Shown here one piece after another: positions 1-64,000 of a stretch of 64,000 nucleotides of DNA (its first letter is position 1; the number at the start of each line of letters is the position of its first letter). The stretch spans positions 1 through 64,000 of the forward strand of contig NZ_DS264358.1 of NCBI RefSeq assembly GCF_000153925.1, written 5' to 3'. The notes under the pieces were generated by a model that was given only the letters and a program-made list of their open reading frames with translations, was not told the origin of the DNA and made no database searches. The stretch is from [Ruminococcus] torques ATCC 27756 (GTDB lineage: Bacteria > Bacillota > Clostridia > Lachnospirales > Lachnospiraceae). A program made the position numbers and the translations under genes.

Positions 1-207
1 CCCACCTGCATCGAAAGAAATGTCGTTTTGAAAATTCATATAGATCGTATTGTCTACGCGGAATTTCCGGATCTTCGTTCCTTCCGGGAGGGGCTCGTCG
101 TGGATGGCGTTAAAGAGCGCGATTTCATTTGCTTCTGCTGATTCGTCTTCATAGAACAGATCTACGAAGACGCTGTTTTTGATTTCTCTGTTTTCTTTTC
201 CTGTCAT
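1..207 (-). CDS. Rpn-family recombination-promoting nuclease / PD-(D/E)XK protein, 3' end outside window
   Basis: Only the first 69 codons are present; the frame is still open at base 1. The ATG at 205-207 has a strong ribosome site (AAAGGAG, six bases upstream). The N-terminus carries NSVFVDLFYED and then the family signature NTIYMNFQNDISFD, where the ND-[IV]-SF segment belongs to the PD-(D/E)XK-like nuclease core of Rpn/YhgA-type putative transposases. These proteins are abundant and often multi-copy in Lachnospiraceae; characterised relatives cut DNA and stimulate recA-independent recombination. The same motif occurs in the ORF at 2449-3261, so the window holds two family members. Assignment to the family is from motif recognition; activity is not known. 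Confidence 0.8.
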   Translation of the reverse strand, partial: MTGKENREIKNSVFVDLFYEDESAEANEIALFNAIHDEPLPEGTKIRKFRVDNTIYMNFQNDISFDAGG

Positions 208-585
208 AGGCTTCTCCTTTCATGCACATGAACGAGTCCTATGAACTAAGAGAAAAGTTTTCACAATAAACTTTATTTTCTTTCTTAAGAATCAGTATAC
301 GAAAAAAAGCGGTGCTCTACAAGACTCTCCATGCAAAAATAATTTTGTTAATCGGGTAACTTTGAGGGAATTCCTCGGACTGACGATACTGTCAGCATTC
401 TCCGCGGACAGACGAGACTGCCGGCGCTTTTCACAGAAAGAATTTCTGTGAGTGGATTTATCATAACATATTTACAAATCAGGAACAATGATATTTTATT
501 ACAAGGATCTGCACTCTAACGTCAGTATACGATAAAGAATACGGCTGCACCGCAGCTTTCACTGCCATGCAGCCGGAATAAGTTT
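208..585. other. Intergenic region with a perfect palindrome
   Basis: No coding sequence was found on either strand. The stretch holds a perfect inverted repeat at 432-450 (CACAGAAA, three-base loop, TTTCTGTG) and a weaker hairpin near 380-400 (CTGAC/GTCAG). The promoter of the Rpn gene must lie here, but no convincing -35/-10 pair is visible. The terminator of the symporter gene lies at its right end. Confidence 0.6.
542..575 (-). terminator. Terminator-like hairpin after the Na/Pi symporter gene
   Basis: The stem CGGCTGCA (542-549) pairs with TGCAGCCG (568-575), just after the stop codon on the minus strand. It is followed by a weak T-rich tail (TATTCTTT), so efficiency is uncertain. Confidence 0.5.
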
Positions 586-2230
586 TTATTTATTACTTGC
601 CGAAAGCACTTCTTCCGCAATATTTCTTGAGTGATCGGAAATCCTCTCTAAGCCGACAAGCGCGTCAAGAAATACGATTCCCGCCTCCGTATCGCACTGC
701 TTATTTGCAAGACGCTGCATATGATCTGCCCGAAGGCGGATCTCCAGATCATCGGCGCTTCTTTCTTTTTCAATCACTTTCAGCGCCTTCTCCGCACTGT
801 TCTCTTCAAATGCTTCAACCGCATAAGTGAAACTGTCTGAACAGACTTCCAGCATCTCTTTCATTTCTGCTGCCCCGACACCCGAGAACTTCTTTTTTCT
901 GGTTCGCAAGGTTTTCTGCATACTCGGAAATATTTTCACAATAGTCGCTGATTCTTTCGATGTCTGAAACAATCTGAAGAAGGCTTGCCACGTGCTGATG
1001 CTCTTTTTCATTAATCGCCAGAGAGCTGATCCGTATCAGATAATCTGTAATTCCCTTGCAGAGCCGGTCCGCGATACTTTCTTCCTCTCGGATCTCGTTC
1101 ATCGTCTCTTCATCCTGAGTAAATAATACTCGGCGAGTCTTGTCCATCGTTCCTTTTACAATATATCCCATCCGGCATACTTCGCTTACAACAGACTGAA
1201 TCGCAATACTCGGAGTCTCTAACATCCTTTCATCAAGGAGCACACGGCTTTCATCTACTACTCCGTCTTCCTCTTTCTGGAGTTTTCTTGCCAGTTTGAT
1301 GATCCAGTCGGATACCGGGAAGAGCAGCAGTGTCGTTCCGATGTTGAAAATTGTATGTACCGTACTGATCTCTGTCTGCGTAATCATACCCGCGCCCATA
1401 CCCGGGTTGAGCACTTTGAAGAAAAAGATCGCCGCAACACTGAATATGATTGTTCCGATCACATTGAACAAAAGATGCATGATCGCCGCTGTCTTTGCTG
1501 TCTTTTTCGCTCCGATACTTGACATGATCGCCGTCACACATGTTCCGATATTCTGCCCCATGATAATATATACCGCCGCATTAAACGGTACAAGTCCTGC
1601 TGCCGCGAGACTCTGCAAGATGCCGACCGATGCAGACGAACTCTGGATGATCGCCGTCACAAGCGCACCTGCAAGAATACCAAGGAACGGATTGTGTCCA
1701 AGCTTCACGAAAATGCTGCAGAATGCTTCTGATTCCTGAAGCGGCGCAACCGCCGACGACATCGTTGTAATTCCGACGAAAAGGATACCGAACCCTACGA
1801 TAATGCTGGAAATATCTTTTGATGAACGTCTCTTGCCCGTCAGCATGATGATCACACCGATAATAATCGCAATCGGCGCGAGATTGGCAGGACTTAAAAA
1901 CTTCGCCCATTCCACACTCGACACGAGCCAGCCCGTTACCGTCGTTCCGATATTTGCTCCCATGATGACGCCCATCGCCTGAGACAGATTCATGATACCT
2001 GCGTTTACAAACCCTACGACCATAACTGTCGTTGCCGACGAACTCTGGATCACTGCCGTAATAAATGCGCCGAGCATCACTCCAAAAAGTTTATTTTTCG
2101 TCAGCGCTTCCAATAGAGACTTCATCCTGCTGCCCGCGGCATTCTCCAAACCTTGCGCCATGATCTGCATTCCGTAGATAAACATTCCCAAGCCACCCAC
2201 AAACGGGATGATAATAGATGCATAGTTCAT
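586..2230 (-). pseudogene. Na+/phosphate cotransporter with PhoU-like tail, frameshifted
   Basis: The gene encodes a Na/Pi cotransporter of the NptA/YjbB type (PNaS family). Residues 1-310 form two inverted membrane repeats, each with the QSSSA motif (ITAVIQSSSATT and VTAIIQSSSASV), which line the substrate path. A cytoplasmic PhoU-like helical domain follows. The main frame (ATG at 2228-2230, GGAGGA ribosome site) continues to a premature stop at 815. The expected end of the PhoU domain, including LERISDHSRNIAEE, lies one frame over at 586-895. The switch falls at a run of six A (893-898 on the plus strand as T6): with five A the two pieces join seamlessly. It is therefore a one-base insertion, a sequencing error or a slippage site. 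The transporter core is intact, so a shortened protein might still work. No pst or phoU gene is nearby. Confidence 0.82.
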
Positions 2231-2448
2231 AATTCTACTCTTTCCTCCGTAGCTATAAGAGTTTTTTCATTCACTTTTTTCACATAATTTATGCAGAGCT
2301 GCAAAAGTGTGCAACCCTGCATTCTTACGATACCATTATCAGCGTCAAAAAACAACAAAATCTTTGCATTTTCTTAGCGCAATTTTCACAGACGTTTTGT
2401 GGATGTAATATACACATAAAAAACTGGCGTTTTCTACACTTTCATGCT

Positions 2449-3261
2449 ATGATGTCGATAAAGCATTATACCGATCCAGAACTGTTGGAAATCAACACCT
2501 TAGAAAACGCGATCTATATGGCAATGCAGAACGATGTTTCATTCATGATCGGACTTCGGCTGTCTTTATACGAACATCAGTCAACTTTTAATCCTAATTT
2601 ACCGCTGAGATATCTGTTTTATATTTCGGACTTATACTCGGGTATGATCGACAAAAACAAATTATACGGTTCACGAAAAATTTTGATTCCGCCGCCGGAA
2701 TTCGTCATCTTTTATAATGGGATCCAGGATCAGCCGGACCGCCGGATCTTACGATTATCCGATTTATATTCCATACGGGATCAACACTGCAAATTAGAAT
2801 TAGAAGCTGTCATGCTCAACATTAATCTCGGACATAATCCAGCCTTAATGAATGCATGTACGATGCTGCATCAATACGCAGAGTATACAGACCGGGTTCG
2901 TCGGTACACAAAAACAATGTCGCTTGAAGATGCGGTTGAACATGCCATCACAGAATGTATCCACGAAGGGATTTTAAAATCATTTCTTGAGAAAAATCGA
3001 GCGGAGGTGAAAAACGTGTGCATTTACGAATATGACGAAGAAGAACATATCCGGCTGGAACGCAGTTACGCCTGGGAAGACGGAAAAAAGGAAGGACTTA
3101 AAGAAGGTATTCGGAAGGGCGAAAAAGGGAAAACTTGCAATCTCATTCAGAAAAAACTCGAGAAAGGAAAAACTCTTTCCCAGATTGCAGACGAGCTTGA
3201 AGATACGGAAGAAAATATCGGACGCCTGATCGAACAGTTTCATCTTGAAATACCCCAATAA
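2449..3261 (+). CDS. Rpn/PD-(D/E)XK family protein, apparently missing its N-terminus
   Basis: The 270-residue product begins almost at the conserved core: NAIYMAMQNDVSF aligns with NTIYMNFQNDISF of the ORF at 1-207, and LSLYEHQSTFNPN follows as in intact family members. The first 35-50 residues of the family are absent. No Shine-Dalgarno sequence precedes the ATGATG start, and the frame upstream stays open but does not look like the family. The C-terminus has the usual charged KKEGLKEGIRKGEKG stretch and a short helical tail. I infer a 5'-truncated copy that may be a relic. It is one of only two intact-looking plus-strand genes in the window. Confidence 0.62.
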   Translation: MMSIKHYTDPELLEINTLENAIYMAMQNDVSFMIGLRLSLYEHQSTFNPNLPLRYLFYISDLYSGMIDKNKLYGSRKILIPPPEFVIFYNGIQDQPDRRILRLSDLYSIRDQHCKLELEAVMLNINLGHNPALMNACTMLHQYAEYTDRVRRYTKTMSLEDAVEHAITECIHEGILKSFLEKNRAEVKNVCIYEYDEEEHIRLERSYAWEDGKKEGLKEGIRKGEKGKTCNLIQKKLEKGKTLSQIADELEDTEENIGRLIEQFHLEIPQ

Positions 3262-3311
3262 CCGAAGCGACTTATATAGAGAAAAACAATTATAATTCTC
3301 TGCAGACACAG

Positions 3312-3359
3312 TGTGTACAGAAATCTTCTTTATTTTATTTTTCTTGATTTCTGTACACA
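3312..3359. terminator. 14-bp perfect inverted repeat between convergent genes
   Basis: TGTGTACAGAAATC at 3312-3325 is repeated exactly inverted at 3346-3359 around a 20-base T-rich loop. It lies between the convergent ends of the Rpn relative and spoVAE and is a likely bidirectional terminator, although the loop is long. Confidence 0.5.
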
Positions 3360-3372
3360 TTTTCATAAAAAT

Positions 3373-3729
3373 CTATTTTTTCATTTTCGGTTCAAAGATA
3401 AAGGACGCAATATAACCGAAGATCAGCGCTGCGGAAATACCGACGGCACTCGCCTGAAATCCACCCATGAACACACCCATAAATCCATATTTGTCAACAG
3501 CTTCTTTCACGCCCTGCCAAAGCACATTGCCGAATCCCGGAAGGGGAACGCCTGCCCCTGCCCCGGCAAGTTTCTGAAACGGATCGTACAGTCCGCAAAA
3601 TCCAAGCAAAGCTCCGCCACATACTAAAAGCACCATAACCCTTCCCGGCATCAGCTTTGTCCTGTCTAATAAAATCTGCACAGCCGCGCATATAAGACCT
3701 CCTACGATAAACGCTTTTACATAATCCAT
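3373..3729 (-). CDS. spoVAE: Stage V sporulation protein AE (SpoVAEb type)
   Basis: This is a 118-residue, very hydrophobic protein with at least three membrane segments and the SpoVA signature GAGAGVPLPGFGN (about residues 55-67). SpoVAE works with SpoVAC and SpoVAD in the inner forespore membrane, where the SpoVA channel moves dipicolinic acid into the developing spore and out again at germination. An AAAGGGTG ribosome site precedes the start. It lies 90 bp downstream of spoVAD on the same strand, and both are expected to be under forespore control (sigma-G in Bacillus). Length fits the family. Confidence 0.93.
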   Translation of the reverse strand: MDYVKAFIVGGLICAAVQILLDRTKLMPGRVMVLLVCGGALLGFCGLYDPFQKLAGAGAGVPLPGFGNVLWQGVKEAVDKYGFMGVFMGGFQASAVGISAALIFGYIASFIFEPKMKK

Positions 3730-3819
3730 TTTGTTTCACCCTTTCTCTTTTCTACTCTGCTCATTCTTCTTGCTTTTATCATTTTGCCTTCTATCTTCTT
3801 GCTTTTTAATTTCCTTATG

Positions 3820-4866
3820 CTATGCATCGCTTTCCAGAACAATTCCGTGAGCGATCCCCGGTACGCTCGCCCCCTCGTTGAAACTGACGGTAGACATAAG
3901 CGCCCCTGTAGGAACAAACAACACCCGCTTCCATTCTCCTTTTTCTAATTTAGGAAGTACATACGATGCCAGCGTTACGGCGGCGCAGCCGCATCCGCTT
4001 CCACCGGCATGCGTATCCTGCCGTTCTTTATCAAAAATCGTCATTCCGCAATCCATATGTTTTTCGCATATATCGTACCCTTTTTCTCTGATAAGATCGA
4101 ATAAAATCGTTCTTCCGATGCTTCCTAAATCTCCTGTAATAATCCTGTCGTAATCTTTTTCTTTTCTTTCCATATCCTGAAAGTTCTGTACAATCGTATC
4201 CATGGCCGCCGGAGCCATACACGCGCCCATATTTTGAGAATCCTTCAAGCCATAATCTACGATCTTTCCGACAGTTACTCCTGTAATGCGAATATTAGAA
4301 AAGTACGACTTTGTATTTTGTTTTCTGTATTCCTCTGCCGACTGCACAAGAAACGCGCCGCTTCCCGTCACTGTCCAATGTGAAGAAAGAGGTCTCTGAT
4401 TCGCATATCCTAACGGAAAGCGAAACTCTTTTTCCGCACTTCCAAAATGACTTGATGTGACGGCGATCATCGTTCCTCCGTATCCTGCGGCAGCGCTCAT
4501 AGATGCAAGCGCAAGCGCTTCTCCTGATGTAGAACATGCTCCGTAGAGGCCGAACATCGGAATCTGCAAAGCCTCTACCCCCATTGAAGTTGCTATTCCC
4601 TGCCGCAAAAGATCCCCTCCAAAAAGATATCGGATCTTTTTCAAGTCCACATGTGCCTTTCCTGCCGCAAGAACACACGCTTCTTTCTGCATGTTACTCT
4701 CCGCTTCTTCCCATGTCTGTGCTCCGAACAGGTCGTCTTTATCTGTCACGTCAAATAATTTCCCGATTGGTCCATCCGCCTCTTTGCTGCCTGCGACAGA
4801 CGCAGCGCTGATAAGATACGGCGCTTCCCGAAACATAATGCTTTGCGCCCCTTTTATCTGATCCAT
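3820..4866 (-). CDS. spoVAD: Stage V sporulation protein AD
   Basis: The 348-residue protein has the thiolase/ketoacyl-synthase-like fold of SpoVAD, seen in GLYGACSTSGEALALA (the family's thiolase-like cysteine region), HTGSGSGC-like HAGGSGCGCAA and PTGALMS near the C-terminus. SpoVAD is the soluble, dipicolinate-binding part of the SpoVA channel on the inner spore membrane. Its length matches other SpoVAD proteins. It is the first gene of a spoVAD-spoVAE pair and is divergent from spoVAC, whereas in most sporulating Firmicutes the order is spoVAC-spoVAD-spoVAE on one strand. Confidence 0.94.
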   Translation of the reverse strand: MDQIKGAQSIMFREAPYLISAASVAGSKEADGPIGKLFDVTDKDDLFGAQTWEEAESNMQKEACVLAAGKAHVDLKKIRYLFGGDLLRQGIATSMGVEALQIPMFGLYGACSTSGEALALASMSAAAGYGGTMIAVTSSHFGSAEKEFRFPLGYANQRPLSSHWTVTGSGAFLVQSAEEYRKQNTKSYFSNIRITGVTVGKIVDYGLKDSQNMGACMAPAAMDTIVQNFQDMERKEKDYDRIITGDLGSIGRTILFDLIREKGYDICEKHMDCGMTIFDKERQDTHAGGSGCGCAAVTLASYVLPKLEKGEWKRVLFVPTGALMSTVSFNEGASVPGIAHGIVLESDA

Positions 4867-4899
4867 AATCCTTCCTTTCCCTGACTCCGTCTTCCATCA

Positions 4900-4960
4900 G
4901 CCATGTTACGCACACATTGCGTTTTACACATGGCGTGGGCTGAACTGTTACAGTTTTATT
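4900..4960 (+). repeat. Dispersed repeat, family 2 (MITE-like end)
   Basis: GCCATGT (4900-4906) pairs with ACATGGC (4928-4934), and ATGGCGTGGGCTGAACTGTT matches ends found near 16010 and in the 167-bp tandem array. The last part, AACTGT-T-ACAGTT followed by a T-rich run, is itself a small terminator-like palindrome. It sits in the 233-bp space between divergent spoVAD and spoVAC. Confidence 0.6.
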
Positions 4961-5099
4961 TTTATTATTTTTATTGTCGGCATATTTGCGAAAAATTATT
5001 ATGAATTTATATACATATTCGGAAAATTATTTCAGATACTAACAGAAAAGAAATTAAAAACGCGCGTGTTGCGCGAAATGCAAGGAGTGTGTTTCATCT

Positions 5100-5561
5100 A
5101 TGGATAAGATACAAAAACTGAAACAAGAAAAACAATATGAACAATATGTAAAAGAAAAAACGCCCCGACATAATCTTTTTCTGAATATGTGCAAAGCGTT
5201 TTTCCTCGGCGGGCTGATCTGCCTGCTCGGACAAGTTATTTATCATTATTTTGAATTACGAAATCTTTCTCCCGATGAGTGCAGCCGCTGGATGTCTCTG
5301 TCGCTCATCCTTTTAAGCGTTTTGTTCACCGGAACCGGAATTTACCAGAAACTTGCAGCCTGGGGAGGCGCCGGAGCGCTCGTGCCGATCACCGGATTCG
5401 CAAATTCAGTAGCTGCCCCTGCCATCGAATACAAAAAAGAAGGTCAGGTATTCGGCATCGGATGTAAAATTTTTACGATCGCCGGTCCTGTTATCCTGTA
5501 CGGTATTTTCACAAGCTGGGGACTGGGACTGATCTACTGGTTCGGAACTTTATTTAAGTAA
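5100..5561 (+). CDS. spoVAC: Stage V sporulation protein AC
   Basis: This is a 153-residue membrane protein with a short charged N-terminus, about four membrane helices and the SpoVA-type loop AAWGGAGALVPITGFANS (about residues 84-101). SpoVAC is the membrane channel subunit of the SpoVA complex; the Bacillus protein is reported to act as a mechanosensitive channel for dipicolinate. An AAGGAG ribosome site lies upstream. It is transcribed away from spoVAD, an unusual arrangement. Its 3' end overlaps the end of malQ by 8 bp on opposite strands. Confidence 0.93.
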   Translation: MDKIQKLKQEKQYEQYVKEKTPRHNLFLNMCKAFFLGGLICLLGQVIYHYFELRNLSPDECSRWMSLSLILLSVLFTGTGIYQKLAAWGGAGALVPITGFANSVAAPAIEYKKEGQVFGIGCKIFTIAGPVILYGIFTSWGLGLIYWFGTLFK

Positions 5562-7041
5562 AACGCAGCCGTCCGTATATTTTTGTCATTCGCTCCATCT
5601 CCCGAACTGTCCCTTCATCCGGCTCTCCCGGTTTCATACGCCATTCCCAATTCCCGCCAAGTGTGGACGGCGTATTAATTCGTGCATCGCTTCCAAGTCC
5701 CAGATAATCCTGCATCGGAACGATGCACAGATCCGCCGCGCTTCCCATTGCCATAGCAATAAAATCTCCCGCAAGCGTATCTTCATCAAGACGGGGCTTA
5801 TACATGTATTCTTTTGCAAACTGCCGTGTTGATCCTGCCGCCGTGTGATACCATCCTTTTGTCGTATCATTATCGTGAGTTCCCGTATATACAACGCAGT
5901 TTCTTGTATATGTATGCGGGAGATAGTTTGAATCTTCCCTTGAATCGAATGCAAACTGAAGCACTTTCATCCCCGGAAATCCACTTTCTTTTAAAAGCTG
6001 TATCACACTCGGAGTTAAAAAGCCGAGATCTTCGGCAATAATCCTTTTTCTGCCGATCTTTTCTTCCAGCGTCCGGAACAGCTCTATCCCCGGTCCCGGC
6101 ATCCACTTTCCGTGTACTGCCGTTTTTTCTCCGTACGGAACAGCATAATATTCATCAAAACCGCGGAAATGATCGATCCGCACGACATCATACAGCCGGA
6201 AACAGTGTTCGATCCTGCGAATCCACCAGTCGTACCCTGTTTTTTTATGATATTCCCAATCGTAGAGCGGATTCCCCCACAACTGTCCTGTCTGCGAAAA
6301 TCCATCCGGCGGACATCCCGCAACATCGATCGGTTCAAGAGCGTCATTAAAACGGAACATCTCCGGCGCCGACCATGTATCCGCGCTGTCAAACGCAACA
6401 TAGATCGGAATATCTCCGATAATCTCTATGCCGTTTTCGTTCGCATAAGAGCGAAGGCGTTTCCACTGTCTGTCAAATTCATATTGCTGAAATTTGTAAA
6501 AGGCAATCTGACGCGACAGCTCTGCTTTTGCATTTTCAATCGCCTGTGACTCTTTGTTTTTAAGCGGTTCTTCCCATTCATTCCAACTCACGCCGCCGTT
6601 TCGGTCTTTGATCGCCATATAGAGGCTATAATCTTCCAGCCAAAATTGATTTTCCGAAACAAATGCGCGGTATTCGTCATTTTCTCCAAAACGCGAAAAC
6701 GCTTTCTCAAGTATTTGAAACCGTATCTTATATATTTTTTCATAATCTATCTTATCTTCCCGTATTCTCTCACATCCGTATTCGCACTCCTGCGCTGTCA
6801 ACAAACCTTCTCCTGTAAGCGTTTCAAGATCGATAAAATACGGATTGCCTGCAAATGTAGAAAAAGACTGATACGGAGAATCTCCGTATCCGGTCGGCCC
6901 TAACGGAAGAATCTGCCAGTAACTTTGCCCTGCCGCCTTAAGCCTGTCAATAAATTGATAGGCTTCTTTTGAAAAACATCCGATTCCATATTTTGACGGC
7001 AGTGAAAATATCGGAAGCAGCACGCCGCTTGCCCGTTCCAT
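5554..7041 (-). CDS. malQ: 4-alpha-glucanotransferase (amylomaltase)
   Basis: MalQ (GH77) transfers maltosyl and longer units between alpha-1,4-glucans and releases glucose. Family signatures are SYWQILPLGPTGYGDSPYQ (about residues 40-58), VRIDHFRGF with the catalytic aspartate nucleophile, AEDLGFLTP with the acid/base glutamate, and YTGTHDNDT. The chosen ATG at 7041 gives 495 residues and has AAGGGGGA five bases upstream; an earlier in-frame ATG at 7062 lacks a ribosome site. It lies 52 bp downstream of glgP on the same strand. The pair is the usual maltodextrin or glycogen breakdown module: MalQ lengthens short glucans that the phosphorylase then degrades. Confidence 0.95.
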   Translation of the reverse strand: MERASGVLLPIFSLPSKYGIGCFSKEAYQFIDRLKAAGQSYWQILPLGPTGYGDSPYQSFSTFAGNPYFIDLETLTGEGLLTAQECEYGCERIREDKIDYEKIYKIRFQILEKAFSRFGENDEYRAFVSENQFWLEDYSLYMAIKDRNGGVSWNEWEEPLKNKESQAIENAKAELSRQIAFYKFQQYEFDRQWKRLRSYANENGIEIIGDIPIYVAFDSADTWSAPEMFRFNDALEPIDVAGCPPDGFSQTGQLWGNPLYDWEYHKKTGYDWWIRRIEHCFRLYDVVRIDHFRGFDEYYAVPYGEKTAVHGKWMPGPGIELFRTLEEKIGRKRIIAEDLGFLTPSVIQLLKESGFPGMKVLQFAFDSREDSNYLPHTYTRNCVVYTGTHDNDTTKGWYHTAAGSTRQFAKEYMYKPRLDEDTLAGDFIAMAMGSAADLCIVPMQDYLGLGSDARINTPSTLGGNWEWRMKPGEPDEGTVREMERMTKIYGRLRFT

Positions 7042-7093
7042 AACCATCCCCCTTTTCATCAATATACCGTTTTACTAATATTTTTCTTTAATC

Positions 7094-9361
7094 TTATGAT
7101 CTTGTTAATTTCCAAATATCTCTATTATACTGTTCAATCGTTCTGTCTGATGAGAAGTAGCCTGCTTCGGCAATATTGACAAGCATCTTTTTCGCCCATT
7201 CCTTTTGATCTGTATACGCCGCCAGCGCCTTGTCTTTTGCCTTTTTGTACGCATCAAAATCAAGAAATGTCATAAACCAGTCTTTTCCTATCAGCTCTTT
7301 TTGCAGACGCTCCAGACTTTCTTTGCATCCGATCTTCATCATCTGTTTTTCTGTAATGAAATCAACCGCCGCTTTGATCTTCGGATTCTTTTTATAATAA
7401 TCTTTTGCCGAATAATCCGCTTTTTTATAATGTTCGATTACTTCGTCGCTTGACGCTCCGAACACGAAAATATTATCGTCTCCTACAAGTTCATGTATCT
7501 CTACGTTTGCCCCGTCCTCTGTACCGAGAGTGACTGCACCGTTTAACATAAACTTCATATTCCCCGTGCCGCTTGCCTCTTTTGACGCAAGAGAGATCTG
7601 CTCGGATATATCACATGCAGGAATCAGTTTTTCAGCCTTTGTCACATTATAATTCTCTACCATGACAACTTTCAGATAAGGACTTACTTCCGGATCATTA
7701 TTAATGATCTCCTGCAGGCAAAGTATAAGATGAATGATATCCTTTGCGATCACATATGCCGGAGCCGCTTTCGCCCCGAAGATCGCTGTGATCGGAGTTT
7801 TCGGAAGAATCCCCTCCTTGATCTCCAAATATTTATCAATAATATACAGTGCATTTAACTGCTGCCGTTTATACTCGTGAAGTCTTTTTACCTGAATATC
7901 GAAAATCGTATCTGCGTCTATCTCTATTGCCTGTGTCTCTTTCAGATACGCGGCAAGATCTTTTTTATTTTCTTTTTTAATCTCTAAAAGGCGTTTCAAA
8001 ACAGTCTCGTCGTCTTTGTATTCAAGCAGTTTGACAAGTTTAGAGGCATCTTCTTTATACTCGTCTTTGATTGTTTCATCAAGCAGCGCCGTAAGACGCG
8101 GGTTGCAGTGAAGAAGCCATCTGCGGAACGTAATCCCGTTTGTTTTATTATTGAATTTATCAGGATAGATTTTATAAAAATGATTCAGTTCCGATTGTTT
8201 TAAGATGTCCGTATGAAGCGCCGCCACTCCGTTAACGCTGAATCCGTAATGAATGTCGATATGCGCCATATGAACAGTATCGTTTCTGTCTATGATGGCT
8301 GTTGATTCATCGCTGAATCTTCTGCGAACTTTATCATCAAGTATCTCAATGATCGGAACGAGCTGCGGCACAACCTTTTTTAAATATCCGATCGGCCATT
8401 TTTCAAGCGCTTCTGCCAAAATCGTATGATTCGTATACGCGCATGTACGGGATACGACATCGATCGCTTCATCGATATCAAGCCCTCTTTCCACAAGAAG
8501 CCGGATCAGTTCGGGAATGACCATTGTAGGATGAGTGTCGTTGATCTGGATGACAGCATAATCCGGCAGATCATACAATGTACTTCCTTTTTGCACACAT
8601 TCATCCAAGATCATCTGTGCGGCGCTGCTTACCATGAAATACTGCTGATAAATGCGCAGAAGCCTTCCTTTTTCATCGCTGTCATCAGGATATAAAAACA
8701 ACGTCAGATTTTTTGCGATATCTTCTTTATCAAAATGAATTCCGTCTTCCACGATTCCCTCATCAACAGAATCGATGTCAAAAAGGTGCAGTTTGTTTGT
8801 CTGATCATGATATCCCGTCACTGCGATATCGTACATTCTTGCATTAACTTTCAATCCTCTGAAAGAAACCGGATAGACAACATCCGTTTTTGTCAGCCAT
8901 GACTGTTTCTCAATCCACGGATTCGGAAGCTCTTTTTGAAGATGGTCTTTAAACTCCTGTTTGAACAGGCCGAGGTGATAATTCAGTCCGATCCCGTCTC
9001 CGGGCAGTCCGAGTGTTGCGATCGAATCAAGAAAACATGCCGCCAGTCTCCCAAGCCCTCCGTTTCCAAGAGATGGCTCCGGCTCAACCTCCTCGATCTG
9101 ACATATATCTTTTCCGTTTTGAAAGAGCATTTCTTTTACTTCATCATAAATACCGAGATTGATCATATTGTTTGACAACAGTTTTCCGATCAAAAACTCT
9201 GCCGAAATGTAATAAAGCTTCTTTTTCCCTGCAGCTCTTTCTTTTCCTGCCGCCAGTTTCTGCACAAACAAAAGCAACGCTTCATAAATCTCTCTGTTTG
9301 ATGCCTGCGCCACAGATTTACTCATATACAATTCTAATTCTTCCTGTATACCGGTTCTCAT
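7094..9361 (-). CDS. glgP: Glycogen/maltodextrin phosphorylase
   Basis: This is a GT35 alpha-glucan phosphorylase of 755 residues that releases glucose-1-phosphate from alpha-1,4-glucans in the cytoplasm. The pyridoxal-phosphate site is visible in [15 protein letters not shown], with the cofactor lysine near residue 603. [20 protein letters not shown] and [14 protein letters not shown] are further hallmarks. The frame extends upstream to 9574, but GGAGG seven bases before the ATG at 9359-9361 and the usual family N-terminus mark the real start. It is transcribed ahead of malQ, probably as one unit. Confidence 0.96.
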
Positions 9362-9414
9362 TTTACTACCTCCGAAAATTTTCCTCTCATTCCTTTTATG
9401 ATTTATTTTTCTTC

Positions 9415-10431
9415 CTATTTTCCGAAACTGCAGTTCGGGAAAGTACACACCGGACAGTTCAAACACAAACCGCCTTCTCCGAGCGCGGTAAAATCTTCTG
9501 CTTTCAGCCGTTCCCCAGCCGCAATTCTCGGCAGTATCAGATCGAATATCGTCCGTTTTGCATACATTACGCATCCGGGGAGTCCCATGATCGGAACTTT
9601 TCCTGCATATGCGAGCATAAACATCGCGCCGGGTAAAACCGGAGCTCCATAAGTGATCACTTCATCTGCCGCATTTCGGATTGCAAGAGGTGTACGGTCA
9701 TCAGGATCAACGCTCATTCCTCCGGTGCAGACAACCAGTTCCGCCCCCTGTTCGATCCACTTTTTCACAGCTTCTGTAACCATATCGGCATCGTCACTGC
9801 AAAGAGTATCGCCGATTACTTCCATACCGCACTCTCTTAGTTTTTCTTTTACAACAGGAGTAAATTTATCTTCGATCCTTCCGTGATACACTTCGCTTCC
9901 GGTTGTCACGACCGCCGCTTTCATCTGACAAAACGGCAGAATCGTAAAAATCGGTTCGTTTCCGCACATCCGGTTAACCTGTTCCATCTTTTCTTCTTCG
10001 ATCACGAGAGGTACGACACGCATTCCTGCGACCTTGTCTCCTTTTTTCACAGGAAAATTCCCGTGGCGTGATGCGATCACGATTTGTCCTAACCCATTTA
10101 CCGCGTTCAGTTTTTCTTTATCAACTTTAAGCAATCCGTCTGTTTCCGCCGTCAGCTCAATCTTCCCTTCTTTCGGCTTTGACGCTTTCAGAAATCTCCC
10201 CTGACATACTCGTCTTAAAACTTCCGCCGCCTCGTTTTCATGAAGCATTCCTTCTTGTTTCTCCCATACATACAGATGCTCTTTTCCAACCGAGAGCAGT
10301 ACCGGAATATCCTCTTGCGTTACCACATGCCCTTTTCGGAAAACTGCGTCTTTTACAACGCCGGGAATGATTTGTGTAATGTCATGGCAGAGTACACTTC
10401 CGACCGCTTCTTCTGTCTTGATCAGTTTCAT
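9415..10431 (-). CDS. Molybdopterin-binding protein with Cys-rich tail
   Basis: The 338-residue protein has a MoeA-like N-terminal region and a MoCF/MogA-type molybdopterin-binding domain (about residues 165-310), shown by [13 protein letters not shown] and [16 protein letters not shown]. The C-terminus ends in [16 protein letters not shown], four closely spaced cysteines that could hold a metal or Fe-S centre. Relatives are often found near selenium-dependent molybdenum hydroxylase genes, but no molybdoenzyme or cofactor gene lies in this window. The role is therefore open: cofactor handling or sensing rather than a defined MoeA step. It is encoded 53 bp upstream of glgP, probably without functional link. 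Confidence 0.8.
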
Positions 10432-10561
10432 ATATTCTCACACTTTCCCACTCATTTTATATAACAGTTCCGTCAACACCTCGTTTCCCAAAGAGATGTT
10501 CCGATGATTCCTGTTGTTTCTATCTATCCTTGTTGTTTCCGGTTATTCCTGTTATTTACAG

Positions 10562-12481
10562 TTATTGCAGTTGTTCCAACTCTTTCAGCCATAACGCCGC
10601 GCATGCGTCGCTTGGCATTCTCCAGTCGCCTCGCGGCGAAAGAGCTACGCTTCCGACTTTCGGTCCGTCCGGCAGACAAGAACGTTTGAACTGCTGCGAG
10701 AAAAATCTACGATAAAATATTTTCAGCCATTTCAAAATCGTCTCTTTTTCATAAACGCCTGCAAACGCATTCACCGCCAAAGTAAAAATTTTCTCCGGTG
10801 AGAAACCGAAGCGGAGCATATAATAAAGGTAAAAGTCATGCAGTTCGTACGGTCCGACAAGATCTTCTGTTTTCTGTGCTATGTCTCCGTCTTTCGGCGG
10901 AAGAAGTTCAGGACTTACAGGCGTATCAAGCACATCATAAAGCACCTGTCTTAATGATTCATTTTCTGTTGTATCCGCCGCATGCTGAACAAGATGACGC
11001 ACAAGCGTTTTCGGTACAGACGCATTGACGCCGTACATAGACATGTGATCTCCGTTATATGTCGCCCACCCTAAAGCAAGCTCCGACATATCGCCTGTTC
11101 CGATCACCATACCGGCTTCCCGATTCGCAATATCCATAAGCACCTGAGTCCGCTCTCTTGCCTGTGCATTTTCATAAGTTACATCATGCACATCGGGATC
11201 ATGTCCGATATCTCTGAAATGAACGTTCACCGCTTCTCCGATCGGCACTTCAATCAACGTCGCTCCGGTCTGTCTCGTCATCTCACACGCATTATTATAT
11301 GTGCGGTCTGTTGTCCCAAAGCACGGCATCGTAACCGCAATAATCTCTTTTTTATCCCGTCCCAGCATATCGAACGCCTTTGCCGTGACAAGCAGAGCCA
11401 ATGTAGAATCCAGACCGCCCGAAATGCCGACAACCGCTGATTTTGCATTCGTATGCGACAACCTTTTTTTCAGACCCATTGCCTGAATTGTCAAGATTTC
11501 GTCACAAATATGCGCTCGCGCCGCCTCGTCAGACGGCACGAACGGATGCTGTGAAAAGTTTCTCGTAAGAACAGTATCGCATATTCCCACATGAAACGGC
11601 ACAACTACCGGACAACCGCAATTTAGCTTTTCCGGTGAAAACGTCGTATTTTTACGTCTCTCTCCTACAATTTTTTCAAGATCGATCTCTGAATAAATGA
11701 TCTCGTTTTTATAACGTTCTGACTGCCGGAGGATCGTTCCGTCTTCCGCAATGATATTATGTCCTCCGAAAACGAGATCCGTCGTTGACTCTCCTTCTCC
11801 CGCGTTCGCATAGACATATCCCGCGATCAGGCGCGCGGACTGACCTGCGATCAGACGGGTTCTGTAACTTCCTTTTCCGACCGTTTCGTCACTTGCAGAA
11901 CAGTTGACAATGATCGTCGCTCCTGCCAAAGCCTCCTCAATACTCGGAGGAACAGGAGACCAGACGTCTTCGCATATTTCCGCGCCTACTATAAGATCCG
12001 CCGTCTCATCATCCTGAAACAGGATCTTCGGCCCGAAAGGAACCTTTTCTCCGTCAAACTGAATCCACCTCACACTGTCCGGTCCCGGAGTGAATTGACG
12101 CATCTCGTAAAACTCTCCGTAATTGGGAAGAAATGTTTTCGTTGTAAATCCGATCACTTTTCCATCGTTGACTGCCGCCGCCGTGTTATAAAGTTTCCCG
12201 CCTTCTGTAAGCGGCATTCCTACAAACGCCAGAATGTTTTTGCCTTTTGTATGCCCTGCAATCTTTTTCACTGCGCCGTATGCCGCGTTCAGCAAAACGT
12301 TCTGCGTAAAAAGATCTCCGCATGTATATCCTGTTACGCATAATTCGGGAAATGCGACGATCTTCGCCCCTTTTTCATATGCCTGATCGATCGCCCTGCA
12401 TATCTGTTCTGTATTATATTCCACATCTGCCACTCGAATATCAGGCGTGGCAGCCGCTACTTTCACAAAACCATGTCTCAT
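10562..12481 (-). CDS. nadE: Glutamine-dependent NAD+ synthase
   Basis: This two-domain enzyme makes NAD from deamido-NAD, ATP and glutamine. The N-terminal nitrilase-type glutaminase (about 1-270) shows the Glu in PELCVTGY, the Lys in TTKTFLPNYGEF and the Cys in GAEICEDVW. The C-terminal synthetase has the ATP-pyrophosphatase loop SGGLDSTLALL (about 352-362) and GTGDMSELALGW. The ATG at 12479-12481 has AGGTGGAG six bases upstream; the GTG four codons earlier overlaps that ribosome site. The 639-residue length fits the long, TB-type NadE. No other NAD pathway gene adjoins it. Confidence 0.95.
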   Translation of the reverse strand: MRHGFVKVAAATPDIRVADVEYNTEQICRAIDQAYEKGAKIVAFPELCVTGYTCGDLFTQNVLLNAAYGAVKKIAGHTKGKNILAFVGMPLTEGGKLYNTAAAVNDGKVIGFTTKTFLPNYGEFYEMRQFTPGPDSVRWIQFDGEKVPFGPKILFQDDETADLIVGAEICEDVWSPVPPSIEEALAGATIIVNCSASDETVGKGSYRTRLIAGQSARLIAGYVYANAGEGESTTDLVFGGHNIIAEDGTILRQSERYKNEIIYSEIDLEKIVGERRKNTTFSPEKLNCGCPVVVPFHVGICDTVLTRNFSQHPFVPSDEAARAHICDEILTIQAMGLKKRLSHTNAKSAVVGISGGLDSTLALLVTAKAFDMLGRDKKEIIAVTMPCFGTTDRTYNNACEMTRQTGATLIEVPIGEAVNVHFRDIGHDPDVHDVTYENAQARERTQVLMDIANREAGMVIGTGDMSELALGWATYNGDHMSMYGVNASVPKTLVRHLVQHAADTTENESLRQVLYDVLDTPVSPELLPPKDGDIAQKTEDLVGPYELHDFYLYYMLRFGFSPEKIFTLAVNAFAGVYEKETILKWLKIFYRRFFSQQFKRSCLPDGPKVGSVALSPRGDWRMPSDACAALWLKELEQLQ

Positions 12482-12595
12482 CTTTAACTCCACCTTTCCG
12501 CTCCCGGCTTTTCTGGTTTCCCCATCATCGGCACAAGCCGTCTTACTCTATTTTCTATCTTCATCCGTAATAACTGTTTTGCCTGATTTTCTGCC

Positions 12596-13471
12596 TTATC
12601 TGCTTTTTTTCAGTAATTCTTTCAGCTCGTCTACAGTGTAATTATATGCTTCATTACAGAAATGACATTTTACTTCGATATCTTTTCCATCATCGATCAT
12701 TGACTGAATATCTTTTTTACCGATGCTGATAATTGCCTTTTCGATCCGCTTCTTTGAACAGTTGCAATAAAATTTTGCAGGCATCGTATCTGTAATCTCA
12801 AGATCAAGTCCTTCTAATACTTGCGCAAGCATTTCTTCCGGCGTATGTCCATGATCGAGCATAGAAGTTACAGATCGGATGTTCTGAATATTTTCTTCCA
12901 GTTTGTTCAACACTTCATCTTCGATAAACGGCATTACCTGCACAATGAATCCGCCTGCACAGCGCACCGTATTGTCTTTTTCCATGAGAACGCCCAACCC
13001 TACGGAAGACGGAACCTGTTCTGACGTAGCGAAATAATACGTCAGATCTTCCGCGATTTCCCCTGTCTGAAGAATCGTCTGTCCTGAATACGGCTCTTTA
13101 AGCCCCATGTCTTTTATCACCGTCATTACGCCCTGTCCGAGCGCTCCGCCTACATCGAGTTTTCCGTTTTTCGGAGGAAGAATCACATTCGGTTCATGAA
13201 CATAACCTTTGACATTCCCTTTGCTGTCCGCTGTCACTGTAAGACCTCCGATCGGACCGGAACATTTGATCTGTATCGTCAGCATATCTGTGTCATTTTT
13301 CATCATGCTTCCCATCATTGCTCCGCCTGTGAGCAGTCTTCCGAGAGCCGCCGTTGCGACAGGACTTGTCTCATGACGCTTGCGAGCCTCCTCTGTCAGT
13401 TCTGTTGTCACTGCCGCAAATGCGCGAATCTGTGCATTCGCCGCAGATGCTCTTACAATATAATCTTTCAT
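12596..13471 (-). CDS. hslO: Redox-regulated chaperone Hsp33
   Basis: Hsp33 is a cytosolic holdase activated by oxidation and heat. The 291-residue protein has the usual N-terminal fold (LLTGGAMMGSMMK, SGPIGGLTVTADSKG) and the C-terminal zinc switch, with YCNC near residue 235 and CHFC near 268. All four switch cysteines are present. The ATG at 13471 has AGGAGA seven bases upstream; the preceding in-frame GTG is too close to the ribosome site. It is a single gene between nadE and a methyltransferase, on the same strand as both. Confidence 0.95.
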   Translation of the reverse strand: MKDYIVRASAANAQIRAFAAVTTELTEEARKRHETSPVATAALGRLLTGGAMMGSMMKNDTDMLTIQIKCSGPIGGLTVTADSKGNVKGYVHEPNVILPPKNGKLDVGGALGQGVMTVIKDMGLKEPYSGQTILQTGEIAEDLTYYFATSEQVPSSVGLGVLMEKDNTVRCAGGFIVQVMPFIEDEVLNKLEENIQNIRSVTSMLDHGHTPEEMLAQVLEGLDLEITDTMPAKFYCNCSKKRIEKAIISIGKKDIQSMIDDGKDIEVKCHFCNEAYNYTVDELKELLKKSR

Positions 13472-13585
13472 CACTCTTTCTCCTGTTCTGTTTTATTTTA
13501 TCATTACTTCATTCTATTTTCTTTTTGTCGCTTGCTCTGTTTATTTATCATGAATTTATCGTTATTTTATTATTACTCATTCTGT

Positions 13586-14464
13586 TTATTTTCCGTTTTC
13601 ACGGGCGATCACGCATATCCTCTCGCTCGTATCGTTCGGCGTCTCTTTCGTATCCGCATCGTAAGCCTCTATAAATACAAGACCTGCACGTTCCAGAAGT
13701 TCTTGTATCTCGGCAAGCGTATACCCTCTTTGATAATGCGTCTCCGTATATCTCCGATATAAACTTCCGTTTTCGCCACCCTCTTCTTCTGAAAACATAG
13801 TATCTTCCAAGTCACCCGCTCCTTCTTCTGAAAGCAGAGCATCTTCCGAATCTGCCGTTCTTTCTGAGACATATGCATTTTCCATAGGGTTAAAATCTTC
13901 CGCGATAAACAGCGTCAGATCGTACTCGTTGATCTGTTCTTTCTCATAGTATCTGTTATCCCAAATAAAGCTGCACACGCCGCGGTCTTCCGCGATCGTA
14001 CTGTCACCGATCACATCGCGGTATTTGTGAACAGTATTGAAGTCAAATAAAAAAATCCCTTTCGGATCAAGGTAATTGTTTACAAGTCGGAAGACTTCTT
14101 CCAGTTCGTCTGGTTCTGTTATATAGTTAACGGAATCGCAGACGCTTACGACCGCCCGAACGGTTCCGTACAGCTCAAACCCGCGCATATCCTGAAGCAG
14201 ATAGAGGATATCATATCCTGACTCCGTTTTCTTTTCCATCGCAAGTTCTAACATTTCCTCCGAATTATCGACCCCTATCATATCGTATCCATATCCGGCA
14301 AGCCGTTCCGTCATCGTTCCTGTTCCGCATCCGAGGTCGAGCACGATCCCGTCTGTCACGCCATGTTCGCAAAGCTTCTCGCGGATGTGCCTCGCCCATT
14401 CGCCATAAGGAACATTATCCATAAATGTATCATAAACATACGCAAAACTTGTATACGCTTCCAC
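13586..14464 (-). CDS. Class I SAM-dependent methyltransferase with acidic insert
   Basis: The Rossmann methyltransferase motifs are clear: motif I LDLGCGTGTM (about residues 42-51), GVDNSEEMLELA (motif II) and SVCDSVNYI (motif IV region). The C-terminal part ends in the usual beta strands. Between about residues 195 and 235 it has a highly acidic stretch that contains two tandem copies of a unit like ED-[AT]-[LM]-[LF]-SEE, unlike standard small-molecule methyltransferases of this group, so the insert probably arose by local duplication. The substrate is unknown and neighbours give no hint. Confidence 0.85.
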   Translation of the reverse strand: MEAYTSFAYVYDTFMDNVPYGEWARHIREKLCEHGVTDGIVLDLGCGTGTMTERLAGYGYDMIGVDNSEEMLELAMEKKTESGYDILYLLQDMRGFELYGTVRAVVSVCDSVNYITEPDELEEVFRLVNNYLDPKGIFLFDFNTVHKYRDVIGDSTIAEDRGVCSFIWDNRYYEKEQINEYDLTLFIAEDFNPMENAYVSERTADSEDALLSEEGAGDLEDTMFSEEEGGENGSLYRRYTETHYQRGYTLAEIQELLERAGLVFIEAYDADTKETPNDTSERICVIARENGK

Positions 14465-14632
14465 AGTCGTTCCCTCCTATATCAACACAGCATACAAAAA
14501 TCAGCCTATCAGCTCCGCCGCGCTCATCGTTCTGCCATTATAGAAACCGATCAGCCTGCGGTGATAAATCAAAAGCTATTTTTTGCTGTATTAGAAGTGT
14601 AACACATTTTACGGACAATTTGCACTGTAATT

Positions 14633-14806
14633 TCACAATAGAATGTTTAGAGGATAACAGAGATATTCTTCGTTGTCTGCATAGAGTCTTTTCGTATGTA
14701 GAAACAGTGTTTCATTTTCACAATCTTTACAAAAAAGAAGTTAATCTACAGAAATTGTTCGTTTGTTTTCTTTCATATCAAAACACCTTTCTTCTATGTA
14801 TCTCAT
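14633..14806 (-). pseudogene. Decayed small ORF with CxxC pair
   Basis: An ATG at 14804-14806 with AAAGGAG eight bases upstream opens a reading frame that meets TAA after 21 codons (14741-14743). It then continues in the same frame for another 34 codons to TGA at 14633. The second part, with FCKDCENETLFLHTK and a later LCYP, looks protein-like and recalls a zinc-ribbon remnant. I do not recognise the family. The 577-bp stretch 14465-15041 around it otherwise holds only the hairpin at 14866-14904 and a 26-codon ORF. Confidence 0.35.
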
Positions 14807-14865
14807 AGCAACAGTCTCCTTTTCTTTATTCTTATTTTTATATATCAGATTATAACACAAACGAA

Positions 14866-14904
14866 AAAGTGATACCTCCGCGCTTATGCAAACGATATCA
14901 CTTT
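14866..14904 (-). terminator. Terminator-like hairpin downstream of the MNT/HEPN pair
   Basis: AAAGTGATA (14866-14874) pairs with TATCACTTT (14896-14904); on the minus strand a TTTTTCG tail follows. It lies downstream of the toxin-antitoxin genes. Confidence 0.5.
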
Positions 14905-14932
14905 CTGTGTAGGATAATAATATATTATTTTG

Positions 14933-15013
14933 TCACAATTCTATAAGTCTATATTTATATATATCAGTATCTTCCAATACCCACAATGCATTTTGCTCTT
15001 CAAAAATCTCCAT
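14933..15013 (-). pseudogene. Possible 26-codon ORF or gene remnant after the HEPN gene
   Basis: The frame from the ATG at 15011-15013 encodes a short peptide with MEIFEEQNALWVLEDTD, which looks coding, and the frame remains open upstream into the end of the HEPN gene. There is no clear ribosome site. It may be the tail of a lost neighbouring gene rather than a functional peptide. Confidence 0.25.
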
Positions 15014-15041
15014 AGATATTTCATGAATGATACAAAAACGA

Positions 15042-15455
15042 TTATCCCATCTCTTTCAAGACGTATTCTTCTATTTTTTCAACCAATTCTACTGCTGTGT
15101 CAATTTGTTCCTCAGCTTCTTCTCTAGTCGCTATATAGAAGTCATCATAATCGCTGGCATGTCGTATTTCTTCAGCCTCAGCAATTTTCCTTCCCAAAAT
15201 TCTTGGGAAGATTTCTGTCTTGATATAATTTTTATTAAAATTTGCAAGGGCATCCTTATGCCTCTTATATGCGTTTCCATCTAAAGCATGAATAGCTGAA
15301 ATAGCATGATAAATTCCATAATAGGCTCTGTTATTCGCTCCCCTGCATTCTCCTGCATCTAAAAGAATTTTTGCTGATTTTATATCACTTTTAGCAACTT
15401 CCAACCTATATAGAACCAAATCTCGCCTTGTACCTTTTTCATTATGCTGCGTCAA
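15042..15455 (-). CDS. HEPN-domain toxin (HepT-like)
   Basis: The 137-residue, all-helical HEPN protein carries the RNase-type motif R-x6-H in RAYYGIYH (Arg43, His50). It overlaps the nucleotidyltransferase gene upstream by 14 bp, the classic MntA/HepT toxin-antitoxin arrangement. In characterised pairs HepT is an RNase toxin that MntA silences by AMPylating a tyrosine next to the RxxxxxxH motif; two tyrosines sit inside the motif here. The pair lies in an AT-rich patch unlike the flanking metabolic genes, which suggests horizontal transfer. Toxicity is inferred from the family. Confidence 0.88.
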   Translation of the reverse strand: MTQHNEKGTRRDLVLYRLEVAKSDIKSAKILLDAGECRGANNRAYYGIYHAISAIHALDGNAYKRHKDALANFNKNYIKTEIFPRILGRKIAEAEEIRHASDYDDFYIATREEAEEQIDTAVELVEKIEEYVLKEMG

Positions 15456-15777
15456 ATAACTTTACCCCCTCACTTGCCACATTTGAATAAAACGGATACA
15501 CTTCTACCCACTTATTAAAATGCTCTTGATTCTTTGCTATCGGCTTAATATCTACATCATAATCCATATTAAAATCATAGGTTGCACTAGATAACTCATG
15601 ACGATACTTTTTAATGTCTATATCACTTAAATCCAAAAGCACCATAATATCTATATCCGAGTCCTTTGTATAATCGCCCCTTGCATAAGAACCATACAGA
15701 ATAACTGTTTTCAAATGTTTTCCGTATATTTTACAGAGCACTTCAACATATTGACTCACTAACTCTCTTGTTGTCAT
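15442..15777 (-). CDS. Minimal nucleotidyltransferase antitoxin (MntA-like)
   Basis: This is a 111-residue MNT protein with the polymerase-beta-type active site GSYARGDYTKDSDIDI (residues 29-44: Gly29, Ser30, Asp41, Asp43) and a likely third acidic residue in MDYDVDIKP. It is expected to AMPylate and neutralise the HEPN partner encoded immediately downstream. The start has AGAGGTGG seven bases upstream. A 27-codon ORF (15774-15857) ends on the MNT start codon in an ATGA overlap and might be a leader peptide. The length is normal for solitary MNT antitoxins. Confidence 0.88.
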   Translation of the reverse strand: MTTRELVSQYVEVLCKIYGKHLKTVILYGSYARGDYTKDSDIDIMVLLDLSDIDIKKYRHELSSATYDFNMDYDVDIKPIAKNQEHFNKWVEVYPFYSNVASEGVKLFDAA

Positions 15778-16041
15778 AGATATACCACCTCTTTTACCAA
15801 CTCTCTATTATTAAAAATCATACTTTCCAATACCTTAAATTTGTATTTTATGAACATTATCCTTTATTCCACGAAATCAATCGTTCATAAGCATTCATTT
15901 CAAATATCTATCCATTTTTATTTGCTCCACCAGTCAACCTTCTTATACTTATTATAACCGATTTTTATTTCTTTTCCTATCTTTATTTGATACCTGATTA
16001 TAAATATGTAGCAGTTCAGCCCGCGCCATTCGTTATACAGA
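15778..16041 (-). other. AT-rich intergenic region with possible leader ORF
   Basis: It holds a 27-codon ORF (15774-15857, minus) with a weak AAAGGA ribosome site that ends by ATGA overlap with the MNT start. Upstream of it is another short coding-looking fragment that ends at about 15860. The family 2 repeat end at 16007-16038 closes the region. No certain promoter is visible. Confidence 0.4.
16007..16038 (-). repeat. Dispersed repeat, family 2 end
   Basis: Read on the minus strand, ACGAATGGCGCGGGCTGAAC followed by TGCTACA matches the end repeated at 37291-37313 and 37458-37480 (ACGAATGGCGCGGGC[GT]GAACTGTT) and near 4930. It begins directly after the tail of the glycosidase terminator. Confidence 0.6.
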
Positions 16042-16042
16042 A

Positions 16043-16069
16043 AGAGACGCCGCATAGCGCGGCGCCTCT
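16043..16069 (-). terminator. Terminator of the surface glycosidase gene
   Basis: On the minus strand AGAGGCGCCGC pairs with GCGGCGTCTCT around a five-base loop, followed by TTTCTG. It lies about 80 bp downstream of the stop codon. Confidence 0.7.
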
Positions 16070-16150
16070 GGTTTTGTTTCATTTTTTGCTTTTTATCAAG
16101 ACAATCTTTATGCTATCCGATCTGTTTTTCAGACTGTTCAAATATTCAGA

Positions 16151-19100
16151 TTAGTCTTCTTTTTTGCGAAGAGCTACGACTGCCGCTCCTGCCGCTAACA
16201 TCAACCCTGCAAGCGGAATGATCGGTGATACGCCGTTGTCTCCTGTCTGAACTGCTTTATCCTCATCCTTCGGATTCTCCGGTTTCGGATCTTCTGACAC
16301 TTTTACAAAGTTTGCTTGCAGCTCCGCTGCTCTGTCAACCTTAAACTTGTACTCTGCTTTATCAGAAACTACTTTGCCGGCTACTGTCCAGTTCACAAAC
16401 TTGTATCCTTCTTTTGCTGTCGCAATCGCTGTTACAATTTCGCCGTTTTCATAGCTTTCTTTTGCAGGATCAAGTTTTACCGTTCCCATCTTAGAGTCGT
16501 TTGCTTTTACTGTTATTGTAACCTTCTCTACCGGTTTTTCTGTCTTTTTGAAGTTCGCTGTCAGTTCTACGTTCTTATCTACTAAGAATTCATATGTAGT
16601 TTCTGTAGAAACCGCTTTCCCTTCTACTGTCCAGTTCACAAACTCATAGCCTTCTTTTGCCGTTGCTGTTGCCGTTACTTTCTCTCCCTTAGCATATTCT
16701 GCTTTGTCAGGATCAAGTTTTACTGTTCCCATCTTAGAGTCATTTACTTTTGCTGTTACTGTAAACTTCTCTACCGGCTTTTCTGTCTCTTTGAAGTTCG
16801 CTGTCAGTTCTACGTTCTTATCTACTGTAAATTCATATGTAGCTTCTGTAGAAACCGCTTTACCAGCTACTGTCCAGTTCACAAACTCATAGCCTTCTTT
16901 TGCCGTTGCTGTTGCCGTTACTTTCTCTCCCTTAGCATATTCTGCTTTGTCAGGATCAAGTTTTACTGTTCCCATCTTAGAGTCATTTACTTTTGCTGTT
17001 ACTGTAAACTTCTCTTCTACCGGAGCTTTTGCTTTAAAGTTAGCTGTCAGTTCTGTGTTCTTTTCTACTGTAAGTTCATATGTAGTTTTTGTAGAAACTT
17101 CTTGACCGGCTACTGTCCAGTTTACAAACTCATAGCCTTCTTTTGCTGTCGCTATGGCTTTTACTTTCTCTCCCTTAACATATTCTGCTTTGTCAGGATC
17201 AATTTTCGCCTCTCCCATCTTAGAGTCGTTTACTCTCGCTGTTACTGTAAACTTCTCTTCTACCGGAGCTTTTGCTTTAAAGTTAGCTGTCAGTTCTGTG
17301 TTCTTTTCTACTGTAAGTTCATATGTAGTTTTTGTAGAAACTTCTTGACCGGCTACTGTCCAGTTTACAAACTCATATCCTTCTTTTGCTGTCGCTGTTG
17401 CTGTTACTTTTTCGCCTGCATTGTATTTATCTTTTACAGGGTCAATCGTTACAGTTCCCATGTCCGTATTGTTTGCTTTTGCTGTTACTGTATATGTCTC
17501 CGGTGCAGGCGGATCCACTTTTTCTTTCACTGTAATTGACATTACGGAGTGTGCTTTTGCCGTCAGCTCAAGATCTGTGCCTTCTGCCGTAACTGTTGAG
17601 TTTTCAATCGTTACTTTATCCGGCTCTGCCAAGCTGTTTTCATCAACGAAGCTTTCACCCGCGAGCGTCTGTACTTCTACTGTTTTTCCTGTCAGATCTA
17701 CGCCGTCTACTTTCACGCGAAGTTTCTTATCATTTTCACGGTCTGTATTTACTACAGTTACATACAACGTTCCGTCATCACCTTTACTTGCGATTGCGGA
17801 ATATGCTTTTGTTCCGTTTGCCAATGTTTCTACGTGTTCAAACTCTGTTCCGACTACTTTCGTTCCTTTTGCAAATGAGTTAGAGAATAACTCGAACACT
17901 TTTGCTGAAGGTGTTGAGAAGAAACGGAAGTTCCCTTCTCCTGTTCCCTGATTAGCGCCCGTCTGCGGTACTGCCTGGATAACCGCCTGCTGTGTAGGTC
18001 CAAGTGAGTCTGCACCACTACTATACCAGTCTACAAGACAGTGTTTCTGGATGTACGGACTACCGAGACGAACGTACTCCATAAGCACTTTTGCAATATA
18101 TACTGCATGTGTCTGAGAACGAAGAAGCGGCGATGTAGATCTGAAAATACCATACTCAGATATAACCGGAACTTTTCCTTGCGGAAGCATGTTTACATAA
18201 TTTTTAACTTTCTGAATACCTACATTTTCCGCAAGACGCATTGCCGAGTCATAAAACGCACCTTTGTCCTGATCCGCACCCGGATCTCCACAATATGGAT
18301 GAATTGTCAGACCATCATAATAATTGTTCCAGTTACCTGCTGCCATCTTATCAATAAAACCTTTTGTTTCCCAACTGGAGTATACATAGCAGGATGCCTT
18401 TTCTGCACTTCCGCTTTTAGCATTGATTTCGTTAATCTCTGCCGTCATATCTTTCATCGCTTTAGAAACAGCTACAAATCCGTCTCTTTTAACTTTATAT
18501 GTTACATAGATTTGTTGTCCCTTCGCCGGGATTTTACCATGTGTTCCGTCTCCGAAGTGGATTGATCCGTCTCTGTAGTCGATTGTCACTTTCTGGTCAT
18601 TCGCTCCTGCGTTGTCAAGACTTTCTACAACCTCCCATTTATGATTGTTTCCTTCACCGTCAGTGCCTACCCATACTTCAACGCTTCCTTTTTGAACAGC
18701 TTCAAAGTTCTCAACCAATGTCTTTCCATCTTTTCCTGTCATCGGATTCGGGTTTGCATAACGCATGTAACGAACCTGATTTGCAGTTCCGTCACTGACA
18801 GATGCTGCCTTATTCCAGTCATCTTTTTTCACCGCATACTGTTTTGTAAAGCTTGCAACTCCACCTTCTACATACGCTTTTTCGGCATCCTGCGTTCCTA
18901 TCATCCAATACTGCTGAGATGTTGTTCCATCAGTACCCGGTTGATTATTTTCATTTCCAATCTCAAAGTAACGTACGTTGTACGGCTCTGCATGTCCGTT
19001 TTCTTTTCGGATATCTGCCCATGCAACACCACCGCCCGGATTACTTCCTGCCGGAGCGTTCAAATACTCTACAAGATCTGCAGCATCCTGTGCCGAACCA

Positions 19101-20437
19101 CGTCCGAAACCGTATACATAAACAATCTCTGACTGAACGTCATCACGATATGCAAAATCAGCAACTTCTGTCAAACCGAAGTTCGGAGCGATTCCACCCT
19201 GATTCGGATTGTTGTAAAAGCCATGGATCTGATTTACACGGTCTTCTTTATCCCCAATCGTATCTTTCCAACGGAACAGGTTCGAGATCGTTCCTCCCGG
19301 ATAACGGATAGAACCAAATCCCGCATCTTTGTAAAGCTCTGTAAACTCATCTTTCATTTTCATTGTCGTGCTGTCAAAAGAACCATATCCGTTGAACGCA
19401 TAACGGTGGTTGATACCTATTGTTCCTCTGTCAATAGAGCGCTCCTCTTTTGTCGGAGAAACTGTAAGTACAACTCCGACCTCAGCACGATAATTCTTCA
19501 TTGCTTCTTCAAGAGTTTCAATCATCTCGGATATTTCAGACAACGGACTTTGAGAAGTTAATTTTTCCGCTTCTGTAATCGCTTCTTTCAAAACTTTCGC
19601 TTCTTCTACTTCTGCGCCCAAACTTCCCGATTCATCTAATGCTTTCGCCTCTTTAAGAGTTTCCTGTAACTGTGGGAAGAGCATTGCTCCTGCTTTTGAT
19701 TCATAAACAGCTTTTGCCTCTTCTGCTGTGAGAACTTTATCATATACACGGATTTCGTCCACAAGACCTCTCATAGAAAGTGGGTCATTTCCTGCATTTT
19801 TATGACGCCCGATCAGAAGATCTGTCAACGCATTCGTCTCCGCATTACCTGCTGCTTTTTCCCCGTCAGACTCACCATTTACATAAAACGTAACTTTTTT
19901 CGTATCTGTATCATATGTAATCGTTACGTGCTGCCATTGTTTTGCATCAAATGTCTTGTCACTAAACACATCTGTCTGATTTACATATGTTGCATACTTG
20001 TTATCACTCGTAAACTGTAAGAACGTACGTCCAGCTCCATTCTGCTGCAGAAGAACTGTTTTTTTGCCCCCTCTGTCTGTAGTTGTATCATACTTAAACC
20101 ACATAGAAACAGAATAGCTTTTCTCCCCTGTATTCATAATCTGAGGAATGGTCATCACACCCTGTGTGCCCTCTGTAAACTTCAGAGATTTTCCAAAAAG
20201 TGTACCGTCCTCAACCGAAACATTATCTCCTGACAATGTTCCCGCATATTTCTCCTCACCTTGTACATTCGGGACTTTCTTCTCATTCACATTCTCAAAG
20301 TCATAATACGCAATGAGTCCGTTATCAATGTTCGTGTTTTGGGGTTCATCTGCCGCCCATGCCAACGCCGGCATAGTGAACAACATGCTGCACGCTGTCA
20401 ATCCGCACAACCCCGTCCTCCACATTTTCTTTTTCAT
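16151..20437 (-). CDS. Sortase-anchored GH51-like glycosidase with LamG and InlB-type repeats
   Basis: This 1428-residue secreted protein starts with a signal peptide (cleavage near AWA-AD, residue 29) after a GGAG ribosome site. In order: a LamG/concanavalin-like domain (about 36-250), a helical linker (250-315), and a clan GH-A catalytic region (320-880) with RYPGGT, acid/base Glu in FEIGNENN (about 494) and the presumed nucleophile in PVISEYGIF (about 759). This pattern is closest to GH51 arabinofuranosidases, although GH79-like enzymes are not excluded. A beta-rich module (about 560-650, with GSIHFGDGTHGKIP) appears inserted in the catalytic region. Five divergent InlB-type repeats of about 81 residues (982-1385) lead to VQTGD (about 1396), a membrane helix and RKKED. 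The substrate is unknown. The anchor and repeats are nearly the same as in the sialidase at 39299. Confidence 0.88.
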   Translation of the reverse strand: MKKKMWRTGLCGLTACSMLFTMPALAWAADEPQNTNIDNGLIAYYDFENVNEKKVPNVQGEEKYAGTLSGDNVSVEDGTLFGKSLKFTEGTQGVMTIPQIMNTGEKSYSVSMWFKYDTTTDRGGKKTVLLQQNGAGRTFLQFTSDNKYATYVNQTDVFSDKTFDAKQWQHVTITYDTDTKKVTFYVNGESDGEKAAGNAETNALTDLLIGRHKNAGNDPLSMRGLVDEIRVYDKVLTAEEAKAVYESKAGAMLFPQLQETLKEAKALDESGSLGAEVEEAKVLKEAITEAEKLTSQSPLSEISEMIETLEEAMKNYRAEVGVVLTVSPTKEERSIDRGTIGINHRYAFNGYGSFDSTTMKMKDEFTELYKDAGFGSIRYPGGTISNLFRWKDTIGDKEDRVNQIHGFYNNPNQGGIAPNFGLTEVADFAYRDDVQSEIVYVYGFGRGSAQDAADLVEYLNAPAGSNPGGGVAWADIRKENGHAEPYNVRYFEIGNENNQPGTDGTTSQQYWMIGTQDAEKAYVEGGVASFTKQYAVKKDDWNKAASVSDGTANQVRYMRYANPNPMTGKDGKTLVENFEAVQKGSVEVWVGTDGEGNNHKWEVVESLDNAGANDQKVTIDYRDGSIHFGDGTHGKIPAKGQQIYVTYKVKRDGFVAVSKAMKDMTAEINEINAKSGSAEKASCYVYSSWETKGFIDKMAAGNWNNYYDGLTIHPYCGDPGADQDKGAFYDSAMRLAENVGIQKVKNYVNMLPQGKVPVISEYGIFRSTSPLLRSQTHAVYIAKVLMEYVRLGSPYIQKHCLVDWYSSGADSLGPTQQAVIQAVPQTGANQGTGEGNFRFFSTPSAKVFELFSNSFAKGTKVVGTEFEHVETLANGTKAYSAIASKGDDGTLYVTVVNTDRENDKKLRVKVDGVDLTGKTVEVQTLAGESFVDENSLAEPDKVTIENSTVTAEGTDLELTAKAHSVMSITVKEKVDPPAPETYTVTAKANNTDMGTVTIDPVKDKYNAGEKVTATATAKEGYEFVNWTVAGQEVSTKTTYELTVEKNTELTANFKAKAPVEEKFTVTARVNDSKMGEAKIDPDKAEYVKGEKVKAIATAKEGYEFVNWTVAGQEVSTKTTYELTVEKNTELTANFKAKAPVEEKFTVTAKVNDSKMGTVKLDPDKAEYAKGEKVTATATAKEGYEFVNWTVAGKAVSTEATYEFTVDKNVELTANFKETEKPVEKFTVTAKVNDSKMGTVKLDPDKAEYAKGEKVTATATAKEGYEFVNWTVEGKAVSTETTYEFLVDKNVELTANFKKTEKPVEKVTITVKANDSKMGTVKLDPAKESYENGEIVTAIATAKEGYKFVNWTVAGKVVSDKAEYKFKVDRAAELQANFVKVSEDPKPENPKDEDKAVQTGDNGVSPIIPLAGLMLAAGAAVVALRKKED

Positions 20438-20788
20438 ACTTTTTCTCCATTCTACGATACTGTTTTTTCTGCTATTGCTAAACTGTCTTTTGGTTTTTCT
20501 CCTCCCACGAAAGACCAGTATTGTTTATATTCTATCATAAATTAATTTTTTTTAAAGTTTTTTATGCATTTTTCCTTATAGATTAGAGTAAAAACGGAAT
20601 TTTTTATGATTTCCCGTAATAATATGTGCCTATTTTCGTTTGTTTTATGTGAGTTTTGTACACAAAACACAACTGATGCAATGCGCTCCTAATCTCACAC
20701 AGATAATTTTATACTGTATGAGACCAACTTCAGGTTTTCCAAAGAGAAGCGGATACGAAGTTTCACTTTATAAGGAAACCATTCTTAT
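20438..20788. other. Intergenic region upstream of the surface glycosidase
   Basis: No gene was found. A possible minus-strand promoter lies around 20517-20545 (TTTAAA, 16 bases, TAGAAT), which is weak. The rest is AT-rich sequence up to the stop of the AEC transporter gene. Confidence 0.4.
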
Positions 20789-21733
20789 TCATACCAAATT
20801 CATACTTTTTAAAATGAACAGCCACCCTGTTAATGTAAACGCACTGAATACTGTAGTCAGCATGACGACGCCTGACGTCAGCGTGCCTTCATGTCCCATA
20901 TTTTTTGCCATAACATAGCAGCTTACTGTTGTCGCCGATCCAAGCATGACGAGAATCGCGATCAATTCTTCTCTGCGAAATCCGAGCATCACCGCAAAAG
21001 GCAGAAACACCGCTGTAAATCCGACAAGCTTCAACATACAGGCAGCAATGACAGGTTTGATCTTTCCAAGCGCTTTTTGAACATCAAAAGAAGCGCCGAG
21101 CGCCATCAATCCAAGAGGCGTCGCGACAGCGCCTATATTTGACACTGTTTTTTCTATTACATACGGCATCGGTATCCGAAGCGCCGACCAGAAAAGACCT
21201 GCGGCTATGCCGATTATGATTGGATTGGTCACGATCCCTTTCAGCGTCTTTTTCCATAACAACTTATCTCGTTTTCTTTGTTCCGGCTGAAAGAAGGACA
21301 GGACGACGACTGCCATCATGTTATATAACGGCACGCTTCCGATGATCATAAGAGGCGCCAGACCCGCATCTCCGTATATATTTTGGATGAATGCGATCCC
21401 AAGAAGCGCCGCGCTGCTTCTGTATGACGCCTGTATAAACTCTCCTCTTATTCCCCTGTTCTTCCATAATAACGAAAGTATACCGGCAAGAGCAATGCTT
21501 GCAAGAGTCACGAAGAAACAAAATAAAACGAATTTTAAATTCCACACTTTCTGAAAATCGACAGATGCAAGATCTTCAAACACAAGAAGCGGAAGCGGCA
21601 CAAGAAAGACGAACTGATTCATTTTCGATGCAAATACTTCGTCGAGCCATCCGAGTTTCCGAAAGAGAAACCCAAGCGCCATTAACAGGAAAACCGGTAC
21701 TGTCGCATTTAAACTAAAGATTAAATTTTTCAT
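20789..21733 (-). CDS. AEC-family (auxin efflux carrier-like) permease
   Basis: The 314-residue protein has ten predicted membrane segments in two halves, with the AEC hallmarks LGFLFRKLGWL near the N-terminus, NPIIIGIAAGLFW at the start of the second half and LGSATTVSCYVMA near the end. Bacterial AEC members export or import small organic acids such as malate or malonate; the substrate here cannot be told. It is transcribed alone between the glycosidase gene and an ATPase remnant. Confidence 0.9.
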   Translation of the reverse strand: MKNLIFSLNATVPVFLLMALGFLFRKLGWLDEVFASKMNQFVFLVPLPLLVFEDLASVDFQKVWNLKFVLFCFFVTLASIALAGILSLLWKNRGIRGEFIQASYRSSAALLGIAFIQNIYGDAGLAPLMIIGSVPLYNMMAVVVLSFFQPEQRKRDKLLWKKTLKGIVTNPIIIGIAAGLFWSALRIPMPYVIEKTVSNIGAVATPLGLMALGASFDVQKALGKIKPVIAACMLKLVGFTAVFLPFAVMLGFRREELIAILVMLGSATTVSCYVMAKNMGHEGTLTSGVVMLTTVFSAFTLTGWLFILKSMNLV

Positions 21734-21789
21734 TTTTCTTCCACCTCATATCTTATCGGTATTTCTTTTTGTAATATGGCATCCGTTCT

Positions 21790-21957
21790 TTAGACAAAAG
21801 ATATATTTTCTTCTATATTTTGAACAAAATATACCACCTTGCAAATTGTGCTTTTACCGGAAGCCTGAGCGCCTATAAATATCTGAAATTTTTTATTCAA
21901 ATTAATCTGTGCCTCTTTTACCGGTCCAAAATTCTGTATGACAATTTTATTTTCCAT
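21790..21957 (-). pseudogene. N-terminal stub of an AAA-family ATPase
   Basis: A 55-codon frame encodes the start of an SMC/OLD-like AAA ATPase: IVIQNFGPVKEAQINL is the typical first strand pair, and FIGAQASGKST is an intact Walker A loop. The frame stops soon after, so more than 300 expected residues, including Walker B, are missing. The start is ATG at 21957, or a TTG two codons earlier with GGAGAAG at good spacing. Such ATPases are common in phage-defence and mobile modules; this copy looks like a deletion remnant. Confidence 0.7.
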
Positions 21958-22066
21958 AATCAAAAATCACTTCTCCATCGCTTTTATAGTTCATATCAAG
22001 ATTTTCTATACATACACAGCCGCAAGCATTGGTTATCTGTCTTGATTGCTTATGCAAGAAATTATT
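21947..22066 (-). pseudogene. C-terminal fragment of an unknown protein ahead of the ATPase stub
   Basis: A frame open from the end of the ABC transporter gene reads NACGCVCIENLDMNYK and ends in VIFDYGK, overlapping the first codons of the ATPase stub by 11 bases. It has no start of its own, apart from an internal ATG, and looks like the tail of a gene once co-transcribed with the ATPase. Confidence 0.3.
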
Positions 22067-25000
22067 CTGTCCGAAGGGCAGTTACAGGATCACTTTTCGC
22101 AGCTTTTTTAGACGGAAGCAGTCCTCCGAGCAGCGTCAGTATTACGCTGAGAATAATAAGTATGATCGCCGGAATTACCGGAAGAACCGCACTTACGTCA
22201 TTCGTTCCTGCCAAATGATGGATCAGAGCATTTCCCGGGATCAAAAGCAGAAGCGTTATCCCGATCCCGATCACGCCCGCACACAAACCGATAATAAACG
22301 TCTCGGCATTAAATACTTGTGAAATATTACTTTTAGAAGCTCCGATTGCGCGCAGTATCCCGATTTCTTTCTTTCGCTCAAGAACACTGATATAGGTGAT
22401 CACACCGATCATGATCGATGATACGATAAGGGAAATCGCTACAAACGCAACGAGCACATAACTGATAACGTCTATGATCTGTGTCACAGACGACATCAGC
22501 GCGCCGACCATATCCGTATATGTGATAACCTGTTCTTCTTTTCCTTGTTCTTCCATTTTTCTGTTATAATCATCAAGAATTCTGACGACTTCTTCTTTGC
22601 TTTCAAAATCTTTCGGATAGATCGAAATCGTAGTCGGCACAGCGAAATCAACATAACCTAACTGTTTGAGATTATTGTCATACGTCGCATTTTTCGCTGC
22701 TCCCATAGACATCATCAGTTCTGCCAGTTCCTCTCCTGTCATATTCATCTGAAACGCCTCGGCAAACGCATCTTCATCTACATGCATAGCATTTTGCAGA
22801 CTGCTTCCGATCTGTGTCATTGCCTGTCCTACAGAAAACTGCAGTCCTTCTGCCATCTGATTCATAACCTGCTCCATAGCCGATGTGATCTGCCTCTCAA
22901 CCGCTGTTCCTACGGCTCCCGCATAAGAGGAAACCGCGCCTTTCATATAAGAACCGAACGCGTCTGTGATCTGCTGTTCCAGACTGTCCGCGTCTACGAT
23001 TCCTTTCATCCCGTCAGACAGTCTTTGCCGTCCGTCTTCCGTTTTTAAATATGCAATAAAATGCTCTCCGATCTTTGTCGGATCAGCCAGCCCGTTTTCC
23101 GCCACATAGAGAAGATACCCTTCCGTGAGCTCTTTTGAAAGCTTCTGAAGCTGTTCTGCGGTAATCTGAACATTACCTGCAATACCTCCGAAAATCTCAT
23201 TTGCATATCGGTTCAATATCGCTTTCGCTTCTTCTGTCTGCATATATTCCGCCAAATATTCATCAAACTTAGACGGATCCTGATAGCCGTTTTCAACGAT
23301 AAATTTTCCGTATCCTTCCGCTATTTCTTTCACCATTGCCTGAAGCTGTTCCATCGTCACGGACATCCCGCCGCCCGACTGGATGATCTCACTGATATTT
23401 CTTCGTATGATTTCCTGCGCTTTTGGCGTTCCAAGGTATTGTCCGAACTGTTGTGCAAGCGCAGAATAGTCCGCCTCCGGATGCGCGGCCGCATATTCTG
23501 CGTACCCTTCTGTCAGGCTTTCTGCCAGCGGCAAAAATCCTTCCGGCGAAACTGTAAGATCAAGGTCTCCCAGCAATTCTTCCAGATTCATCTGCGGCAG
23601 TTCGGGAAGCTGAACTTGAATCTTACTTAGATCTAACATTCCCGAAAGATTGACTGAACTTCCGGCAGAACGGAAAATCTCAGAAAGACCATCCGTTTTT
23701 TGCATTCCCGAAAAGGCATTTTGATCAAATGCAAATGCCCGGGCAAGTTTTTGTTCGTCGATCGTAATCAGAGAATCCATATTAACGTTGCCCTTTACAT
23801 TTTCTGTCCCGAAATGTTCCCCTGTAAGAACGTTTCGTTTCGGATCTGCCTTCTGATCTTTGACTATTTTTGAGTTTTCCGCTTCTTCTGCGACATGTTT
23901 TGTCAATGAAGCGGGATAATTGATGCCTGACATCAAAGCTGCTCCGTTTGCATCTTTTACAGGCTGAACGATGCCGACGATCCGGATCGGCTCGGCATTT
24001 TTCACAACTTTGTCCATGTACGTCTGATCTCCCGAACGATCTTTCCACACATGATAACTGTTGTCATACTCATAGTAATCCGCACTGTTTACCAGTTTAA
24101 ACTCTTTTCCGAGAATATCATCATATGTATAGACAGTTGAATCTTTCGGAACTTCGATCTGCTCTTCCTCGACGAATCCCGCAACCATCTCTTCCAGCTC
24201 CAACGGATCTCTTAAGCCCAGCGTGTACAGCAAAAGGTCGCTCATACCTCCGCCGGACGTCAGCACAAGCACGCATTCATTGTATGATTTCGGCCACCTG
24301 CCGGCTTTCACATCGTACTGATCTTTATACAGATCGGAATCTGCCGGCATCTGATAAAAGACGTCTGTACTCATCATCGAAGACATCAGACTGTTTGAGC
24401 CGACAGACGAACCAAGCCCTGCCGCCTCGAAAGAGCGGTCCGGATGTACCTGACGGACTTTCTCTCCGTCTTGCGCATAGATCTGCGGAACAACCTGATA
24501 AGAATACTCAACTGCATTTGTGTATTGATCGATCCGGCTTTCTTTACTGTCTAAAAACTTTTTCAAAGATTCCAGATCATTTGAATCCATTGTCGAAAAC
24601 ATATTCGTGACCATGTCGATCACCCATATATTTTCTTTTTCCCGCCGCTCTTTTGAAGATGTTCCCGTTCCCGCAGACACCGCTTTTACTTCTTCCGAAT
24701 CTTCCCCGCCTGTCATCATCGAAGTAAAATCAAATCCTGTACTTTGGATCTGAAGCGGATATTGGGAAAGCGTTTCTCTTTCTATATTTTTTATGTAGTC
24801 ATTCACTCCTGCGGACAAAGAGAGAATAAGCGCAATGCCGATAATTCCGATCGATCCGGCAAAAGAAGTCAATAATGTTCTCGCTTTTTTCGTCTTGAGA
24901 TTATGAAAGCTAAGTGAAAGCGCCGTCAGAAACGACATGGATGATTTCCCCATATTTTTATGTTCCGGAACGTCTGCCGTTTCTTCATCCACATAAAATG

Positions 25001-25670
25001 CATCGCTGTCCGAACGAATCTTTCCGTCTTTTAACTCAACGATTCTTGTAGCATACTGCTGCGCCAGCTCGGGATTATGAGTTACCATAACAACAAGCCT
25101 GTCCTGCGCAACCTCTTTAAGAAGCTCCATCACCTGAATACTTGTCTCGCTGTCAAGCGCCCCTGTGGGTTCATCGGCAAGGAGGATATCCGGGTTATTT
25201 ACAAGCGCTCTTGCAATGGCAACTCTTTGCATCTGTCCGCCGGAAAGCTGACTCGGGCGCTTGTGGATCTGCTCGCCTAAGCCAACTTTCTCCAACGCCT
25301 GTCTCGCACGTTCTCTGCGCTGCGCTTTGCCTACTCCCGAAATCGTAAGCGCCAGTTCCACATTTGCCAAAAGTGTTTGATGAGGGATCAGATTATAACT
25401 TTGAAACACAAAACCGATCGTGTGATTCCGATACGAATCCCAGTCCCGGTCTTTGTATTTCTTCGTCGAAATCCCGTTTATGATCAAGTCTCCGCCGTCA
25501 TACCTGTCCAATCCTCCGATGACATTTAACAGCGTCGTTTTCCCCGAACCGCTTGGTCCTAAAATCGCCACGAACTCATTATCACGCAGATTCAGGCTCA
25601 CTTTATCAAGCGCTTTTTGAACAAGACTTCCCGTCCGGTATTCCTTACATATTTCTTTTATCTGAAGCAT
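22062..25670 (-). CDS. Fused ABC transporter ATPase/FtsX-type permease (MacB-like) with giant external domain
   Basis: The 1202-residue protein joins an N-terminal ATPase (about 1-225: Walker A GPSGSGKTT, signature LSGGQMQRVA, Walker B LLADEPTGALD) to a FtsX/MacB permease with one membrane helix near 260 and three in the last 150 residues (after about 1055). Between them lies an external domain of roughly 750 residues. Its second half contains three tandem helical units, each with an EGY-x-x-[FY] start and a Q/E-rich partner helix. MacB-type pumps move peptides, toxins or lipoproteins without crossing the inner membrane themselves; large external loops in Firmicutes relatives sense antimicrobial peptides. 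No two-component genes adjoin it, so the role is inferred. Confidence 0.9.
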   Translation of the reverse strand: MLQIKEICKEYRTGSLVQKALDKVSLNLRDNEFVAILGPSGSGKTTLLNVIGGLDRYDGGDLIINGISTKKYKDRDWDSYRNHTIGFVFQSYNLIPHQTLLANVELALTISGVGKAQRRERARQALEKVGLGEQIHKRPSQLSGGQMQRVAIARALVNNPDILLADEPTGALDSETSIQVMELLKEVAQDRLVVMVTHNPELAQQYATRIVELKDGKIRSDSDAFYVDEETADVPEHKNMGKSSMSFLTALSLSFHNLKTKKARTLLTSFAGSIGIIGIALILSLSAGVNDYIKNIERETLSQYPLQIQSTGFDFTSMMTGGEDSEEVKAVSAGTGTSSKERREKENIWVIDMVTNMFSTMDSNDLESLKKFLDSKESRIDQYTNAVEYSYQVVPQIYAQDGEKVRQVHPDRSFEAAGLGSSVGSNSLMSSMMSTDVFYQMPADSDLYKDQYDVKAGRWPKSYNECVLVLTSGGGMSDLLLYTLGLRDPLELEEMVAGFVEEEQIEVPKDSTVYTYDDILGKEFKLVNSADYYEYDNSYHVWKDRSGDQTYMDKVVKNAEPIRIVGIVQPVKDANGAALMSGINYPASLTKHVAEEAENSKIVKDQKADPKRNVLTGEHFGTENVKGNVNMDSLITIDEQKLARAFAFDQNAFSGMQKTDGLSEIFRSAGSSVNLSGMLDLSKIQVQLPELPQMNLEELLGDLDLTVSPEGFLPLAESLTEGYAEYAAAHPEADYSALAQQFGQYLGTPKAQEIIRRNISEIIQSGGGMSVTMEQLQAMVKEIAEGYGKFIVENGYQDPSKFDEYLAEYMQTEEAKAILNRYANEIFGGIAGNVQITAEQLQKLSKELTEGYLLYVAENGLADPTKIGEHFIAYLKTEDGRQRLSDGMKGIVDADSLEQQITDAFGSYMKGAVSSYAGAVGTAVERQITSAMEQVMNQMAEGLQFSVGQAMTQIGSSLQNAMHVDEDAFAEAFQMNMTGEELAELMMSMGAAKNATYDNNLKQLGYVDFAVPTTISIYPKDFESKEEVVRILDDYNRKMEEQGKEEQVITYTDMVGALMSSVTQIIDVISYVLVAFVAISLIVSSIMIGVITYISVLERKKEIGILRAIGASKSNISQVFNAETFIIGLCAGVIGIGITLLLLIPGNALIHHLAGTNDVSAVLPVIPAIILIILSVILTLLGGLLPSKKAAKSDPVTALRTE

Positions 25671-25880
25671 ACTGTTTTCGTTCCTTTCCGTGTCTTAAAT
25701 CTATCGTCATCTTCCAAACAATATCTCATACACCCTATATGACAGACTTTCTGCAGTGAACTACCATTGTCTGAAGCCAAGGGGCTTCCTGTTTTCAGAA
25801 TACTAAGATTAATGATAGTCCAAAACCCTGCCTCTTTCAAGATAATTTTCCTGTTGAAATCCCGCCTTGTCTTTCATCTT

Positions 25881-26345
25881 CTACCAGCCTTTTAAGAAAA
25901 ACAATCCTGCTCCCAATCCTTTTCCTATGGCTGCGCCGATCACAAAAACAGACGCGTATCTGACGATTCGCGCGCGGCGCATAAAGATCGGAAAAACATT
26001 TAATATCTCCGCAAGCGCCATCGACCAGCATCCGACAAAAATCCCGGCAAAAATCCCAAACAGAACTTGTACCGCCCCGGACGCAAAAGACGCAGAAGCA
26101 AACGATACCGCATTCGGCGCAAAAGAGTAAAAAAGAAAAACGATATTTCCGATTATTCCGCCAAGCGCCACACATGTTTCATAGAAAAGCAATTTGTCTC
26201 CCGTGTGTGTCCGATCGGCAAAATCAGCGATCACTCCGAGTTCCACGATAAAAGAAAATAAGCCGCCTGCCACAGCCGCCCCTGCACTCAATCCGACAAG
26301 AGCCAGCACAAGCTGTTCCACGATCACCTCAGCCGCCTGTCCCAT
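25881..26345 (-). CDS. spoVAB: Stage V sporulation protein AB
   Basis: This is a 154-residue integral membrane protein with five predicted helices. The glycine-rich first segment (VLALVGLSAGAAVAGGLF) and the order in the operon identify SpoVAB. An AAAGGAGG ribosome site eight bases before the ATG at 26343-26345 sets the start; the frame extends upstream within spoVAA without a better site. It overlaps spoVAA by 17 bp, which suggests translational coupling. SpoVAA and SpoVAB support SpoVA function in spores, but their exact part is unknown. Confidence 0.9.
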   Translation of the reverse strand: MGQAAEVIVEQLVLALVGLSAGAAVAGGLFSFIVELGVIADFADRTHTGDKLLFYETCVALGGIIGNIVFLFYSFAPNAVSFASASFASGAVQVLFGIFAGIFVGCWSMALAEILNVFPIFMRRARIVRYASVFVIGAAIGKGLGAGLFFLKGW

Positions 26346-26991
26346 GAATACCGCCTCCTTTTCCGACATCGATCTCTTTTTCTTTTCTTGCCGCATTTTC
26401 AATAAGCGTTGTCTGAATATCGTTTTCATACACCCGCATCTGCACTTCCATCGGCGTAGGGTCTACTGTAAAACGGCGTTTCCCGAAATGATTGAAAAAG
26501 ATCAAAATACCGATCATAAGCCCGGCAGAATATGCGATTTCCAAAATCGTTATGCCGCCCGGCTTATTTCCGGTGACAAGATGATAAATCTGATCAAACA
26601 GTTGCGTTACATCTACATCGTTATTAAACGCCATGATCGAAAATGCCGCCCCGCAAAATGTCACAGCCGTCACAAAGGCAGTTTTTGTAAGATGCCATGC
26701 ATAAGACGGTGTTTTCTGATCTTCGTATGTTACGATCATATCTGTTTCTCCCAGATTCTGCACTTCCATATCCGGATATTGGCCGTGGATACATGCGATT
26801 ATTTTCAGCACCGAAATCACACATCTTTGATTGCCCGTTTTCTTAAACTTCAATATTTTCATTGTTTTAAGCTTCGGAAGAAGCGACTGATCGGAGCACT
26901 CCATAGAAAGCAGATCTGCAAGTGTTACATCCGGCTTAGTCACCTCCACATCTCTATCACCTTTAATATAGAGCGTTTTCCCTGATGCCAT
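26329..26991 (-). CDS. spoVAA: Stage V sporulation protein AA
   Basis: The 220-residue protein has a soluble N-terminal half of mixed alpha/beta type and two membrane helices in the C-terminal half (around WHLTKTAFVTAVTFCGAAF and ILEIAYSAGLMIGILIFF), the SpoVAA layout. The ATG at 26991 has GAGG nine bases upstream; a GTG two codons earlier is the alternative. It lies between a small membrane ORF and spoVAB in the order spoIIAA-spoIIAB-sigF-spoVAA-spoVAB, matching the Bacillus operon order. Confidence 0.88.
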   Translation of the reverse strand: MASGKTLYIKGDRDVEVTKPDVTLADLLSMECSDQSLLPKLKTMKILKFKKTGNQRCVISVLKIIACIHGQYPDMEVQNLGETDMIVTYEDQKTPSYAWHLTKTAFVTAVTFCGAAFSIMAFNNDVDVTQLFDQIYHLVTGNKPGGITILEIAYSAGLMIGILIFFNHFGKRRFTVDPTPMEVQMRVYENDIQTTLIENAARKEKEIDVGKGGGIHGTGG

Positions 26992-27148
26992 CCGCACAGT
27001 CCTCGCTTTCTCTCCGGATTAAAAATCCTTCTTCCGAGTGTTCCTTCGGCATATTCATGTAATACACTGCTCCGATTACAACCGCCGCAAGCACGACAAT
27101 CGACAGACAAATCCATACTTTTTTTCGTCCGTTTCCATCTTCCATCAT
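26963..27148 (-). CDS. Small single-pass membrane protein in the sigF-spoVA operon
   Basis: The 61-residue ORF starts with ATGATG preceded by AAAGGAG, has one clear membrane helix (WICLSIVVLAAVVIGAVYYM) and a charged C-terminal tail, and overlaps spoVAA by 29 bp. Its position between sigF and spoVAA points to a forespore function. I do not recognise the family. The tight spacing and ribosome site make it likely real. Confidence 0.7.
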   Translation of the reverse strand: MMEDGNGRKKVWICLSIVVLAAVVIGAVYYMNMPKEHSEEGFLIRRESEDCADGIRENALY

Positions 27149-27224
27149 ATGATCCGACTCCTTTTCACTGCATTTTTCAGTAAATCCACTTCTTTTTACT
27201 GTAGTATGCTGCCTTTGCCGGATT

Positions 27225-27956
27225 TTATACGATTCTTTTATCTTCCTCCTTTTTTCTTAATTTTTCAATGATCCGTTTCTCGGATCTCGACACCTGTACC
27301 TGAGAAATTCCCATGATCTTTCCTACGTCGCTCTGTGTCCGATCAGCAAAATACCGAAGAAAAATCAACTGTTTTTCTTCTTCATCCAGTGTCTCGAGAA
27401 GTTCTTTGAGAACGATCAGATCCAAGATCTTGTCTTCTCTTTTCTCTTTTTCTTCTAATTTATCAAGAAGCCGTATCTCGCTTCCTTCTTTTTGATGAAC
27501 CGGCCGGTAAATGGATTCAATCTCGCATCCCGCCTCCATCGCCTGTACAAGTTCTTCTCTTTCCACTCCGACTTCTTCTGATAACTCTTCTATTGTCGGA
27601 TCGCGCCCCAGCGAACTGATGAGACGTTCTCTTGCCTGTACGCTTTTATAAGCGATCTCTTTTAGCGAACGACTCACTTTTATCATTCCGTCATCCCGCA
27701 GAAAACGCTTGATTTCCCCGGAAATAAGCGGAACTGCATAAGTAGAAAACTTTACATTATATGTCAGATCAAACTTATCGATCGCCTTAAGCAAGCCGAT
27801 GCTCCCTATCTGGAACAAGTCTTCGCGTTCCGCGCCCCTTTCAAGAAAACGTTTCACGACACAGTGCACCAGTCCGACATTTTCTTTTACAAGCTGTTCT
27901 CTTGCCGCCTTATCCCCACTGTGTGACTTTCTGATCAAAGCGATTGTGTCGTCCAT
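27225..27956 (-). CDS. sigF: Forespore sigma factor sigma-F
   Basis: This is a sigma-70 family factor of 243 residues: region 2 with EDLFQIGSIGLLKAIDKFD and FSTYAVPLISGEIKRFLRDD, region 3 with PTIEELSEEVGV, and region 4 with the helix-turn-helix MGISQVQVSRSEKRII. The length and the spoIIAA-spoIIAB genes just upstream identify sigma-F, the first forespore-specific factor. The gene overlaps spoIIAB by 22 bp, so coupled translation with its anti-sigma factor is likely. Confidence 0.97.
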   Translation of the reverse strand: MDDTIALIRKSHSGDKAAREQLVKENVGLVHCVVKRFLERGAEREDLFQIGSIGLLKAIDKFDLTYNVKFSTYAVPLISGEIKRFLRDDGMIKVSRSLKEIAYKSVQARERLISSLGRDPTIEELSEEVGVEREELVQAMEAGCEIESIYRPVHQKEGSEIRLLDKLEEKEKREDKILDLIVLKELLETLDEEEKQLIFLRYFADRTQSDVGKIMGISQVQVSRSEKRIIEKLRKKEEDKRIV

Positions 27957-28390
27957 ATATCTCTGCCTTTTCCGACTGCCTTTTTCATCCGCACCCGCGT
28001 TCCTTTCCCGAGTTCAGACTCTACTTCCACGCTGTCCATAAACGCCTCCATAAACGCAAATCCCATACCTGACCGATCCTGATCCGGTCTGGTTGTATAC
28101 ATCGGACACATTGCCTCCTCGATATTCTCAATTCCTTTTCCCTGATCGCACACTTCCACTGTAAATATGTTTTCTTCAATCATACATTTGATATATACTT
28201 TGCGTACTTCTTTTTCATATCCGTGGATAATGACGTTTGTCACAGCTTCCGACACGGCGGTTTTCACATCTGCAACCTCCTCTACCGTCGGATTCAACTG
28301 CGTCATAAACGCCGCTACCGCCACGCGGGCAAAGCCTTCGTTCGCCGACCTGCTGTCAAACTTTAATTCCATTTCATTTGCAGGTGTCAT
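27935..28390 (-). CDS. spoIIAB: Anti-sigma-F factor and serine kinase SpoIIAB
   Basis: This is a 151-residue GHKL kinase: N box EAVTNVIIHGYE, G1 box VCDQGKGI and G2 box RSGMGFAFMEAF are all present. SpoIIAB holds sigma-F inactive and phosphorylates SpoIIAA. The ATG overlaps the spoIIAA stop in an ATGA arrangement. The protein is intact and of normal length. Confidence 0.97.
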   Translation of the reverse strand: MTPANEMELKFDSRSANEGFARVAVAAFMTQLNPTVEEVADVKTAVSEAVTNVIIHGYEKEVRKVYIKCMIEENIFTVEVCDQGKGIENIEEAMCPMYTTRPDQDRSGMGFAFMEAFMDSVEVESELGKGTRVRMKKAVGKGRDIWTTQSL

Positions 28391-28701
28391 TCTTCTTCCT
28401 CCTCATAGATCTGCATTATTTTTGTCACCCCTGACAAAGTCAGTATTTTACGGATGCGTGCATTTGTATGCACCGCCCACACTTCTCCTCCGATCAGAGA
28501 AATCGTTTTATATCGCCCCATAATAACTCCGATACCGGAACTATCCATAAAATCTGTATTTTCAAAATCAAAGATCACGTATTTAATGTGATTTCGATCG
28601 ATTAGTTTATCTGCCTTACGCTTCATCTCCTCCGCATTATGATGATCCACTTCTGCCGGAAGATAAATCGTCAGACAATTTTCCTGTACCTGATATTCCA
28701 T
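28387..28701 (-). CDS. spoIIAA: Anti-anti-sigma factor SpoIIAA
   Basis: This is a STAS-domain protein of 104 residues with the phosphorylation site MDSSGIGVIMGRYK (Ser54/Ser55). Unphosphorylated SpoIIAA releases sigma-F from SpoIIAB in the forespore. The chosen ATG at 28699-28701 has AAAGGAG ten bases upstream; an earlier in-frame ATG at 28737 has none. The operon is expected to be driven by sigma-H; a GAATT-like -10 lies near 28720, but no good -35 is visible. A dispersed two-hairpin repeat ends about 48 bp upstream. Confidence 0.95.
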   Translation of the reverse strand: MEYQVQENCLTIYLPAEVDHHNAEEMKRKADKLIDRNHIKYVIFDFENTDFMDSSGIGVIMGRYKTISLIGGEVWAVHTNARIRKILTLSGVTKIMQIYEEEEE

Positions 28702-28748
28702 CGCTTCGTCGTCTCCTTTTCGGCATCTTAAATTCAAAAATCTATATA

Positions 28749-28840
28749 ATCACCGGAAGTGCCAAAAGGCACATTCCGGGATTGTAAGCAGTCGCCAAGG
28801 TCTCGGGCAAGCCCGGACTTTGGCTCGTTGCCTATACAAA
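28749..28840 (-). repeat. Two-hairpin dispersed element, copy A
   Basis: On the minus strand it reads T-tract, GTATAGGC, a first hairpin (GCCAAAGTC...GACCTTGGC with an inner CGGGC/GCCCG stem), GCTTACAAT and a second hairpin (CCGGAATGTGCC...GGCACTTCCGG, one bulged base). It starts in the T-tract of the terminator at 28838-28870 and ends just before spoIIAA. Confidence 0.8.
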
Positions 28841-28870
28841 AAAAGGACATGCCTCCCGGCATCTCCTTTT
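28838..28870 (-). terminator. Terminator of the TPR gene
   Basis: GGAGATGCC pairs with GGCATGTCC (one mismatch) on the minus strand, followed by seven T; it lies 14 bp after the stop codon. Confidence 0.85.
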
Positions 28871-28883
28871 CTTTCGTAATGTA

Positions 28884-30206
28884 TTAATTATTTTCATTTG
28901 TAATCTCATCAAGTCCGCTCTGAGCTTCTGCGGCATATTCCGAACCCGCGTATTTTTCTATCACTTTTTGGAAATAAACTGTCGCGTTTTCGTTATCTCC
29001 GCTTCCTTTATAAGCCTGCGCCAGATTCAAAAGCGCCTGCCCGTCGTTATATCCTTCGTTCATGAGCACAACTTTAGACAAGGGGTCTATCGCCCCTGCA
29101 TAATCACCTGAATTCAGCGCCTGTGTTCCTTCTGCTAATTTCACCTCACACGCTCCGGGATAAACGGCAGCCGCTATCTCATCATACTTGACCTGTCCTG
29201 TCTGTTTCAACGTGTCTCTGCTAATCCCAAGAAGAGCATCTGCCAATGCGGCGTCATCATAATCATTTGAAAGGAACTGCCCTTCCACACTCAGCAGTTT
29301 TTCATAGCCTTCCGCTGTCTTTTGTGCCAGCTCGGCATTCGCCTGCGCATCTTCGCCTGAAGCTCTGTAATTGTCAAGCGTCCGCGTCTGAGCGCTGACC
29401 TGCGCTTCTAACGACTTGATCTCGTCTGCGTATTCTCTCATCTGATCGTTCATCCGCTCAGATCTGGACTGATTCACGGCAGGCGCCACAAGAAACCAGA
29501 TGATCGCCGCTCCGATCGCCGCTCCGATAAAGATATTGGCAACCGCAAGCTGGGCCGTAACTTGTCTGAATCTGGAATGCTTCGGCTGTATGATCGTCTC
29601 GTTTCCAAAACTGTATTCAACCGCTTCTTCTTTCTTTTTCTCTTCTTTTGTTTTCTTTTTCCCCTTTTTTGTCAGCTCATGCATATACAAAAGAGTGATC
29701 TCATTCGTCGTGTCAAGTTTTCTCGCCGTCTTGATCGTCTGTCTCGCCTGAGAATACTGCCCCGTATGCAGATAGATCAAGGTTAAAAGCTGATACGCCT
29801 TTAAAAATGTCGGATGTGCCGCGATCACCTGTTTTAACTGAATCGCCGCCAGATCCTCCCCGTTTTGTCTGCAATATGTAAGACACTGATTGTATTTCTT
29901 GATCGCAAGATCGATCTGCTCAAGCTCCTTGGCGGACGACTGAACATTTTTAATGTAATAATCCGCAATGTTGTCCCGGGACTTTAAATTCTTGCTGATG
30001 ATCCATTCCACAAGAGCTTCCGGCACTTCTCCGATCCCATAATACACGAGACCGAGAAGATTTCTCGCGGCTATATTCTCCCTGTTGAACTGAAGACTTT
30101 TCCGCAAAGACATGATCGCTCCCGACATATCGCGGATCTTCGCCTTTCTCAGACCGTCGTTATACCAGTAGTTTGACTGATATACGATCTTTTTCGTATA
30201 TTCCAT
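28884..30206 (-). CDS. TPR-repeat protein with one membrane helix
   Basis: The 440-residue protein has N-terminal tetratricopeptide repeats (about 15-180, for example RNLLGLVYYGIGEVPEALV), a lysine-rich cytoplasmic stretch (KKGKKKTKEEKKKEE), one membrane helix (about 222-245), a coiled coil (about 250-300) and a second external TPR block ending in NENATVYFQKVIEKYAGS. It probably acts as a membrane scaffold; no enzymatic motif is present. It is followed by a strong terminator. Upstream on the same strand are a 44-residue ORF, folC, the LTA-synthase-like gene and valS, so it may be the last gene of that unit. Confidence 0.85.
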   Translation of the reverse strand: MEYTKKIVYQSNYWYNDGLRKAKIRDMSGAIMSLRKSLQFNRENIAARNLLGLVYYGIGEVPEALVEWIISKNLKSRDNIADYYIKNVQSSAKELEQIDLAIKKYNQCLTYCRQNGEDLAAIQLKQVIAAHPTFLKAYQLLTLIYLHTGQYSQARQTIKTARKLDTTNEITLLYMHELTKKGKKKTKEEKKKEEAVEYSFGNETIIQPKHSRFRQVTAQLAVANIFIGAAIGAAIIWFLVAPAVNQSRSERMNDQMREYADEIKSLEAQVSAQTRTLDNYRASGEDAQANAELAQKTAEGYEKLLSVEGQFLSNDYDDAALADALLGISRDTLKQTGQVKYDEIAAAVYPGACEVKLAEGTQALNSGDYAGAIDPLSKVVLMNEGYNDGQALLNLAQAYKGSGDNENATVYFQKVIEKYAGSEYAAEAQSGLDEITNENN

Positions 30207-30226
30207 TTATACCCACCATTATCTTT

Positions 30227-30361
30227 CTACTTCTTCTGATCCATTACCTGCTTTAACAGATCGGTCATATCCGTCAAGTCTTCCTGATAAACCGCATTTT
30301 CAATATCATCCACTTCAAGGCTTGGCTTGAATTTTTTTAATTCTTCTTCGTAATCCAGCAT
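30227..30361 (-). CDS. Small acidic protein, 44 residues
   Basis: The ATG at 30359-30361 is preceded by GGGGAGG at eight bases, and the frame ends with TAG at 30227. The peptide (starting MLDYEEELKKFKPSLEV) is acidic and helical with no membrane segment. It starts two bases from the folC stop and ends 20 bp before the TPR gene, so it is probably translated from the same messenger. The family is not recognised. The ribosome site and tight fit make it a convincing gene. Confidence 0.7.
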   Translation of the reverse strand: MLDYEEELKKFKPSLEVDDIENAVYQEDLTDMTDLLKQVMDQKK

Positions 30362-30362
30362 T

Positions 30363-31668
30363 TTATCTACCTCCCCGAATCTGGTTTTCCCTGCTGCCGA
30401 GATACCCCTCGATCATTCCGGTCAGATACAGCGACCCAAGACAGTATACATTGCCGCCTCTTCTGCTGCTCACCGCATATTCAAAAGCATCCTTCACCGA
30501 ACCGATCACACGGACGGGTTTGTCGGTGTACTTCCGAAAAACTACTCCCAGTTCGTCCGCCCGCGTCCCCCTCGCGTCTTCAATCTGCGTCACGATATAG
30601 CATGCCGCCTCTGTATGCTCACAGAGATATTTTATCATTTCTTCATAGTCTTTATCCCGAACCGCGGAAAACAAAACCGCATCTGCAAACCCGGCCTTTT
30701 CCACTGTCTCTGCAAACGCCTTGACCGCGCTTATGTTATGTGCTCCATCCACATATACTCCGGGCAGAACTTCTTCCATCCTTCCGCGCCATCTCACCGC
30801 CTCAAGAGCCTCTTTCCATAAATGCGGATGTCCGTTTTCTCCGAACAGACCACGCATCACCTCCATCGCAAGCAATGCGTTATGCGGCTGGTACAAACCG
30901 ATATTGTTCAATTTCCACGTGGTAGTTCCATAATAATCATTCAAACATGAAAATGCAATATGTTTGTCTTCGATTCCAAGAATTTCGTACGCATCTTTCC
31001 CTATTTTTTTACAGAAACTTCCGCGCTTTTTTGCTTCTTTTTCAATTACCGAATCGCTTTCTCCCGTCGTCTGCGCATAATATACGGGAACATGAGGCTT
31101 GATAATGCCCGCTTTTTCAGATGCGATCTTCTCCAACGTATCTCCGAGATACTGTTCATGATCAAAACCGATCGAAGTGATCACTGATGCCGCCGGAGAT
31201 TCCACGGCGTTCGTCGCGTCAAGCCTTCCCCCCAGTCCTGTCTCAAGAACGGCATATTCCACGCCGCTTTCTGCAAATGCAAGCACCGCCATACCGAAAA
31301 GGAACTCGAAAAAAGTAGGATGAGAAAGCCCTGCTTCTTTCATCTTGTCCACTGCCTGCATCGTTTCTTCAAATACTTCGAGAAATCTTTCATCCGAAAT
31401 CATCTGTCCGTCTATAACGATCCTCTCGTTGATCTTTACAAGATGGGGAGACGTAAAAAGCCCCGTTCGTTTCTGTTCCGAACGGAGCATTCCGTCCAGA
31501 TACGCGCACACAGAACCTTTTCCGTTTGTTCCCGCCACATGGATGATCCTCATTTTCCGCTGAGGATCTCCGAGCGTTTTCAGAAAAGCTTTCGTGTGTG
31601 CCGCATCATTTTTTTTTTGTAAATTTGGGAATGTCCAGTATATAGTCTACTGCTTCACTGTATGTCAT
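30363..31668 (-). pseudogene. folC: Folylpolyglutamate/dihydrofolate synthase, frameshifted at an A10 tract
   Basis: FolC adds glutamate to folates. The ATP loop IIHVAGTNGKGS, FTSPHLVKINERI and the ligase motif LETGLGGRLDATN are intact. The gene starts with an ATG at 31666-31668 that overlaps the stop of the upstream gene as ATGA, and it first encodes the normal FolC N-terminus ([16 protein letters not shown]). A run of ten A (31609-31618) then puts the frame onto TGA. With nine A the sequence runs on without break through DAAHTKAFLKTLGDPQRK into the ATP loop. The remaining intact frame (30363-31553) could give a 396-residue protein missing about 38 residues. A sequencing error, a true mutation, or slippage-corrected or phase-variable expression are all possible; folC is normally essential. 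Confidence 0.88.
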
Positions 31669-33863
31669 TTTTCTTTTTCTTCCTTCTCAACGACAAACGC
31701 CTGTCTGCCGTTTTCCGGCGCATCTTTTTCCGGCGGCATCTCGGTCAGCGTTCCGGCGTTATACTTATACGTCTTCGTCGTCCGAAACGTCGTATTGCTC
31801 GATCCGACCTGCGCTACCATGATCGTGTCTCCGTCGGAAAGTTTTGACTCTTTCAGATCCAGACGGGTGTTATTTAAAAACGTCGTCTTTTGCTTTTCCC
31901 CGTTAATAAATACTTTACTTTGTTTCGTAAAATTCTCTCCGTAAATACTGTATGTTTTATTATATTGTTCTGTCACCTGTGAGATCACGGCGTCTTTTAC
32001 GCCCATATACATATGGCCTTCTTTCATCGGAGAGCCTTCTTCTGCGTAAACGTACTGATCGCCGTACATGATATCGTACTGCAGCAGTTCCAGGTCTGCC
32101 AGATAATTTTTCGTATGGCGGCGCTGCTGATGATAGTTGAATACTGTTCCGGCATGGATATCCAGTCTTTCAAACACATCTGCCATCACCTGATATGCCG
32201 CTACGTTTCCGTCCTTTTTCTCTAACCCGATGTTATCCCATATAACATAATTTGTATTGTACAGATATCTGCTCTTTAGGTCTTTTGCTTCCAGATTCAT
32301 CGTCGGAAGATGATCGCCGTAGAACACAAGTACAGTCGGCTCGTTTCTTTCCTCCACGGCGCGTACGAGATCTCCGGCAAATTCATCCATTGCATGGACA
32401 AGATTTACATAATATTCCCATGCATTTCTTTCGCCTTCATCTTCCACGCCGCTTACAACGATCTCCGGATCTTCCAACACTTTTTCTGTCGGATACTCTC
32501 CGTGACCTTCTACGCTGACTGTAAACACAAAGTCCTGCCCTTCGGTCGTATCCATAGACTCCATAATATTCGGAACGAGAATATCGTCTGTCGCCCATCC
32601 TTTCGGCGTTGTCTGGAGTATATTCATAAACTCCTTACTTGTGTAATGATCAAATCCCATGTTGTTAAATACCTGGGCGCGGCTGTAGAAATTTCCTCCG
32701 TTATTATGAAGAGCTTCGGCGCCGTATCCAAGCCCTTTAAGGGCAGACGCCGCGCTCTCTAACGTACGAGTCTTTGCATATGTTTTATATGGGTATTCTC
32801 CCGGTCCGAAGAAACGCATACTCATTCCTGTGAGAACTTCAAATTCTGTGTTTGCCGTTCCCGCGCCGACTGACGGCACTTTAAAGTATCCGCTTGAATA
32901 TTCGCTGAACATTTTTCTCAAATTCGGGATCGGATCTTCGGAGAAGCGAAGCCACTCTACCTCTGTCGGATCGAAAAACGACTCAAGCTGTACGAAAATA
33001 ATATTCGGACGCTGTTCTTCCGATCTTCCCGTCGAACTTTTCGTCAGTTTTTCTTCTTCGTTGATCTTCTCCATCGTCTCTTTGCCATATCCTGTCGGCT
33101 CGTTGATCCCTGTATTAAACAAACTTGCCGAGAAGCAATACGGAAATCCATAATCTTCATATGCAAACGCAATGTTTCCGAAGTAATTAGAAATGACACG
33201 TTTGTCAATCGCCAGATTTGTCAGCGCCATACAGCCGACAAAGGAAGCGACAACTCCGCCAAGCGCGATCCAGCGGTGCATCTTTCCTGTGTACTGTCCG
33301 CCCCGTTTCCACATCGAAACGACCCATACGATCAAAGCGGTCACACCGATAATGATCATAATAAGCTCAAACGTGTTAAAATAATTTCCCGTCAACTCCA
33401 ATGCGTCTGAAAGGACTTTCAAATCTTGTGCATTAAAGGGGGTTACACGCTTCGTCAGCAGATATCCGTTGCAGATTCCCAAAAACAGCCAGAACACGCT
33501 GAGCAATATTCTTGTAAACACACGCCTTCGCACCAGATAAACGATCGTAAATGTAACGAATATCATGCATGAATTATACAAAAACACAAGCGGCGTTTTT
33601 GTAAGATACGCCCACGCCTCTCCAAACGAAAGTCTTGAGATGACTTCGATGAAAAAGTTAATGATACATGCAAGCAGAAACTGAAGCGGAACAGACAGCC
33701 GGTTCATCCACTTATAAACCGGCTGCATCTTCTTGGCGAACTTTCCATTGCGCCGTTTTTCCAAGATCATCTGCCTGCGTTCTTTCCTCTTTTTAAAGTG
33801 TTCCTTAATATCTTCTTTTTTCAGATTTCTGACTTTTGTAAAAAAACCTTTTATATTAGCCAA
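31665..33863 (-). CDS. LTA synthase-family membrane sulfatase
   Basis: This 732-residue protein has a basic cytoplasmic N-terminus, five membrane helices (about 55-245) and an external alkaline-phosphatase-superfamily domain (about 285-610): [13 protein letters not shown] (metal-binding Glu region), [14 protein letters not shown] (catalytic Thr), [10 protein letters not shown] and [13 protein letters not shown]. Such enzymes transfer glycerol-phosphate to make lipoteichoic acid or related polymers. The start is TTG at 33861-33863, overlapping the end of valS by 8 bp. The C-terminal tail of about 100 residues beyond the catalytic domain is unusual and lacks known motifs. Confidence 0.9.
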
Positions 33864-36501
33864 GACCTACCATTCTCTCCTTTACTTGTGCGAGCATCTG
33901 CTCGTATTTCTCGAGTTTGTCCCTCTCTTCCTGAACTTTTGCCTCCGGAGCTTTGCTTACGAACTTCTCGTTTGCAAGCATTCCTTTCGCACGTTTGATC
34001 TCTTTGTTCAGTCTCTCTTCTTCCTTTGTAAGTCTCTCTTTTTCCTGCTCGAAATCCACAAGATCCTCAAGCGGCAGATATACGACCGCATCAGGAACTA
34101 CGATGGATACCGCATTGTCCTCTATTCCCTCTTTTGTGCTCTGCACGATGATGTCGGACGCCAACATAAGCGGCATTACCGACTGTTTAAATCCTTCAAT
34201 CGCTTTTGTCAGTTCTTCTTTTTCGCTGACGATGAATACGTTTGTTTTACGGTTGTTCGGAACGTCCATCTCCGCACGGATGTTTCGGATGCCTCTTGTC
34301 ACCGCTTTCACGCGTTCCATGACAAACTCATCCTGCGCAAAATTCCACTCTTCTTTGTATTTCGGCCACTCGGACATCATAAGCGACTCTTCCTCCGGAA
34401 CGAGCGCCCCGTAAATCTCTTCTGTTATAAACGGCATAAACGGGTGAAGCAGTTTCAATCCCTGAGCCAACACAGTTTTCAATACCCAGAGAGCGCAGTT
34501 TGCGGCCTCCGGAGCTTCCTCTTTGTGGTAAATACGGAATTTTGCCATCTCTACATACCAGTCGCAGAACTCATCCCATATAAAGTCATATACTTTCTGA
34601 ACCGCAATACCAAGCTCAAATTTGTCCATATTGTCCGTCACGTCTTTTGCAAGCGTATTCGCAGCCGATAAGATCCATCTGTCTGCCGGAGTAAACAGAT
34701 CATGAGACGGTTCGTCAATAATATTTTCATCCATATTCATCATAATGAAACGGGATGCGTTCCATACTTTATTGGCAAAGTTACGGCTTGCCTCAACTCT
34801 CTCATTATAGAAACGCATGTCATTTCCCGGTGCATTTCCGGTAACAAGAGTCAGACGAAGTGCGTCCGCGCCGTACTTGTCGATGATCTCCAGCGGATCG
34901 ATTCCGTTTCCTAAAGACTTACTCATCTTTCGGCCTTGTGAATCTCTTACAAGTCCGTGGATCAGTACTGTGTGGAACGGAGATTTTCCTGTATGCTCAT
35001 ATCCTGAGAATACCATACGGATCACCCAGAAAAAAATGATGTCGTATCCTGTCACAAGCACGTCTGTCGGATAGAAGTAATCAAGATCTTCCGTCTTATC
35101 AGGCCAGCCGAGTGTAGAGAACGGCCAGAGCGCTGATGAAAACCATGTATCAAGCGTATCTTCATCCTGTGTAAAATGCGTGCATCCGCAATGCGGGCAT
35201 TTCTCCGGAGCGTGTCTGTCTACGACAAATTCTCCGCATTCGTCACAGTAATATGCCGGAATTCTGTGTCCCCACCAGATCTGTCTGGAAATACACCAGT
35301 CTTTGATATTTTCAAGCCAGTGAAGATAAATCTTATCGAAACGTTCAGGCACAAATTTTAATTCTCCGCTTTTGAGCGCCTCGATCGCCGGTTTTGCAAG
35401 CTCTTCCATCTTCACGAACCACTGCTGTTTGATGAGCGGCTCAACTGTCGTACCGCATCGGTCGTGTGTTCCGACTGCATGTGTATGCGGAACAACTTTC
35501 ACGAGATATCCCTGCTCTTCAAGATCTTTTACGATTGCCTTTCTCGCCTCATAGCGTTCCATACCTGCGTATTTTCCGCCCTTTTCATTGATCGTAGCGT
35601 CATCGTTCATTACATTGATCTCTTCCAGATCATGACGTTTTCCTACTTCAAAGTCATTCGGGTCATGTGCCGGAGTGATCTTTACCGCTCCTGTTCCGAA
35701 CTCTTTGTCTACATAGTAATCCGCCACGATCGGGATCTCTCTGTTTACAAGCGGAAGGATCACGTTTTTGCCGATAATATCCTGATATCTCTCGTCATCA
35801 GGATGTACCGCGATCGCCGTATCTCCAAGAAGCGTCTCCGGACGCGTTGTCGCGATCTCAAGGAAACGGTCTGTTCCTACGATCGGATATTTGATATGCC
35901 AGAAATGTCCTTCCTGCTCTTCATGCTCTACCTCTGCATCTGAAAGAGATGTCTTACATTTCGGACACCAGTTGATGATCCTTGATCCTTTGTAAATATA
36001 TCCTTTTTCATATAATTTGATAAATACTTCTTCAACCGCTTTCGAGCATCCCTCATCCATCGTAAAACGCTCTCTGTCCCAGTCGCAGGAAATACCGAGC
36101 TTCTTAAGCTGATTCTCGATTGTTCCGGCATACTCTTCTTTCCACTGCCATGTACGCTCAAGGAATCCTTCCCGTCCAAGTTCTTTCTTATCAATACCTT
36201 CTTCTTTGAGCTGATTCGTAACTTTTACTTCTGTAGAGATAGCCGCATGGTCCGTTCCCGGAATCCATAACGCATTGTAGCCTTCCATTCTCTTATAACG
36301 GATCAGGATATCCTGCAATGTGTTGTCAAGCGCATGACCCATATGAAGTTTTCCGGTAATGTTCGGAGGCGGCATCACCGTTGTAAACGGTTTTCTGCTC
36401 CTGTCAACCTCAGCGTGAAAATATTTGTTTTCACACCACTTCTCATATAATTTTTCTTCGATCGCTTTCGGATCATATGTCTTTGCCAGTTCTTTGCTCA
36501 T
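33856..36501 (-). CDS. valS: Valyl-tRNA synthetase
   Basis: This is an 881-residue class I enzyme charging tRNA-Val: [15 protein letters not shown] (HIGH motif), the editing domain around [13 protein letters not shown] and [12 protein letters not shown] (KMSKS motif), with the C-terminal coiled-coil arm ([20 protein letters not shown]). AAGGA eight bases before the ATG is the ribosome site. It is controlled by a T-box leader (36784-37087), and the 280-nt stretch between attenuator and start codon holds two repeat elements. Confidence 0.97.
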
Positions 36502-36588
36502 TCTTTTTTCCTTTCTTTGCTTTCCCTCATTTTATTGAACAAAGTGAGCAAGCCCACTTCAACTCTCCGCCCCTCATAAGTGAGGGGC

Positions 36589-36655
36589 TTGGCACTTTGC
36601 ACGCGCCAAAATTTCGGACAAACCCGACTTTGACCAGCCGCCGATACTCAAAACA
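36589..36655 (-). repeat. Two-hairpin dispersed element, diverged partial copy E
   Basis: On the minus strand it follows the hairpin AAAACAGTCC-GGT-GGACTGTTTT and then reads GTATCGGCGGCTGGTCAAAG, similar to the start of copies A and B. The second hairpin is lost. A separate 8-bp hairpin (GCCCCTCA/TGAGGGGC, 36569-36588) lies next to it. Confidence 0.5.
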
Positions 36656-36690
36656 GTCCACCGGACTGTTTTATCGCATGCTTGGCAACA

Positions 36691-36785
36691 ATCACCGGAA
36701 GTGCCAAACGGCACATTCCGGGATTGTAAGCGGTCGCCAAGGTCTCGGGCAAGCCCGGACTTTGGCTCGTCGCCTATACAAAAAA
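36691..36785 (-). repeat. Two-hairpin dispersed element, copy B
   Basis: It is nearly identical to copy A (28749-28840) and starts within the T-tract of the T-box attenuator. It is therefore transcribed as part of the valS leader whenever readthrough occurs. Confidence 0.8.
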
Positions 36786-36809
36786 CGCCCTTTACATCTG
36801 TAAAGGGCG
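36780..36809 (-). terminator. T-box attenuator
   Basis: On the minus strand CGCCCTTTAC-AGAT-GTAAAGGGCG is followed by six T. The antiterminator would use the T-box sequence just upstream. Confidence 0.92.
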
Positions 36810-37087
36810 AATTCTCCGCGGTACCACCTTATTTCATATATGCTGTCACACATATATCTCTCACATTCTATAACGGGAACTACTCCGGGATAACCTACTT
36901 CAATCGTTCAATCATCCGGTTCAGAAGCTACCTTCCATCATCCTTTTTCCGAAACTGCCTTTCAGCCGGATCTTCTTCATCTTTTGCTCAATCTCCTGCA
37001 AAGCTTCCTTAAATTCTCCGGGCAGTTCTCTCTGGCGGTTGGAATAATGTACTCCTCTTCATCAATACCTTTACCTTAAAATAACTA
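36784..37087 (-). promoter_or_regulatory. T-box riboswitch of valS
   Basis: The conserved T-box GGTGGTACCGCGGA is at 36815-36828 on the minus strand, directly before the attenuator. About 300 nt upstream the leader starts with the stem I signature GATGAAGAGGAGTA. An AT-rich stem III hairpin (ATATATG...CATATAT) precedes the T-box. A candidate specifier codon GUA (Val) is at 36896-36898, but the stem I fold was not computed. Uncharged tRNA-Val would allow readthrough into valS. Confidence 0.93.
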
Positions 37088-37093
37088 CCACAT

Positions 37094-37122
37094 ACTATAG
37101 ACATAAGCGCCGTATTTGTCAA
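37094..37122 (-). promoter_or_regulatory. Promoter of the valS T-box leader
   Basis: TTGACA (37117-37122) and TATAGT (37094-37099) are separated by 17 bases on the minus strand, a near-consensus sigma-A promoter immediately upstream of the T-box leader. Confidence 0.85.
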
Positions 37123-37151
37123 GATTTTTAGAGAATCTTAAGACTTTAACG

Positions 37152-37570
37152 CAACAGTTCAGCCATATAGTGTTCGGGAAGCACAAAACATGCTTGCATG
37201 TTTTTGCGAGCGGACATCTGTATGTGCTGAGCGCCTTTTTATGAGTAAAACAGTGGCGGCAGCCACAATAAGCACGCAGTGCGGTTTTACGAATGGCGCG
37301 GGCGGAACTGTTGCTCTCAACCAAGCCTGCCATACAGTGTTCGGGAAGCACAAAACATGCTTGCATGTTTTTGCGAGCGGACATCTGTATGTGCTGAGCG
37401 CCTTTTTATGAGTAAAACAGTGGCGGCAGCCACAATAAGCACGCAGTGCGGTTTTACGAATGGCGCGGGCGGAACTGTTGCTCTCAACCAAGCCTGCCAT
37501 ACAGTGTTCGGGAAGCACAAAACATGCTTGCATGTTTTTGCGAGCGGACATCTGTATGTGCCGAGCGCCA
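37152..37570. repeat. 167-bp tandem repeat array of a MITE-like element (family 2)
   Basis: The sequence beginning TGTTCGGGAAGCACAAAACA recurs at 37171, 37338 and 37505, giving two full 167-bp units and a partial third, essentially identical. The first unit is bounded by imperfect 13-bp inverted ends CAACAGTTCAGCC (37152-37164) and GGCGGAACTGTTG (37301-37313). Internal hairpins include AAAACATGC/GCATGTTTT and GTGGC/GCCAC. ORFs read through the array are by-products of the repeat. Confidence 0.85.
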
Positions 37571-37574
37571 GTCG

Positions 37575-37586
37575 CCCCCCCCCCCC
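37575..37586. repeat. Poly-C tract (C12)
   Basis: Twelve C residues lie at the break of the third tandem unit, ten bases before the end of the insertion sequence. Such tracts are prone to length change or assembly error. Confidence 0.8.
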
Positions 37587-37596
37587 ACCCGTAAAA

Positions 37597-39117
37597 CGGG
37601 CAATGTCGTTAACTTAAGAGTATTTGTTAAAAAAAGCTGTATGCTAATAAAGTGATTGGATTTATTGTTACAAATAATCGCATCACAAATAGGACTGCTG
37701 ATTTTTTTAACAGTCCGATAGCCTTTTGGTTATGTTTTTATTTAAATACAGCTTTTCATATGGCTGTAATATCTCCGACGTGTATGTTTTCGGTATCTAC
37801 CAAACTTTCTATCAGGGCGGATAATGGGACATGTTTTGGAAGCTTCTTCCACTATCCGGCATATCATCTCGTAACATATGGACAAGGGCGACCGCAAAAG
37901 GTGTACGATACAGTTTTTTATACGGTTTAATATATAACTACGGTTAGCCTGGTAAGCATGCCTATTATTGATAGACACAATGATTTTTGAATCTGATTCC
38001 GACTTTATAACCGCAACTAGATTGGATAAATACATTGCTGCAAAGAACTCCTGTTGGATACTGGCAGGCTTAATGCTGTTAAAGGCTTCTATTTCAAGCC
38101 TGTTCTTAAGTTCTCTATATTTGCTTTCAACTCCCCAACGAAACTGGTATAAATCTGGAAAGTTCTCCTTAGCTATCTGCTCGGGCATCAGATTTGTCAC
38201 TAGATATTCTGTGCTGCCGTCTTCCAATAAAAAGTGAATGCTCCTTAAAGTAAGGGATTCTTTATTACAAGAAGCAGGATATGTAAACAAAGCATCTTCC
38301 TGTTCCGATATAGCTTTCTTAAACGTCTTTGGCACACGCATAAGAAACAGAATTCCTTTGGAGTTTAGATAGTGAAACATGTCTTCGGAAGGATATCCTC
38401 TGTCAAAAAGTATGATACTGTTTGGAAACCTAGGTAAAAAATCTACATGAGCTTTAGCCGATTCCCGTTCATTGTAACGATAGGGATGAAGAGAAACGTC
38501 AATCAGAATATCGTTTATTACATCATAAAGAACGGATGCGGAAGCAAGAGGCGATATGATTTTTGTCTTGTTTGGGTTACCTCCAAACACTTCATAATTC
38601 TCTTTTGATTCCGGAATCTGTATCGTACTTCCGTCAACGGCATAAATATGGAAACCATTCCAAGTGCGTAAATTTACTGGTTGAAAATAGAATTGTTTCA
38701 CAGAAAGACGGAATAATTCAAGAAATGCTTTATGAGAAATACCCTGTCTTGCCTTTGAAATTGCCTGTTTTGATACAAATATTGGAAGATCAGATGGAAA
38801 ATTTTCTAAAAATCGGGCATAGTTTATAGGAATGGATTTATGAACCGACTGGAGCACAAAATAAATCAAGTTAGAAAAAGAAAGCTTTCCAGAACGTGTA
38901 AAAGCATTACCTATACGATGCCTTGTCAAGAAATCTTCTGATGTAATAAGGTCATTGGAAGATTGTAAAATGGATGTTAAAAGTTTTGTATTCATAAAAT
39001 CACCTCGCATTGAAAAAGTAATCAACGCAAGGCAACATTTTTTTCGCATTTTATCAAGTGCTTTTAGACATTTTTATTTTATATTTTTGATATATCTTAA
39101 GTTGATGACATTGCCCG
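37597..39117 (-). mobile_element. IS4-family insertion sequence, about 1.52 kb
   Basis: The ends are imperfect inverted repeats: CGGGCAATGTC followed by GTTAACTTAAGA at the left end and, inverted, ATCAACTTAAGA at the right end (39095-39117), 21 of 23 bases matching. A single transposase gene fills the element. The flanking bases show no obvious target duplication, so the original insertion junction may have been rearranged, perhaps by the tandem array that touches its left end. Confidence 0.85.
37742..38995 (-). CDS. IS4-family DDE transposase
   Basis: The 417-residue protein has the DDE catalytic core: first Asp in YAVDGSTIQIPE, second Asp in IILFDRGYPSEDMF and the Glu in the YREK-like WGVESKYRELKNRLEIE. 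A basic C-terminus (RKFGRYRKHTRRR) follows. The ATG at 38993-38995 with GAGGTG upstream is preferred to the ATG 18 codons earlier, which lies near the element's end. The gene has no frameshift or stop and looks intact, so the element may still be mobile. Confidence 0.93.
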   Translation of the reverse strand: MNTKLLTSILQSSNDLITSEDFLTRHRIGNAFTRSGKLSFSNLIYFVLQSVHKSIPINYARFLENFPSDLPIFVSKQAISKARQGISHKAFLELFRLSVKQFYFQPVNLRTWNGFHIYAVDGSTIQIPESKENYEVFGGNPNKTKIISPLASASVLYDVINDILIDVSLHPYRYNERESAKAHVDFLPRFPNSIILFDRGYPSEDMFHYLNSKGILFLMRVPKTFKKAISEQEDALFTYPASCNKESLTLRSIHFLLEDGSTEYLVTNLMPEQIAKENFPDLYQFRWGVESKYRELKNRLEIEAFNSIKPASIQQEFFAAMYLSNLVAVIKSESDSKIIVSINNRHAYQANRSYILNRIKNCIVHLLRSPLSICYEMICRIVEEASKTCPIIRPDRKFGRYRKHTRRRYYSHMKSCI

Positions 39118-39135
39118 CATAGCAGGTGGATTTTA

Positions 39136-39172
39136 GTCTCAAATAACTGCACACCACGCACTTATTTGAGAC
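39136..39172. terminator. Inverted repeat between the IS element and the sialidase gene
   Basis: GTCTCAAATAA (39136-39146) is repeated inverted as TTATTTGAGAC (39162-39172) around a 15-base loop. It has no T-tract on either side, so termination is doubtful. Confidence 0.4.
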
Positions 39173-39191
39173 AGGCTAAAGCCTAATATGT

Positions 39192-39228
39192 AAAAACGAC
39201 GCTGATCCGTAAAATAGATCAGCGCCGT
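39192..39228 (-). terminator. Terminator of the sialidase gene
   Basis: ACGGCGCTGATC pairs with GATCAGCGTCGT (one mismatch) on the minus strand and is followed by five T. Confidence 0.85.
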
Positions 39229-39298
39229 CTCACTGTTTTAAATCTTTATTTTTTCATTCTGATTTCAAATTATTCTCATCAGTTTGAATATCCGGCGA

Positions 39299-42200
39299 TT
39301 AGTCTTCTTTTTTCCGAAGAACTGTAACTGCCGCTCCTGCCGCTAATGCTAATCCTGCAAGCGGAATGATCGGTGATACGCCGTTGTCTCCTGTCTGAAT
39401 TGCTTTATCCTCATCTTTCGGATCCTCCGGTTTTGGAGTTTCAGGTTTCGGATCTGCCGCTACTTTTTCAAAGTTTGCTTTCAATGTTACATCTCTGTCC
39501 ACTTTAAATGCATACTCTGCTTTATCGGAAACTTCCTTACCGTCTACTGTCCAGTTCACGAACTTGTATCCGTCTTTTGCCGTTGCAGTTGCCGTTACGA
39601 CATCTCCTGCTTTATAGCTTTCTTTTGCAGGATCAAGTTTTACTGTTCCCATCTTGTCGTCGTTTACAGTTACGTTCAGCTTGAATGTATCTTCTGTTAC
39701 CGGCGGTTTCGGCTCTTCTTTCGCTTTGAAGTTCGCTGTCAGTTCCATATCCTTTTCTACAGCAAACTCGTACGCTGCAGAATCGGAGAATACTTTACCT
39801 TCCGATGTCCAGTTTACAAACTCATATCCTTCTTTTGCTTCTGCGATCACGATTACTGTATCGCCTTTTGCATAGTTTTCTTTCACCGGATCGACCGCTA
39901 CAGTTCCCATCTTGTCGTCATTTGCTTTTACTTTTACTGTAAATGTTTCTTCTACAGGATCTTTTGCTTTGAAGTTCGCCTTAAGCTCCATGTCTTTGTC
40001 AACTGTAAACTTGTACTCTGCTTTCTTAGAAACTTCTTCATTGCCTACTGTCCAGTTTACGAACTCATACTTGCTTTCGTCTTTTACTTTCGCAGTTGCC
40101 GTTACTTCTGTTCCTTCTTTGTACTTATCAGCTTCCGGACTAAGCTTTGCCGTACCCATCGCTTCATCGTTTACTGTTGCCGTTACTGTGTATGTCTTTT
40201 CTACAGGCGGCTGCGGCTCTTCTTTTGCTTTGAAGTTCGCTTTAAGCTCCATGTCTTTGTCAACTGTAAACTTGTACTCTGCCTTCTTAGAAACTTCTTC
40301 ATCGCCTACTGTCCAGTTTACGAACTCATATTTGCTTTCGTCTTTTACTTTCGCAGTTGCCGTTACTTCTGTTCCTTCTTTGTACTTATCAACTTCCGGG
40401 CTAAGCTTTGCCGTACCCATCGCTTCATCATTTACTGTTGCCGTTACTGTGTACTCTTTTACTTCAGGAACGTCTTTTACCACCGTGATCTTATAGTTTA
40501 TTCCTTCTGATGCCGCTACAGTTACTGTTCCTTCTTTCACACCTGTTACTACGTTTCCGGCAGATGCTTTGTAGAAGCTCCATCCGTTATCATCACTCGG
40601 ATAAGCTGCAACTTTATTATTATTTCCTGCCCAGTTGTTCAGATAATAATTATTTGCCGAAACAGAGAATCCTCCGTTTGCTCTTGCTCTGATCGTCAAT
40701 ACCTGCTCTGCATCCTTCAGTTCCACATTATTTCCAGAAATATTAATGTATTTGCCTGACGCGGCATCTTTCATCGTATAGCCTTCGCCTGATTTGGTAA
40801 GCGTCCACATAAAGTCTTTCGCAGTCTCATCATTATTAAAGTTGACCGCTTTCATTCCAAGACCTTTTTCAGAACCTGCTGCTGTACTTACCGTATTCAG
40901 CATGATATGACTATTATTTCCGAATAAATATGTTCCTTCTGTGATTTCTGAAATTGCTTTGTAAGGCGGCATGTTCTCACGTTTTTCCAAACTTACGATA
41001 CCGTCTTTTGTCACTTCGGATTCATTTAAAATCTTGCCCGGTACGTTATATGTCTCGCCGATCTTGATTGTTACTTCTTCCACATCATTTTTCACGAAGA
41101 TGAAGTATGTCTTGTTACCGATCTTCACAGATGTTTTGCCTTCTGCTTTTCCGGTAATTGTGATATCTGTCTTAGCACCGATTGTCTCATCTTCATACAT
41201 TTTGCCTGTTACCTTCGCAACATAGCTATATTTTTCATTTCCCGTTGCCGGATTCAACAAATAGTAATTATTGCCTTCTACAGTTGCCTTCATAGCGATC
41301 AAGTATTGACCACCGTTCTCAATTTCTGAGAGTTCACTGATTTTTGTATATCCTGGGATCTCACTATCAACTACATTGTCATCTTTTCGATAAAGTTCAA
41401 AATCACATTTGCCTTTACTATCTACAGAACCATTTCTATCGAAATGGAATTTACTTGCATCATCTTTCCAAAAATACAAATATTTGCTGTTTGAAGCGTC
41501 TTCTGCCTGCTGTAACGTAAATGCTTCTCCATTTTTAGCAACCGTAATAACCGCCTCTGTCTCGACAAGTGGTCTGTTAGCTCCTGATGATGATTTTGGT
41601 CCGAGATAAACCTTTTTCCCATCCTCTGTTACTGCTGTGATCTTATACTGGTTTTCTGTTCCCTCCTGTTTATCAAACGTAAACAGGCATTTACTGATCT
41701 TCTTCTCACCGCCATTATCAAACTGTGCATTAGTTCCAAGCGCTACCGAAGCCTCTTCTTTTATCGGGATATTTTCTTCAACTACTTTTGCAACATGATT
41801 AAAATTACTGCTTGCAGCAGATGGATTTACCGCATAATAAGTTCCATCATCCGCCTTTGCCGTAATTAAATATTTCGTACCGCTTGTAAGTTGAGAAATA
41901 TCTGTCACTTTCTCATACCCCGGCATTCCCAGATCATTTTTTGCACCTGGCGCCGCTTTCCATAATTCCATATGACACTGTGCCACATCACTGCTGTATC
42001 TGTCAAAGTGCAGCTTAGAAGTATCGCCCTTCCAGAAATAAAGATATGCACCGCCTGTTCCTTCTGTCATATCTTTTAAAGATACCGTTCCATCCTCATG
42101 TGACTCTAATAAAATTTCTGTCTCTGTCTCTGTGCTTACACACTGTGACGGTGCTTTTTTATGGTTCACATATACTTTCTTATCTCCAGCCTGTGCGGAA

Positions 42201-44134
42201 ATTTTATATGTATTTTCTTTATTTGCCACACTCTCAAATGTAAACATGCAGTTATCCAAGGAGACTTTCTCTCCATTAAAATTCGCCTGTGCAGTTGCAA
42301 GCTGTGCTTTTACCTGTTTCTCAACTGCCTGTGCATCCTCTCCTACCAATGTCACATCTGCAATATTTTTATCAAGACCGTCTAATGTGCTGTCACTGTA
42401 ATTTCCTGTCTTGTCTGTATATGTTTTCGTATCTCCTACACGAAGATCTACGATCTCATAATCTTTTTCATCTGTTACGATTACATCGACTGTCGTCTTT
42501 TCACCTTCAGACTCAACTGTTACAGTCGCTTTTTCCATTCCTGTTACTGTTTTAGATGTCAATGTCACTTCGCCGTCAGCATATGCTGCTGTTACTGCGT
42601 TTTCATTGTCAGAAGAAACTTCCACTTTTGCGCCATCTTTTAAGCCGTTTACTGTCAGTTTTTTCGATATATCAGATGTCATTGTAACATCTGCCACAGT
42701 ACCGTTTTCGTCTGTGCACCAGATATTTCCGATTGCTGCGCCTTTTGCAACGTCTTCAATATCAAAATCTTCATACGTAATCACAGTTCCGTCACTCTCA
42801 TAAAGAAGACCGATCGTTCCGTCAGGAAGAATTGTCAGACAAGAGTATGCGTAATATGCAGATCCGTTAATGCTGTAGTTATATTTCCAGTCAAGTGTTC
42901 CGTCATCCTGCACTAAGCCTACGAAAATCTTTCCCGCCGCACGTCCCGATGAAGACGATGGAGTTGCAAACAAGATTGCTGTTTTACCATCAATTTTCTT
43001 CGGATATGTAATTGCTGTCAACTGACAATTCAGCCAGTAACTAATCCCCATATTTTTTTGCGTTGACCATGTTTCTCCAAAATCATCCGATGTATAATAT
43101 CCGCCATGGCGAGTAAACATATACAATTTTCCATCTGCCTCAGTTACAACTGCTTCTGAACTCCATCCAGATACAGACTTTCCTCTTTCCCACGTCTTAC
43201 CGCCATCATCCGAATAAATAGCCACGCTATTTTTATCTGAACCTGTAAATTCATATGCCGTAAATAAGATCCTGCCTTTAGAAGTAACCATACCTCGTCC
43301 CGGTCCTACTAAAAGAGACTGCTCATGATCTTTTCTCATATTGACAATCGTAGGTACAGACCACGTTGCTCCTGCATCTTCCGATGTTGTCAGGTACAAA
43401 TAATCTGTCGGCCATACCTGAAACGGCGAATCAGCTTCAAACAGATTCGCATCTACATCTTTCCCTTTAATATTAAAATAAGCGTCAACTGTATAACCTT
43501 CTACGATTGCGTCATTCGCATCTTTAATCACATATGCAGAATCAGATTCTTTCTTATCATTCTTTTCCAAATGATATGTATAGTTAGCTTCATTCTGACG
43601 ATCATTTACCCAACAATTCTGCCATTTCCTTGCGTCTGCCAGAAGAATATTTCCGTTCTCATCATGACTTTTACCTGCGACCGGTGCATGACTCGCGCCA
43701 TTCAGCGCATATCCTGCCGGAAAAAGGTCTGCAATCATGTACACCTTTTCTCCGTCCGTTGCCATGGCAGGATCGATAAACGCTGTAGAATTGTTATTAT
43801 GCGTGTTCCCGTTATCACCAAGGTAATTAGCAAACGTATAGTGCCATGTCTTTCCTTTGTCTGTCGAACGGGATACGATCGTATCCAGTCCACCACCGTC
43901 TAAACTCGTATTCCATCTGGCATCGCAGCCGGCTACCAATGTGCCGTCATCAAGAGATACAAGACACGGAATTCTAAACCTTGTACTTCCTCCCGTTCCA
44001 CTCCAGAATGGCTGTTCTTTCGTTGTTCCGTCTTGGGGCTTCACGCCATCTGCCGCCATAACTGTTCCCGGCACACTACTGACCGTTAAAACCGCGGCAA
44101 GCAGAAGCGCTAAAGCCCTTCCTCTTTTTTTCAT
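39299..44134 (-). CDS. nanH: Sortase-anchored exo-alpha-sialidase (GH33)
   Basis: This 1611-residue secreted sialidase starts with a signal peptide (cleavage near VMA-A, residue 27). The catalytic beta-propeller (about 40-465) has the RIP motif in RFRIPCLVS (residues 52-60) and four Asp boxes: SRSTDKGKTW, TTSEDAGATW, YSDDGGKTW, TSDDFGETW. After an Ig-like part (465-600) come two related modules of about 190 residues (starting near 621 and 813, each with C-[ML]-FTF and YLYFWK-x-D-[TA]-SK), then a third, trefoil-like module (about 1060-1190). Four InlB-type repeats (1228-1558), IQTGD (about 1576), a membrane helix and RKKED follow. It should release terminal sialic acid from host mucin glycans at the cell surface. 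The specificity (hydrolytic or intramolecular trans) cannot be read from sequence alone. Confidence 0.93.
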   Translation of the reverse strand: MKKRGRALALLLAAVLTVSSVPGTVMAADGVKPQDGTTKEQPFWSGTGGSTRFRIPCLVSLDDGTLVAGCDARWNTSLDGGGLDTIVSRSTDKGKTWHYTFANYLGDNGNTHNNNSTAFIDPAMATDGEKVYMIADLFPAGYALNGASHAPVAGKSHDENGNILLADARKWQNCWVNDRQNEANYTYHLEKNDKKESDSAYVIKDANDAIVEGYTVDAYFNIKGKDVDANLFEADSPFQVWPTDYLYLTTSEDAGATWSVPTIVNMRKDHEQSLLVGPGRGMVTSKGRILFTAYEFTGSDKNSVAIYSDDGGKTWERGKSVSGWSSEAVVTEADGKLYMFTRHGGYYTSDDFGETWSTQKNMGISYWLNCQLTAITYPKKIDGKTAILFATPSSSSGRAAGKIFVGLVQDDGTLDWKYNYSINGSAYYAYSCLTILPDGTIGLLYESDGTVITYEDFDIEDVAKGAAIGNIWCTDENGTVADVTMTSDISKKLTVNGLKDGAKVEVSSDNENAVTAAYADGEVTLTSKTVTGMEKATVTVESEGEKTTVDVIVTDEKDYEIVDLRVGDTKTYTDKTGNYSDSTLDGLDKNIADVTLVGEDAQAVEKQVKAQLATAQANFNGEKVSLDNCMFTFESVANKENTYKISAQAGDKKVYVNHKKAPSQCVSTETETEILLESHEDGTVSLKDMTEGTGGAYLYFWKGDTSKLHFDRYSSDVAQCHMELWKAAPGAKNDLGMPGYEKVTDISQLTSGTKYLITAKADDGTYYAVNPSAASSNFNHVAKVVEENIPIKEEASVALGTNAQFDNGGEKKISKCLFTFDKQEGTENQYKITAVTEDGKKVYLGPKSSSGANRPLVETEAVITVAKNGEAFTLQQAEDASNSKYLYFWKDDASKFHFDRNGSVDSKGKCDFELYRKDDNVVDSEIPGYTKISELSEIENGGQYLIAMKATVEGNNYYLLNPATGNEKYSYVAKVTGKMYEDETIGAKTDITITGKAEGKTSVKIGNKTYFIFVKNDVEEVTIKIGETYNVPGKILNESEVTKDGIVSLEKRENMPPYKAISEITEGTYLFGNNSHIMLNTVSTAAGSEKGLGMKAVNFNNDETAKDFMWTLTKSGEGYTMKDAASGKYINISGNNVELKDAEQVLTIRARANGGFSVSANNYYLNNWAGNNNKVAAYPSDDNGWSFYKASAGNVVTGVKEGTVTVAASEGINYKITVVKDVPEVKEYTVTATVNDEAMGTAKLSPEVDKYKEGTEVTATAKVKDESKYEFVNWTVGDEEVSKKAEYKFTVDKDMELKANFKAKEEPQPPVEKTYTVTATVNDEAMGTAKLSPEADKYKEGTEVTATAKVKDESKYEFVNWTVGNEEVSKKAEYKFTVDKDMELKANFKAKDPVEETFTVKVKANDDKMGTVAVDPVKENYAKGDTVIVIAEAKEGYEFVNWTSEGKVFSDSAAYEFAVEKDMELTANFKAKEEPKPPVTEDTFKLNVTVNDDKMGTVKLDPAKESYKAGDVVTATATAKDGYKFVNWTVDGKEVSDKAEYAFKVDRDVTLKANFEKVAADPKPETPKPEDPKDEDKAIQTGDNGVSPIIPLAGLALAAGAAVTVLRKKED

Positions 44135-44170
44135 ACTTTTTCCCTCCGTTTATTTTTAGGCTCATGTCAA

Positions 44171-44265
44171 TCCCCCCGAAGTGCCAAAAGGCATATTCCG
44201 GGATTGTAAGCGATCGCCAAGTTCTCGGCGAACTCAGACTTTGGCTTATCGCCATTACAAAAAAG
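44171..44265 (-). repeat. Two-hairpin dispersed element, copy C
   Basis: It is diverged from copies A and B but keeps the TTTTTTGTAATGGC start, GCCAAAGTC, CGCTTACAATCCCGGAAT and the second hairpin around GCCTTTTGGC. It lies between the sialidase promoter and its start codon, so it should be part of the 5' untranslated RNA. Confidence 0.75.
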
Positions 44266-44315
44266 AAAAACCGTATTAAACCATCTACGATTTTCCATTT
44301 TACACCTTATTTTAA

Positions 44316-44344
44316 ATTATACTATTCGCCATATTGTTTTTCAA
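44316..44344 (-). promoter_or_regulatory. nanH: Likely promoter of the sialidase gene
   Basis: TTGAAA (44339-44344) and TATAAT (44316-44321) are 17 bases apart on the minus strand, giving a leader of about 175 nt that contains copy C of the repeat. No catabolite (cre) or other operator is obvious. The rest of 44135-44444 is AT-rich and has no gene. Confidence 0.75.
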
Positions 44345-44444
44345 TGAGATTGCCCTTGACAAAACCACTGAATTTTTCGTGCTAAACAACAGTGTTTCCC
44401 TTCAATTTTTTGTGTATTTTACACAATTTTAGCTAACAATATTT

Positions 44445-45257
44445 CTATTTCTTCATATCGTGGATCATTCGGACGATATCATATCCGTAGTTATCTCCCG
44501 TTGCCCAGCCAAGCCCTTCAGGATTTTCCTGCTGCCCCAGCCATTCCACATATGGAGCCGTTCCTTTTTTTACATACTCATACCGATCATCTACACACTT
44601 CCCATTCAAAGGGTCTGCTGTGGCATATGCTTTCAGATGTTGAATCTGCGCCCTGATCCCGGTCCGCACATCAGGATAAGAGTTCCCGGGCACACCCCCG
44701 CCTGTTGTACCTAATCCCGCAAAATTAAACTGTTCGACAGAAGCATCTCCGCCATACTGCAAAAATCCCGTTTCTTTCATCGTCTGCACAAAAGCAACTT
44801 CCGGACGAACGCCTTCTGCCACCGCTTCATCATAATACATCCTGCAAAACACTTCTATAGACTCTGCTCCACCTTTGGAAAGAGCTTCTTTCGGATAAGG
44901 TTTTCCTGCCGTCTGAAAATAATCTACCATCTCATCAACTGTTACGCGGCTGTTTCCCATAATCGGATACTGTCCGTCAGCGATCGTTTCCTGTGATTCT
45001 TCAGCATTTCCCGCTGTATTTTGAGCGTTGTTTTCCCTTTGGTCTTTCACTTCATTTTTCTCTTGATCATTTCCTTTGTTTTTTTCGTAAACTTCCGCTT
45101 CTCCTTGTACAGCCGCTTCCTGCTTATTCTTGTCCTTCTCATGTGCCTGCGAAGAGAGCCGCCCTGATACTGATGCCAGTGCAATCGTTAAAACAAGAAG
45201 TACCGCCAGACCCGCTTCCATATATAATTTCATTTTCCGCTCATTTTGACGCGCCAT
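44445..45257 (-). CDS. Membrane-anchored glucosaminidase-domain protein
   Basis: The 270-residue protein has one N-terminal membrane helix (about 12-32), a charged, low-complexity Lys/Glu/Asn linker (35-95) and a C-terminal GH73-type glucosaminidase domain (about 100-268). The catalytic Glu is in QTMKETGFLQYGG (Glu162), followed by FNFAGLGTTGGG. It probably cuts N-acetylglucosaminyl linkages in peptidoglycan outside the membrane. It is transcribed alone between a terminator and the sialidase promoter region. Confidence 0.88.
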   Translation of the reverse strand: MARQNERKMKLYMEAGLAVLLVLTIALASVSGRLSSQAHEKDKNKQEAAVQGEAEVYEKNKGNDQEKNEVKDQRENNAQNTAGNAEESQETIADGQYPIMGNSRVTVDEMVDYFQTAGKPYPKEALSKGGAESIEVFCRMYYDEAVAEGVRPEVAFVQTMKETGFLQYGGDASVEQFNFAGLGTTGGGVPGNSYPDVRTGIRAQIQHLKAYATADPLNGKCVDDRYEYVKKGTAPYVEWLGQQENPEGLGWATGDNYGYDIVRMIHDMKK

Positions 45258-45282
45258 ATATTCACCATCCCAGAAATTTAAA

Positions 45283-45314
45283 ATATCTCAACGGAACAAC
45301 TTCCGCTGAGATAT
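45283..45314 (-). terminator. Terminator of the SDR gene
   Basis: ATATCTCAGCGGAA pairs with TTCCGTTGAGATAT (one mismatch) on the minus strand, followed by TTTAAATTT. Confidence 0.75.
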
Positions 45315-45394
45315 TATATTAGCACATGTTCAAATATATGAAAAGGAATCCCTTCCCGGTAAATTATTTTGCAAACAATATTGCAACGCCATAT

Positions 45395-46141
45395 TTACGC
45401 GCGCGCCATTCCATCTACACTAAGAACTACGCCTGTAATATAGGACGCTTCATCAGATGCAAGAAATACAAATGCATTTGCAATGTCTTCCGGCTGTCCG
45501 AGTCTGCGAAGCGGAATCTGTGCGATCATCGGCTCGATCACGTTTTTCGGAACGGCTTTCATCATGTCTGTTTCCGTAATTCCCGGAGCAACTGCATTGA
45601 CACGGATTCCTTTTGGCCCAAGCTCTCTTGCCAGAGAGATCGTCGTACCGTTTACCGCAAACTTAGACGCCGGATAAGCAAATCCGCTCGGCTGACCGGA
45701 AATACTTACCATTGAAGACGTATTCAGGACAACCCCGCTGTGATTTTTAATCATTCCGTCAACTACCGCGCGTGTTGCGTTAAATACACCTTTTACATTC
45801 AGATCGATCACACGATCAAAATCAGCTTCTGTATAAGATGTAAACGGAGTGCTCTCGGAAACCCCCGCATTATTCACCAAAATATCAATACGTCCGAACT
45901 GTTTCTCTACTTTATCAAATTCTTCTTTCACACTTTCAAAACTTCCGAGGTTCGGACTGATCCCTACCACTTCTGCATCCGGATGAATCGCTTTTAACTT
46001 CTCGACTGCCGCTTCCGCGTTTTTTTCACTGCTCGCCGCAACAGCAACTTTCGCACCCTCTCTTAAAAATGCATCTGCTGTCGCAAATCCGATTCCACGG
46101 CTTCCTCCTGTAATAATCGCTACTTTATCTTTTAATCTCAT
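45395..46141 (-). CDS. Short-chain dehydrogenase/reductase, BaiA-like
   Basis: This classical SDR of 248 residues has TGGSRGIG (11-18), NNAG (90-93), catalytic Ser in LNTSSM (about 142) and YPASK (Tyr156, Lys160). Sequence flavour throughout (ITGGSRGIGFA, the long HPDAEVVG insert, VAPGITETDM and the C-terminal LSVDGMARA) recalls BaiA 3-alpha-hydroxysteroid dehydrogenases of bile-acid-converting clostridia more than FabG, which usually ends differently. An acidic residue after the second strand is missing (VAVAASSEKN), which would favour NADP. No other bile acid gene is nearby. FabG-like or sugar dehydrogenase activity cannot be excluded. Confidence 0.85.
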   Translation of the reverse strand: MRLKDKVAIITGGSRGIGFATADAFLREGAKVAVAASSEKNAEAAVEKLKAIHPDAEVVGISPNLGSFESVKEEFDKVEKQFGRIDILVNNAGVSESTPFTSYTEADFDRVIDLNVKGVFNATRAVVDGMIKNHSGVVLNTSSMVSISGQPSGFAYPASKFAVNGTTISLARELGPKGIRVNAVAPGITETDMMKAVPKNVIEPMIAQIPLRRLGQPEDIANAFVFLASDEASYITGVVLSVDGMARA

Positions 46142-46304
46142 AAATCGTTCCTCCTGTTTTTCTCTTGTTTTTATGTGTCGATCTTACTCTCTTATAATTT
46201 TCATTGCACATTATATAAGTATAATAACACATAATAGAAATTATGTCTGTGATTTTATCACCAAATAAAAATATCCGGCAAAATAATTATAAACATAATA
46301 TAAA

Positions 46305-46360
46305 ATAAAAGAGAATATCTCGCAGCAAAAAATCGCAATCTGCCGCGGATATTCTCTTTT
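46305..46360 (-). terminator. Terminator of the sugar-uptake operon
   Basis: GAGAATATC pairs with GATATTCTC with an inner GGCAG/CTGC stem, followed by TTTTATTTT on the minus strand. It starts directly after the kinase stop codon. Confidence 0.85.
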
Positions 46361-46362
46361 TC

Positions 46363-47298
46363 TTATTCTAAGCCTGCTTTTATTCGTGATAAAAATTCAC
46401 CGTCTCTGCTATATTCTCTCGCCGCCAAAAGCGCCGCTCCCTGTACAGGCGAATATTTAGGAGGACAAAGACAAATTCCATTTTCCTCGAGCTTCCGCAC
46501 CAGTGGCTTTAATATAAAATCTCCTGCATGAAACAATCCACCTGAATAAGATACGATCGTGTCTCCCGAAAATTCCAGTTTTCTATAAACAGCGCCTATG
46601 ATCAGCGCTAATTCTTCTGCCGCAGCCTCATACAAACGTATTGCTTCTTCATCTCCTTGCATCGCTGCCTGTAAAAGCAATTTTTGAAGTTCAGCTGTTT
46701 TTGTACGATTATTTTTATACACTTCATCAAAAATGTCTATAAGGTCAAAGTCATTTTTTAAATTAAAATTGTATCGGAAAATCTCGAGTAACTTTCCTTT
46801 TTTTACCCTTCCGTCACTCTCTTTTGAAAACAGCTCCAACGCTTTCTTTCCCAACCAATAACAAGAGCCTTCATCAGAAAAACCATCATCCCATCCGCCC
46901 GCACGAGCTTCTGTGCCAAACTTATTTTGTCCATAAGCGATCGAACCTGTTCCTGCCACAAGATTGATCCCCTCTTCTAATCCCAAAGATCCTGCCCATC
47001 CCGCGGCGCTGTCGTTTACAATTTTCATCGGCCTATCTGTAATTTTGTCAATCCGGCATAAAAAGCGTTCATCATTTACTCTTGATTCTCCCCAATTCGG
47101 AAAGGCAAGACATATATAGGCATCATTCCCGTCTAATATTTGATTTATATTTTCTCTCAGTAATTCTGTCACATAATCCATTCCAACGTGCTTATAAGAA
47201 ATAGTTCCTATCTTGCGCTGTGCAATCGTTTTTCCGTTTTCATCTAACAGTAAAAAATCAGTTTTTGTTCCCCCTCCGTCAATCCCCAGAAAATACAC
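46363..47298 (-). CDS. BadF/BadG-type sugar kinase (N-acetylglucosamine kinase-like)
   Basis: The 311-residue ASKHA kinase shows FLGIDGGGTKTDF (phosphate 1), IVNDSAAGWAG (phosphate 2) and LVAGTGSIAYG, as in N-acetylglucosamine/muramic acid kinases of the BadF/BadG family. I choose the GTG at 47296-47298, which overlaps the last base of the epimerase stop and has GGAGG seven bases upstream; this matches the family N-terminus, while the ATG 25 codons earlier does not. It is last in the operon and most likely phosphorylates the hexosamine formed by the epimerase upstream. Confidence 0.87.
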   Translation of the reverse strand: MYFLGIDGGGTKTDFLLLDENGKTIAQRKIGTISYKHVGMDYVTELLRENINQILDGNDAYICLAFPNWGESRVNDERFLCRIDKITDRPMKIVNDSAAGWAGSLGLEEGINLVAGTGSIAYGQNKFGTEARAGGWDDGFSDEGSCYWLGKKALELFSKESDGRVKKGKLLEIFRYNFNLKNDFDLIDIFDEVYKNNRTKTAELQKLLLQAAMQGDEEAIRLYEAAAEELALIIGAVYRKLEFSGDTIVSYSGGLFHAGDFILKPLVRKLEENGICLCPPKYSPVQGAALLAAREYSRDGEFLSRIKAGLE

Positions 47299-48521
47299 TA
47301 TACCGCCTCCATTTCCGAAAATGCTTCTAATGTAAACACAAGCGCTCTCACAAGATGAAACGCACATTTCCACGGTGTTCCTTTTGCACTGTTTTTTACG
47401 GTTCCGTCATATTCCAGTCGTTCAAACCACTCTTTATATTGTGAATCAAAAAACTTTTCTTTACAATAATTATGCTGATCTAAAAATTCTTGAAGAAAAT
47501 AACTGTCTTTCGTATAGCAATACGCCTGTGCATAAGCTGTCAACGCCTCTGCATTCGGCCACCATACTTTTTCATTCCATAAAGAGTTCGTTTCTTTAAA
47601 CCAGTCGATCGGGCGAGGTGTTTCCCCCAATGCGTCTGCATATGAAATAATTCCACCATACTCTTCATCTTTTCCGACGGCATTTGCCCAACGGGCAATC
47701 TGTATACCGCGCATAGTAATCTGCTTGTCTTCCAGCAATACTCCTGCCTTCATAAGAAACCATGCTGATTCATGCATATGTCCCGGATTAATAAAGCGGC
47801 CTTTGTCTGACTCAATATCAATTTTATTTTCTCTTGTAACCGCTTCAAACACTACGTTATATTCATCATTTGCAAACCAGTTAGCAATCTTATCGACACA
47901 TTCATTCAAAAGTTTTTTTGTAACATCCGTCCCCAATACTTCCGCACATGTTTCCGTTGTAGACAGACATGTCAGATACATGTCATGCCATATAAAAACC
48001 GGGCTCCATGTATTTTCATATATTTCTTTAAACCATGGATCAAATACATTTTTTTCCATCGTTTCATAACAAGTTTTTAAAAGTTCCATATTTTCCGGCG
48101 TTCTTACTTCTTCTATTTTAAGGTATTCTGCCACCCCCTGCAAAACATGAAAATCAGAAAATATTGAGATTGTACCTTCCAAAACATTCCCTTTTCTGTC
48201 CAATACATAATTCCATCTTCCATCGCCCGCATACCCATATTTTACAAGAAATGAAAAACCATGCTTTGCATTTTCCAACCACTCCTTCTTTTTGCGTACT
48301 TTGTTATAAAGCAGTGAATATATATATAGCTGACGCCCTTGAAACCAAATATATTTCTTATCATCTGTCATCTTTCCTTCTCTGTCAAAACAAGTAATAT
48401 ATCCGCCGTATTCTTTATCTATGCACCTCCGATCCCAAAATGGCATCACATCTTCTAAAATATGTTTTTCATAATAAGATACCAGTCTTTCTTTCAGTAA
48501 TATGTCCATATATGCCTCCAT
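47298..48521 (-). CDS. AGE-family N-acylglucosamine 2-epimerase-like protein
   Basis: The 407-residue (alpha/alpha)6-barrel epimerase has WFQGRQLYIYSLLYN (arginine of the active site), GHMHESAWFLM and NEKVWWPNAEALTAY; the C-terminal FHLVRALV holds the conserved histidine. AGE enzymes interconvert N-acetylglucosamine and N-acetylmannosamine, while close relatives act on cellobiose or mannose. The neighbouring BadF-type kinase favours an N-acetylhexosamine. The start is ATG at 48521 with AGGAGA; a second ATG four codons on also has a ribosome site. Confidence 0.88.
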   Translation of the reverse strand: MEAYMDILLKERLVSYYEKHILEDVMPFWDRRCIDKEYGGYITCFDREGKMTDDKKYIWFQGRQLYIYSLLYNKVRKKKEWLENAKHGFSFLVKYGYAGDGRWNYVLDRKGNVLEGTISIFSDFHVLQGVAEYLKIEEVRTPENMELLKTCYETMEKNVFDPWFKEIYENTWSPVFIWHDMYLTCLSTTETCAEVLGTDVTKKLLNECVDKIANWFANDEYNVVFEAVTRENKIDIESDKGRFINPGHMHESAWFLMKAGVLLEDKQITMRGIQIARWANAVGKDEEYGGIISYADALGETPRPIDWFKETNSLWNEKVWWPNAEALTAYAQAYCYTKDSYFLQEFLDQHNYCKEKFFDSQYKEWFERLEYDGTVKNSAKGTPWKCAFHLVRALVFTLEAFSEMEAV

Positions 48522-48530
48522 ATCATTCTC

Positions 48531-49679
48531 CTATGATTTCCAGAGCATAATGATCTGCTCTTCCGCATAATCCAATGCAACTTTTATCCCACCTATGATC
48601 GGAGCATCTGCGCCTAACTTTGAAGTTACGACTTCAGGAACAAACGGACAAACTTTTTCTAATATTTTCTTGATCTCAACAATATTTTCCTCTGTAAAAA
48701 TTTCTGAATCTCCGCCTAATATCACCATCTCAGAGTTTAACATCAATACGGTATTGGCGATGACAACGGCGATTTTTCTTATAATTTTTTTCACAATGGC
48801 ATCTGCCGCCTCATCACCTTGTTCAGCTCGCAAAATAAGATCTGACAAGCCGTTTTTTTCACCGCATTCTGAGAAAATATTTTGACACACCTTTTTTTCA
48901 AATCGTCCGGGACATACAAACTCATCTGTCATCTCTTCCAATGATTCTAGATAATAACCTAATTCTCCCGCCGCCATATTATTTCCTTTTAGAAGATATC
49001 CGTCCACAATCGCCCTTGCCGCAAAGCCTTCTCCGTATTTTATGTAAACAATATTCGTCTGTTTTTTTCCTACGCCTCTTTCACGTTCTCCGATCAGCGC
49101 CAATTCAACGTCATTTACAATAATCGCTTCTACATTATATTTCTGTAAAATATGCTCTTTCAAATCGACATTTTTCCATTCCGGCAAATATGTTCCAAAG
49201 AGATCGTTTAAATCATTCTGGCCTGTCAGCGCAGGAACACCTACTGCGATCACAATCACATCTACATCCTTTTTTCGCTTTTCAAGCAACTCGTCTATCG
49301 CAGAATCCAACTGCCCGAGAACCTCGTCCACTCCGTTTTCTACTATGATCTCCTTTTCTGTCCACTGCTGAACTTCACCGTACAGATCTGCAATACCTGC
49401 ACGAACTTTTTTAGGCATCAATTCAACCGAAATCACATAATAAAGGTCTCCTTTATAACTTAATTGTCTCGGCTTTCTTCCCAAGCTCGTATCGTCACAG
49501 CCGTTTTCATATACAATCCCGTTTTCGATCAAGGCCGCTACATTATTACTTACCGCCGGTGCACTTAAATGCATCCTTTTTGAAATTTCCTGTCTGGAAA
49601 TTCCATCATATACTTTTATCAGCCGTAAGATCATTAGTTTATTTCGATCTCCTATATCTGTCGGATTATAGATTTTCAA
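48531..49679 (-). CDS. ROK-family transcriptional regulator
   Basis: The protein joins an N-terminal winged helix-turn-helix (about 12-70, ISRQEISKRMHLSAPAVSNN) to a ROK sugar-binding domain (about 80-380). The zinc-binding CxCGxxGC motif of ROK kinases is absent (only CPGRFEKKVC in that place), so it should be a regulator like NagC/XylR rather than a kinase. It lies inside the operon between the permease and epimerase genes and probably senses the sugar or its phosphate. A candidate operator is at 52804-52815. Confidence 0.92.
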   Translation of the reverse strand: MKIYNPTDIGDRNKLMILRLIKVYDGISRQEISKRMHLSAPAVSNNVAALIENGIVYENGCDDTSLGRKPRQLSYKGDLYYVISVELMPKKVRAGIADLYGEVQQWTEKEIIVENGVDEVLGQLDSAIDELLEKRKKDVDVIVIAVGVPALTGQNDLNDLFGTYLPEWKNVDLKEHILQKYNVEAIIVNDVELALIGERERGVGKKQTNIVYIKYGEGFAARAIVDGYLLKGNNMAAGELGYYLESLEEMTDEFVCPGRFEKKVCQNIFSECGEKNGLSDLILRAEQGDEAADAIVKKIIRKIAVVIANTVLMLNSEMVILGGDSEIFTEENIVEIKKILEKVCPFVPEVVTSKLGADAPIIGGIKVALDYAEEQIIMLWKS

Positions 49680-49699
49680 AGCATATCCCCCTTTATTTC

Positions 49700-50524
49700 T
49701 TACTCTTTGACCGAACCTGCCAACATACCTTCAACAAGATATTTCTGCGCAAATATATATATCAACACGATCGGCACTGTCGCAATAACCAACCCTGCCA
49801 TAATAACAGGTATATTTAATGTGAAACGTCCTTTAAATAAAGTAATCCCTACCATTAAGGTTCGCAATTCTTCTTTCTGAAGAAAAACAAGCGAAATCAA
49901 CAGCTCGTTCCATACCCATACAAGATTTACAAGTGATGAAGTAATAAGCGCCGGAACGCTCAGCGGAATCATAATCTTTGTCAACGCCTTCCGCTTACTG
50001 CACCCGTCAATCTCCGCTGCCTCTAACAAAGAATCCGGTACTGTTTTCATGAAATTTCTCATCAAATATATCGTCATAGGCAACATAATTCCTATATATA
50101 TTAATATCACAGAAACACGTGTATTTACCAGACCCAATATTTTAATAATCCGGAACTGCGGTATAATCATAACAACCGGAGGAACAGACATCAGCGGAAC
50201 GATCATGTTGAACAACACTTTTTTCCCTTTAAACCTCATCTTTGCAAAGGCATATCCTGCCAGCAGTGCAATGATTCCCGTAATAAAAACCGCTGCAACT
50301 GTAAGAATCAAACTATTCATAAACCATTGTCCGAACGGTTTTCCCCGGAAAGCTTCCACAAAGTTTTGTACTGTAAATGTTTGCGGAAGGCCTGCCATAT
50401 TATTGACATATTCTTCATGCGTTTTAAACGAATTCGCTGTCATAAAATATAACGGAAAGATAATAACGACCACAAGTAAAATCATCAATAGCTGGGAGAC
50501 TATTCCTCCTCTTTTTCGTTTCAT
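49700..50524 (-). CDS. Sugar ABC transporter permease (MalG type)
   Basis: This is a 274-residue inner-membrane protein with six helices and the EAA loop EAAEIDGCSKRKALTKIMIP (ATPase docking). It forms the import channel with the permease encoded 5 bp upstream. No ATPase gene is present in the operon, so a shared MsmK-type ATPase elsewhere must energise it. Confidence 0.94.
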   Translation of the reverse strand: MKRKRGGIVSQLLMILLVVVIIFPLYFMTANSFKTHEEYVNNMAGLPQTFTVQNFVEAFRGKPFGQWFMNSLILTVAAVFITGIIALLAGYAFAKMRFKGKKVLFNMIVPLMSVPPVVMIIPQFRIIKILGLVNTRVSVILIYIGIMLPMTIYLMRNFMKTVPDSLLEAAEIDGCSKRKALTKIMIPLSVPALITSSLVNLVWVWNELLISLVFLQKEELRTLMVGITLFKGRFTLNIPVIMAGLVIATVPIVLIYIFAQKYLVEGMLAGSVKE

Positions 50525-50528
50525 TCTT

Positions 50529-51395
50529 TCACTCCTCTTTTCTCATAACAATCTGATGTATTACAATCAATATTGCCGCAATAGCAAGAAGTACTACGCT
50601 GATCGCCATTGCAATATTGAAATCACCACCGCCAAACGCTTTCTTATAAATCAAATATTCCAACACAAGCGTCTTATTTCCCGGGCCGCCTGCCGTCATG
50701 ACATAAATGAAATTAAACACCCAACTCAACATTTCAATAAGAGTGATGATCACATAAAATTCAATAATCGATTTTGTCTGCGGCACGGTAATGTGCATAA
50801 ATTTCTGAAACCATGTAGCTCCGTCTACATCAGCCGATTCATACAATGTTTTATCTATTGACATCATTCTCGCCAAAAACAAAACAACTCCGAAACCGAT
50901 CTGCTTCCACATAATAACTATTGCCACACTCGGGAATGCCAAATTCGGATCTCCCAACCAATCCAACGCCATATTCTCCAACCCGATTGTCCGCAAAATA
51001 GAATTGATAACTCCGTTGTACTGCAGTAAATATGAAAATACAATGCCCACAACCGGAATTGCCAGTATGTACGGAATAAAAATAACGCTTCTGTAAAACC
51101 TCCACCCTCTGATTTTGTTATATAAAATTGATGCAATGGCAAGTGAAAGCACTGTCAATATCGGAACGCATAAAAATAATTTCAAGTTGTTCTTCAACGC
51201 AGTCAGCAAAAGTTCGTCTTCAAATGCCATCTTATAATTTCTCAGACCTACAAAAACACTCTCATTTGCAAAGGTCGTATAGAAGCTTTGGATAATAACA
51301 TAAATAATCGGAATTACAATTACAACCGCCAAAATGATAAAGGTTGGTAATATATAGAAATACGGCGTGAACTTTTTCATCCTGTTCGTTTTCAT
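50529..51395 (-). CDS. Sugar ABC transporter permease (MalF/UgpA type)
   Basis: The 288-residue permease has six membrane helices and the EAA-like loop YESADVDGATWFQKFMHITV (about residues 185-204). It pairs with the MalG-type permease and the lipoprotein encoded upstream. The CUT1 family usually carries oligosaccharides. Confidence 0.94.
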   Translation of the reverse strand: MKTNRMKKFTPYFYILPTFIILAVVIVIPIIYVIIQSFYTTFANESVFVGLRNYKMAFEDELLLTALKNNLKLFLCVPILTVLSLAIASILYNKIRGWRFYRSVIFIPYILAIPVVGIVFSYLLQYNGVINSILRTIGLENMALDWLGDPNLAFPSVAIVIMWKQIGFGVVLFLARMMSIDKTLYESADVDGATWFQKFMHITVPQTKSIIEFYVIITLIEMLSWVFNFIYVMTAGGPGNKTLVLEYLIYKKAFGGGDFNIAMAISVVLLAIAAILIVIHQIVMRKEE

Positions 51396-51438
51396 ATCAA
51401 TCCCTTCCTTTGAAACAGAGGCTTTCCTCTTTTCAGAA

Positions 51439-52767
51439 CTATTCTTCTACACTCCATTCTAAAAACGCATCATGAACCTCAGGATTTTGTTCCATACATT
51501 TCCCGAGTGCCTCATCTAATTCCACCGCTGCATCCTTTGGCGCTAACCCTTCTGAAAACATCTTCTGTACCGTCGGAATCAGACCATCTGTTTCAAACAT
51601 AGGTGCAAAATACAACTGATAACAAAAATTATTGTCTTCTTTCTGCCATTCCAAAACTTTTCTGTCAATTTCGCTGGATACCCAGCTTTCATCAAAGTTA
51701 TTATTCGGCATCATCGCATTTGCCGATTCATACAGATATTTAATATTATCTTCTTCCTGTAAAAACAATAAGAAGTCTGCCGCCTCTTCTTTATGTTTCG
51801 CACTGTTTGGTATTACATATACCTGACTCGGAGTTGCAACTGAATCCGCAAATTTTCCGGTTCCGAATACTGGCGCTTTTGCAAAACCGATCTGATCTGA
51901 CCCTAATGATTTTTCCAATGATACCGCATACGGCTGTGTATGAAGTGTCATTGCCGCTTTTTTGCTTTCGATCAACTGCTGCCCCTGATATAAGTCTAAT
52001 GAAAGTATATCTTCGTTAATATATCCGGCTTCTTTCAGCTCTGCAATTTTTTCCAGCCATTCAGAGTATTTTTTATCTGTAAAGCTTTCTTGTCCACTCA
52101 TAAGGGAAATCATATCATTCACGCTGTCCATATTTTGCTGTCCCAAAAAAATCCCGATCCACGCCGGTAAATATCCGTCTTTTAACCCCATTCCTAACGG
52201 CGTAATTCCTGATGATTTTAATTTCTCACAACACTCTAAAAATTCATCCCATGTAGTAAACGGATTTTCCGGATCTACTCCGGCAGTACGCATTGCTTCT
52301 TTATCATAGGCAATCCCATATGTAAATCCATATGCCGGGATTCCCCATTGTTTCCCGTTCCAATTCGTCTGAGCCAATGCCGACTTCGGAATAACCGAGA
52401 GTTCTTCTTCAGAAATATAGTCACTAATCGGAGCTACGTTTCCTTTCCAAACATCTTCCATTGCCTGAGTTCCGCCCCACATATATTGAATATCCGGACC
52501 TTCCCCTGCCGCCTCTGCCGTACGAAATGCCGTATACAGATTATCACTTTCCTGAAGAACAGCTTCCACTTTAATATCAGGGTTCTTTTTTTCATACCGT
52601 TTTACCATCTCTTCCATATACGCCTTATATCCCGGCACTTCTTGTTCTCCCCAATACCAAACGCTCAAAGTTGTTTTCCCTGTACCTTTCGCATCGTCGC
52701 TCTTTCCACATCCAAAAAGCAAAGATACGACCAACGCCGCAATCAACACCACAGAAATCTTTTTCAT
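51439..52767 (-). CDS. Sugar-binding lipoprotein of a CUT1 ABC importer
   Basis: The 442-residue extracellular solute-binding protein (family 1) has a lipoprotein signal (VVSLLFGC, Cys20), then SVWYWGEQEVPGYK and the typical two-lobed fold with ITPLGMGLKDG. The ATG at 52765-52767 has AAGGAG seven bases upstream; the longer frame from 52797 lacks one. It is the first gene of the operon under the promoter at 52814-52841. Ligand is unknown; the downstream epimerase and kinase suggest an N-acetylhexosamine or a disaccharide containing one. Confidence 0.93.
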   Translation of the reverse strand: MKKISVVLIAALVVSLLFGCGKSDDAKGTGKTTLSVWYWGEQEVPGYKAYMEEMVKRYEKKNPDIKVEAVLQESDNLYTAFRTAEAAGEGPDIQYMWGGTQAMEDVWKGNVAPISDYISEEELSVIPKSALAQTNWNGKQWGIPAYGFTYGIAYDKEAMRTAGVDPENPFTTWDEFLECCEKLKSSGITPLGMGLKDGYLPAWIGIFLGQQNMDSVNDMISLMSGQESFTDKKYSEWLEKIAELKEAGYINEDILSLDLYQGQQLIESKKAAMTLHTQPYAVSLEKSLGSDQIGFAKAPVFGTGKFADSVATPSQVYVIPNSAKHKEEAADFLLFLQEEDNIKYLYESANAMMPNNNFDESWVSSEIDRKVLEWQKEDNNFCYQLYFAPMFETDGLIPTVQKMFSEGLAPKDAAVELDEALGKCMEQNPEVHDAFLEWSVEE

Positions 52768-52803
52768 ACTTTTCTCCTTTCTTTTATTTAAGTACATTTA
52801 TTA

Positions 52804-52841
52804 ATTTAATTAAATAATATCATAAAATATATATTTGTCAA
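52804..52841 (-). promoter_or_regulatory. Promoter and putative ROK operator of the sugar operon
   Basis: TTGACA (52836-52841) and TATTAT (52814-52819) are 16 bases apart on the minus strand. A perfect 12-bp palindrome ATTTAATTAAAT (52804-52815) overlaps the -10 and start site, as expected for a repressor such as the operon's ROK protein. The remainder of 52768-53073 is AT-rich and contains the purD terminator but no gene. Confidence 0.65.
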
Positions 52842-52987
52842 TATTTGTCTGAATATTTATGTATTATTTTATGTTTTTCTGTTTTGCATTGTTTTGTACT
52901 GTTTTTTTTCTGATTAATTCCGGGTGGAGGATTCAAAAGATAGTATAGCTATATCATAAGCAAGATTCCTATTTTGAAAACCATATA

Positions 52988-53034
52988 CAAAAAACTATCC
53001 CCCTTACTATCATTTTCTAAATAGTAAGGGGGAT
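52988..53034 (-). terminator. Terminator of the purine operon
   Basis: ATCCCCCTTACTAT pairs perfectly with ATAGTAAGGGGGAT on the minus strand and is followed by AGTTTTTT. It lies about 40 bp after the purD stop. Confidence 0.95.
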
Positions 53035-53073
53035 TGCAGTCATTCTGAATATGGATTTTCTTTTATTTTTGCA

Positions 53074-54360
53074 TTACTGACCGTCAGAAAAAGCTTCATC
53101 TATCGCTTTTCCGATATCATTACGCTTATATTTGTTTTTAAACTGTACCCATTCTGTCGCTGCGTAGGCATTTTTTCTTGCTTCTTTCAGATTAGCGCCT
53201 TTTGCAGTTACACCAAGCACACGGCCTCCGTTTGTCACGATGTTTCCGTCCTCAAATTTTGTTCCTGCATGGAAACAGTAATACCCTTCATGTTTACTGA
53301 ATTCTTCAAGACCTGTGATAGGATAGCCTTTTTCGTACTGAACCGGATAGCCTTCAGATGCAAGCACAACGCACACGGCCGCATTATCTTCAAACTGAAG
53401 ATCGATCTGATCCAGAGTTCCGTCCACACATGCTTCAACAACGTCCAAAATATCATTTTTCATACGCGGAAGCACAACCTGAGCCTCCGGATCTCCGAAG
53501 CGGGCGTTGTACTCCAACACTTTCGGTCCTTCTTCTGTAAGCATCAGACCGAAGAAAATAACGCCTTTAAACGGGCGGCCCTCTGCAGCCATAGCATCTA
53601 CCGTTCTCTGGTAAATATATTTTTCACAAAATTCTTCTACTTCTTTTGTATAGAACGGACTTGGTGAAAATGTTCCCATTCCGCCTGTATTCAGCCCTGT
53701 ATCACCGTCACCGGCACGTTTGTGATCCTGCGCGCTTGTCATCGTTTTGATCGTCTTTCCGTCTACAAATGAAAGAACAGATACTTCGCGACCTGTCATG
53801 AACTCTTCAATGACCATCTCGTTTCCGGCTGTGCCGAATTTTTTGTCAAGCATGATCGTCTTTACGCCTTCTTTTGCCTCTTCAAAATTCTGACAGATCA
53901 GCACTCCTTTACCAAGTGCAAGTCCGTCTGCCTTCAATACGATAGGGAACTTTGCATTCTCAAGATAGGCGATTGCTTCCTTTGGATCTGTAAAATTCTC
54001 ATATCCTGCCGTAGGAATATCGTATTTTTTCATAAGATCTTTTGAAAACGCTTTTGATCCTTCCAAAATAGCGGCGTTTTTCTTTGGACCGAACGTACGG
54101 ATTCCCGCATCTTCCAATACGTCCACAAGACCTCCGACAAGCGGATCATCCATTCCGACGATGCAAAGATCGATCTCTTTTTCTTTGGCAAATTCTGCCA
54201 GTTTTTCAAATTCCATTGCTCCGATGTCCACGCACTCTGCGTATTCTGCAATTCCCGCGTTTCCGGGCGCGCAGTATATCTTATCTGCTCTGGGACTTTT
54301 TGCCACACTTGCCGCAATGGCATGTTCTCTTCCGCCGCTTCCGACGATCAATATTTTCAT
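53074..54360 (-). CDS. purD: Phosphoribosylamine-glycine ligase
   Basis: PurD (GARS) joins glycine to phosphoribosylamine in purine synthesis. ATP-grasp signatures are present: ILIVGSGGREHAIA at the N-terminus, FPIVLKADGLALGKGV, the phosphate loop HKRAGDGDTGLNTGGMG, and LEYNARFGDPEAQ near residue 280. The ATG at 54358-54360 has AGGAGG eight bases upstream; the longer frame from 54384 has none. It is last in purE-purM-purN-purD, with a 94-bp gap after purN that contains a strong hairpin. Confidence 0.97.
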   Translation of the reverse strand: MKILIVGSGGREHAIAASVAKSPRADKIYCAPGNAGIAEYAECVDIGAMEFEKLAEFAKEKEIDLCIVGMDDPLVGGLVDVLEDAGIRTFGPKKNAAILEGSKAFSKDLMKKYDIPTAGYENFTDPKEAIAYLENAKFPIVLKADGLALGKGVLICQNFEEAKEGVKTIMLDKKFGTAGNEMVIEEFMTGREVSVLSFVDGKTIKTMTSAQDHKRAGDGDTGLNTGGMGTFSPSPFYTKEVEEFCEKYIYQRTVDAMAAEGRPFKGVIFFGLMLTEEGPKVLEYNARFGDPEAQVVLPRMKNDILDVVEACVDGTLDQIDLQFEDNAAVCVVLASEGYPVQYEKGYPITGLEEFSKHEGYYCFHAGTKFEDGNIVTNGGRVLGVTAKGANLKEARKNAYAATEWVQFKNKYKRNDIGKAIDEAFSDGQ

Positions 54361-54400
54361 GATAGATTCCTCCTGTCTGTACAAACCGTTTTACGTTCCG

Positions 54401-54437
54401 AAATGACCGCCCGGTTTTTTCGTCCCGGCGGTCATTT
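54401..54437. promoter_or_regulatory. Strong hairpin between purN and purD
   Basis: AAATGACCGCC (54401-54411) pairs with GGCGGTCATTT (54427-54437). The long T-tract follows only on the plus strand, so on the operon's strand it may stabilise or process the messenger, or act as a weak terminator that lowers purD. Confidence 0.5.
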
Positions 54438-54454
54438 TTTAATGTTTCGACATT

Positions 54455-55084
54455 CTATAAATTTTCTATAAAAGCATGTCCGTTTTCAACATGCACTTTT
54501 CCGTTCGCGATCAAATGGATCGCTTCCGGAAGGATTTTCCACTCTGCCTGCTCCATCACTCTTCTTTGAAGCATCTCCGGTGTGTCACCCTGCTCAACTT
54601 CTACTGCTTTCTGCAGGATGATCGGGCCTGTATCGGTTCCTTCATCTACAAAATGAACGGTCGCGCCGACTACTTTAACACCTCTTGCAAGCGCTGCTTC
54701 ATGCACTTTTAATCCATAATATCCTTTCCCGCAAAACGCCGGAATCAACGACGGGTGAATATTAATCATCCGGTTTCTGTAAGCCGCGATCATTTCCGGA
54801 GGGATAACAACAAGAAATCCTGCCAAAACGATCAGATCCGGTTCGTACTCGTTGACGGCTTCCAAAAGTTTTTCATTAAACACATCCCTGGATTCATAAT
54901 CTTTCGGCGAGATACATTTTGCCGGGATGTGATTCTCTCTCGCCCGCTCAAGCGCATATGCATTCTTGTTATTGCTGATAACTCCGACGATCTTTGTATT
55001 CCTGATGACGCCGCCTTTTACGCCGTCAATGATCGCCTGCAGATTCGTACCTCCTCCGGATACGAGCACAACGACCTTTAGCAT
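54455..55084 (-). CDS. purN: Phosphoribosylglycinamide formyltransferase
   Basis: This is a 209-residue folate-dependent GAR transformylase. VLVSGGGTNLQAIID is the phosphate-binding start. The catalytic Asn-His-Asp triad lies in INIHPSLIPAF (Asn, His) and HFVDEGTDTGPII (Asp). It overlaps purM by 7 bp. Length is normal. Confidence 0.97.
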   Translation of the reverse strand: MLKVVVLVSGGGTNLQAIIDGVKGGVIRNTKIVGVISNNKNAYALERARENHIPAKCISPKDYESRDVFNEKLLEAVNEYEPDLIVLAGFLVVIPPEMIAAYRNRMINIHPSLIPAFCGKGYYGLKVHEAALARGVKVVGATVHFVDEGTDTGPIILQKAVEVEQGDTPEMLQRRVMEQAEWKILPEAIHLIANGKVHVENGHAFIENL

Positions 55085-56103
55085 AAGTCTACTCCTTTTT
55101 CTCCCGCTTCGATGCGGCCGACTACATACGGCGCATCTCCTGCCGCTTTGATCGCTTCCAGAGTTTTCTCCACATCTGCCGGATCAACGGCAACGATCAT
55201 TCCAAGTCCCATGTTAAACGTATTGTACATCATCTGCTCTTCGATATCGCCTTCTTTTGCAAGCATCTTGAAGATCGGCGGGATCGGATAACTGTCTTTT
55301 TCGATCACCGCTCGAGTACCGTCGATCAGCATACGCGGAACATTCTCATAGAAACCGCCGCCTGTAATATGGCTGCATGCTTTCACCGTTATTCCCGCTT
55401 CTTTAATACTCTTAAGCGCTTTCACATAAATTCTTGTCGGAGCGAGAAGCGCCTCTCCGAGAGTACATCCCAATTCATCGTAATATGTATCAAGAGATTC
55501 TTTTGTAATATCAAATACTTTTCTTACAAGTGAAAATCCGTTGCTGTGAACTCCCGTAGACGCCATTCCGATCAAAACGTCTCCGGCAGACAGATTTTCT
55601 CCTGTGATCATATCTTTTTTATCGCATACTCCTACCGCAAATCCGGCAAGATCGTACTCGTCTTCTGCCATAAGTCCCGGATGTTCCGCCGTTTCGCCTC
55701 CGATCAGCGCCGCTCCCGACTGAAGACATCCTTCTGCCACTCCGCTTACGATTGATGCGATCTTCTCAGGCTCATTCTTGCCGCATGCAATATAATCAAG
55801 GAAAAACAGTGGTTCTCCTCCCGCACAGGCAATATCATTCACACACATTGCCACAGCATCGATTCCGATCGTGTCATGCTTATCAAGCACCATCGACAGC
55901 TTCACTTTCGTTCCGCAGCCGTCTGTTCCCGACAGCAGTACCGGCTCTTCCATTTCTTTGATCTTATCAAGAGAAAATGCTCCCGAAAATCCTCCGAGTC
56001 CTCCGAACACTTCCGGACGCATCGTCTTTTTCACATGCTCTTTCATAAGTTCTACTGATCTGTAACCGGCCTCTATGTCAACTCCTGCTTTCTTATAATC
56101 CAT
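55078..56103 (-). CDS. purM: Phosphoribosylformylglycinamidine cyclo-ligase
   Basis: The 341-residue AIR synthetase has the family motifs GTDGCGTKVKLSMVLDKHDT near residues 59-78, MCVNDIACAGGEPLFFLDYI and HITGGGFYENVPRM. It forms the imidazole ring in purine synthesis. It lies 13 bp downstream of purE and overlaps purN. Confidence 0.97.
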   Translation of the reverse strand: MDYKKAGVDIEAGYRSVELMKEHVKKTMRPEVFGGLGGFSGAFSLDKIKEMEEPVLLSGTDGCGTKVKLSMVLDKHDTIGIDAVAMCVNDIACAGGEPLFFLDYIACGKNEPEKIASIVSGVAEGCLQSGAALIGGETAEHPGLMAEDEYDLAGFAVGVCDKKDMITGENLSAGDVLIGMASTGVHSNGFSLVRKVFDITKESLDTYYDELGCTLGEALLAPTRIYVKALKSIKEAGITVKACSHITGGGFYENVPRMLIDGTRAVIEKDSYPIPPIFKMLAKEGDIEEQMMYNTFNMGLGMIVAVDPADVEKTLEAIKAAGDAPYVVGRIEAGEKGVDLC

Positions 56104-56116
56104 ACCACTTTCTCCT

Positions 56117-56623
56117 TTACTTTAAATACTCCTCATATCCGACCTCGGCAAGACGATCGGCTTTCGCCTGAACGGTATCTTTCATCTCTGCCGAATAGTC
56201 TTTTAACTTTTTTAATACCTCTTCATCTGATACAGCGAGGATTTTTGCCGCAAGAATCGCAGCGTTCATTCCACCGTCAATCGCAACAGTCGCAACCGGA
56301 ATTCCCGGCGGCATCTGAACGATCGAGTAAAGAGCGTCCATACCATCCAGATTCTTTCCTGACATCGGCACTCCGATCACCGGCATCGGGAACAGCGCCG
56401 CACACATTCCCGGAAGATGTGCAGCCATTCCGGCTCCTGCGATGATTACTTTAATCCCTTTTCCTTCCGCAGCTTTTGCCCACTCAAAAAATACATCCGG
56501 CATACGATGTGCGGAAATGATCGTCATTTCATAATCAATTCCGAATTTTTCCAACATTGACGCAGCTTTGCTCATCACTTTCAGGTCAGAGTCACTGCCC
56601 ATTACGATTCCTACTTTTGGCAC
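56117..56623 (-). CDS. purE: 5-(carboxyamino)imidazole ribonucleotide mutase
   Basis: This is a 168-residue class I PurE: MGSDSDLKVMSKA binds the phosphate, SAHRMPD holds the catalytic His, and AGAGMAAHLPGMCA and GVPMSG complete the signature. It is first of the four pur genes. Only 25 bp separate it from the aminopeptidase gene upstream on the same strand, so no purine riboswitch fits between them. Confidence 0.97.
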   Translation of the reverse strand: MPKVGIVMGSDSDLKVMSKAASMLEKFGIDYEMTIISAHRMPDVFFEWAKAAEGKGIKVIIAGAGMAAHLPGMCAALFPMPVIGVPMSGKNLDGMDALYSIVQMPPGIPVATVAIDGGMNAAILAAKILAVSDEEVLKKLKDYSAEMKDTVQAKADRLAEVGYEEYLK

Positions 56624-56648
56624 GTTATTTCCTCCTTAAAATCTCAAA

Positions 56649-58742
56649 TCAATTTTCGAGTTGTTTTAATGGTTCATTTAAAATCTCAGTTCCCGGAAGC
56701 ACAAATCTTCCGTCTTTAATTAGTATAATGTGTTTCCCGTCTTTTGTCACTACACTTATTTCTTCTAACTCTTCATAAGGTACGGTTATATCTGTATGAC
56801 ATTGAAAGTATGCCGCAGACGGATCTTCTTTTCTTTTCAGCGAACAAGAATTATCCTTTGCAACGATTTCTTTTCCGTTCGGATTATATACACGGACGTC
56901 TTCGCTCCATGAATAGCATGTGTCGCCCACTGCAAAATGAGGTCCTGTTTTCTCTGCGATCAAAATCGGCATCTTATCTTCGATCCCGTATTTTTTTCCC
57001 GCGGCATAAGCAGTCGTATTTGTTCCGATCGCGAATTCGCCAAGCGGAAGAGTATCATGATTTTTCAAAACATTATCAAAAATATATCGTCTGCCTTCTT
57101 CCTCGTCTTTAAAATTGCCGCATCTATAATCAACGATCTTTCCGTCTTTAAATTTCAATTCAAGGTCTTTATACTGCAAACCGTCAAGATACACCCGGCT
57201 GACATGCAAAACTCCGTTCGTTCCTTCCAGCACCGGTGATGTAAACACCTCGCCTACCGGAATATTTACATCTGCCACACAGTTTTCAAAAATCGTCTCT
57301 TTCCGAGCATCTTTTAACGACCAAAGCCGAATCTCCATATCCGTCCGGTTCTCTCCCTTTCCGATCACACGGACTTTTTCTCCCTGATCGAGCGCATCGA
57401 TCATCGTCTGTTGAACTTTCTCATATAATTTTGCATCTAACGTATTAATTCGTATTACTTCATCGAAAATTTCTTCATATTTCGGACCGATCTCCGGCAC
57501 AGGATATGCAATGATCGTAAAACTTCTCTCTTCTCCTTTGATATATTCATTTGTGATCTGACCGGATCTGCTGTCGTATTGAAGCGCAAGCTCCCTTTGC
57601 TCTTCACAGTAAGCCGGAGCTTCCGGTACTGCTTTCGGTGAAAACGGCTTTTCTCCGAATGTTTCCATCACGGCAGGTCCTGCGAACTGCGCTGCCTGTT
57701 CTTTATTTTGTTCATAAACAGTATGCATCACTTCCAGACGCCGTTCAATATAGCGTTTATCCATAAATAACGCCTGATCTTGTCTGTGATCGTACTCATA
57801 CTGCCAGTTTGCCACAGCGCCGAAATATCCGATTTTGTGATGCTCTCTTTTCGTGATCACACCCGACGCCGCCCTGTATATTACAGGTTTTAACCCCATA
57901 GCGCGAAACTTTGCGATCGCCGCTCTTATGACCCGTTCAAATCCGAGGCTGTAACGAATATTTACGACTGATTTTTTGGACAGATCTTTTCCTGTATTGA
58001 TAAATCCGATCCGATATCCTTCCGTGTAAACGTCCGCCATCTTTTGAATCGTCTCTTCGGGAAGCGACCTGAGACGGCGCGCAGTTCCCAGCTCATTTTC
58101 TGTAATATATTCTCCGAAACGATACAAATACCTGTCGCTGCTCAAATCTGCATTTTCGATAATATCTGCCGCAAACGAATACGACGGATCGATCTGTTCT
58201 TTAATCCGATCTGCCAAAAATACGTCGCAATAATCGCTTGCATACCAATACACGATATCTCTTACTCTTCGTATTTCCGGTTCAGCGCCATCTGCCCGGC
58301 AATTTTCAAAATACGTATATACCTCGATAAACAATTCATACAAAATCGTCAGATAATCAAGTCTGCCTTCAAACGCATAAGGGATGCCGGAGCGCATTTC
58401 CACATAGAGAAAACTCAAAAGCCTTCCCATCTCCGGCTCAAACCAGCTGCATGCATATTTCGGATTTGCATAGCTTTTTTCGTAAGCATCCCCGACAATA
58501 TCACTATAAAGGATTTCGTTGATCTGTCTCATGTCTTCTTCATTATATTGATCCCATTTTCCGCTTTCCACCTGAATCCGCACATTTTCCACTTCAAGCA
58601 AAAACAGGGCAACCAATCTGAAATACGCGATATAAGAATCTTCCACAGATTCCTCAAAAGGCAGCGTGCGAAGACGTTCTACCGACAACGCATGCCGTTC
58701 CCTATATGAATCGTTGTTGTATTTTTCTGACACTTCCTGCAT
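56649..58742 (-). CDS. M29-family aminopeptidase with long N-terminal extension
   Basis: The C-terminal half (about residues 380-680) matches thermophilic M29 aminopeptidases: VNIPVGEVFTSPVLEGTNG, LPLGEFAIGTNT, EKTGPHFAVGDTCYSW and YFQCHTDITVPYEELE supply the metal-binding Glu, His and Asp residues. The first 370 residues are an all-helical region not found in ordinary 410-residue M29 enzymes, and its role is unknown. The ATG at 58742 has AAAGGA upstream; the ATG seven codons earlier has no ribosome site. It is encoded just ahead of purE and may share its messenger. Confidence 0.85.
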   Translation of the reverse strand: MQEVSEKYNNDSYRERHALSVERLRTLPFEESVEDSYIAYFRLVALFLLEVENVRIQVESGKWDQYNEEDMRQINEILYSDIVGDAYEKSYANPKYACSWFEPEMGRLLSFLYVEMRSGIPYAFEGRLDYLTILYELFIEVYTYFENCRADGAEPEIRRVRDIVYWYASDYCDVFLADRIKEQIDPSYSFAADIIENADLSSDRYLYRFGEYITENELGTARRLRSLPEETIQKMADVYTEGYRIGFINTGKDLSKKSVVNIRYSLGFERVIRAAIAKFRAMGLKPVIYRAASGVITKREHHKIGYFGAVANWQYEYDHRQDQALFMDKRYIERRLEVMHTVYEQNKEQAAQFAGPAVMETFGEKPFSPKAVPEAPAYCEEQRELALQYDSRSGQITNEYIKGEERSFTIIAYPVPEIGPKYEEIFDEVIRINTLDAKLYEKVQQTMIDALDQGEKVRVIGKGENRTDMEIRLWSLKDARKETIFENCVADVNIPVGEVFTSPVLEGTNGVLHVSRVYLDGLQYKDLELKFKDGKIVDYRCGNFKDEEEGRRYIFDNVLKNHDTLPLGEFAIGTNTTAYAAGKKYGIEDKMPILIAEKTGPHFAVGDTCYSWSEDVRVYNPNGKEIVAKDNSCSLKRKEDPSAAYFQCHTDITVPYEELEEISVVTKDGKHIILIKDGRFVLPGTEILNEPLKQLEN

Positions 58743-58818
58743 TTTCCTTTCCCTCCCGCTCATCTGTTTACTTTTCTTTATTATTTATCTTTTTTCACTA
58801 CTTTTTATCTTTTGCTTA

Positions 58819-59205
58819 CTAATTCAAACCTCTGATAAATACCGCAAAAAATGAAATAATCGCCGCCGCATTCATGACAATACCGATCTTACACGTCAGA
58901 TAACTGCGTTCTCTCTCCCGAAATCCTATAATTGCCGAATAAATTCCGTATCCTGCCAGTATCAAAGAAATAATCGTAATACCTCCTATGATCCCGGGGG
59001 CTTCTCCTCTTCGGACAAACGCGTATGCTATACATCCCGCCAACACTGCGGCCGAACCTAATCCGAACAGACACGAAAGATTTCCGTTGCCCGCCTGTTT
59101 TTGCTTTGGCTTTTTATGTTTCACCCCGCTTTTTTTCCGGTTTTCCTCCCGTTTCAAAGCAGTTTCTTTTTTCTTATCTTCTGCCTTTTTTTCCTTTCCA
59201 AACAT
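58819..59205 (-). CDS. Small membrane protein of unknown function
   Basis: The 128-residue protein has a very basic N-terminus (first 40 residues rich in Lys/Glu) and three membrane helices in the rest, ending in AAAIISFFAVFIRGLN. It resembles uncharacterised Lachnospiraceae membrane proteins of the DUF6142 kind, by recollection only. It overlaps the end of the VanZ-like gene by 32 bp, so the two are translationally linked. Confidence 0.75.
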   Translation of the reverse strand: MFGKEKKAEDKKKETALKREENRKKSGVKHKKPKQKQAGNGNLSCLFGLGSAAVLAGCIAYAFVRRGEAPGIIGGITIISLILAGYGIYSAIIGFRERERSYLTCKIGIVMNAAAIISFFAVFIRGLN

Positions 59206-59656
59206 AACGTTTTCTCCTTATCCGACTGCATACCACAAACAAAATATATCCTAAAACTCCGCCGATTGTATTTAATAAAATATCATCGACATCAAAACTT
59301 CCTACTCTCGTAAAAAGTTGTATTGTTTCCACGCCCAGACTCAGCGCCATACTGAAAAATAATATTTTAAAAAATCCCATGGACTTTCCCGCCATGGAAA
59401 TAAAGAAACCATAAGGAACAAAGATCATAATATTCCCGAGAAGGTTCGCAAGCACCGTAAACATGCCAAGCTGTTCTCTATAAGTAAGAAAACGTCTGAT
59501 TTCTTTAAATAATTCAAGATTATATCTATACTCTTCCGTCACTTCCGTTCTTCCGTACCATTCCGCAAGAAACAGAAAATAAATCAAAAAAACAATATAT
59601 AGTAAAAACAGGATTTTCCCAAATATCCTATAAATCCGCTCTTTTTTTATACTCAA
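59174..59656 (-). CDS. VanZ-family membrane protein
   Basis: The 160-residue protein has four membrane helices, NLLGNIMIFVPYGFF (the VanZ signature) and SLGVETIQLFTRVGSFDVDD with the conserved acidic residues before the last helix. VanZ relatives are linked to low-level teicoplanin resistance and lipid or cell-wall stress, but most have no known role. It follows repeat copy D. Confidence 0.88.
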   Translation of the reverse strand: MSIKKERIYRIFGKILFLLYIVFLIYFLFLAEWYGRTEVTEEYRYNLELFKEIRRFLTYREQLGMFTVLANLLGNIMIFVPYGFFISMAGKSMGFFKILFFSMALSLGVETIQLFTRVGSFDVDDILLNTIGGVLGYILFVVCSRIRRKRYVWKGKKGRR

Positions 59657-59705
59657 AAATAACTCTCCTCACACAAGGAACTCTCCCTATCAGTAATTTT
59701 TTCAA

Positions 59706-59799
59706 ATCACCGGAAGCGCTAAAAAAGCGCGCTCCGGGACTATACACGGCCGCAAAGTCTCAGGCAAACCCAGACTTCGTTCCGCCGCCGTTGCAAAAA
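59706..59799 (-). repeat. Two-hairpin dispersed element, copy D
   Basis: This is the most diverged full copy. The second hairpin reads CCGGAGCGCGC...GCGCTTCCGG: the upper stem differs from copy A (GTGCC/GGCAC) but still pairs, with the bulge kept in the same place. It starts in the T-tract of the terminator at 59795-59829. Confidence 0.65.
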
Positions 59800-59829
59800 G
59801 GGACTGCCTGTATTCCGGCTTAGTCCCTT
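59795..59829 (-). terminator. Terminator of the pyrE operon
   Basis: AAGGGACT pairs with AGTCCCTT with an inner GCC/GGC stem, and five T follow on the minus strand. Confidence 0.85.
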
Positions 59830-59902
59830 ATTTTTCTTTCTGTTTATTTATCTCTCTTTCATCCGTGTCCTTTCACAGTTTCCCTGAAAGCTGTCAAGCT
59901 GC

Positions 59903-60052
59903 TTAAAATGTAATCTCTTTTTTATGTTTGAGTAATTTTGCTCCGTTCACGATTGCAAGTATTCCTGTTGCCACTCCGACAACGAGAACGATAATCCCAA
60001 GTGTAATGCTGCTTGCACCACTGTTTTTCATTGTAAGATATGCCTTTTCCAT
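59903..60052 (-). CDS. Small single-pass membrane peptide, 49 residues
   Basis: The ATG at 60050-60052 has GGGGAGG seven bases upstream, only 16 bp after the pyrE stop, and the frame ends with TAA at 59903. The peptide has one hydrophobic helix (ITLGIIVLVVGVATGILAI) and a basic end (KLLKHKKEITF). It is probably co-transcribed with pyrE and ends at the terminator downstream. The family is not recognised. Confidence 0.75.
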   Translation of the reverse strand: MEKAYLTMKNSGASSITLGIIVLVVGVATGILAIVNGAKLLKHKKEITF

Positions 60053-60068
60053 AAAGCGCCTCCCCGTT

Positions 60069-60749
60069 TTATTTTACTCCATATGTTTCATAGTATGTAT
60101 CGATCGCAGCCTTTAATGTATCGTCGATCACAACTTTTCCGTTATACGGCTTGTTGTACAAGTGTTCCACGACTTCTTCCATCGTCACGATCGCGGCCGT
60201 ATCGAAACCATACAGATCTTTCACCTCGTCAAGGGCGCATTTTTCTCCCCCTTTTCCGACCTCCATACGATTAAGAGATACGATTAATCCGACGATCTCC
60301 ACATCAGCGGCCTGCTTTACTTTCGGAACGGTCTCTTCCATCGACTTTCCTGACGTCGTTACATCTTCGATCATGATAACTCGATCGCCGTCTTTAAATT
60401 TACTTCCGAGGAAGCTTCCTTTGTCTGCTCCGTGATCTTTCTCTTCTTTTCTGTCCGAGCAGTATCGTACTTCTTTTCCATACAACTCACTGTAAGCGAT
60501 CGCAGTTACAACCGCAAGAGGAATCCCCTTATAAGCAGGTCCGAACAACACATCAAAATCATCTCCGTATGTGTCATGGATCGCTTTCGCATAATATTCG
60601 CCGAGCTTTTTAAGCTGCGAACCTGTCACATATCCGCCTGCATTCATAAAAAACGGAGATTTCCTTCCGCTTTTCAATGTGAATTCTCCAAATTTCAGCA
60701 CATCGCTGTCCACCATAAACTCAATAAATTCCTGCTTATAACTTTCCAT
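60069..60749 (-). CDS. pyrE: Orotate phosphoribosyltransferase
   Basis: The 226-residue type I PRTase converts orotate and PRPP to OMP in pyrimidine synthesis. The PRPP loop is VIMIEDVTTSGKSM (about residues 122-135); FGPAYKGIPLAV and the flexible loop around RKEEKDHGADKG are as in the family. No other pyr gene is adjacent. It is separated from the integrase remnant by about 90 bp. Confidence 0.96.
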   Translation of the reverse strand: MESYKQEFIEFMVDSDVLKFGEFTLKSGRKSPFFMNAGGYVTGSQLKKLGEYYAKAIHDTYGDDFDVLFGPAYKGIPLAVVTAIAYSELYGKEVRYCSDRKEEKDHGADKGSFLGSKFKDGDRVIMIEDVTTSGKSMEETVPKVKQAADVEIVGLIVSLNRMEVGKGGEKCALDEVKDLYGFDTAAIVTMEEVVEHLYNKPYNGKVVIDDTLKAAIDTYYETYGVK

Positions 60750-60839
60750 CTTTCTTAAAACCTCCGTATTTACGGGCTTTTCTCGCCCTTACTTTCTATG
60801 TTTCATCCCCTGCTACACCATTTTTACACCACTTCATGC

Positions 60840-61043
60840 TCAACTACACCTTCTCTTAAACTTCTCCGTTTCCAAAAACAGCGTATCCTCTGTTACGTGG
60901 CAGTACAAACCCATTGTCATTTGTAATGTGCCATGTCCCAGAAGTTTCTGCAATATTTTGGGGTTCATGCCATATTCGATTGCTCTTGTAGCAAAAGTAT
61001 GCCGAAGTGTGTGCAATGTAAAGGGGGCAAAATCGGGAAAAAA
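60840..61043 (-). pseudogene. C-terminal remnant of a tyrosine recombinase (integrase)
   Basis: A 67-codon frame, entered from a TAG upstream, encodes the end of a phage/ICE-type integrase: HTLRHTFATRAIEYGMNP (R of the R-H-R triad), KLLGHGTLQMTMGLYCHV (second His and the catalytic Tyr region). The N-terminal 300 residues are missing. It shows that an integrative element once occupied the pyrE-proximal site. Confidence 0.85.
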
Positions 61044-61066
61044 CTATTAAACCTTCTCAATTTTAT

Positions 61067-61120
61067 CATATATTTCCTGTTATTTCAATTAAGGAACTTC
61101 CTTAAAAATGTACGAAAAAC
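61067..61120. repeat. Direct repeat copy 1 in the integrase-remnant region
   Basis: About 54 bp sharing GTTATTTCAAT and CTAAAAATGTACGAAAAAC-like sequence with 61540-61593. The two copies are 473 bp apart and about 80% alike. Confidence 0.6.
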
Positions 61121-61157
61121 TGTCAAATAGTCCTTTTCTTACTCTACAATCGTACTA

Positions 61158-61217
61158 ATGATACTTAGTATTGTTGTAACGATTTTGATAGCGTATATAA
61201 ATCAATCAAAAAAGTAA
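61158..61217 (+). CDS. Possible type I toxin-like hydrophobic peptide, 19 residues
   Basis: The frame gives MILSIVVTILIAYINQSKK, a short membrane-spanning peptide, and its stop codon lies inside a strong terminator hairpin (61209-61250). Hydrophobic peptide plus immediate GC-rich terminator is the layout of type I toxins in Firmicutes mobile regions. There is no good ribosome site, so it may be a relic. No antisense RNA promoter was identified. Confidence 0.35.
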   Translation: MILSIVVTILIAYINQSKK

Positions 61218-61250
61218 CCGCCCCTCGCCCAAGGAATGCGGTTACTCTTT
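61209..61250. terminator. Bidirectional terminator in the integrase-remnant region
   Basis: AAAAGTAACCGC pairs with GCGGTTACTCTTTT around a 16-base C-rich loop; A/T tracts flank both sides. Confidence 0.8.
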
Positions 61251-61537
61251 TGAGTAATTAGATAATTTGGACTAACCAACTATCAATAGTGTCTTTTTTT
61301 TATTATTATTTAAACAAATACCTATTCAAATGTCAAATTTGACGCTCTTACAATTTTGCTATCAAATTTAATAATTCTTTCCGATTTACTACACCATTTA
61401 GTACACCATTTTCATATCAAACCACACCACTTTATGATACAATACACCACTTTACCGTTTTTCAAAATCTTGCAGAACACCAGTAAATACAAGGCTTTGA
61501 GAAGTTACATCAATTTATGAAAGAGCATTGTCAGAAA
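61251..61537. other. AT-rich non-coding stretch with ACACCA motifs
   Basis: No gene was found. TACACCA/CACACCA motifs recur at 61390-61452 (five times), as they do at 60814-60850 beside the integrase remnant. They may mark old recombination sites. Confidence 0.4.
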
Positions 61538-61539
61538 TT

Positions 61540-61593
61540 CACATATTTTCCGTTATTTCAATCGAGAAACTCCCCTAAAAATGTACGAAAAAC
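61540..61593. repeat. Direct repeat copy 2 in the integrase-remnant region
   Basis: Partner of 61067-61120 in the same orientation. Together they could be an old attachment-site pair or a local duplication. Confidence 0.6.
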
Positions 61594-61618
61594 CGATCTC
61601 ATAAAAATCCATATACAA

Positions 61619-61647
61619 ACAGGGCCGCCACTAAGTGACAACCCTGT
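61619..61647 (-). terminator. Terminator-like hairpin after the third surface protein
   Basis: ACAGGG pairs with CCCTGT with an inner CACT/AGTG stem on the minus strand; the tail TTTGTAT is weak. Confidence 0.6.
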
Positions 61648-61675
61648 ATTTTTCCGTACTGTTTACGGATGAAGC

Positions 61676-64000
61676 TTATTTTCTTTTGTTCCTTTTGAAA
61701 ATTGTCAGAGCCGTTCCGCCTGCAGTCACGCCTGCAAGAACTACAAGTCCGATCAGCAGCGTTACGTTAAAATTATCTCCTGTCTGAACCGCTCCGCCTT
61801 TGTCCGGTTTCTCTGTATTCGGTTTCTTATCCGGATCTACCGGCTTCTTATCCTCTGACGGATCTGCTTTCACCGATACGGCTACGTCTGCCGACTGTCC
61901 GCCGTATGTTACTGTTACTTTCTTCGTATCCGCTGTCAGTTTTGTATTAAGACTCGGATTAAAGGAGAAATCTTTTGCCGTCTCCGGTCCGTATGCAACA
62001 ACTTTTGTTGTTCCGTCTGACATCGTTACTGTAAGCACAAGTCCTTTCGGATCGAATTTCTCCCCTTCTTTGTACTCTGTCTTAGCAGGATTTGCTTTAA
62101 TTTCAACTTTGTCTACCGTTGGCGTCTCCGGCTCTACCGGCGTGTCAGCTTTCACTTCAATACCGATTTCTACCGTCTTGCCCGCATATGTTACATCAAC
62201 TTTGCTCACACCTTCTGTAAGCGCTGTATCAAGTGACGGATTAAATGCGAAGTCTGCCTTTGTTGCATCACTGTAAGCTACTTCTTTGTCCTCGCCTTTG
62301 TTATATTTCACTGTAAGCACAAGTCCTGCCGGGTCGAATTTCTCCCCTACTTTGTAAGTTGTCTTAGCTGGCACTTTTTTAACGGCAATTTTGTCTACCG
62401 TCGGTTTTTCCGGCTCTACCGGTGTGTCAGCTTTCACTTCAATACCGATTTCTACCGTCTTGCCCGCATATGTTACATCAACTTTGCTCACACCTTCTGT
62501 AAGCGCTGTATCAAGTGACGGATTAAATGCGAAGTCTGCCTTTGTTGCATCACTGTAAGCTACTTCTTTGTCCTCGCCTTTGTTATATTTCACTGTAAGC
62601 ACAAGTCCTGCCGGGTCGAATTTCTCCCCTTCTTTGTACTCTGTCTTAGCAGGATTTGCTTTAATTTCAACTTTTTCTACCGTCGGTTTCTCCGGTTCTA
62701 CCGGTCTTTCTTCCAAACCTTCAAATGCTGAAGTTAATACTTTCAGCGCTTCATCAATCTGAATCTGCTGTGCGGAAGAATCTGCAAATACTGTCTGTGC
62801 ATCCGTCAGCGCTTTTGCAAATGCCGCATAAGAAGTGTCTGTGTACCCTTCTGCCGACGTATCTTTTACTTCATTGATTTTTGCTTCCAGGGCGCTTCTG
62901 TCAATCAGACCGTTTTCATTCTCGATTTCACCAAGTTTGAATTTTGCCTGTTTGATATAACATAAATCTGTTCTTACATTATAATTACCTGATTCAAATG
63001 CATTCTTAGAAAACTCTTCGTCAAAGTGTCCGTAAGAATCCATGATAAATGTTCCATCATCCAGAACTAAAATTCCCGCATATCCCGTATCACCGGATTT
63101 TGCATTCATTGCCCAGTCTTCTTCGATCAGTATACGGTATTCACCTTCGTTTTGCTCTAACAGGTCTTCATATGTTCCAACCCATGCAACCCAGTCGCCT
63201 GCCATCCAGTTGTTATCAAGCTTACCGTCTTTGTATACGATCTCACGGAATGTGATCAAAAGACGTCCGCTGATCGGATCATATACAGCTTTATGTCTTT
63301 CCCCTGCAAGCGAACCTTGCATTTCTTCCGGTTTACTCCATGTTTTTCCTTCATCATCAGAATAGAACATCACGGATAAGTTTGGTTTTTTATCACTTCT
63401 TGCCAGCGCCATGATCCGTTTTCCATCCGGTGAGCGGAACATTCCGACTTCACAGATTCCATATTTGCTTTCGATACTTCTATAATCAGCTAAATATCTT
63501 TCCGGCTCGCTCCACTGTTCATTTCCGTCTTCATCAAATGTCAGATAGCTCTTGAAGTTGACATAACCATAATCATGGAAAACACCCATCCATTTCTGAA
63601 TGTAATTTCCCTGTTCATCTTTTAACTGCACAAGACTTGCCATTGCTACGATTGTATGTTTTTTCTCTGCTCCGTCAAAAGAAGGCCAGTGATTCTTATA
63701 TTCTGTCCAAGTTTCTCCGTCATCATCAGAGTAGGCAGTATCCCATCCGCCTCTTTGTAAATCCCAGTTCGGACATGCTGAAATCAGCATAATTCTTTCT
63801 TTTCCATTACCCATATCCAATGTATATAAGGTAGGTGTTTCCTGACAAGTTGCAAACGATGCCGGAATATCTTTCTTCTCCGTCCAAGTCTCGCCTTCAT
63901 CATCACTAATCTGCATAATAATCGGTCCATGACCGTGTCCTGTCGGATAAGCAGTAATCAGTCTGCCTGTCTTTGTCTGAACCATGTCCGGCTGTCCAAG
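61676..64000 (-). CDS. Sortase-anchored sialidase-like (BNR/Asp-box) protein, 5' end outside window
   Basis: The last 774 residues are present, and the frame is open at base 64000. The visible part begins inside a six-bladed BNR propeller with Asp boxes ISDDEGETW, YSDDDGETW and YSDDEGKTW and ends at about residue 360. A FIVAR-type helical module (LEAKINEVKDTSAEGYTDTSY) follows, then three Ig-like Big_3-type domains of 94 residues (starting near KVEIKANPAKTEYKEG), AVQTGD, a membrane helix and FKRNKRK. It is probably an exo-sialidase or a related propeller glycosidase; the RIP motif that would settle this lies beyond the edge. The first two Ig units are nearly identical at DNA level (282-bp period). 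Confidence 0.85.
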   Translation of the reverse strand, partial: LGQPDMVQTKTGRLITAYPTGHGHGPIIMQISDDEGETWTEKKDIPASFATCQETPTLYTLDMGNGKERIMLISACPNWDLQRGGWDTAYSDDDGETWTEYKNHWPSFDGAEKKHTIVAMASLVQLKDEQGNYIQKWMGVFHDYGYVNFKSYLTFDEDGNEQWSEPERYLADYRSIESKYGICEVGMFRSPDGKRIMALARSDKKPNLSVMFYSDDEGKTWSKPEEMQGSLAGERHKAVYDPISGRLLITFREIVYKDGKLDNNWMAGDWVAWVGTYEDLLEQNEGEYRILIEEDWAMNAKSGDTGYAGILVLDDGTFIMDSYGHFDEEFSKNAFESGNYNVRTDLCYIKQAKFKLGEIENENGLIDRSALEAKINEVKDTSAEGYTDTSYAAFAKALTDAQTVFADSSAQQIQIDEALKVLTSAFEGLEERPVEPEKPTVEKVEIKANPAKTEYKEGEKFDPAGLVLTVKYNKGEDKEVAYSDATKADFAFNPSLDTALTEGVSKVDVTYAGKTVEIGIEVKADTPVEPEKPTVDKIAVKKVPAKTTYKVGEKFDPAGLVLTVKYNKGEDKEVAYSDATKADFAFNPSLDTALTEGVSKVDVTYAGKTVEIGIEVKADTPVEPETPTVDKVEIKANPAKTEYKEGEKFDPKGLVLTVTMSDGTTKVVAYGPETAKDFSFNPSLNTKLTADTKKVTVTYGGQSADVAVSVKADPSEDKKPVDPDKKPNTEKPDKGGAVQTGDNFNVTLLIGLVVLAGVTAGGTALTIFKRNKRK

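Follow-up and report, generated by a model that had tools for sequence, protein, structure and literature searches.

Repeated element copies in the 64-kb window

The stretch of DNA analysed here, called the window throughout, is 64,000 nucleotides (64 kb) long and carries four full-length copies (A to D) of a short element that can be aligned with one another over 95 nt and that all lie on the minus strand. Downstream of copies A, B, C and D are genes for, respectively, a STAS/SpoIIAA protein, valyl-tRNA synthetase (ValRS), a BNR-repeat sialidase-like protein and a VanZ protein. Each full copy adjoins a hairpin, and copy B occupies the leader of valS, where the hairpin is the terminator of a T-box. 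The features are as follows.

28748..28842, minus strand: copy A, full-length element upstream of spoIIAA (covariance-model match, 120.4 bits)
28845..28866, minus strand: terminator hairpin whose T-tract precedes copy A (-13.0 kcal/mol; a similar terminator without the element at 27 of 29 readable spoIIAA loci)
36690..36784, minus strand: copy B, full-length element in the valS leader (covariance-model match, 119.6 bits)
36786..36809, minus strand: terminator hairpin of the valS T-box leader, whose T-tract precedes copy B (-15.7 kcal/mol; hairpin without the element at 29 of 29 other loci)
36800..37074, minus strand: T-box leader of valS (Rfam RF00230, 106 bits)
About 36599..36650, minus strand: partial copy (left half) behind a second hairpin (nhmmer E = 8.9e-7; hairpin by eye)
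44170..44263, minus strand: copy C, full-length element upstream of the sialidase-like gene (covariance-model match, 85.4 bits)
44265..44296, minus strand: A/T-rich hairpin preceding copy C, ends approximate (-9.0 kcal/mol)
59705..59799, minus strand: copy D, full-length element upstream of the VanZ gene (covariance-model match, 71 bits)
59800..59827, minus strand: terminator hairpin preceding copy D (-13.5 kcal/mol)

An earlier note on this DNA had described four full copies and a partial one, each pointing at the next gene (spoIIAA, valS, nanH and a VanZ gene). The four copies are confirmed, the partial copy behind copy B is supported by its nhmmer match, and the downstream genes are as named. 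The note had also stated that four of the five copies adjoin unrelated hairpins and had counted the leading T residues as part of the repeat. The hairpins were found; the T residues, however, we assign to the terminator, and so to a target outside the element, because relatives carry T-run terminators at these places without the element. Its further claim that the second stem still pairs in both A and D, and is irregular at one shared position, agrees with our inspection by eye. In copy D the minus strand shows this irregularity as a bulge next to a G.T pair, and in a fold of the plus strand it widens into a small internal loop.

Size and distribution of the family

A BLAST search with the element found 40 places in the 2.7-Mb genome that contains the window (self match E = 4.3e-44, next 6.9e-43), the best copies being up to 99% identical over 95 nt, and a covariance model (R1) returned 49 matches in the same genome at E <= 0.001. 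This model and its alignment (A2) comprise 26 of the 30 near-full copies from this genome, four others (C28:227294, C40:154624, C20:67564 and C25:92075) having been left out for insertions or degeneration. Terminators resemble each other, and the copies might be attributed to chance similarity among them; near-identity over 95 nt, together with the unrelated hairpins that precede the copies, already refutes this explanation, which we regard as practically inconceivable.

When the covariance model was run on relatives, as the earlier note had proposed, matches appeared in 17 of 41 genomes including that of the window, namely in 17 of the 25 from the same genus and in none of the 16 from other families of the order. 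Genus-wide, R1 matches were present in 40 of 58 genomes (again including that of the window), with 0 to 49 copies each under strict filters. An exact scan of named genomes (100 stretches, 80 loci listed) found the core pattern in Mediterraneibacter, Mordavella, Oliverpabstia, Blautia, Coprococcus, Fusicatenibacter and others, and the element is therefore spread more widely than one genus. Because the core GAGCCAAAGTCYGNGYTTGCNCGAGACCTTGGCGAC is fixed by the scan pattern, its conservation in that set is uninformative. Outside the core, at least two subfamilies are evident among the named loci: subfamily I has a right hairpin of the form CCGGAATGTGCC... and its elements end in GATT, and subfamily II carries ACGCGAGCAAC before the core and its elements end in AGTT. 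Fusicatenibacter copies have further, different right hairpins. A plasmid search gave no match to the element, and viral contigs held no exact match to its pattern; five unannotated records from human fecal samples in a phage collection do match and are uninformative.

Two kinds of unusual copy were encountered. At L279, L281, L266 and L293, subfamily II copies stand in tandem, the next starting at or near the previous right end, as if that end were a target. Two 59-nt copies (G000:C39:7631-7689 and C39:327837-327895), both behind T-tracts, have no core hairpin and look as if they had been deleted between two GGCGAC repeats that flank it.

Association with terminator hairpins

To score neighbouring hairpins, one script applied a single rule, namely a hairpin with a folding energy of -6 kcal/mol or lower whose end lies no more than 2 nt from the T-run. 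By this rule a hairpin stands at the T-run of 52 of 59 copies, made up of 25 of the 31 best copies from the genome of the window and 27 of 28 from relatives. Among the remaining copies of that genome, 11 of 18 have a hairpin, for a total of 36 of 49. Control T-runs of the window that lack the element yielded 9 of 90 in non-coding and 38 of 348 in coding DNA, and at -8 kcal/mol the counts are 23 of those 31 copies versus 8 of 90 control T-runs (Fisher p = 9.5e-12). Most copies, checked match by match as the note had suggested, thus stand at terminator-like hairpins. Among the named loci, 41 of the 47 sorted by script as subfamily I have a hairpin, as do 32 of 35 in subfamily II, the latter by a more lenient rule with no matched control.

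Several copies that fail the hairpin rule follow a hairpin and then an interrupted T-run (by eye). The T-run precedes the element in most copies and is also present in the terminators of loci that lack it. The hairpins preceding different copies are unrelated to one another, as are the genes upstream. Some belong to regulatory leaders: copies on contigs C2 and C19 follow T-box-like terminators (by eye), and a Fusicatenibacter copy (L284:872-1117) follows an FMN riboswitch (Rfam) and precedes a putative membrane-protein gene (by eye).

Orthologous terminators without the element

At valS, 30 loci were read from the 58 genomes. All 30 have the leader hairpin, and almost every one also has the T-rich tail behind it (weak in L176); the element occurs in the genome of the window only. 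The spoIIAA loci across the genus repeatedly show a terminator whose stem is of the GGATATGC type, and the element is found in the genome of the window and in G013 among 29 readable loci (L206 having been left out for too little flank), the other 27 being empty. Further spoIIAA loci read by eye include one with the element (G021), one with a truncated element (G024) and one that is empty (G009). These empty orthologous sites indicate insertion.

When G013 is set against G064 (L212) at spoIIAA, the sequence beyond the element in the former can be aligned with that beyond the T-tract in the latter, and no duplication is seen (by eye), this being a single comparison in which duplicated T residues inside the T-run would be invisible. 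The valS flank past copy B cannot be aligned to the empty loci.

Structure, covariation and the RNA alternative

The model structure consists of a basal stem joining both sides of the core, a core hairpin, and a right hairpin with a bulge. Copies from the genome of the window have 88% of cells paired, and 14 pairs carry changes in both partners, against a mean of 9.6 in shuffled data, where 17 of 500 shuffles come to 14 or more. Among 72 copies from outside this genome (66 distinct), 94.8% of cells are paired and 16 pairs are changed on both sides (shuffled mean 4.8; 0 of 500 shuffles reach 16); these copies were not used to build the model, their alignment is fitted to its structure, and related sequences can exceed shuffles. 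Alignment A3 was drawn from 68 chosen sources, leaving out subfamily II loci, the odd copy L093 and loci repeating a copy already present; at least one repeated copy was kept (L097 and L272), with identical rows counted once. Given no structure, RNAalifold kept 15 pairs in the set from the genome of the window and no right hairpin. From the paired fractions and the shuffle results, we conclude that folding is conserved, yet that the copies in this genome also decay. An excess of G.T over A.C cells in those copies did not hold in the others.

No terminal inverted repeats were seen: the left terminus pairs with an internal TACAA rather than with the right terminus. A subterminal hairpin is present near each end, the core and right hairpins are mutually dissimilar, and copies found by the core pattern carry different right hairpins. 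At the right end, the foot of the hairpin is complementary to the end of the element, as AATC/GATT in subfamily I and AACT/AGTT in subfamily II (by eye). On the left, a weak AAAG is the only guide candidate.

Conserved pairing with covariation is what would be expected of an RNA element kept for its structure, such as an attenuator partner or an RNA-stability or processing element, and the positions of copy B, of the C2 and C19 copies (by eye) and of the L284 copy after T-box, T-box-like and FMN riboswitch leaders are in keeping with such a role. Against it, orthologous loci mostly lack the element, copies follow unrelated genes, and 12% of cells are unpaired in the decaying copies from the genome of the window; we consider this explanation very improbable. 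The pairing itself is not decisive, because a regulatory RNA and an element that moves as a folded strand account for it equally well.

Of the two readings in the earlier note, selection on RNA structure has real pairing with covariation behind it, and the empty sites speak against a conserved regulatory role. Its other reading, a mobile unit that targets terminator T-tracts, is supported by those empty sites, by the patchy copy number and by the hairpin excess over control T-runs. Findings that the note had named as telling against a structured, terminator-associated family did not appear: there is no Rfam match at gathering level, most matches lie at terminators, and covariation is present. 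Specifically, Rfam 15 gave only the valS T-box above the gathering threshold in the window, and only sub-threshold matches to the element stretch at E values up to 10. We know of no named family with this layout. An open PMC literature search brought up no description that we recognised as this element, and none stands in the part of PMC9208149 drawn on here.

A probable mobile element directed to terminators

We are highly confident that the element is mobile and targets terminators. Judged from sequence, the repeat is most likely a non-autonomous mobile element of this kind and not primarily a selected regulatory RNA, because the family is dispersed, its association with hairpins is above control, and orthologous terminators are empty. 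Genome comparison suggests that an element of approximately 90 nt would insert, in one orientation, immediately 3' of the T-tract of an existing intrinsic terminator or attenuator, and that it would leave no visible target-site duplication. Landing there would let the element spread while leaving genes uncut and the terminator in place.

Most likely, the element would move as a single DNA strand in folded form, with both hairpins, left and right, bound by a HUH/IS200-like transposase acting in trans. In this scheme the T-tract would serve as a short left target, and the final GATT, pairing with AATC at the foot of the right hairpin, would be the right cleavage site. Insertion may take place at the replication fork, on terminator DNA exposed there as a single strand. 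Taken as a whole, this single-strand-DNA mechanism in trans is the one we favour, at a little less than even odds, and it names a candidate mover only. As regards replication, the complete GAM79 genome, in which dnaA lies at 440, has three full copies; all are plus-strand and fall in the first 1.23 Mb, but they are too few for a judgement on strand bias. Contigs from the genome of the window are one-sided (C26, 7 of 7 minus; C39, 10 of 12 plus) in a manner confounded with gene direction.

Candidate enzymes

The proposed mechanism has its closest model in non-autonomous elements derived from IS200/IS605, which we take to be those called PATEs. Like them, the element is short, has two folded ends and no terminal inverted repeat, shows no visible target duplication, and inserts 3' of a short T-rich target; the complementarity at its right end may correspond to their guide/cleavage pairing. 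Unlike them, it has a target that includes a hairpin, and its left and right hairpins are dissimilar, where matching ends would be expected of one TnpA; in addition, the search for an autonomous relative sharing its ends gave none, and some host genomes are without a detected Y1 gene. Guide/cleavage logic of this sort is described for IS608 in PMC6006769. According to the abstract of PMC5934647, what IS608 recognises is a tetranucleotide and not a target hairpin, which counts against the mechanism.

The genome of the window contains three intact IS200-type elements (L044, L045 and L046), each directly behind a hairpin and a T-rich pentamer, and one IS200 in G060 with the same left end is likewise placed (both by eye). 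L045 has its IS200 flanked by a T-tract on one side and a partial element copy on the other; at L082 an element is followed immediately by sequence resembling the left end of the IS200. Other IS200 types in the genus give a mixed picture, some appearing to stand behind terminators and others (L119 and L120) not (by eye). Comparison of the resident IS200 ends with those of the element showed them to be different.

Within 900 nt of 156 element matches in 142 loci, no transposase-like genes recur (clusters in at least four loci, by eye). Six gene clusters do occur in at least four loci near copies: four are encoded opposite to the element, some of them visibly as antisense frames across it, and the other two are transporter-like families. 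In many copies one antisense frame of the element is open, which gives recurrent, probably spurious ORFs. Two loci with the core and without the usual right hairpin (L252 and L266) were considered as autonomous copies and set aside, no transposase being recognised in the 700 nt after the core (by eye). A Y1 gene was not found in the draft genomes G009 (49 copies), Mediterraneibacter glycyrrhizinilyticus BSD2780061687b (G075; 22 of the 80 listed loci) and MAG S22M_St_6 (G077; 12 of the 80 listed loci); as these assemblies are drafts, the absence is not absolute. Conversely, G001 has nine Y1 matches and no element copy, and the number of IS200-type genes is unrelated to element copy number (by eye).

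It is quite possible, though we lean against it, that the element moves as described and is mobilised in trans by an enzyme from another transposase or recombinase family. All the evidence for mobility applies equally to such an enzyme, and Y1 genes were not found in some high-copy genomes. However, the absence of a target duplication and of terminal inverted repeats argues against most DDE families, including the makeup of a classical MITE (neither feature was seen, the duplication having been judged from the one spoIIAA comparison). Furthermore, no candidate enzyme recurs near copies, the genome-wide enzyme searches being those for Y1 (PF01797) and for the group II RNA model (RF00029).

Relatives also carry a Y1 gene of about 250-285 aa beside the glycyl-tRNA synthetase gene, which we take to be RAYT-like. 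It adjoins that gene in many loci read (L136-L154) and is flanked by its own GGGGACGTAGTRAAA-type hairpins in nine. None was seen with PF01797 in the genome of the window, and a model search of 20 loci around long Y1 genes found no element. The element is like REP/REPIN sequences with RAYT (TnpA-REP) in being short, folded, intergenic and present in many copies; unlike them, it does not flank the RAYT-like gene, whose hairpins differ from it, and we rejected this gene as the mover.

A further alternative is that the element is a SINE-like parasite, its RNA being inserted behind terminator hairpins in trans by a group IIC intron ribonucleoprotein. Such introns target a DNA stem-loop followed by T residues, as outlined in part of PMC10190682, which is the same kind of landing site. 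At L342, the 3' end of a group II intron lies at the left junction of one copy (by eye); that copy is without its first bases, as though the intron had taken its landing site, and the contig stops before the remainder of the intron. On the other hand, introns consist of a ribozyme and a reverse transcriptase, whereas the element has neither, being without a catalytic core, and it does not match group II domains V-VI (RF00029), which led us to reject it as a group II remnant. RF00029 matches occur in 31 of 58 genomes with no visible relation to copy number and were not found in G045 (34 copies) or G013 (36 copies), all under strict filters. The AGTT end of subfamily II is also unlike the consensus end of group II introns. 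We consider insertion by this route rather unlikely.

Comparison with other small repeats

Small mobile repeats are usually thought to scatter and then to be filtered by selection. The element is a small interspersed repeat, which is a known kind; what is unusual is its structured target. The pneumococcal SPRITE, BOX and RUP sequences are, in the portion of PMC3049150 relied on here, likewise small interspersed repeats presumed to be mobile in trans, with SPRITE enriched near gene 3' ends. The element differs from SPRITE, described there as itself terminator-like, in that it inserts behind pre-existing terminators, for which empty sites were found.

A bacterial counterpart of SINEs, namely a 90-nt geneless structured element that parasitises machinery reading a DNA hairpin and T-tract, in the manner of group IIC intron ribonucleoproteins, and that has spread behind terminators across Lachnospiraceae, is a doubtful and quite unlikely prospect. 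The element family, the IS200 type and the group II introns in the same genomes seem to converge on the terminator hairpin and T-tract. If so, terminators would be a general and harmless landing site for mobile DNA, elements behind T-box or riboswitch attenuators would enter the leaders of regulated genes, and the mover of the element would be a testable question.

Other repeats in the window

The window also holds a 167-bp tandem repeat in three copies (97-99% alike, the third over 74 nt) at 37162-37569, a short way upstream of the T-box leader of valS. Two large ORFs contain related repeats of about 243-261 bp, at 16304-17575 and 39471-40468, and the latter ORF encodes a sialidase-like protein with repeated Flg_new_2 domains.
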